DNA from: a virus
IMG/VR virus record: IMGVR_UViG_3300042938_000870
Span: 1 to 22,130 of that record
Direction: 5' to 3' (one strand)
DNA: 22,130 nucleotides
The position numbers and the translations under genes are program-made. Shown piece after piece: positions 1 through 22,130 of this stretch. Position 1 is the first letter of the stretch; every line of letters begins with the position of its first letter. A model generated the notes under the pieces. That model was given only the letters and a program-made list of their open reading frames with translations. It was not told the origin of the DNA and searched no databases.

Positions 1-50
1 ATCTGCCGCAGACGTCGCACGTTAAGTACTTCATCGGCGGCGCTTCCTAG
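1..50 (+). CDS. C-terminal end of an upstream gene (partial)
   Basis: The frame with codons starting at position 3 is open from the window edge and ends in TAG at 48-50, giving the tail LPQTSHVKYFIGGAS. It stops just before a strong hairpin, as expected for the last codons of a gene. From its place ahead of the connector genes it could be the end of a capsid or other head gene, but sixteen codons are too few to identify it. A second frame is also open here but runs on into the hairpin, which makes it a poorer choice. Confidence 0.5.
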   Translation, partial: LPQTSHVKYFIGGAS

Positions 51-66
51 TAATACCCTCTCTACC

Positions 67-114
67 CCTAATCGGGGCTCCGTATTTATCGCAGGGTGCG
101 GAGCCCCGATTAGG
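67..114 (+). terminator. Strong hairpin, probable terminator
   Basis: A perfect 16-bp inverted repeat: left arm 67-82 (CCTAATCGGGGCTCCG), right arm 99-114, loop of 16 nt. It follows the stop codon at 48-50 and precedes the ribosome binding site of the next gene (GAAAGGA, about 125-131). There is no run of T after it, so it may be a terminator of the T-poor kind common in actinobacteria, or an mRNA 3'-end stabiliser separating a highly expressed head gene from the glycan genes. Confidence 0.7.
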
Positions 115-137
115 TCTCACCTGCGAAAGGATCTGCG

Positions 138-1346
138 ATGTCGAACAAACGCAAGCCAAGTAAGCCGCTGAAGAAGCGAAGTGAATCTAGGGCGATTCTC
201 TGGAATTCAAATAGCCCGTGGGCTAGAACCGGCTACGGTGCGCAGACTGCGCAAACGATTACGAGACTGCAAGCAGCGGGGCATCATGTCGCTGTCTCTT
301 CTAATTATGGTTTAGAGGGAACTACCCTTGATTGGCATGGAGTTAGGCAGTATCCGCGCGGATTCGATATGCACTCCAATGATGTTGTGGTAGCGAACTA
401 TCACGCTTGGAGGCATGAGCACTCAGGCCTAGATCCTCTGCTCATCACTCTTTACGATGTCTACATCTTCAAGGGTTCTCAGTGGGACGACGTAGAACAG
501 ATAGCGTCATGGGTTCCTATCGATCATTCGCCGGTTCCTCCAGATGTTGCGGCCTGGTGCAAGCGCCCGAACGTTACTCCTATAGCGATGAGCCGCTTTG
601 GTGAAGCGATGCTCAATAACGCTGACATTGAATGTCTCTATGTTCCGCACGCTATTGAAAAGATCTTCAAGCCTACTGAGTCCATTAACGCAGGCGGTAA
701 GGATCTCACCGGGCGCGAGTTCATGGGTATTGCTGAAGATCGTTTCGTATTCGGAATGGTCAGCGCGAACAAAGGCGCTTACCCTCCTCGCAAGGCTTTT
801 CCTGAAACCTTCCTAGCTTTCTCTATGTTCGCTAAGCATCATGAAGATGCAGTGCTCTACATCCATACGGAGGATCGCGGAGGTATGGGAGGAATCAACC
901 TGCGCGAGCTTGCTGCCGCGTGCGGGATTCCTGATCATCAAATCGTGTTCGTTGATCAGTACGTTTATCGCTCAGGTATCGGTAATGATCTCCTCGCTGC
1001 GATCTACAGCGCTATGGATACGTTGCTCATTTGTTCTATGGGCGAAGGGTTCGGTGTTCCTCAGATTGAGGCGCAGGCCTGCGGAACTCCGGTCATCTGC
1101 ACGAATGCGAGCGCATCTCCTGAGCTTCTCGGCGATGGCTGGCTAGTGGAGGGGCAACCGTTTTGGGATTCTCCGCAGCGCGCTTGGATGATCACGCCTG
1201 GCGTTCCTTCCATCATTGAAGCGATGGAAGCGGCTTACGCTCGGGGCCGTGGGAGATCTCAGGTAGCGCAAGACTTCGTGGCGCAGTACGGCGCGGATTT
1301 CGTCTTTGATAATTATTGGTTGCCAGCGATGGAGGCTCTGCGGTGA
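138..1346 (+). CDS. Glycosyltransferase, GT4-like (group 1)
   Basis: Probably transfers a sugar from a nucleotide-sugar donor to a phage protein or host glycan. The protein has 402 residues with a basic N-terminus, a glycine-containing loop (TGYG, residues 31-34) where GT-B enzymes bind the donor or acceptor, and a C-terminal Rossmann half with the E-x7-E pattern at E303 and E311 (EGFGVPQIE), the signature of retaining GT4 enzymes, followed by ACGTPVICT. The ATG has a GAAAGGA ribosome binding site. Its last bases overlap the next glycosyltransferase gene, so the two are probably translated together. The class is well supported; the sugar and acceptor cannot be read from the sequence. Confidence 0.85.
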   Translation: MSNKRKPSKPLKKRSESRAILWNSNSPWARTGYGAQTAQTITRLQAAGHHVAVSSNYGLEGTTLDWHGVRQYPRGFDMHSNDVVVANYHAWRHEHSGLDPLLITLYDVYIFKGSQWDDVEQIASWVPIDHSPVPPDVAAWCKRPNVTPIAMSRFGEAMLNNADIECLYVPHAIEKIFKPTESINAGGKDLTGREFMGIAEDRFVFGMVSANKGAYPPRKAFPETFLAFSMFAKHHEDAVLYIHTEDRGGMGGINLRELAAACGIPDHQIVFVDQYVYRSGIGNDLLAAIYSAMDTLLICSMGEGFGVPQIEAQACGTPVICTNASASPELLGDGWLVEGQPFWDSPQRAWMITPGVPSIIEAMEAAYARGRGRSQVAQDFVAQYGADFVFDNYWLPAMEALR

Positions 1347-1981
1347 TCCCTTGCATGATCGTTCCAATTCTCAAGGGGCCAGAGATCCTCTACAGGATGC
1401 TGGACACAATCGACTATCCGATTCGTAAGCTGATCATCATTGACAATGGGGACGCGCTCACTACTTCTACCGGATGGCCGATAGATCACGTTCAGTCAAC
1501 GAAGGTAATCAAGATGCCTGCGAATCTTGGCGTGGCAGGATCTTGGAATCTAGGCATTAAGGCTGACCCGTTTTCCCCTTGGTGGCTGATTGCCAACTAT
1601 GACGTTGAATGGCCCGCAGGATCGCTGAGAGCGTTCTATGAGCAGGCTGGAGAGGGAATCATGCTCGCTCAGTCTCCGCAGCCATGGAGTGCCTTTGCGC
1701 TCTCTGAGGATGCCGTGAAGCGCATCGGGCTATTTGATGAAGGCTTTCATCCTGCCTACTTTGAAGACAACGACTATGAACTACGCGCGATGCTGGAAGG
1801 AGTGAAGATCACTCGCTCTCAGATCCCCATCATTCATCACAATTCTTCGACGCTTCAATACTTCGGCGAGCGCAATAACGCTACCTTCGCTAGTAACTCT
1901 GACTATTGGCAGAGGAAGCGAGAGAAGCCGAACGAAGGCGGCTGGAGTCTTGAGCGAAGGCGAGTGAATTCGTGGGATTAA
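1343..1981 (+). CDS. Glycosyltransferase, GT2-like
   Basis: I take the GTG at 1343, which overlaps the preceding stop (GTGA), because GGAGG at 1331-1335 is correctly spaced and the protein then begins with the strand of a GT-A fold (IPCMIVPIL). An in-frame ATG at 1316 would overlap the previous gene by 31 nt and adds unrelated residues. The 212-residue product has the GT2 layout: N-terminal nucleotide-binding strand ending IIIDNGD, then LGVAGSWNLGI, then a central acidic motif (NYDVEW) where the metal-binding DxD normally sits, and the FDEGFHPAYFEDNDYELR segment typical of GT2 C-terminal halves. Acceptor unknown; it probably works with the neighbouring genes. Confidence 0.8.
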   Translation: MIPCMIVPILKGPEILYRMLDTIDYPIRKLIIIDNGDALTTSTGWPIDHVQSTKVIKMPANLGVAGSWNLGIKADPFSPWWLIANYDVEWPAGSLRAFYEQAGEGIMLAQSPQPWSAFALSEDAVKRIGLFDEGFHPAYFEDNDYELRAMLEGVKITRSQIPIIHHNSSTLQYFGERNNATFASNSDYWQRKREKPNEGGWSLERRRVNSWD

Positions 1982-2640
1982 TGGCTGAGCAGTACACAGA
2001 CTTTAAGCGTAGGCATCAGGGAGAAACGATCTACGTTGTTGGCTCTGGCGCGACACTTGATCATGTACCGCGAGGATTCTTCAATGACAAAACTACCGTT
2101 TGCATTAATCGCGCAGGAGAAGCGCTCGGGCTTAAAGACTTCTATTCAGTGACTCACTACCATCTAGACGCTCATATTCTCGCTGATGCTCGCCCTGATC
2201 TGCCGGTGATCGTTCCGATGGTGGAGCAAGGTATTGGGTATCCAGCGAAGACTAGGCCTACTCAGATGAACGTCTTTTTCGTGCAGACAAACCCGCAGAT
2301 GTTTTCACAGTTTGATACTGCTGAGCACTGGCCGACTCATGATGATCATCTAGTTTGCGGCCCTACCTCGCTTCATATGGGGATGCACTTTGCGGCGTAT
2401 CTTGGAGCGAAGTTCATCATCCTTGCTGGCGCTGATTGCGGGATCTTGGATGAGCGAGACGCAATCGAAGGATACGCGCCAGGCGATCCCAAGCCTTACC
2501 CGGTTTGGGAGCAGCAATTGCCAAAGGTGGCAAAGAAACTGCGATCAATGGGCGTAGGAGTGATGTCCCTTAATCCGTTCGTGAATCTGACACTAGAGGG
2601 GCATTCGTTTCGCTCTCCTTCTGTCAGCATCAATTGCTAG
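1981..2640 (+). CDS. DUF115/MptE-like protein of a glycan cassette
   Basis: The start ATG shares its first base with the preceding TAA (TAATG); a GTG nine bases upstream is less likely. The 219-residue protein opens with IYVVGSGATLDHVP and TVCINRAG, the phosphate-binding and following strand seen in DUF115 (6-hydroxymethylpterin pyrophosphokinase MptE-like) proteins and in GT42-like sialyltransferases. It later has GPTSLHMGMHFAAYLGAKFIILAGADCG, also typical of that fold. Such genes are often next to glycosyltransferases in flagellin or phage modification loci, and here it closes a three-gene set with 1-4 nt overlaps. Its exact reaction is not known; transfer or activation of a sugar is an inference from context. 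Confidence 0.65.
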   Translation: MAEQYTDFKRRHQGETIYVVGSGATLDHVPRGFFNDKTTVCINRAGEALGLKDFYSVTHYHLDAHILADARPDLPVIVPMVEQGIGYPAKTRPTQMNVFFVQTNPQMFSQFDTAEHWPTHDDHLVCGPTSLHMGMHFAAYLGAKFIILAGADCGILDERDAIEGYAPGDPKPYPVWEQQLPKVAKKLRSMGVGVMSLNPFVNLTLEGHSFRSPSVSINC

Positions 2641-2683
2641 AAATGTTGGGTAGAATGATCGAATACCTGCGGAAAGGATCGGC

Positions 2684-3280
2684 ATGAGCCTTTATGCGAG
2701 TACTGCGCAGATCAAAGCTGCGCTGCGCATTACTGATTCCGTAGATGACTCGCTGATCAATATGGCCGGATCTGCGGCATCAGATCTCATTGATGGTTAC
2801 TGCGGTCGAACCTTTGGAACGTCGGGAACGATTACGCGCGTCTTCTCCCCGGCTGATGAGTATGTGATCCAGATTGATGATCTCGCAGGAACAGCCGTAA
2901 CGATCACTTCCTCCACCGGCGCGGATGGAGTCTTCGACGTAACGTGGAAGACGACTGACTATCAGCTAGAGCCGCTCAATGGAGTAAGCAACGGCCAGAC
3001 CGTGCCATATACGCGAATCAGGGCCATTGAAGACTATTTGTGGCCCGCTGCGGGTGGAGAGGCTACCGTGAGAGTTACGGGCGTATACGGCTTCCCTGCT
3101 GTTCCTATCGTTGTGACTCAGGCGGCTGTCCTGCAAGGCTCAAGAATTTTCACCAGACTCCAGAGCCCGCTCGGGGTCGCAGGCTTTAATGAACTTGGAG
3201 TCGTCCGCGTGACGAGAGCGCTAGATCCTGACGTAGCGCAACTAGTAGAGCCTTACCGCAGGATGGTCGGCATCGCATGA
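2684..3280 (+). CDS. Head-tail connector (gp6-like adaptor)
   Basis: Probably forms the adaptor ring under the portal. The 198-residue protein starts MSLYASTAQIKAALRITDSVDDSLINMAGSAASDLIDGYCGRTF by the reading of its codons, which is the helical N-terminal pattern of HK97 gp6/SPP1 gp15-like connectors: alternating helices ending in a short YCGRTF-type motif. The GGAAAGGA ribosome binding site is at about 2671-2678. The gene restarts the structural operon after the glycan cassette and overlaps the next gene by four bases (ATGA). The family call rests on the N-terminal pattern and position. Confidence 0.7.
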   Translation: MSLYASTAQIKAALRITDSVDDSLINMAGSAASDLIDGYCGRTFGTSGTITRVFSPADEYVIQIDDLAGTAVTITSSTGADGVFDVTWKTTDYQLEPLNGVSNGQTVPYTRIRAIEDYLWPAAGGEATVRVTGVYGFPAVPIVVTQAAVLQGSRIFTRLQSPLGVAGFNELGVVRVTRALDPDVAQLVEPYRRMVGIA

Positions 3281-3684
3281 CGGTAACTATTGGAACGCTC
3301 AGAACGGGGATCGCTACCAACCTGGCAACGATCAGCGGCCTGCGAACATCAGCGACTGTTCCAGATGCGCCGACTCCTCCGCAGGCTGTCGTCATTCCTT
3401 CCACAATCACATATGACCGGGCGTTTCGTCGCGGCCTAGATCAATACGAATTCGTTGTAACGGTGATCGTTGGACGCGCCTCTGATCGAAATGCTCAGGC
3501 CTCTATAGATGCCTACTGCAATCCGATCGGGGCATCATCCATTAAGACTGCGATTGAGTCTGACCGGACGCTCGGCGGCATCGCTCAATCCCTGCACGTT
3601 ACGGAAATGCTTTCGTACGCTTCAACGTCCATAGGGGATACGATTTATCTCACTGCGGACTTTTCAGTAACCGTCTACGCATAA
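3277..3684 (+). CDS. Probable tail terminator protein
   Basis: A 135-residue protein starting at an ATG that overlaps the connector stop. It has an alpha/beta composition with an N-terminal helix (IGTLRTGIATNLATISGLRT), a proline-rich turn (PDAPTPPQAVV), and strands YEFVVTVIVG and YLTADFSVTVYA, like small tail terminator/completion proteins of siphoviruses. The order connector, tail terminator, major tail protein is the usual one, and this gene fills that slot. No catalytic motif is expected. Confidence comes mainly from size and gene order. Confidence 0.6.
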   Translation: MTVTIGTLRTGIATNLATISGLRTSATVPDAPTPPQAVVIPSTITYDRAFRRGLDQYEFVVTVIVGRASDRNAQASIDAYCNPIGASSIKTAIESDRTLGGIAQSLHVTEMLSYASTSIGDTIYLTADFSVTVYA

Positions 3685-3698
3685 AGGAGTAAGGAACA

Positions 3699-4106
3699 AT
3701 GCCTAAATTCGTTGCGATTGATTATAAGGTAACCATTAACGGGACGGATTTTTCTAGTTCCATTAACTCCGTCGATCTGTCGATTGAATCAGCAGAAGTA
3801 GAGACAACCGCTTTCGGCTCTACTTTTACTACGCGCGTGGGCGGTTTGAAAAGCGCGAGCATCACGCTGGACTTCCATCAGGATTTTGGCTCGGCGTCCG
3901 TTGATAGCGTTTTATTTCCGCTCCTGAACAGCCTTGCCACGGTCGTGATCGTTCCTACTTCTGGCACTGTCTCTGCAACGAACCCGAGCTACACGGCGGT
4001 TTGCTTGGTCAATCAGTATCAGCCATTCGCTAGCGCTGTTGGAGATCTTGCAACGCTCTCGGTTACCTGGCCGACTTCGGGCACTGTCGTTCGCGCAACA
4101 ACTTAA
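3699..4106 (+). CDS. Major tail (tube) protein
   Basis: A 135-residue protein with a ribosome binding site AAAGGAG at about 3683-3689. It is rich in beta strands, with VTINGTDFSSSINSVDLSIESAEVETTAFGSTF and a GGLKSASITLDFHQDF stretch of codons that match the beta-sandwich tail tube proteins of actinobacterial siphoviruses, where a 'defined in the first strand, then E-x-x-T-T-x-F-G-S' pattern is common. It lies between the tail terminator and the chaperone genes. It would polymerise into the tail tube around the tape measure. Confidence 0.8.
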   Translation: MPKFVAIDYKVTINGTDFSSSINSVDLSIESAEVETTAFGSTFTTRVGGLKSASITLDFHQDFGSASVDSVLFPLLNSLATVVIVPTSGTVSATNPSYTAVCLVNQYQPFASAVGDLATLSVTWPTSGTVVRATT

Positions 4107-4120
4107 GGAAGGTTCCTGCG

Positions 4121-4453
4121 ATGATTAATAGAATTCCGCTAGAAGTCACATATGCAGATTCGCGAGTAGATCACGTTCTCTGTACCGGCGCGGACACTAT
4201 TGCGTTTGAGCGTGCCTACGATCTGCCTACGAACAAAATAGGCGAGCGTCTGGAATATATGTGGTTTCTTGCTTGGGCTTGCTTGAATCGAACGAAGCGC
4301 GTCAATCTTCCTTTTGAGGATTGGATGGCTACGGTCGATCAGGTGGCAGATGATGAAAGCGCAGGGCCGACAGAGATCCTCCCTTTGGAGAGTCCAGCAG
4401 TCACTTCATCGTCTGCCACCTTGCCTACGAATACGGACTCGCTCCTTCTGTAA
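4121..4453 (+). CDS. Tail assembly chaperone, short (zero-frame) form
   Basis: A 110-residue protein starting at ATG 4121 after an AAGGAAGG site. It lies exactly between the major tail protein and the tape measure region, where siphoviruses encode the chaperone pair that coats the tape measure during tail assembly (lambda G and GT). The N-terminal part (IPLEVTYADSRVDHVL, AFERAYDLP, EYMWFLAWACLNR) looks like a tail assembly chaperone. The last 21 residues, after the slippery site, are Ser/Thr-rich and look non-conserved, as is usual for the unshifted form. Confidence 0.8.
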   Translation: MINRIPLEVTYADSRVDHVLCTGADTIAFERAYDLPTNKIGERLEYMWFLAWACLNRTKRVNLPFEDWMATVDQVADDESAGPTEILPLESPAVTSSSATLPTNTDSLLL

Positions 4454-4545
4454 TCTTGGAGGAGTCAGATCGTATGCAAATCACCATGCTTCGTTACCTG
4501 CGGTGGAGACATACAGAGCAAGCGTCAGCGCAGAGGAAGCGATAG
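4121..4545 (+). CDS. Tail assembly chaperone, long form by -1 frameshift
   Basis: The -1 frame is open from 4357 to the TAG at 4543-4545. Slipping at CCCTTTG (4381-4387) joins 89 zero-frame codons to 52 codons of the -1 frame for a 141-residue product. The -1 part reads like a real protein: HFIVCHLAYEYGLAPSV, then ILEESDRMQITMLRYLRWRH, a pattern found in the T half of actinophage chaperones. It also fills the gap between 4453 and the next start at 4549, leaving only three spare bases. The longer form would bind the tape measure and be made at low ratio. Peptide evidence for the fusion is lacking. Confidence 0.8.
4381..4387 (+). promoter_or_regulatory. -1 ribosomal frameshift slippery site CCCTTTG
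   Basis: In the zero frame the bases read C CCT TTG, a perfect X XXY YYZ heptamer: after a one-base backward slip the two tRNAs re-pair with CCC and TTT. It lies within the only stretch where the two chaperone frames overlap (after the -1 frame stops at 4351-4356). Confidence 0.8.
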
Positions 4546-4548
4546 CGA

Positions 4549-5109
4549 ATGGTGATGAAGGCTCAGGTTACGGGCGAGCAGCGGACGATCAAGCTGTTAG
4601 AGCGCTTTGATCGTGAGGCCTATAACGAAATTGCTAAGGGCTTCCGTAAGGCTGGCGAGAAGGTTCGGGATGAAGCGCGCATTCAGACTCCTTCCGGTAA
4701 CGCTCTGAGTAATTGGGGCCGATGGGTAGCGGTTGACCGTGGGCGGGATCTCGGCTTTACCGGGACGCGCGTTCGTTCCAAGATTCGAGTGAGCCTCTCG
4801 CAGGATCAGCGGAAATGGGGCAAGAATCTCTATATGGTGAAGATCGTCACGATGGATTGGGGCGGTGCTGTCTTCGCTTTGGCCGGGACGAATGAGGTTA
4901 AAAAGAAGTCAAGGAACCCGAACCCTAAGGGCCGCACCTTCGGCGCAAATCTACAGAAGAAATACGAACGCGAGGCAGGGACAGCGAGAGGGCCGCGCGG
5001 TTTGCTTTATGCAGTGATGACGAAGGGGCCGGACGCGCGCAAGGATCTTGAGCGCGTAATGGATCAGGCAACTGCCTACGCTGAGCGCATCATCAATAGG
5101 GGGGCATGA
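4549..5109 (+). CDS. HK97 gp10-like minor tail/completion protein
   Basis: A 186-residue basic protein. The ATG is preceded by AGAGGAAG (about 4533-4540), which lies within the end of the frameshifted chaperone reading frame. The N-terminal helix (YNEIAKGFRKAGEKVRDEARIQTPSG) and following NWGRW stretch resemble HK97 gp10-like proteins, which help join head and tail or finish the tail. In most siphoviruses such a gene is upstream of the major tail protein; here it sits between chaperone and tape measure, so it could instead be a distinct actinophage minor tail protein. It overlaps the tape measure gene by four bases (ATGA). Confidence 0.55.
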   Translation: MVMKAQVTGEQRTIKLLERFDREAYNEIAKGFRKAGEKVRDEARIQTPSGNALSNWGRWVAVDRGRDLGFTGTRVRSKIRVSLSQDQRKWGKNLYMVKIVTMDWGGAVFALAGTNEVKKKSRNPNPKGRTFGANLQKKYEREAGTARGPRGLLYAVMTKGPDARKDLERVMDQATAYAERIINRGA

Positions 5110-7274
5110 TGGCTCGCGGTGCTATCTCCGTTCAGATCACGGGCGATTACAACAACCGAGACGTTAAGCGCGCCATCGCTGATCTACAACTATTGGAGAA
5201 GCAAGGCGGCGTGGCTGCCGCAGGCATGTCGAAGATGTCCGGTGTCGCTGCTGGAATGGGCGCGGCTGTCGGCTTGGCTGCGATCGAGGCTGTTCAGGCA
5301 GGCGCTCGAATGGCTCTTGAATTCGGCGTTAACGGAGTCAAGGCATTCCTAGACGATGAGGCAGCTGCCGCAAAGCTTGCTAGGACGATGAGCAATCTCG
5401 GGCTTGAAGGTGCTACGGCTGCGGTAGAAGCAAATATAGACAGTCTCCAGCGGCAGACTGGAATAGTCGATGACATTCTGAGGCCAAGTTTTGATCGCCT
5501 AGTGAGATCGGTAGGCGACGTTTCCGAGGCAAACAGACTCCTTGCACTCAGTGCTGATATTGCCGGTGGCACGGGCCGTTCCTTGGAATCTGTAACGATG
5601 GCGCTCGGCAGGGCATACGACGGGAATACGGGCGGGCTGTCACGGCTTGGGGCTGGCCTTGATAAGGCGACGCTGAAGACCGGCGATATGGACCTGATCA
5701 CTCAGAAGCTCGCTGACACGTTCGGCGGCCAGGCAGCGGTCAAGGCTGCAACCTTCCAAGGTCAGCTTGATCGGGTATCGGTCGCATTCGGCGAACTTCA
5801 AGAATCCTTCGGGCGCGGGTTCATGGCCGGAGTCGTATCTGGTTTCGATGATTCCAAGACGGCGGCAGATTCTTTAAGCGGAGCAATCAAGCTGCTAGAA
5901 CCGACGTTCTATGAACTAGGCAAGCAAATAGGCGGTGTTGTCCAGTACATCCCGCAGTTCATCGCCGGTATCAAGGTAATCATCAATGGAATGACAGTCG
6001 TTCGTGAGACAACGTATCTTGCGGTGAAGGCTCTCATCGCATTGAATCAGGCACGGCAGTTTGACTTCTCAGGAGCATTCAAGACCCTTCAGGACGGCGC
6101 AGGGCGAGTAACTACATCGTTCGGGGCCATGCTCGAAGCCGGGGCGAACGTTGCCGGGCTGACGTTTGAGAAGCCATTGACGGGCGCTCAGCGATTGGCA
6201 ATTGCTTCTGAAGCGGCGCGCGACAACGTGGCCGCTCTGCGATACGAATCCGGTACGGCGGCTAGTGCGCTGGATTTGGGCGCTGAATCTGCCAATAAGT
6301 TTGCTGGCGGCGCTAGCAAGGCTACAGAGGAATCTAAGAAGCTCGCTGCTGCTCAGAAACTTATTGCCGACGCAATTAGTTCGGCGCAGACTGTCGTGAA
6401 TACTGCTATTGAAGATTTCAACAAATATAAGACGAAGATCGCTGAAGGAGTGTTCGCCGGATTCGACTTTTCTGCCGCGCTAGATGTGGTGAAGGAGAAG
6501 GGAACGAATCTCATTGATGTTCTGGTAGCGCAGGCTGAGCGCGCTTCAGAGTTCGGGCGCAAGATGAGTCAGCTTCTCGCAGCCGGTTTGAATCGCACTA
6601 GTTATGAGCAAGTCATCGCCTTAGGCGCAGAGCGCGGAGTTGATGTCGCTGATGCGTTTATTAAGGGAAACATCAGCGAGAATATTAAGCGCGTCAATGA
6701 TGCTGCTAGCGGGGCTATAGCGGTCGCTGACGGGGTAGGCGCTCAGTCTGCTACCGCATTCATGCAGGCTGGAATAGACATGGCCGTAGCCCTTGTGAAG
6801 GGTCTTCTTGCGGCTCTCGGTGCGAAGGGCAAGGGCAGGCGCGCGCTGGAGGCGATGATGGATGAACTTGCTTCAGCGATGAGCAGGAATGCGAATATCT
6901 CCATGACTGTTACGGGGCCGGGCGGCGCTACTGCTACTAGCGAGGCTCCTAGTCCTGGGCCTTCTGCGATCAATGATTTCTTGGCCGGTGGAGTCGTCGG
7001 TTCTGATTACACGTTTCCTGGCTTCAGCCTCTCAGGCTTCGCTAACGGCGGCCCGGTGATGGGTGGTAGGCCTATCGTCGTCGGCGAGAAGGGGCCAGAA
7101 CTTTTCGTGCCGGGCAGTAATGGCGGCATCATTCCTAATCATGCGATGGGCGGCAATTCCTACTCAATAACCGTTCAGGCCGGAGTCGGAGATCCTCGCG
7201 CTATCGGTCAGCAGATCGTGGAATACATCAAACGCTTTGAGCAGGCTTCCGGCCCGGCATTCGTGGCAGCATGA
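5106..7274 (+). CDS. Tape measure protein
   Basis: The longest gene in the window (722 residues), directly after the chaperones. It begins with an actinophage-type start (ISVQITGDYNNRDVKRAIADL), continues with an Ala/Gly-rich hydrophobic stretch (about residues 38-70), long helical regions, and ends with the glycine-rich motif GGRPIVVGEKGPELFVPGS that is widespread at tape measure C-termini. At about 1.5 angstrom per residue the tail would be roughly 100 nm. A second ATG three bases downstream (5109) is an alternative start. No lytic or peptidase motif was noticed inside it. The protein sits in the tail lumen and sets tail length. Confidence 0.9.
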   Translation: MMARGAISVQITGDYNNRDVKRAIADLQLLEKQGGVAAAGMSKMSGVAAGMGAAVGLAAIEAVQAGARMALEFGVNGVKAFLDDEAAAAKLARTMSNLGLEGATAAVEANIDSLQRQTGIVDDILRPSFDRLVRSVGDVSEANRLLALSADIAGGTGRSLESVTMALGRAYDGNTGGLSRLGAGLDKATLKTGDMDLITQKLADTFGGQAAVKAATFQGQLDRVSVAFGELQESFGRGFMAGVVSGFDDSKTAADSLSGAIKLLEPTFYELGKQIGGVVQYIPQFIAGIKVIINGMTVVRETTYLAVKALIALNQARQFDFSGAFKTLQDGAGRVTTSFGAMLEAGANVAGLTFEKPLTGAQRLAIASEAARDNVAALRYESGTAASALDLGAESANKFAGGASKATEESKKLAAAQKLIADAISSAQTVVNTAIEDFNKYKTKIAEGVFAGFDFSAALDVVKEKGTNLIDVLVAQAERASEFGRKMSQLLAAGLNRTSYEQVIALGAERGVDVADAFIKGNISENIKRVNDAASGAIAVADGVGAQSATAFMQAGIDMAVALVKGLLAALGAKGKGRRALEAMMDELASAMSRNANISMTVTGPGGATATSEAPSPGPSAINDFLAGGVVGSDYTFPGFSLSGFANGGPVMGGRPIVVGEKGPELFVPGSNGGIIPNHAMGGNSYSITVQAGVGDPRAIGQQIVEYIKRFEQASGPAFVAA

Positions 7275-8488
7275 CGATACGCGCACAGATCGCCTTTGAT
7301 CTCTCCCTGACTACCGGGGTTAATTTCTTCACGCTGGATGATGTCGATAAGGGCGTATTGGATAACACGGCCTATGTGCTCGGCGGGGATGTGCTGACTG
7401 ATGTTACGCAGTACGTTCGCGGGATCTCGGTTAAGCGTGGCAGGAGTCGCATCCTTGAAAAGTTCACTTCAGGCCAGGCGAATGTCTCGCTAGATAATCG
7501 AACGCGCATCTTCGACCCTGCCTATGCTGCTGGCCCGTACTTCGGGCAGATCCTCCCGCGCAAGCAACTAGTGATCGACGAAGACGGGGAGGAGATCTTT
7601 ACCGGCTTCGTTGAAGACTGGAACTTTAACTATCCGCAATCAGGATTTAATGCCATCGCTGAAGTCTCCGCTAGCGATGGCTTCTCCATCCTCGCTCAGC
7701 AAACTCTCTCTGCCGGTACTGCTACCGCTCAGCTCTCAGGCGCGCGTGTCGCTGCTGAACTGGACGCTGTCGGATGGTCAGCAGTGAAGCGAGATATAGG
7801 CGTGGGGCAATCAACGTTGGATGCTGACGTGATCCCGGCGAATACGAACGTGCTTCAGTATTTGCAGAAGGTTGAGACTTCAGAGTTCGGCGCGCTGTTC
7901 ATGGATCGCGCGGGCGCTGTTGCGTTCCGTGATCGTGCAGAACTTCAGGCCTTCACTACTGGAGTGACGTTCTCCTCTAGCGGCATCCCTTACAGGGATA
8001 TTGCGATTGTGTGGGGAACGGAGGAAATGAAAAATAGCGTCGCGATTACCTTCACTTCTGGCGGCTCTGTCGCAGGAACTGCAATCGCTGATGACACTAC
8101 TGCTCAGGCCGCTTACGGGATTATGGATGCTTCCTACGCAACGATCCTAAGCAGCCCGGTTGAAGCGTCAGCGCTCGCATCCTGGCTAGTCGGGCTTTAC
8201 GCGCAACCGCAATACCGCGTGGACTCATTGACAGTCAGGCTGGAGGCGATCAGCGCAGCAAATAAGGCGAGCGTGCTGGATCTCGAATTAGGCGATGTCG
8301 TAAGGGTGGAGTTCACTCCTTCAGGTATTGGCGCTGTCGTCTCGCAGATCGTGAGCATTGATCAGATCTCGCATGAGATTTCTATAGACAGCCATGATGT
8401 GACATTCACTCTGTCGGAAGCGCTCGCAGCTTTCATTCTGGATGATGCTTTGTTTGGCGTTCTAGATGAAGATATCCTAGGTTTCTGA
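7271..8488 (+). CDS. Minor tail protein (distal tail/baseplate)
   Basis: A 405-residue protein whose ATG overlaps the tape measure stop. The segment ISVKRGRSRILEKF, then ANVSLDNRTRIFDP and KQLVIDEDGEEIFTGFVEDW matches the N-terminal domain of actinophage minor tail proteins that follow the tape measure gene (baseplate hub or distal tail role). The C-terminal half is beta-rich and ends in hydrophobic, acidic repeats (FILDDALFGVLDEDILGF). It probably forms part of the tail tip that links the tube to the receptor-binding fibre encoded next. Confidence 0.75.
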   Translation: MTIRAQIAFDLSLTTGVNFFTLDDVDKGVLDNTAYVLGGDVLTDVTQYVRGISVKRGRSRILEKFTSGQANVSLDNRTRIFDPAYAAGPYFGQILPRKQLVIDEDGEEIFTGFVEDWNFNYPQSGFNAIAEVSASDGFSILAQQTLSAGTATAQLSGARVAAELDAVGWSAVKRDIGVGQSTLDADVIPANTNVLQYLQKVETSEFGALFMDRAGAVAFRDRAELQAFTTGVTFSSSGIPYRDIAIVWGTEEMKNSVAITFTSGGSVAGTAIADDTTAQAAYGIMDASYATILSSPVEASALASWLVGLYAQPQYRVDSLTVRLEAISAANKASVLDLELGDVVRVEFTPSGIGAVVSQIVSIDQISHEISIDSHDVTFTLSEALAAFILDDALFGVLDEDILGF

Positions 8489-8503
8489 GAGAGGAAGATA
8501 ATT

Positions 8504-9679
8504 ATGGTGGCGTTTCTGAGCGGGGCGGTTTTGACAGCCGCTAACTTGAATTCGGCCTTTAATGCGCTAACGATTCGGACGGTCACGGGAACCTCCGATA
8601 CGTTGGTTCTGGCCGATGCCGGGGGCTGTGTTACTTACTCGAATGCATCCGCTACTACTTCAACAATCCCGCCGTTCTCATCGATTGCTTATGCAACGGG
8701 AACGAAGATCGTTCTAGTGAATCTTGGGGCCGGTGTTGTCACGGTCACGGCAGGCGCTGGAGTCACCGTCAACGGGGCGACCCTCACGCTCGCACAGAAC
8801 GCTGGCGGGACATGCATCAAGACAGCGACGAACACTTGGTCGTTCCTCCCTTTTTCTAGCGGTGTCGGCGCGGCGAACTTCAGCGATGCGGCGACCGGCA
8901 CCTACTCCGGTTTCAAATACCTGACCTTCTCGGCGAGCGGCACTATCACGGTCACGACGGCGGGATTCGCGGACATCGTCGTGCAAGCCGGTGGTGGTGG
9001 TGCAGCTTCAGGAAACAGCAACTACGGCGGTGGCGGCGGTGGCGCCGGTGGCGCACTCATCATCACTAACGCATACCTACCCGTCGGCACATTAACGGTC
9101 ACAGTTGGCGCTGGCGGTGTCGGAGGCGCAGCAATAACTGGCGTTGATTTTACAACAGGCCAATCGTCACGAATTGGGGACTACTACTCACCCGGTGGGG
9201 GCAGTGGCTGCTCATATCAGGACATTTCACGCGGCCAAATATCAGCTAGCGGTGGCGGTGGGTCAGGTGGCACAGCGACACTCACTGGTGGAACTGGCAC
9301 ACCAGGTATCGGCAACAATGGCGGCAACGGCGCCGTTACCGCTTTTGGTGCAACGACTGCTGGCGGTGGCGGTGGTGGTGGTGGTGCGGCCGGTAGTAAT
9401 GCCAGTGCGTCAACAGGTGGCGATGGCGGCACCGGCGCAACAACGTCTATCGCAGGTACGACACCAACCGGCGCATACGTCGCCGGTGCCTATTTGTTCG
9501 CTGGCGGTGGTGGCGGCTCAGGCGCAACAACACCAGGCACCGCGACGAGTGGCGGTGGAGCGGCAGGAGCAACCGGCACAAATGGCACGGCCAACAAAGG
9601 TGGTGGCGGTGGGTCAGGTCGAACTGGTGTAAGCGGTAACGGCGGATCTGGCATCGTAATAGTGAGGGTGGCAGTGTGA
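8504..9679 (+). CDS. Glycine-rich tail fibre / receptor-binding protein
   Basis: A 391-residue protein with AGAGGAAG upstream. Residues 1 to about 120 are a non-repetitive N-terminal domain (VAFLSGAVLTAANLNSAFN is a common opening of phage fibre proteins). From about residue 140 the chain turns into a glycine-rich domain with many Gly-Gly-Gly-Gly runs and ends GSGIVIVRVAV, the typical end of the phage glycine-rich adhesin domain, which folds as polyglycine-II helices and binds the host receptor. The corresponding DNA is built from GGT/GGC codons and differs clearly from its neighbours. Order after minor tail protein fits a tip fibre. Confidence 0.8.
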   Translation: MVAFLSGAVLTAANLNSAFNALTIRTVTGTSDTLVLADAGGCVTYSNASATTSTIPPFSSIAYATGTKIVLVNLGAGVVTVTAGAGVTVNGATLTLAQNAGGTCIKTATNTWSFLPFSSGVGAANFSDAATGTYSGFKYLTFSASGTITVTTAGFADIVVQAGGGGAASGNSNYGGGGGGAGGALIITNAYLPVGTLTVTVGAGGVGGAAITGVDFTTGQSSRIGDYYSPGGGSGCSYQDISRGQISASGGGGSGGTATLTGGTGTPGIGNNGGNGAVTAFGATTAGGGGGGGGAAGSNASASTGGDGGTGATTSIAGTTPTGAYVAGAYLFAGGGGGSGATTPGTATSGGGAAGATGTNGTANKGGGGGSGRTGVSGNGGSGIVIVRVAV

Positions 9680-9942
9680 TGGCTCATTTCGCGCAGGTTG
9701 ACGAGTACGGCATCGTTCGCGAGGTAATCGTGATCAGTAACAGTGATTGCGGCGGGGGAACCTTCCCCGCATCGGAACCGATCGGGCAGGCGTTCATTAA
9801 CGGCCCGCACCCCGACTGCCTCGCCCTCGAAGGGGTTTGGAAGCAGACGAGTTATTCTTCATCCTTCCGGGGCTGTTTCGCTGGTTTGGGATTCTCCTAC
9901 GATCCCGTGGCCGACATCTTCGTTCCTCCCGCTGCACCATGA
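9679..9942 (+). CDS. Small tail-associated protein
   Basis: Start ATG 9679 shares a base with the fibre stop (TGATG); a GTG three bases earlier would add one Met. The 87-residue product (MAHFAQVDEYGIVREVIVISNSD, later WKQTSYSSSFRGCFAGLGFSYD, ending in IFVPP) resembles small structural proteins of marine and freshwater phages that follow tail fibre genes and begin MAHFAxLDxxxxVxxVIVVxN. They have a small beta fold and an aromatic WKQTSY motif. Role in the virion is not established; position suggests tail tip or fibre. Confidence 0.65.
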   Translation: MAHFAQVDEYGIVREVIVISNSDCGGGTFPASEPIGQAFINGPHPDCLALEGVWKQTSYSSSFRGCFAGLGFSYDPVADIFVPPAAP

Positions 9943-10232
9943 GCACTGACCCGCTCGCGTTCGTCGGGCTAGCCGTCGCGTTGCTCGCGGGCCTGTCGTG
10001 GATCATCAAGGCTCAAATCAACATGAGCAAGCAGTTCACCCCGAACGGTGGATCATCGCTCAGGGATGCCGTCAACCGGTTGGAGAAGGACGCGCAGGAG
10101 ATGCGGGCCGACGTGAAGGAACTTCGCAACCGTGCCGACGAATCACAAGAGCGCATCATTAACTCCGTCGGCAAGGTTCACGCTCGGCTAGATGAGCATG
10201 TCCGCGATCATCTGACAGCGAAGGAGAAGTGA
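9939..10232 (+). CDS. One-TM coiled-coil membrane protein (DUF2746-like)
   Basis: The ATG overlaps the preceding stop by four bases; a longer reading frame to 9837 has no support. The 97-residue protein has one membrane span (about residues 5-25) followed by a predicted coiled coil with heptad-like spacing (RLEKDAQEMRADVKELRNRADESQERI). The segment QFTPNGGSSLRDAVNRLE is typical of an actinophage family encoded beside holins (DUF2746-like), often suggested to act in lysis. It stands just before a holin and endolysin. The lysis role is inferred from context. Confidence 0.65.
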   Translation: MSTDPLAFVGLAVALLAGLSWIIKAQINMSKQFTPNGGSSLRDAVNRLEKDAQEMRADVKELRNRADESQERIINSVGKVHARLDEHVRDHLTAKEK

Positions 10233-10460
10233 ATGAGAACGAAAGCGTTTTGGATCGATGCGGGAGAGCGAACTATCAGGACGATTGCCCAATCCCTTCT
10301 TGCGCTGATGGGAACGGATGCGCTCGGGATCGTTGGCTTGGACTGGATGCAGATGTTCAGCGTTGCTCTTGGCGCGGGACTTATGTCGCTTCTCACTTCC
10401 ATCGTTGCCACTGGAGTAGGCGATAAGGGTACGGCTGAATTTTTGGAGAAGGAATCATGA
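10233..10460 (+). CDS. Holin, r1t-like
   Basis: A 75-residue protein that starts one base after the previous stop. It has a short N-terminal segment with ERTIRTIAQSLLALMG, a DWMQMFSVALGAGLMSLLTSIVA helix and a charged tail, the layout of the phage r1t holin family (two membrane helices). It would oligomerise in the host membrane and release the endolysin. Its stop overlaps the start of a tiny ORF and the endolysin follows at once. Confidence 0.85.
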   Translation: MRTKAFWIDAGERTIRTIAQSLLALMGTDALGIVGLDWMQMFSVALGAGLMSLLTSIVATGVGDKGTAEFLEKES

Positions 10461-10561
10461 GCACAATGTTTGAGGATCAGATCCCGGTTGAGCCTGTAGA
10501 GGGCGGCGCATTCGTTGACATTGAGGAGGCGGGCGAAGATGGCGAAGAAGTACCTTTCTAG
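10457..10561 (+). CDS. Tiny acidic ORF between holin and endolysin
   Basis: ATG 10457 overlaps the holin stop (ATGA) with GGAGAAGGA just upstream, and the frame runs 34 codons to TAG 10559-10561. The product (MSTMFEDQIPVEPVEGGAF, then DIEEAGEDGEEVPF) is strongly acidic. It overlaps the endolysin start (10539) by 23 nt and contains that gene's ribosome binding site. It may be a real small protein or mainly a translational coupler for the endolysin. No family recognised. Confidence 0.5.
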   Translation: MSTMFEDQIPVEPVEGGAFVDIEEAGEDGEEVPF

Positions 10562-10961
10562 GAACATTAATGAAGTCATTACTTGGAGCCGCAATCAGGT
10601 AAAGAATCCAACGCAAGATTGGACCGGGCTTTGCCAGAGCCATTGCCGGCAGGCCTACGGTGTTCCTGCCTGGGCTCCGTCTGCGATCTCGGCTTGGAGG
10701 AAGATCCCTGACGCTCAGAAGCACATCGGAGGGAAGCCGAAGGATGCTCCTCGCGGCGCTCTGCTCTACTACTCAGGCGGGAAGTTCGGTCACGTCGCTA
10801 TCGCGGTAGGCAAGAAGACGAATACGAATTGCCTGAGCAATGACTATGTGCGCGCTGGCATGATTGATTCATGCTCGCGCGATTTCCCAAGATGGGGGCT
10901 GAAATATCTTGGGTATTCGGCATGGACCCCGAGCGGAAGCCTTCGACTAGACCCGAAATAG
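10539..10961 (+). CDS. Endolysin, Cys/His peptidase (CHAP/NlpC-P60 type)
   Basis: Start ATG 10539 has GAGGAGG at 10523-10529. The 140-residue protein has a papain-like amidase pattern: catalytic Cys candidate C32 (DWTGLCQSHCRQAYG), then APRGALLYYSGG and the His motif KFGHVAIAVG (H85). The segments resemble actinophage and actinobacterial peptidoglycan amidases/endopeptidases with CHAP or NlpC/P60 folds. No cell-wall-binding domain or signal peptide is present, so the enzyme is short and should depend on the holin. C36 is an alternative nucleophile. It is the last gene of the rightward block and ends at a bidirectional hairpin. Confidence 0.75.
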   Translation: MAKKYLSRNINEVITWSRNQVKNPTQDWTGLCQSHCRQAYGVPAWAPSAISAWRKIPDAQKHIGGKPKDAPRGALLYYSGGKFGHVAIAVGKKTNTNCLSNDYVRAGMIDSCSRDFPRWGLKYLGYSAWTPSGSLRLDPK

Positions 10962-10964
10962 AAA

Positions 10965-10997
10965 ATGCCCCGCAGAGAGTCAATCTCTGCGGGGCAT
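10965..10997. terminator. Bidirectional terminator hairpin
   Basis: A perfect 14-bp inverted repeat (10965-10978 ATGCCCCGCAGAGA and 10984-10997) with a 5-nt loop. It begins four bases after the endolysin stop and lies between convergent genes, so it can end transcription from both sides. On the plus strand there is little T after the stem; on the minus strand it is followed by TTTTC. Confidence 0.8.
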
Positions 10998-11007
10998 CTC
11001 CTTGTGC

Positions 11008-11223
11008 CTAATCGTCTTGCGAGGCTCTCAGATTGTCTGCAATCGCCGCTGAGATGTACTTATGGAGCGTCATGCGGCTAATCCCGGCAATATAAGAGAG
11101 CTGCTTAATGTTCATTCCTTCTTTATGCGCTTGGACGCATTCAGCGATGAGATCTGAGAAAGCCGCTCGCTGCTCGGCTAGTGCTGCCTGATGCCTGCTT
11201 GCTGCTACTTCTAGGCTGTTCAC
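11008..11223 (-). CDS. Small HTH DNA-binding protein
   Basis: A 71-residue protein beginning at GTG (11223-11221) that overlaps the stop of the PrimPol gene (GTGA). The C-terminal half contains a helix-turn-helix (MNIKQLSYIAGISRMTLHKYI, about residues 37-57), preceded by a helical, coiled-coil-like N-terminus (EVAASRHQAALAEQRAAF). It is likely a small regulator or DNA-binding factor; target unknown. It ends the minus-strand transcript next to the bidirectional terminator. Confidence 0.65.
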   Translation of the reverse strand: MNSLEVAASRHQAALAEQRAAFSDLIAECVQAHKEGMNIKQLSYIAGISRMTLHKYISAAIADNLRASQDD

Positions 11224-11681
11224 TTCAGCACCAAACTCGCGAGGCTGGCAGGTAGCGCGATTGGCTCCATGCCATCCATCTCGTGATAGGCGATCCCGTC
11301 AGGATGAATGCTCGGGGGAGCAACAACGTAGCCGTTGTATTTGATGTCGATTCCATCACCGAGCTTCCCGCGAACGGGGCCTAGTTGCTCGGTGCGGTAG
11401 TAGAGGTGGAATCCGTCAGCGGTTCCTACTGTGTGCGTTGCTGGCAGAGATCCCACTAGCGCGAGATCTGGCCCGTTCCTATGGTCAACGTCAATGATGA
11501 TGAGTCCAGATGGAGCGCAGGCTATGCCGATGTTCCCACCATCAGGCCAAGAATCAATGATGTTGTGATCAGTCGTCGCACTCTTGTAACCGCTCGGCGC
11601 GTAACGCGGGTTCGGCTGCTTTGAGTGTGGCGCGAGCGGGAAGACAAGCCATCCGCGCTCTGCGTAGGTATGTGCGTTCAT
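11220..11681 (-). CDS. Stand-alone PrimPol (AEP) domain protein
   Basis: A 153-residue protein with the bifunctional DNA primase/polymerase N-terminal domain (PF09250 type). Motif I is the two acidic residues D64 and D66 (GLIIIDVDHRNG), motif II is H92 (GFHLYYR), and motif III lies around D112 (GDGIDIKYNGYVVAPPSIHPDG). These residues form the metal and nucleotide site of archaeo-eukaryotic primases. In most phages this domain is fused to a helicase; here it is alone and no helicase partner is seen in the window. The start is supported by the CTAGGGAGGAA site upstream. It might prime replication or act in repair, but this is not proved. Confidence 0.75.
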   Translation of the reverse strand: MNAHTYAERGWLVFPLAPHSKQPNPRYAPSGYKSATTDHNIIDSWPDGGNIGIACAPSGLIIIDVDHRNGPDLALVGSLPATHTVGTADGFHLYYRTEQLGPVRGKLGDGIDIKYNGYVVAPPSIHPDGIAYHEMDGMEPIALPASLASLVLK

Positions 11682-11686
11682 TCTGT

Positions 11687-11697
11687 TTCCTCCCTAG
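11687..11697 (-). promoter_or_regulatory. Extended ribosome binding motif CTAGGGAGGAA
   Basis: Identical 11-mer found before five genes in the window: here (PrimPol), 12002-12012, 13682-13692, 14404-14414 and 20692-20702. It extends a normal Shine-Dalgarno core (GGGAGGA) with a constant CTA, 4-6 nt from the start codon. Confidence 0.7.
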
Positions 11698-11713
11698 TTA
11701 TTTGGCCTTGCGT

Positions 11714-11753
11714 GCGCTCTGAGGAATCGAACCTCAGCGAAGACCGTCAGCGC
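11714..11753 (-). ncRNA. tRNA-elbow-like intergenic element, copy A
   Basis: Forty nucleotides, read on the minus strand: GCGCT, an 11-nt linker (GACGGTCTTCG), stem CTGAGG, loop TTCGATT, stem CCTCAG, then AGCGC, followed by ACGCAAGG. GCGCT pairs with AGCGC. The stem-loop has the form of a tRNA T-arm. It starts 6 nt after the stop of the upstream gene (11760) and ends 32 nt before the PrimPol start. Compared with other copies the arms change but still pair. Function unknown; see the findings. Confidence 0.75.
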
Positions 11754-11759
11754 GTATTA

Positions 11760-11996
11760 CTAGAACTTGATTGCGGCTGTCATCTCTCCCTGAACCATTG
11801 AGTAACCGCTGAAGCGGAAGTAGCCCTTAGCGTTCAGAGCCTTATCTGCGAGCTTGACGACATCAGCACCATCCTTAACAATGATCTGCTCAATCAACTT
11901 GCGGCCTCCGATTTCGCAAACGTCAACGTAAACGATTCCGGCTGTCTTGGCTGTCTTGTCTTGGTCAAGGATGACGATTGCGGCGGTGGTGTTCAT
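11760..11996 (-). CDS. Small protein of unknown function
   Basis: A 78-residue protein with alternating strands and helices (MNTTAAIVILDQDKTAKTAG, GRKLIEQIIVKDGADVVKLADKALNAKGYFRFSGYSMVQGEM in segments). It has no recognised catalytic motif. It follows a promoter at 12032-12061 and a CTAGGGAGGAA site, and precedes copy A of the 40-nt element and PrimPol, so it is the first gene of that transcript. I do not recognise the family. Confidence 0.6.
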   Translation of the reverse strand: MNTTAAIVILDQDKTAKTAGIVYVDVCEIGGRKLIEQIIVKDGADVVKLADKALNAKGYFRFSGYSMVQGEMTAAIKF

Positions 11997-12031
11997 TTTG
12001 GTTCCTCCCTAGTGGCTTGCTCTGTGTCTTA

Positions 12032-12061
12032 ATTAAAGCATCCCTAATCTGAGGATGTCAA
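12032..12061 (-). promoter_or_regulatory. Minus-strand promoter (TTGACA)
   Basis: On the minus strand TTGACA (+ coordinates 12056-12061) is followed after about 17-18 nt by TTTAAT/CTTTAA near 12032-12038. The surrounding bases (TGTGTAAA upstream, CTTGACATCCTCA, TTAAGACA) repeat at 14274-14302. The spacer carries an imperfect dyad (TCCTCA and TAGGGA). It should drive the gene at 11996 and beyond. Confidence 0.65.
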
Positions 12062-12076
12062 GCGCTTTACACAGAA

Positions 12077-12505
12077 TCAGGGAACTAAGTTATTGCAGCC
12101 GTGACCGCCGGACCAGTGACGCCAGCCGCGAGGAATGAGGATCACGAAGACGAATGCAGCATCCTGATAGGCCTCTGCCCATCGCTTAATGGGCTTCGAG
12201 TGAAGCCGCCTAAGGATCGCTCTCGCCTCGCTACGGGGCATCCCTGCATCCCTCAGACGTGCGTACACGTTCCAGCCTGCGCCGTGCCTCCAATGGTTAT
12301 CGAGGAACTGCCATTTACCTTGCGCGCTAGATATTGGATTCTGCGCTCTCGGGTTCCCGTGGCTTTCACGATTCGCCACGCATTCAGCGAACGGACGCCA
12401 CCGAACGGGGATCTCTGCCGCCTGGCTGATTGCTCTGGCGGGGAGGCTTGCTGGTGCTTCTCTAGGGATCATCATTGCTGCTGCGAATACCAGATTTTCT
12501 ATCAT
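12077..12505 (-). CDS. Lysozyme-like transglycosylase-type protein
   Basis: Contains a lysozyme-like core: PFAECVANRESHGN (candidate catalytic Glu E47 counted from the 12505 start), AQNPISSAQGKWQFLDNHW, and a C-terminal GWRHWSGGHGCN. These segments resemble actinobacterial Rpf/transglycosylase-like cell-wall enzymes. The start is uncertain: ATG 12505 gives MIENLVFAAAMMIPREAP, a possible short signal or anchor; GTG at 12541 and 12520 are alternatives, all with weak ribosome sites. The 142-residue protein is on the minus strand, away from the lysis cassette, so it may help DNA entry, cell-wall remodelling or superinfection control rather than lysis. Confidence 0.6.
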   Translation of the reverse strand: MIENLVFAAAMMIPREAPASLPARAISQAAEIPVRWRPFAECVANRESHGNPRAQNPISSAQGKWQFLDNHWRHGAGWNVYARLRDAGMPRSEARAILRRLHSKPIKRWAEAYQDAAFVFVILIPRGWRHWSGGHGCNNLVP

Positions 12506-12600
12506 TAGATGTCCGATCACTCGGGGATAGGGACGGCGCACAATGGGCGCAAGAGCCGGAATCGCACCGGGTCAACTGAAAAAGACCCTAGCATGATGTT

Positions 12601-12675
12601 GTGCAATGGTTCATGCTCATTGAATTAATCGCCTGCGCGGTTCTGCTGACGCTCGCGGCGCGTGGCAATGGCTAA
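12601..12675 (+). CDS. Hydrophobic mini-ORF leading into the WhiB gene
   Basis: A GTG (12601), or the in-frame ATG at 12613, opens a 24- or 20-codon frame with one clear membrane-type helix (MLIELIACAVLLTLAARGNG). It ends in TAA at 12673-12675, overlapping the start of the WhiB gene. No good ribosome site precedes it. It may be a small membrane protein or a translational leader for WhiB. Support is limited to the hydrophobic pattern and the overlap. Confidence 0.35.
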   Translation: MQWFMLIELIACAVLLTLAARGNG

Positions 12676-12913
12676 GTTAAAAGATCTTTGGATAGAGCAA
12701 GCCGCCTGCGTAGGTACTGACCCTGAAATTTGGTTCACGGCAGATCCTGCATCCTTTGAATATTGCGTAGCCGTGTCGATCTGCAAGCGCTGCGAGGTTC
12801 GCAGGCCTTGCTATCAAAGTGCCATAGATCGGCGCGAGCATTACGGGATTTGGGGAGGAATTGATTTCACTACCCTTGACCGAAGACGCAGAAAAGCCCC
12901 GGCTAATTTCTAG
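12662..12913 (+). CDS. WhiB-family Fe-S transcription factor
   Basis: An 83-residue protein (start GTG 12662; ATG 12668 is an alternative two residues later). Cysteines at 16, 41, 44 and 50 (C-x24-C-x2-C-x5-C) would hold a [4Fe-4S] cluster; an extra Cys is at 35. The GIWGGID turn motif and the basic tail (RRRRKAP) follow, as in WhiB proteins that bind sigma factor and DNA. WhiB genes occur in Actinobacteria and their phages, so this is the best host clue. Its stop codon lies within the terminator hairpin. Phage WhiB proteins can alter host transcription; that role is inferred. Confidence 0.9.
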   Translation: MAMAKLKDLWIEQAACVGTDPEIWFTADPASFEYCVAVSICKRCEVRRPCYQSAIDRREHYGIWGGIDFTTLDRRRRKAPANF

Positions 12914-12923
12914 CCGGGGCTTT
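12893..12923. terminator. Bidirectional terminator overlapping the WhiB stop
   Basis: A perfect 13-bp inverted repeat (12893-12905 and 12911-12923, GC-rich CCCCGGC core) with a 5-nt loop. On the plus strand TTTCCTT follows and on the minus strand TTTTC follows. It covers the WhiB stop codon (12911-12913) and lies five bases beyond the stop of the convergent minus-strand gene at 12928, so it serves both. Confidence 0.85.
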
Positions 12924-12927
12924 CCTT

Positions 12928-13089
12928 CTACTTCTTGAAGTCGATCACTTCCACGCGAAGCGAGAGGCTCTCAAAGTCTGCGCGCATCTTGCCAAATCGC
13001 TTCAGCGATGTGCTCAACTGCGCGAACGGGATCTCGGTCTTCGGCATCGTCAGCGTGAAGATGACCTTCTTGCTCTGCTTCTTGCTCAT
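12928..13089 (-). CDS. Small basic protein of unknown function
   Basis: ATG at 13089-13087 with AAAAAGGAGA upstream; 53 residues. The product is lysine-rich at the N-terminus (MSKKQSKKVIFTLTMPKTE) and has a strand-helix pattern (FAQLSTSLKRFGKMRADF). No family recognised. It is the last gene of the minus-strand series that starts at 14234, and it is followed by the terminator instead of a 40-nt element. Confidence 0.6.
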   Translation of the reverse strand: MSKKQSKKVIFTLTMPKTEIPFAQLSTSLKRFGKMRADFESLSLRVEVIDFKK

Positions 13090-13120
13090 TGCATTCTCCT
13101 TTTTGGTTGGGATGTTGCGT

Positions 13121-13160
13121 GCGCTTCAGGGAGTCGAACCCTGACAAAGACCATCAGCGC
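13121..13160 (-). ncRNA. tRNA-elbow-like intergenic element, copy B
   Basis: Minus-strand order: GCGCT, linker GATGGTCTTTG, stem TCAGGG, loop TTCGACT, stem CCCTGA, AGCGC, then ACGCAACA. The T-arm stem differs from copies A and C but stays fully paired. It starts 8 nt after the stop of the 102-residue protein gene and ends 31 nt before the start at 13089. Confidence 0.75.
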
Positions 13161-13168
13161 GAGCGTTC

Positions 13169-13477
13169 CTATCTGATACCGGTTTCGTAATTTGTTAGGA
13201 CTACCCATCCGAAAGATTCGCCATTGTCGTGCGAGGCGAGATCCCAAAGGATCTGATAGTCGTGGCCCATCGTTGCCAGGTAGGACTTTGCGAGGATGAC
13301 GGCGGTCCCGGAGCATCCGACCCAATAAGCGTTTTTCCATTCAAAGGAAAGATCTTCACCGGCTTCCGTCTCGAAGCGGTCGCGCTTCTTGGGCCAATCG
13401 GCATAATCTGCCCAGAGCATGGAGGTTTCGGTGAGTCGCTCAAAGTCTCTTTCGTTCATGTAGATCAGGACGTTCAT
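13169..13477 (-). CDS. Hypothetical 102-residue protein
   Basis: ATG at 13477-13475 has AGAGAGGAT upstream; an upstream extension to 13597 would run through a 40-nt element and another gene and is rejected. The 102-residue, rather acidic protein begins MNVLIYMNERDFERLTE, has many aromatic residues (WADYADWPKKRDRFE, FEWKNAYWVGC) and ends in SFGWVVLTNYETGIR. It looks like a compact alpha/beta protein, possibly an inhibitor-like host takeover protein, but no family is recognised. Confidence 0.6.
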   Translation of the reverse strand: MNVLIYMNERDFERLTETSMLWADYADWPKKRDRFETEAGEDLSFEWKNAYWVGCSGTAVILAKSYLATMGHDYQILWDLASHDNGESFGWVVLTNYETGIR

Positions 13478-13509
13478 TGCGTTATCCTCTCTGTTGGTTT
13501 GCCTTGCGT

Positions 13510-13549
13510 GCGCTCGCAGGAGTCGAACCTGCGCGAAGACCGTCAGCGC
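13510..13549 (-). ncRNA. tRNA-elbow-like intergenic element, copy C
   Basis: Minus-strand order: GCGCT, linker GACGGTCTTCG, stem CGCAGG, loop TTCGACT, stem CCTGCG, AGCGC, then ACGCAAGG. It starts 7 nt after the stop of the 39-residue protein gene and ends 32 nt before the start at 13477. Confidence 0.75.
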
Positions 13550-13556
13550 GAAGAAA

Positions 13557-13676
13557 TTACAGCCATTCACAACCATTACCGCAGAAAAGGCATTCATCCT
13601 TTGTTGACCAAATTATTTGGCCCTTGCTTCGGGTGAAATGCTGGCATTCTCCATTAGTGATTATTTGCTTAGCCAT
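13557..13676 (-). CDS. Tiny Cys-rich protein (zinc-ribbon-like)
   Basis: A 39-residue protein from ATG 13676-13674 with the CTAGGGAGGAA site at 13682-13692. It has C11 and H13 (GECQH) and a C-terminal CLFCGNGC motif (C31, C34, C37), enough to bind one zinc ion. Too short for gene finders but supported by its start site and by 40-nt elements on both sides. Function unknown; small zinc proteins in such phage regions often bind host proteins or nucleic acid. Confidence 0.6.
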   Translation of the reverse strand: MAKQIITNGECQHFTRSKGQIIWSTKDECLFCGNGCEWL

Positions 13677-13708
13677 TCTGTTTCCTCCCTAGTTGGTTTG
13701 CCTTGCGT

Positions 13709-13748
13709 GCGCTCGCAGGAGTCGAACCTGCGCGAAGACCATCAGCGC
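13709..13748 (-). ncRNA. tRNA-elbow-like intergenic element, copy D
   Basis: Minus-strand order: GCGCT, linker GATGGTCTTCG, stem CGCAGG, loop TTCGACT, stem CCTGCG, AGCGC, then ACGCAAGG. Almost identical to copy C. It starts 8 nt after the stop of the 61-residue protein gene and ends 32 nt before the start at 13676. Confidence 0.75.
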
Positions 13749-13756
13749 GAGCCTTT

Positions 13757-13942
13757 CTAGTCGTTAATGATGTGCGGCCCAAAATCCATTCGGGCGGGGC
13801 AGTCGAAGCCGGTAAGGCCTGAAGCTGTGGTCCCGCCGTTGCCCTTCGCGGTGTCGAACAGCGCGCCATCTTCGGCGAGATCTGCCATCAAATTTGCGCC
13901 GCAATCGACGCAGACTAGATCGGTGATGATGTTGTAATTCAT
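13757..13942 (-). CDS. Small Cys-containing protein
   Basis: A 61-residue protein from ATG 13942 with AGAGGAGA upstream. It has an N-terminal CVDCGANL motif (CxxC) and a later FDCPARMDFGPHIIND segment with a third Cys and a His, so a zinc or metal site is plausible. No family recognised. It lies between copies D and E of the 40-nt element. Confidence 0.6.
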   Translation of the reverse strand: MNYNIITDLVCVDCGANLMADLAEDGALFDTAKGNGGTTASGLTGFDCPARMDFGPHIIND

Positions 13943-13976
13943 TGCTGTCTCCTCTGTGTAGTTGGGTTCCTTGCGT

Positions 13977-14016
13977 GCGCTTCAAGGAGTCGAACCTTGA
14001 TCTATGCCATTAGCGC
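13977..14016 (-). ncRNA. tRNA-elbow-like intergenic element, copy E
   Basis: Minus-strand order: GCGCT, linker AATGGCATAGA, stem TCAAGG, loop TTCGACT, stem CCTTGA, AGCGC, then ACGCAAGG. It is the most divergent copy in the linker, but the stem pairs perfectly and the GG of the linker is kept. It starts 8 nt after the stop of the 69-residue protein gene and ends 34 nt before the start at 13942. Confidence 0.75.
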
Positions 14017-14024
14017 GGATGGTG

Positions 14025-14234
14025 CTATGAGGCAAAATATTGTTTAGCGCCTTCGCACTCCTGATCTACCTTGAAGCTCTCTGATGCGGGGATGCGGCCA
14101 CAAGAGATGCAGCGCTCTACCAGCAGGCAGTTACCGATTGAGAACGGGCCACCACAGGGTGCGAGTCCCTCGCAGGTGGGGCAGTAGTGACCGTGAACGG
14201 TGGGGATGATTGCGGCGGTGATGTTGGTGTTCAT
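14025..14234 (-). CDS. Small zinc-ribbon-like protein
   Basis: A 69-residue protein from ATG 14234 with AAAGGAG upstream. It contains two CxxC pairs (HYCPTCEGLAPC and ERCISCGR) plus a late Cys (ECEG), typical of a zinc ribbon. It is the first gene of the minus-strand series and lies just downstream of the promoter at 14274-14302. Function unknown. Confidence 0.65.
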   Translation of the reverse strand: MNTNITAAIIPTVHGHYCPTCEGLAPCGGPFSIGNCLLVERCISCGRIPASESFKVDQECEGAKQYFAS

Positions 14235-14273
14235 TTGGGGCTCCTTTGGTTGGTTGCTCTCTCTTATGTCTTA

Positions 14274-14302
14274 ATTATGAGTCCTCAGAGTGAGGATGTC
14301 AA
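14274..14302 (-). promoter_or_regulatory. Minus-strand promoter with dyad operator
   Basis: On the minus strand TTGACA (+ 14297-14302), a 17-nt spacer, then CATAAT (+ 14274-14279), close to sigma-70 consensus. The spacer contains a perfect dyad, TCCTCA-CTC-TGAGGA, suited to a dimeric repressor. About 40 nt around it match the promoter at 12032-12061. It should drive the small-gene series from 14234. Confidence 0.75.
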
Positions 14303-14339
14303 GCCATTTACACACAATCTCATAATTCTTTTCTGAGCG

Positions 14340-14417
14340 TTGACTAGACAGACTCTCACTGTGGGGACTAGTGTCCATCCTGTCCCCACATTAGGGACAT
14401 AACCTAGGGAGGAAATC
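14340..14417 (+). promoter_or_regulatory. Divergent control region and leader hairpin of the rightward early genes
   Basis: A 9-bp inverted repeat, TGTGGGGAC (14360-14368) and GTCCCCACA (14382-14390), plus further GGGAC-type half sites (GTGTCC, TTAGGGACAT) lie between the two divergent units. TTGACT at 14340-14345 could be a -35 box, but no good -10 box is placed correctly, so the rightward promoter is not certain. The repeats look like operator sites or a leader hairpin. CTAGGGAGGAA follows at 14404. Confidence 0.45.
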
Positions 14418-14816
14418 ATGAGTAATCCGCTCGCTTTAGATCCCTGCCCCGCCTGCGGCGAGGAAGATCAATGCTATAAGCCAGCGTGCATCTGCCCGGT
14501 CTGTAAGGATGACCCGCGCGCGCTACCGGCATGGACAGCCCTCGCGCCAATCATGCGCAAGCTAGATGGATGCGGCCTCGCTTGGGGATGGGGAACAGAT
14601 GCAATCATCCTTGACGGGCCTACTCGGCATTTCCTAGAAATCAATGGTTCGGATATCTGGTACGAGATCCATCTGAAGGCTGATCTCTCCTTCATCGTAG
14701 AAAAGATCTTCATCAGCGATGCATTCGACGGGCCGCCGGAGGTTGATTCAAAGATCGTTTACGAAGGAACTAATCCGGTGCTTGCGGCTGTCTGCATAGA
14801 TTTTTCGGCTGAGTGA
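14418..14816 (+). CDS. Zinc-ribbon-containing protein of unknown function
   Basis: A 132-residue protein with a Cys-rich N-terminus (DPCPACGEEDQCYKPACICPVC, seven Cys within about 24 residues), then a region of strands and aromatic residues (GLAWGWGTDAIILDGP, HFLEINGSDIWYEIHLKAD). The Cys cluster suggests zinc binding; the rest is not recognised. It is the first gene of the rightward early unit, with a strong CTAGGGAGGAA site, and its stop overlaps the next start (TGATG). Confidence 0.55.
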   Translation: MSNPLALDPCPACGEEDQCYKPACICPVCKDDPRALPAWTALAPIMRKLDGCGLAWGWGTDAIILDGPTRHFLEINGSDIWYEIHLKADLSFIVEKIFISDAFDGPPEVDSKIVYEGTNPVLAAVCIDFSAE

Positions 14817-14911
14817 TGGAGCGGTTAGCGAGAGCGATCATCATCGTAAGCGTGCTTCTTGGCTTCCTTGCAGTGCTCGGATTCTGCGGATATGTGGAAG
14901 GGATGCAATGA
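14816..14911 (+). CDS. Single-TM small membrane protein
   Basis: ATG 14816 overlaps the preceding stop and the frame ends at TGA 14909-14911, overlapping the next start. The 31-residue product is one hydrophobic helix (ARAIIIVSVLLGFLAVLGFCGYV) with a basic N-terminus, so it should insert in the membrane. Length is below usual gene-calling limits, but both junctions are the tight overlaps seen throughout this unit. Function unknown. Confidence 0.6.
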   Translation: MERLARAIIIVSVLLGFLAVLGFCGYVEGMQ

Positions 14912-15081
14912 GCAACGTTGAAGTGTTGATGACTCGAAGTGGAGTCGCTGAATATACAGGCCTGACGATTGAGACCATTAAGACTTATCGGCGCGATGGA
15001 GTCATGCCCGAGCCTGACGTTATCTACGATCAAAAGCCGCTTTGGAAGCGTTCAACTATTGATGCCTGGAGGAACAAATGA
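14908..15081 (+). CDS. Excisionase/MerR-like HTH protein
   Basis: A 57-residue protein starting at an ATGA overlap and ending at the ATGA start of the ERF gene. It has the winged-helix pattern of small excisionase/AlpA-type proteins: MTRSGVAEYTGLTIETIKTYRRDGVMPEPD, then a turn and LWKRSTIDAWR. Such proteins bind DNA and can direct excision or regulate transcription. No integrase is visible in the window, so a regulatory role is as likely as excision. Confidence 0.7.
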   Translation: MSNVEVLMTRSGVAEYTGLTIETIKTYRRDGVMPEPDVIYDQKPLWKRSTIDAWRNK

Positions 15082-15710
15082 GCGAGATCTTCGCAGCGCT
15101 GAGCGCTGTCATGAGTGACGTGTCAAGCGTTAGCAAGGATGAGCGCAATACGGGACAGGGCTTCAACTTCAGGGGCATTGATGCTGTCGTTAATGCCGTA
15201 GGCCCGGCGCTGCGCAAGCATGGAGTGATCGTTGTTCCTCGCGTTCAATCCTGCGACTACGCAACGATTGAGATAGGCGAGAAGCGCAAGGCTACTGCTC
15301 ACGTTCGCGTCATCGTCGAATACATCTTTATTGCTCAGGATGGCTCTACGATCTCCTGCACGACAGCAGGAGAGGCGATGGATGGTGGAGACAAAGCAAC
15401 GGCTAAGGCAATGAGTGTTGCCTTCAGGATCGCTCTCCTTCAGGCGCTCGCTCTGCCAACGTCAGAGCCTGACCCTGATGCATCATCGTATGAACGATCA
15501 CCGGCTAAGACTTCAGCGATGAAGGATCAGGAGCAGGCATCAAAGATCCATGCCGACATCCTCGCCAAAGAAGATGTGGGATCGCTCAAGATGATTTGGG
15601 ATGCTCTGAAGGCTAACGACATCTTGGAATCGTCATGGGCTGAAGGTTCGCCTACGTTTGCTGCGCTCATCGGCGAGCGAGTCGCAGAGATGAAAGCCGC
15701 TGCGAAGTGA
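15078..15710 (+). CDS. ERF-family single-strand annealing protein
   Basis: A 210-residue protein of the ERF superfamily (single-strand annealing recombinases such as P22 Erf). The core includes SSVSKDERNTGQGFNFRGIDAVVNAVGPAL (segments near residues 17-46), a strand-rich middle, and AGEAMDGGDKATAKAMSVAFRIALLQALALPT, which is highly typical. It would anneal complementary strands in phage recombination. GGAGGAACA precedes the ATG, which overlaps the previous stop. The Cas4-like nuclease two genes downstream could supply the exonuclease partner. Confidence 0.88.
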   Translation: MSEIFAALSAVMSDVSSVSKDERNTGQGFNFRGIDAVVNAVGPALRKHGVIVVPRVQSCDYATIEIGEKRKATAHVRVIVEYIFIAQDGSTISCTTAGEAMDGGDKATAKAMSVAFRIALLQALALPTSEPDPDASSYERSPAKTSAMKDQEQASKIHADILAKEDVGSLKMIWDALKANDILESSWAEGSPTFAALIGERVAEMKAAAK

Positions 15711-15994
15711 TCAGGGAGGCTGATCTATCGCGCATGTCTTGGCCTGCTAGGCGCAAGCATGAGCAGCGGCTGAGGGAGCGTCGGCATCAGGCCTTCAAGT
15801 CTCTCAGGAAAACCGGGGATCTTTACTCGGCTACTCGGGCGATCCTAGATGCACGCGCTGATCTCCTGCGCTTAGCGAGAATTAAGCGCTGCGGGGGATG
15901 CGGGGGATGGATCTACTGGCCTGAGCCTGACCCGCGTTACAACGTCGAACAGAAGCCATGCACTACCTGCACGCTTTTAGGGGAGGGAAAATGA
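15707..15994 (+). CDS. Basic protein with a Cys-rich zinc ribbon
   Basis: GTG 15707 overlaps the ERF stop (GTGA). The 95-residue protein has an arginine-rich helical N-terminus (RMSWPARRKHEQRLRERRHQAF) and a C-terminal zinc ribbon (RCGGCGGW... CTTC). The pattern suggests a nucleic-acid-binding accessory protein of the recombination unit. No family recognised. Confidence 0.6.
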   Translation: MIREADLSRMSWPARRKHEQRLRERRHQAFKSLRKTGDLYSATRAILDARADLLRLARIKRCGGCGGWIYWPEPDPRYNVEQKPCTTCTLLGEGK

Positions 15995-16359
15995 CAGACA
16001 CCATCTTGCCGATGCACGTTGACCGGCGGCTGATCCAACTGAGCAAGGAACTTGATTCCGCTACTAGTTGGCTCTGTGACGCTGAGGAGGGCTACATGGC
16101 TGCGAAGACTGCGCACGATCTCGCAGCCGCGACTAACCGAATGAGGATCAAGCAGCGCATGATTGAGAACGGAGAGAAGCCGACGGTGCAAGAAGTAGAG
16201 GACCGGGCGCTGATCGCTACCCGCGAGGAACTAACAGAGCTGAACGCTTGTGAGGGAATCGTGAAGGCTGCGAGAGCGAACAGCGCAAGGCTGCGGGTTC
16301 AGATAGATATCGCGCGGAGTGTCGGGGCTTCTGTTCGCGCTGCGATGGATGTCGGCTGA
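15991..16359 (+). CDS. Helical coiled-coil protein of unknown function
   Basis: ATG 15991 with GGGAGGGAAA immediately upstream; a longer frame to 15958 lacks such a site. The 122-residue protein is almost entirely helical and charged (RRLIQLSKELDSATSWLCDAEEGY, QEVEDRALIATREELTELNACEG), suggesting a coiled coil. Similar small helical proteins lie between the annealing protein and the nuclease in many actinophages. Its TGA overlaps the nuclease start (TGATG). Confidence 0.55.
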   Translation: MTDTILPMHVDRRLIQLSKELDSATSWLCDAEEGYMAAKTAHDLAAATNRMRIKQRMIENGEKPTVQEVEDRALIATREELTELNACEGIVKAARANSARLRVQIDIARSVGASVRAAMDVG

Positions 16360-17000
16360 TGGATATTTCAGAGGTTCTAGACATCATCGGCAAGGCGAAG
16401 ACTGCGCGAGATCATCAAGTAGAGGTAGGGCCGAGCGAAATAGGCGGCTGTCGGCGCAAAGTGTGGCACCGGCTCCAGCAGACACCGGCGCTTAATGAAA
16501 CCTTCGGGCTAGCGGCTTGGATGGGAACGGCGATTCATAAGGCAATCGAACGGGCCTTCGATGTCGCGGATCCTTTCTCAGAGCGCTACCTGCGCGAGGT
16601 GGAGGTTTCAGCCAATGGGTTAATGGGTCATGTCGATTTGTACGACATTGAAGCGAAGACTGTTACTGATTGGAAGACCACAACGAAGAAGAATCTTCGC
16701 TACTTCCCTTCTCAGCAGCAACGAACGCAACTGCATCTTTACGGCTATCTGCTTTCGCAGAATGGCTACGAGGTGGAGACTGTCCAGCTCATCGCAATCG
16801 TGCGCGATGGTAACGAAACTGACGTACGCCAACATAGCGAGCCGTACGACGTTGGCATGGCACTAGATGGGATTGCTTGGCTGGCTGATGTCGCAGGCGC
16901 TCAGACCCCTCCAGAGCCCGAGAAGCACCGGATGTTCTGCCGCGACTACTGCGAGTACTTCGATCTGAAGTCAGATGAAGGCTGCCGGGGGATGGCATGA
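16359..17000 (+). CDS. Cas4-like PD-(D/E)XK exonuclease with Fe-S cysteines
   Basis: A 213-residue nuclease with RecB-family motifs: H60 (MGTAIHKAIE), D93 (GHVDLYD), D104-x-K106 (TDWKTT) and QLHLY near residue 124. Four cysteines stand as in Cas4/AddB-type nucleases: C31 (GGCRRK) and C194, C198 and C209 near the end (FCRDYCEY, EGC), the usual set for a [4Fe-4S] cluster. The enzyme would degrade one strand to make ends for the ERF annealing protein. No cas1/cas2 genes are visible, so a CRISPR role is unlikely. It overlaps both neighbours. Confidence 0.85.
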   Translation: MDISEVLDIIGKAKTARDHQVEVGPSEIGGCRRKVWHRLQQTPALNETFGLAAWMGTAIHKAIERAFDVADPFSERYLREVEVSANGLMGHVDLYDIEAKTVTDWKTTTKKNLRYFPSQQQRTQLHLYGYLLSQNGYEVETVQLIAIVRDGNETDVRQHSEPYDVGMALDGIAWLADVAGAQTPPEPEKHRMFCRDYCEYFDLKSDEGCRGMA

Positions 17001-18022
17001 AGGCTTTAATCCTTATCGGTGACGTTCGCCAAAGACTCAGCGAGATTGCAGATGGAAGCGTGCAAACGTGCGTCACTTCGCCTCCCTATTGGGGTCTTAG
17101 AGATTACGGCAATGATGGGCAAATAGGGCTAGAGCAAAATCCGGACGATTATGTAGCGCAGATGGTCGCAGTCTTTCGGGAGGTTCGCAGAGTGCTAGCT
17201 GATGACGGCACTTGCTGGCTCAATCTTGGTGATTCATATGCAGCGCAGCGAGGTGGAACGGCTATGCCAGCAGAAACGCTTGCCGGTGGCATAGCCGGGC
17301 ATGGTGACGAGAAGGCGCATAGAGGAAGACGCGACAATTCGATTAATGGCGGGAGGCAGGATGATACTTCGCCTGAGTTCAGGACAAATGCGGTAGCTCA
17401 TCGAAATGCTTCAGCATTCGGATTGAAGCACAAGGATCTCGTGGGGATTCCTTGGCGAGTCGCTTTCGCTTTGCAGGCTGACGGATGGTGGCTACGTCAG
17501 GACATCATTTGGATGAAGCCAAATCCCATGCCAGAGAGTGTTACTGATCGCTGCACGAAGTCGCATGAATACGTCTTCCTTTTAACCAAATCAGCGAGGT
17601 ACTACTACGATTCGGCGGCAGTAGCCGAACCGAGCATGAATCTAGGAACTACTGATATCAGGTTCGGTGGTAGCAAATACGGAGATAGTGAAGATCCCAA
17701 GCACGCGACGAAATCAGGGAATGTCTACACCGATAGCGGCACTAGGAATCGTAGAAGTGTCTGGAGCATCGCGACTAAGCCATTCAGTGGAGCGCATTTC
17801 GCTGTCATGCCAGAGGCGTTAGTAGAGCCTTGCATCCTGGCAGGAAGTAAGCCGGGTGATCTTGTGCTTGATCCATTCACTGGCAGCGGCACTGTAGGAG
17901 TCGTAGCGTTGAAGCATGGCCGTAATTTCGTCGGGGTCGAATTGAACCCTGAGTATGCGGAATTAGCGCACGCGAGGATCTATGACGATGGTCCCCTATT
18001 TAATGAAGTAGAGGTTTTATAA
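16997..18022 (+). CDS. DNA methyltransferase (amino-methyl, SPPY type)
   Basis: A 341-residue enzyme with catalytic motif IV TSPPY at residues 27-31 (CVTSPPYWGLRDYG) and the S-adenosylmethionine motif I near residue 292 (VLDPFTGSGTVGVVAL, then FVGVELNPEY). Motif order IV to I marks the beta group of N4-cytosine or N6-adenine methylases; SPPY is usual in N4-cytosine enzymes, but N6-adenine enzymes are not excluded. No restriction endonuclease partner is seen, so it probably protects phage DNA or serves regulation. The target is unknown; GATC is a testable candidate. It overlaps the nuclease stop. Confidence 0.85.
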   Translation: MKALILIGDVRQRLSEIADGSVQTCVTSPPYWGLRDYGNDGQIGLEQNPDDYVAQMVAVFREVRRVLADDGTCWLNLGDSYAAQRGGTAMPAETLAGGIAGHGDEKAHRGRRDNSINGGRQDDTSPEFRTNAVAHRNASAFGLKHKDLVGIPWRVAFALQADGWWLRQDIIWMKPNPMPESVTDRCTKSHEYVFLLTKSARYYYDSAAVAEPSMNLGTTDIRFGGSKYGDSEDPKHATKSGNVYTDSGTRNRRSVWSIATKPFSGAHFAVMPEALVEPCILAGSKPGDLVLDPFTGSGTVGVVALKHGRNFVGVELNPEYAELAHARIYDDGPLFNEVEVL

Positions 18023-18028
18023 AGAGCC

Positions 18029-18064
18029 GTGGCCCTCGCCTGTCGGAGGATCGGCGAGGGCCAC
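18029..18064 (+). terminator. Terminator-like hairpin after the methyltransferase
   Basis: A perfect 12-bp inverted repeat, GTGGCCCTCGCC (18029-18040) and GGCGAGGGCCAC (18053-18064), with a 12-nt loop, seven bases after the methyltransferase stop. No T run follows. It separates the recombination/methylase block from the replication block. Confidence 0.7.
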
Positions 18065-18087
18065 TAGCAACCGGGGAGGATCGCAAG

Positions 18088-18198
18088 ATGCAGAATATCT
18101 GCTATAGAATGACAGCACAACAGAAAAGCGATCCCGCAAGCGCGGACTGGAAGAACGCGCAAACGGGATCTAACGACAGTAGGAGTCGCTATCAATAA
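18088..18198 (+). CDS. Small ORF upstream of the replication gene
   Basis: ATG 18088 is preceded by GGGGAGGAT (about 18073-18081) and opens 36 codons to TAA 18196-18198. The product is polar (MQNICYRMTAQQKSDPASAD...). The coding region contains a nested inverted repeat (18130-18170). It could be a real small protein or a leader peptide. No family recognised; the support is the strong ribosome site. Confidence 0.35.
   Translation: MQNICYRMTAQQKSDPASADWKNAQTGSNDSRSRYQ
18130..18170 (+). repeat. Nested inverted repeat (GATCCCG...CGGGATC)
   Basis: Outer arms GATCCCG (18130-18136) and CGGGATC (18164-18170), inner arms GCGC (18140-18143) and GCGC (18157-18160), each separated by three bases (CAA and AAA) and a 13-nt loop. 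The spacing is symmetric, so the same bases can fold as a stem with an internal loop or bind a dimeric protein. It lies just upstream of the replication initiator gene, about 70-110 nt before its start. Confidence 0.55.
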
Positions 18199-18241
18199 TC
18201 ATAATGCATCGGAATTAATAGTAGAGCCGACTAGGTTCGAG

Positions 18242-19123
18242 ATGGTCCCTCACTGGATCATGCGGCACGAGAAGATCACCGGCAACGCGCTTCGGCTCTA
18301 TCTCCAGCTTCGCTCATATGCAGGTTCCAAAGAGATCGCCTGGCCGAGCAAGAAGAGGCTAGCGACGGATCTTCATTTGTCGGCTCCGACAGTGGAGGGT
18401 TCTCTGCTGATTCTGCGAGACATCGGATGCATCGAGATAACGTCCCGATTCCATTCTGACGGTAGGCAGACGTCAAACCTCTACCGCGTTCTCTGGGAAG
18501 AGCCGAACACAATATTTTTTGGTGGCCCCCTAGAAAAGTTGGATGGGGACCCCCCAAATAACTTAGATGGGGACCCCCCAGAAAACTTGGATGGGGACCC
18601 CCCAAGAAAGTTGGGTACGAACTTATACCTAGAAGAACTTAGACAAAGTGAACCTAGACCTATTGAACCTATACATGCCAAACCGCGAGAGAAATCAAAA
18701 CTAGATCTCTACTTTGATGAGTTTTGGTCTTGCTACCCAAGACGCTCAGGGAAGATCAAAGCAAAAGACGCATTTAGGAAAGCAAGCAAGGAGTGCGATC
18801 CTTCAGAGATCATCGCTGGAGCGCAGGCCTTCGCTGATGATCCAAACCGGCAGGAGGAATTCACTCCTCATCCGGCTACTTGGCTGAATCAGGGACGTTG
18901 GGAAGATGACCCGCTCCCCGAGCGAGGAAGCGCTCAGTTGAGCAAGACAGAAGTGAATGACAACTACCTATCCAAGCTTGATCGACAGATTGAGCAATAC
19001 GAGAAGGAGAGACTAGATGCAGCTTCCAGAGGCGAAAGCATTATTGACTTCGGTGAATGGACTCGACGCCAGGATTCCGGTGAGTCCAGATCGCATCAAG
19101 GAATGGGCAGCAATGCTTACTGA
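18242..19123 (+). CDS. Replication initiator-like protein (wHTH + DnaT-like domain)
   Basis: A 293-residue protein with an N-terminal winged helix (NALRLYLQLRSYAGSKEIAWPSKKRLATDLHLSAPTVEGSLLILRDIGCIE), an 8-residue LDGDPP repeat, a flexible charged stretch and a C-terminal domain (YFDEFWSCYPRRSGK ... HPATWLNQGRWED) typical of phage replication proteins related to lambda O or primosomal DnaT-like proteins. It should bind the origin and recruit the helicase loader. ATG 18242 is the first standard start but lacks a good ribosome site. The coding sequence carries two sets of direct repeats that look like an origin. Its end overlaps the next gene by 107 nt. Confidence 0.8.
   Translation: MVPHWIMRHEKITGNALRLYLQLRSYAGSKEIAWPSKKRLATDLHLSAPTVEGSLLILRDIGCIEITSRFHSDGRQTSNLYRVLWEEPNTIFFGGPLEKLDGDPPNNLDGDPPENLDGDPPRKLGTNLYLEELRQSEPRPIEPIHAKPREKSKLDLYFDEFWSCYPRRSGKIKAKDAFRKASKECDPSEIIAGAQAFADDPNRQEEFTPHPATWLNQGRWEDDPLPERGSAQLSKTEVNDNYLSKLDRQIEQYEKERLDAASRGESIIDFGEWTRRQDSGESRSHQGMGSNAY
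18539..18610 (+). repeat. Three 24-bp direct repeats within the initiator gene
   Basis: Units 18539-18562, 18563-18586 and 18587-18610 each begin TT(G/A)GATGGGGACCCCCC and differ mainly in the last bases; a degenerate half unit precedes (18521-18538). Each holds an imperfect GGGG-A-CCCC dyad. They encode LDGDPPxx three times. In frame and between two protein domains, they resemble initiator iterons. Confidence 0.7.
18619..18674 (+). repeat. Four 10-bp direct repeats GAACYTAKAC (iteron-like)
   Basis: Copies start at 18619, 18635, 18650 and 18665, spaced 16, 15 and 15 bp. All fit GAAC(T/C)TA(T/G)AC. They lie directly after the 24-bp repeats in a clearly AT-richer stretch (18611-18710). The constant spacing suggests a binding array, the codons being a by-product. 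Confidence 0.6.
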
Positions 19124-19658
19124 GAAGGCAAGCGGCTTGACACTTGCAGACGCTCGGCAGATCTCAAGAGATCATTACGCGGAGACTTCAAACGTCCTGA
19201 CGCTGGATATCCTCATTGCCGCTCATCGACGGCAGCGCAAGGTGAAAGAAAGCCTGAGCCGGTCTGAGATCGCCTCGCAGCCGAAGCGAGTACCGATGCC
19301 GGAATGGTTCAGGGCAGCCGTGTACGACATGGGCAAGCCGCAGCCGGGAAAGGACGGCGAGCCGATGACGATCGGGCAGATCTTCGCAGGCGCTTCAGTG
19401 TTCGCGAAGCAGACGACAGCGGATGATCCTCAGGATGCTCATTGCTTCCGCAGCGGCTGCAACTGCTCGCATGAGACTTGCTACCGTGGCTGGATTGACA
19501 GCGATACGGAAACCTCCCCCTGTCGGCAGTGCAGGCCTGGGCTCGCGTTGGTGCTCGATGAGGTCGCGCCGCTCGGGGAGAGGAATCCTCACGATCAGCA
19601 GTTGCTGGAATCGATCGAGCATCGGCGGGAATTGCTCGGATGGAGTGGAGTGAAGTGA
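19017..19658 (+). CDS. Putative helicase loader/replication accessory protein
   Basis: The ATG at 19017 has GAAGGAGA at 19002-19009 and lies 107 nt inside the end of the initiator gene in another frame. The 213-residue protein has a helical N-terminal part (VSPDRIKEWAAMLTEKASGLTLADARQISRDHYAETSNVLTLDILIAAHRRQRK) that resembles actinophage proteins encoded after replication initiators, and a Cys-rich C-terminal segment (CFRSGCNCSHETCYRGW ... CRQCRPG) that may bind zinc. Since conserved N-terminal features begin in the overlap, the long overlap is probably real. ATG 19109 would be the alternative. Loader function is inferred from position. Confidence 0.6.
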   Translation: MQLPEAKALLTSVNGLDARIPVSPDRIKEWAAMLTEKASGLTLADARQISRDHYAETSNVLTLDILIAAHRRQRKVKESLSRSEIASQPKRVPMPEWFRAAVYDMGKPQPGKDGEPMTIGQIFAGASVFAKQTTADDPQDAHCFRSGCNCSHETCYRGWIDSDTETSPCRQCRPGLALVLDEVAPLGERNPHDQQLLESIEHRRELLGWSGVK

Positions 19659-19867
19659 ATTACGACGATTGGAAACTTGCGGGCCCGCCTGAGGCTGATG
19701 AGGAAGACCTAACCGACATCACTTGCAGCAAGTGCGATTGGGAAGGCGACGCTCGGTGCTACATCTCGGGCAACAATCTGACGTGGGAATGCCCAGGCTG
19801 CGAGCATGAGCACCACGAAGACCCGATGGACCGATTCGGACCTGACCCTGACGACAGGGGAGACTGA
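19655..19867 (+). CDS. Small acidic zinc-ribbon protein
   Basis: GTG 19655 overlaps the preceding stop (GTGA) with GGAG copies just upstream; ATG 19640 in the same frame is an alternative adding five residues. The 70-residue product is acidic with a CSKC ... CPGC zinc ribbon (TCSKCDWEGDARCYISG and WECPGCEHEHHED). No family recognised. Confidence 0.6.
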   Translation: MNYDDWKLAGPPEADEEDLTDITCSKCDWEGDARCYISGNNLTWECPGCEHEHHEDPMDRFGPDPDDRGD

Positions 19868-19885
19868 CATGGCAGAGGATGCGCG

Positions 19886-20695
19886 ATGAAACACATTGTG
19901 ATGTTTTCCGGTGGCATAGGTAGTTGGGCAACCGCTAAGCGAGTGAAGGAACGATACCCATCAGAGGAAATGATCTTGCTGTTCTCAGATGTGCAAGGAA
20001 GCAAGCAAGAGCACATAGGAGAAGACGAAGACACTTATCGCTTCATTGAAGATGCAGCAGCTAACGTCGGCGCTGATCTTGTGACCGTGAAGGATGGCCG
20101 GGATATCTGGAAAGTGTTCAAAGACAAAAGATTCCTAGGGAACTCGCGTCTTGCTTCATGCTCTCATGAACTGAAACAGAAACCTGCGAGAGCGTGGCTA
20201 GAGGAACATACGAAGCCTGAAACCAGCATCGTTTATGTTGGGATCGACTGGAGCGAATCGCACCGGGTCGCAAGCATTGAGCGGAACTATTTACCTTGGA
20301 TCGCTAAAGCGCCGATGACGGAAGCGCCATATCTGACAAAAACTCAGATGATCAAATGGGCAGAATCGCAGGGCCTTAAGCCGCCTCGCCTTTACTCGCT
20401 TGGGTTCTCCCATAACAACTGCGGGGGAGGTTGTGTGCGCGCTGGACAGGGCCAGTTCAAGCATTTGCTAGATGTGATGCCTGAGCGTTTCGCAGTGTGG
20501 GAACAGAAGGAAGCTGAGATGAGCGAATTCCTAGGCAAGGATGTTTCGATCCTGAAGGAGAGCGTTAACGGTGATGTGAGAGCCTTAACGTTAAAGGATC
20601 TTCGGCTAAGGCATGAGATGCAACCATCACTGATTGACGTTCTAGATATCGGCGGCTGCGGTTGCTTCGTTGAAGATGAATCAGTTAATGACTAG
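19886..20695 (+). CDS. PP-loop ATPase-like protein (PAPS reductase family)
   Basis: A 269-residue protein starting with a PP-loop, FSGGIGSWATA (S8-S13), the ATP-binding signature of adenine nucleotide alpha-hydrolases (PAPS reductase, QueC, DndC and thiouridylases). Later it has GIDWSESHR and a Cys-containing segment (FSHNNCGGGCVRAGQGQF) and a C-terminal GGCGCF, which may hold metal or sulfur. Its place just before a queuosine-precursor transporter and DpdA suggests a nucleobase-modifying reaction, but PP-loop proteins of this kind occur widely in actinophages and the substrate cannot be told from sequence. AGAGGAT precedes the ATG. Confidence 0.75.
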   Translation: MKHIVMFSGGIGSWATAKRVKERYPSEEMILLFSDVQGSKQEHIGEDEDTYRFIEDAAANVGADLVTVKDGRDIWKVFKDKRFLGNSRLASCSHELKQKPARAWLEEHTKPETSIVYVGIDWSESHRVASIERNYLPWIAKAPMTEAPYLTKTQMIKWAESQGLKPPRLYSLGFSHNNCGGGCVRAGQGQFKHLLDVMPERFAVWEQKEAEMSEFLGKDVSILKESVNGDVRALTLKDLRLRHEMQPSLIDVLDIGGCGCFVEDESVND

Positions 20696-20707
20696 GGAGG
20701 AAATGCA

Positions 20708-21193
20708 ATGAAGAAAACAGTTTGGTTGCTCGCCTATATAGGTTCAATTGTTCTAGCAAACATCTGCACAACACAATTCGGGCTAGTGCCTATCGGATTC
20801 GGATTGATGGTTACTGCTGGAACCTTTGCTGCTGGCTTCGCTCTCATCGCTCGCGATGCGGTGCAAGTATCAGCGGGGAAGATAGTTGTCTTACTTGCGA
20901 TCATTGCAGGAGCAGCAATCTCGGCAATCACAAGTAATCCAACAATCGCTTTAGCATCCGGCATTGCATTTCTAGTATCAGAATTAATTGATTTCGCAGT
21001 TTTCACTCCACTAAAGGAAAAGAGTCTTGCCCGAGCTGTTGTCATTTCGTCCGTAGTGAGCGCACCCGTTGACACGGTTCTTTTTCTCTACCTCGCTGGC
21101 TTCGGTATTACATGGCAAGCGGTCTTGGGACAGTTCATCATTAAGACTGCGCTAGCACTCATCGCAGCAATCATCATCACTGCCAAGCGATGA
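20708..21193 (+). CDS. Queuosine precursor transporter (VUT/YhhQ family)
   Basis: A 161-residue membrane protein with about six hydrophobic helices. The segments SIVLANICTTQFGLVPIGFG and AGTFAAGFALIARDAVQ are characteristic of the VUT family, whose bacterial member YhhQ imports preQ0 and preQ1. It would bring 7-deazaguanine precursors into the infected cell for the DpdA-like enzyme encoded next. The CTAGGGAGGAA site precedes the ATG; the stop overlaps the dpdA start (ATGA), so the two are coupled. Confidence 0.85.
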   Translation: MKKTVWLLAYIGSIVLANICTTQFGLVPIGFGLMVTAGTFAAGFALIARDAVQVSAGKIVVLLAIIAGAAISAITSNPTIALASGIAFLVSELIDFAVFTPLKEKSLARAVVISSVVSAPVDTVLFLYLAGFGITWQAVLGQFIIKTALALIAAIIITAKR

Positions 21194-21819
21194 TCTATCT
21201 AGTTGGCAACCGCGTTGCAGGGACAGAGGATCTCCTTAATAATCAAGGCATCGGACTAATGAACACTCCTAAGAGTGGTTATCGCATAGAGCCTGGCTGG
21301 ATATGGGCTGCTGATAATGGATGCTTCGGGAAGGGTTATCCCGGCGATGAAGCTTGGCTGTCTTGGCTTCAAAGATTCAACGCAGAACAAAAGGCATCCT
21401 GCCTTTTCGTTACTGCTCCTGATGTCGTTGGCAATTCCAGAGAGTCGTTAGCAAGATCGCTTCCATTTTTGCCAATCATTAAAGATCTTGAGTACCCGGT
21501 GGCATTAGTAACGCAAGATGGAATGCATCCGGATGATGTCCCTTGGCAGCAAATAGATTGGCTGTTCATCGGTGGGACAGATGATCACAAATTAGGCGAT
21601 GAAGCCAAACGACTTATCAGCGCGGCAAAGGATCATAAGAAGATGGTTCACGTTGGCAGAGTCAATTCACAGAAACGATTCCTAGCCTTTGCAGCTCTTG
21701 GAGCGGATAGCGTTGATGGAACTTTTCTAGGGTTCGGGCCTGAAGTGAATTTGCCTAAATTGCTCGGATGGATCAGGCATCATGCAGATCATGCGCCGCT
21801 GTTTGAATTAGCGAAGTGA
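21190..21819 (+). CDS. dpdA: DpdA-like DNA-guanine transglycosylase
   Basis: A 209-residue protein related to the TGT/DpdA family, which swaps guanine for a 7-deazaguanine base in DNA. Visible family segments: WAADNGCFGK, FVTAPDVVGNSRESLARSLPFLP, VALVTQDGM, LFIGGTDDHKLG, VHVGRVNSQKRFLAFAALGADSVDGTFLGFGP. The conserved Asp of ADNGCF, the DGM and the DSVDGTF loop fit the active-site acids. The protein is much shorter than tRNA TGT, like the compact phage DpdA forms, and the usual Cys zinc site is not seen. Linked to a preQ transporter, it indicates modified phage DNA. Confidence 0.85.
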   Translation: MIYLVGNRVAGTEDLLNNQGIGLMNTPKSGYRIEPGWIWAADNGCFGKGYPGDEAWLSWLQRFNAEQKASCLFVTAPDVVGNSRESLARSLPFLPIIKDLEYPVALVTQDGMHPDDVPWQQIDWLFIGGTDDHKLGDEAKRLISAAKDHKKMVHVGRVNSQKRFLAFAALGADSVDGTFLGFGPEVNLPKLLGWIRHHADHAPLFELAK

Positions 21820-21831
21820 TGGAGGCTCAGA

Positions 21832-21999
21832 ATGGCTAGAGCATGGCACTGTGACGGCCCGGGCTGCGATACATGGACGCGCGGCTTAGGCCTAGAAGAA
21901 TGGCCGATCATCACAGTTAGGTTCGCCTTCTGCTCTTGGGATTGCGTGCTCAGGTATTCAGCGACGAAAACCCCGATGGAGGTAATCAGCAATGACTGA
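21832..21999 (+). CDS. Small Cys-rich protein
   Basis: ATG 21832 with GGAGG at 21820-21824; 55 residues to TGA 21997-21999. Motif HCDGPGC near the N-terminus and FCSWDC later make a four-Cys site of treble-clef type. The ATG of the next gene lies inside its last codons. Function unknown. Confidence 0.6.
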   Translation: MARAWHCDGPGCDTWTRGLGLEEWPIITVRFAFCSWDCVLRYSATKTPMEVISND

Positions 22000-22130
22000 G
22001 CATTTACCAGAGTGTCATCTGATGCAGCCATGTGGAGCGGATACTCCTAAGCATGTCTTCTGCTCCCGGCAACAGACATGGTGCATCCATTGCGAGCGCG
22101 AATGCATCTGTGATCGACTTCAGGCCTGCG
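21992..22130 (+). CDS. Cys/His-rich protein, cut by the window end
   Basis: ATG 21992 overlaps the previous stop by eight bases; GGAGG lies at 21978-21982. The frame is open to the window end (46 codons). It is rich in Cys and His (PECHLMQPCG, HVFCSRQQTWCIHCERECICD), suggesting a zinc-binding protein. The C-terminus is missing, so no family can be given. Confidence 0.55.
   Translation, partial: MTEHLPECHLMQPCGADTPKHVFCSRQQTWCIHCERECICDRLQAC

Follow-up and report, generated by a model that had tools for sequence, protein, structure and literature searches.

The origin of phage lambda lies in gene O, where iterons with G/C runs (spaced 20, 24, and 23 bp) occupy the linker-coding part and are followed by an A-rich unwinding tract. 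Work on a lambdoid Stx phage showed that plasmids no longer replicate once the iterons are altered without changing the protein, and that O can bind without the AT-rich tract but unwinding requires it (PMC7466680). The initiators of TP901-1 and Tuc2009 bind direct repeats in their own genes that act as ori (reviewed in PMC8965321). SPP1 oriL, in gene 38, combines direct repeats with an AT-rich DNA unwinding element (DUE), and initiation there also needs the helicase loader gp39 (PMC6316719). The origin boxes of pSK41 (RepA_N) lie in linker-coding rep DNA, between a winged-helix N-terminal domain and a separate C-terminal domain; in a pPR9 hybrid, a PF13730 N-terminal domain plus origin replaced the RepA_N equivalent as a unit of roughly 500 bp, and the plasmid replicated (PMC5703833). 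In RK2 and F, the initiators TrfA and RepE, respectively, recognize repeated DUE elements as single-stranded DNA and bind just one of the two strands (PMC4081077).

We analyzed a 22,130-bp virus record (IMG/VR IMGVR_UViG_3300042938_000870), termed here the window, with an initiator ORF of 293 amino acids. As in lambda gene O, iterons lie in the part of this ORF between two protein domains and adjoin an AT-rich tract. We believe it highly probable that positions 18521 to 18718 are a theta-type replication origin that sits within the phage's own initiator gene, in the DNA coding for the linker, with iterons bound by the winged helix, a repeat-structured tract that is unwound, and a C-terminal domain that acts in recruitment. 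An origin of the lambda plan inside the initiator gene had been proposed in a sequence-only reading of this DNA; it is still the best reading, on the grounds of protein family, conservation at the DNA level, the stability minimum, position in relatives, and the known systems. It is thus a well-supported origin of a known type.

The initiator gene and its predicted domains

The features are as follows.

18242 to 19123, plus strand: replication initiator gene (phrog_270 and PF13730)
18242 to 18505, plus strand: N-terminal winged helix, amino acids 1 to 88, predicted iteron-binding domain (HTH_36; AlphaFold2 pLDDT about 95)
18509 to 18691, plus strand: region coding for a disordered linker (AlphaFold2 pLDDT), holding the entire putative origin
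18521 to 18544, plus strand: 24-bp repeat copy 1, degenerate, GGTGGCCCCCTAGAAAAGTTGGAT (Tandem Repeats Finder [TRF]; read directly from the sequence)
18545 to 18568, plus strand: 24-bp putative iteron copy 2, GGGGACCCCCCA core (TRF; core search)
18569 to 18592, plus strand: 24-bp putative iteron copy 3 (TRF; core search)
18593 to 18616, plus strand: 24-bp putative iteron copy 4 (TRF; core search)
18615 to 18718, no strand: predicted DNA unwinding element (nearest-neighbor stability profile)
18619 to 18628, plus strand: family 2 repeat 1, GAACTTATAC, exact GAACYTAKAC
18635 to 18644, plus strand: family 2 repeat 2, GAACTTAGAC, exact GAACYTAKAC
18650 to 18659, plus strand: family 2 repeat 3, GAACCTAGAC, exact GAACYTAKAC
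18665 to 18674, plus strand: family 2 repeat 4, GAACCTATAC, exact GAACYTAKAC
18695 to 18925, plus strand: C-terminal helical domain (FxxFWxxYPRR ... HPATWLNQGRWEDD), predicted to recruit the replisome (kept across relatives; AlphaFold2 pLDDT 96 to 98)
19017 to 19658, plus strand: overlapping downstream gene in the helicase-loader position, a candidate loader (weak phrog_6055 and phrog_8924 matches)

The protein matched the phrog_270 "replication initiation protein" profile over amino acids 1 to 256 (E 1.1e-35). HTH_36 (PF13730; E 5.8e-7, 29.7 bits against a Pfam gathering cutoff of 25) was the sole Pfam match above cutoff in the initiator, and RepA_N (PF06970) was not found even at an E value of 10. 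The N-terminal half alone matched the O-like PHROGs 678 and 391 (E about 2e-5). RepA_N-type initiators (4pt7 and 4pql, Z 10.6) and a Rep-DNA complex (5kbj, Z 9.4) were among the top structural matches of the modeled winged helix, a likeness to RepA_N-type initiators that is suggestive and tied with generic winged helices. No close relatives of the N-terminal domain were found in IMG/VR, which we counted against the origin reading.

AlphaFold2 gave confident models for amino acids 1 to 88 and for a helical segment at about 152 to 228, joined by a low-confidence linker at about 90 to 148 (pLDDT about 44 to 53 at amino acids 91 to 140 and 68 at 141 to 150). Both repeat families are encoded wholly inside this linker, so their proposed position between the winged helix and the C-terminal domain was borne out. 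The C-terminal domain (FWxxYPRR...WLNQGRWEDD) is common to the initiator and its relatives. Foldseek returned no match to its fold at an E value of 0.001 or below. The lambda P loader (DnaB complex 9oa1) was the best VIA-align row at Z 4.7, which is too weak, and we rejected this likeness.

The known systems resemble the window in layout and differ from it in protein parts. A profile of the window-type C-terminal domain found nothing in lambda O, and a homologous P-interacting domain was not recovered. Since this domain is not shared, the window protein would work like lambda O without being a member of its family. The lambda iterons also differ in sequence from those of the window, and a repeat search found no array in the lambda A-rich tract. 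The pSK41 layout matches, but the window protein lacks a RepA_N domain and the two C-terminal domains have no recognized relation. Lactococcal phage P335 shares the C-terminal domain (E 2.4e-18) and carries repeats in its linker, whereas TP901-1 has another C-terminal domain, annotated as DnaD-like, and unrelated repeat sequences. SPP1 gene 38, likened here from its published description, has repeats and a DUE inside the initiator gene, the layout proposed for the window.

Two repeat families and the least stable DNA of the window

TRF reported an array at 18526 to 18614 (period 24, 3.7 copies) that, with a score of 122, ranked first among 11 rows in the window. Its 13-bp core, TGGGGACCCCCCA, has three exact copies, at 18544, 18568, and 18592; a search of the window that tolerated two mismatches gave no further copy (0.26 expected). 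The array had been described as three 24-bp repeats at 18539 to 18610; the array itself holds, but it comprises four copies at 18521 to 18616, the first of which is degenerate and had been missed. The exact iteron gave only five single matches in IMG/VR. The second family, reported as four GAACYTAKAC repeats spaced 16, 15, and 15 bp at 18619 to 18674, was recovered as claimed, with exact copies at 18619, 18635, 18650, and 18665.

Family 1 encodes the peptide repeat LDGDPP, and the linker is disordered. The repeats could therefore have no function in the DNA, having arisen incidentally by slippage that the linker tolerates or being a repeat kept at the protein level. We compared both families with shuffles that kept the protein sequence by exchanging synonymous codons and with shuffles of codon order. 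The family 1 score was reached in 0 of 2,000 shuffles of either kind; the family 2 score was reached in 1 of 2,000 synonymous shuffles and in 0 of 2,000 codon-order shuffles. Because both families exceed the synonymous shuffles, they are features of the DNA. Consistent with this, the proline codon CCC, rare in sampled genes (14 of 166 proline codons), recurs in the repeats. Copy 1 of family 2, at its spacing of 16, is out of frame with copies 2 to 4; thus, family 2 is not a peptide repeat.

In the stability profile of all 22,130 bp, the 60-bp minimum falls at 18615 to 18674 and covers hardly more than the family 2 array; the 100-bp minimum falls at 18619 to 18718. The earlier description of an AT-richer stretch had understated this, as the tract is the stability minimum of the whole window. 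A low-stability DUE adjoining the repeats is what is expected of an iteron-type origin, and the relatives described below provide comparative support. Cumulative skew had been suggested as a check. GC skew rises monotonically throughout the window with no minimum at 18.6 kb, and AT skew is featureless there as an origin marker; on a 22-kb fragment this check was uninformative, and we listed it among the points against the origin reading. DnaA boxes were absent from the window, which we also counted against the origin reading, and they were not enriched in the linkers of relatives (0.08 versus 0.09 per kb). Single DnaA boxes (TTATCCACA, TTGTCCACA, and TTTTCCACA) occur in three Arthrobacter-phage loci (L015 at 3413, L165 at 713, and L166 at 720), each lying in the linker on the 3' side of the second motif.

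From this arrangement, we propose that the winged helix would bind the 24-bp iterons, which might lie on one face of the DNA because they are about two helical turns apart. The resulting nucleoprotein complex would strain and then open the adjoining AT-rich repeat tract. The opened tract would be held single stranded, possibly through strand-specific contact with the GAACYTAKAC repeats, and the C-terminal domain would then recruit the helicase or its loader. The single-strand DUE binding of RK2 and F is a possible model, by analogy, for the role of family 2. The RK2 and F initiators belong to another family with two winged helices, and their origins lie outside the initiator gene.

The same sites might instead serve autoregulation or partition rather than replication initiation. 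By binding within its own gene, a winged-helix protein could act as a repressor of that gene, and iteron systems also use initiator-binding sites for control. However, the sites are in the middle of the gene, away from a promoter position, and such a role leaves the adjoining DUE-like tract unexplained. We consider it highly unlikely, as systems of the same layout are proven origins (lambda/Stx, PMC7466680; TP901-1 and Tuc2009, PMC8965321; SPP1, PMC6316719; pSK41, PMC5703833).

Repeat layout among relatives sharing the C-terminal domain

We collected 109 nonredundant genes with the shared C-terminal domain from IMG/VR, annotated phages, and GTDB genomes and scored tandem repeats in the 120 nucleotides 5' of that domain. 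The mean score was 16.3, compared to 9.7 for synonymous and 6.7 for codon-order shuffles. In this segment, 83% of relatives beat all 40 codon-order shuffles and 56% beat all 40 synonymous shuffles; the C-terminal domain, used as its own control, beat them in 4 to 6%. Directly 5' of the C-terminal domain, 69% of the 109 relatives scored at least 12. Windows drawn at random from other ORFs did so in 0.7% of cases and hydrophilic windows taken from other genes in 5.8%; more than half of these hydrophilic positives were initiators missed by our filter, lambda O among them. Comparable linkers elsewhere carried strong tandem arrays in about 2 to 6% of cases.

Repeats with a period of 20 to 25 bp (mostly 22 to 24) were present in 59 of 109 relatives and those of 6 to 16 bp in 91. 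Both classes occurred in 50, and in 43 of these 50 the longer-period family was upstream, the same order as in the window. Neither class reached threshold in nine relatives, a further point against the origin reading. The comparison of repeats across related phages, named beforehand as a check, therefore supports the origin reading, since the layout is kept in most of them. The view that two repeat families in tandem are unusual did not survive, as this is a common layout in the relatives and was already known from RK2 oriV and F oriS, which pair iterons with shorter DUE repeats (PMC4081077).

These data also bear on slippage. Among strong proximal arrays, 35 of 75 had a period not divisible by 3, and slippage of single units cannot spread such an array without shifting the reading frame. 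Most hydrophilic linkers of a comparable kind in other genes have no such arrays, and, as described below, GAACTTAGA is kept across reading frames. We regard an origin of the repeats by slippage or by selection on the peptide as extremely improbable.

The linker end of the relatives is on average a local stability minimum. In 50% of relatives, a 60-mer near the linker end ranked among the least stable 1% of its locus, compared to 8% for random segments. Adenine at the third codon position was enriched in the last 90 nucleotides of the linker (odds ratio 1.57, z 9.4, matched for amino acid and gene). At the place of family 2, relatives carry unrelated, often simple, A-rich units. Two 6-mers were enriched in these DUE tracts, TAGAAC at 17 loci (4.2 expected) and AGAACC at 25 (11.0 expected), with shared ancestry left in the counts; for this reason, we do not claim a universal 6-mer of all DUE tracts.

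A repeat-structured unwinding tract 5' of the conserved C-terminal domain is nonetheless common across unrelated N-domain groups, with 14 of 21 clusters without detectable mutual similarity having a median score of at least 12. A statement of this two-tier layout as a rule across these initiators was not found in the open-license literature searched, and it may be a useful new observation, perhaps for specialists. The layout offers a simple rule for finding origins in many uncharacterized phage and prophage genomes, and the relatives make up a large natural data set on how initiators read DUE repeats.

Motif conservation, the N-terminal domain, and neighboring genes

The initiators of Arthrobacter phages Bolt007, Klevey, Prairie, Bumble, and Altadena are about 34% identical in protein sequence to that of the window. 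All five carry poly-C iterons spaced 24 bp, and those of Altadena share GGGGACCCCCC with the window. Immediately 3' of these iterons is GAACTTAGA or a near copy, in two reading frames, and in Klevey and Prairie it is present twice, 17 bp apart. In the four Arthrobacter phages compared, the iteron/GAACTTAGA block is 80 to 84% identical, compared to 45 to 53% for the rest of the linker.

The persistence of GAACTTAGA resembles that of a specific recognition motif, and the four 10-mers of the window are well kept at a distance of 15 to 16 bp. Both would fit an arrangement in which the 24-bp repeats are initiator iterons and family 2 is a double-stranded site for another phage or host protein, outside the melting element. 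The family 2 array, however, coincides exactly with the stability minimum of the window, and the unrelated A-rich units, raised synonymous A, and stability minimum of the relatives fit melting better. We therefore consider a site for another protein unlikely and favor family 2 as part of the unwinding tract.

Repeated 7-mers were common to 36 to 37% of pairs with closely alike N-terminal domains and to about 1% of pairs with alike C-terminal and unlike N-terminal domains. At the sequence level, the repeated motifs thus track the N-terminal and not the C-terminal domain, which fits a cognate pair of N-terminal domain and iteron. This association could be plain linkage, because the linker adjoins the N-terminal domain. 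As a tentative possibility, leaning toward doubtful, family 2 would be a sequence-specific single-strand element, a counterpart of the RK2 13-mers or the DnaA-trio, in a large class of phage initiators; the short units would change with the N-terminal domain, and winged helix, iterons, and DUE repeats would move between phages as one specificity cassette. The initiator at L002 4419 to 5411 has the same C-terminal domain (70% identity) and an unrelated N-terminal domain; its iterons (CCCTAGGGGA) also differ, and it carries GGAACAA repeated with a 7-bp period. Judged by its sequence, it is a natural cassette swap.

The candidate loader gene downstream of the initiator gave nothing in a Pfam search. 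Its phrog_6055 and phrog_8924 matches are common to a gene of Gordonia phage Cafasso that lies between the initiator and a DnaB-like helicase, and the Bolt007 gene at the same position is annotated "helicase loader." A WhiB-like regulator at 12662 to 12913 (plus strand; phrog_472, E 4e-16) points to an actinobacterial host, and the candidate origin is thus placed in an uncultivated, probably actinobacterial phage.

Scans for tRNAs and Rfam families gave no matches in the window. Between the methyltransferase gene and the initiator gene, a perfect 12-bp inverted repeat (GTGGCCCTCGCC / GGCGAGGGCCAC) with a 12-nucleotide loop lies at 18029 to 18064 and is not followed by a T-run. On the strand opposite the initiator are a stand-alone Prim-Pol domain of 153 amino acids without a helicase part (11220 to 11681; PF09250, E 1.4e-30) and, after it, a small ORF (11008 to 11223). 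Downstream of the initiator, a plus-strand cluster contains a PAPS-reductase-like gene (19886 to 20695; phrog_424), a gene for a small hydrophobic, membrane-like protein (20708 to 21193; phrog_4899), and a gene for a phrog_15826 protein (21190 to 21819). A glycosyltransferase-like gene (138 to 1346, plus strand; phrog_2170, E 5.4e-32) lies upstream of the structural genes.
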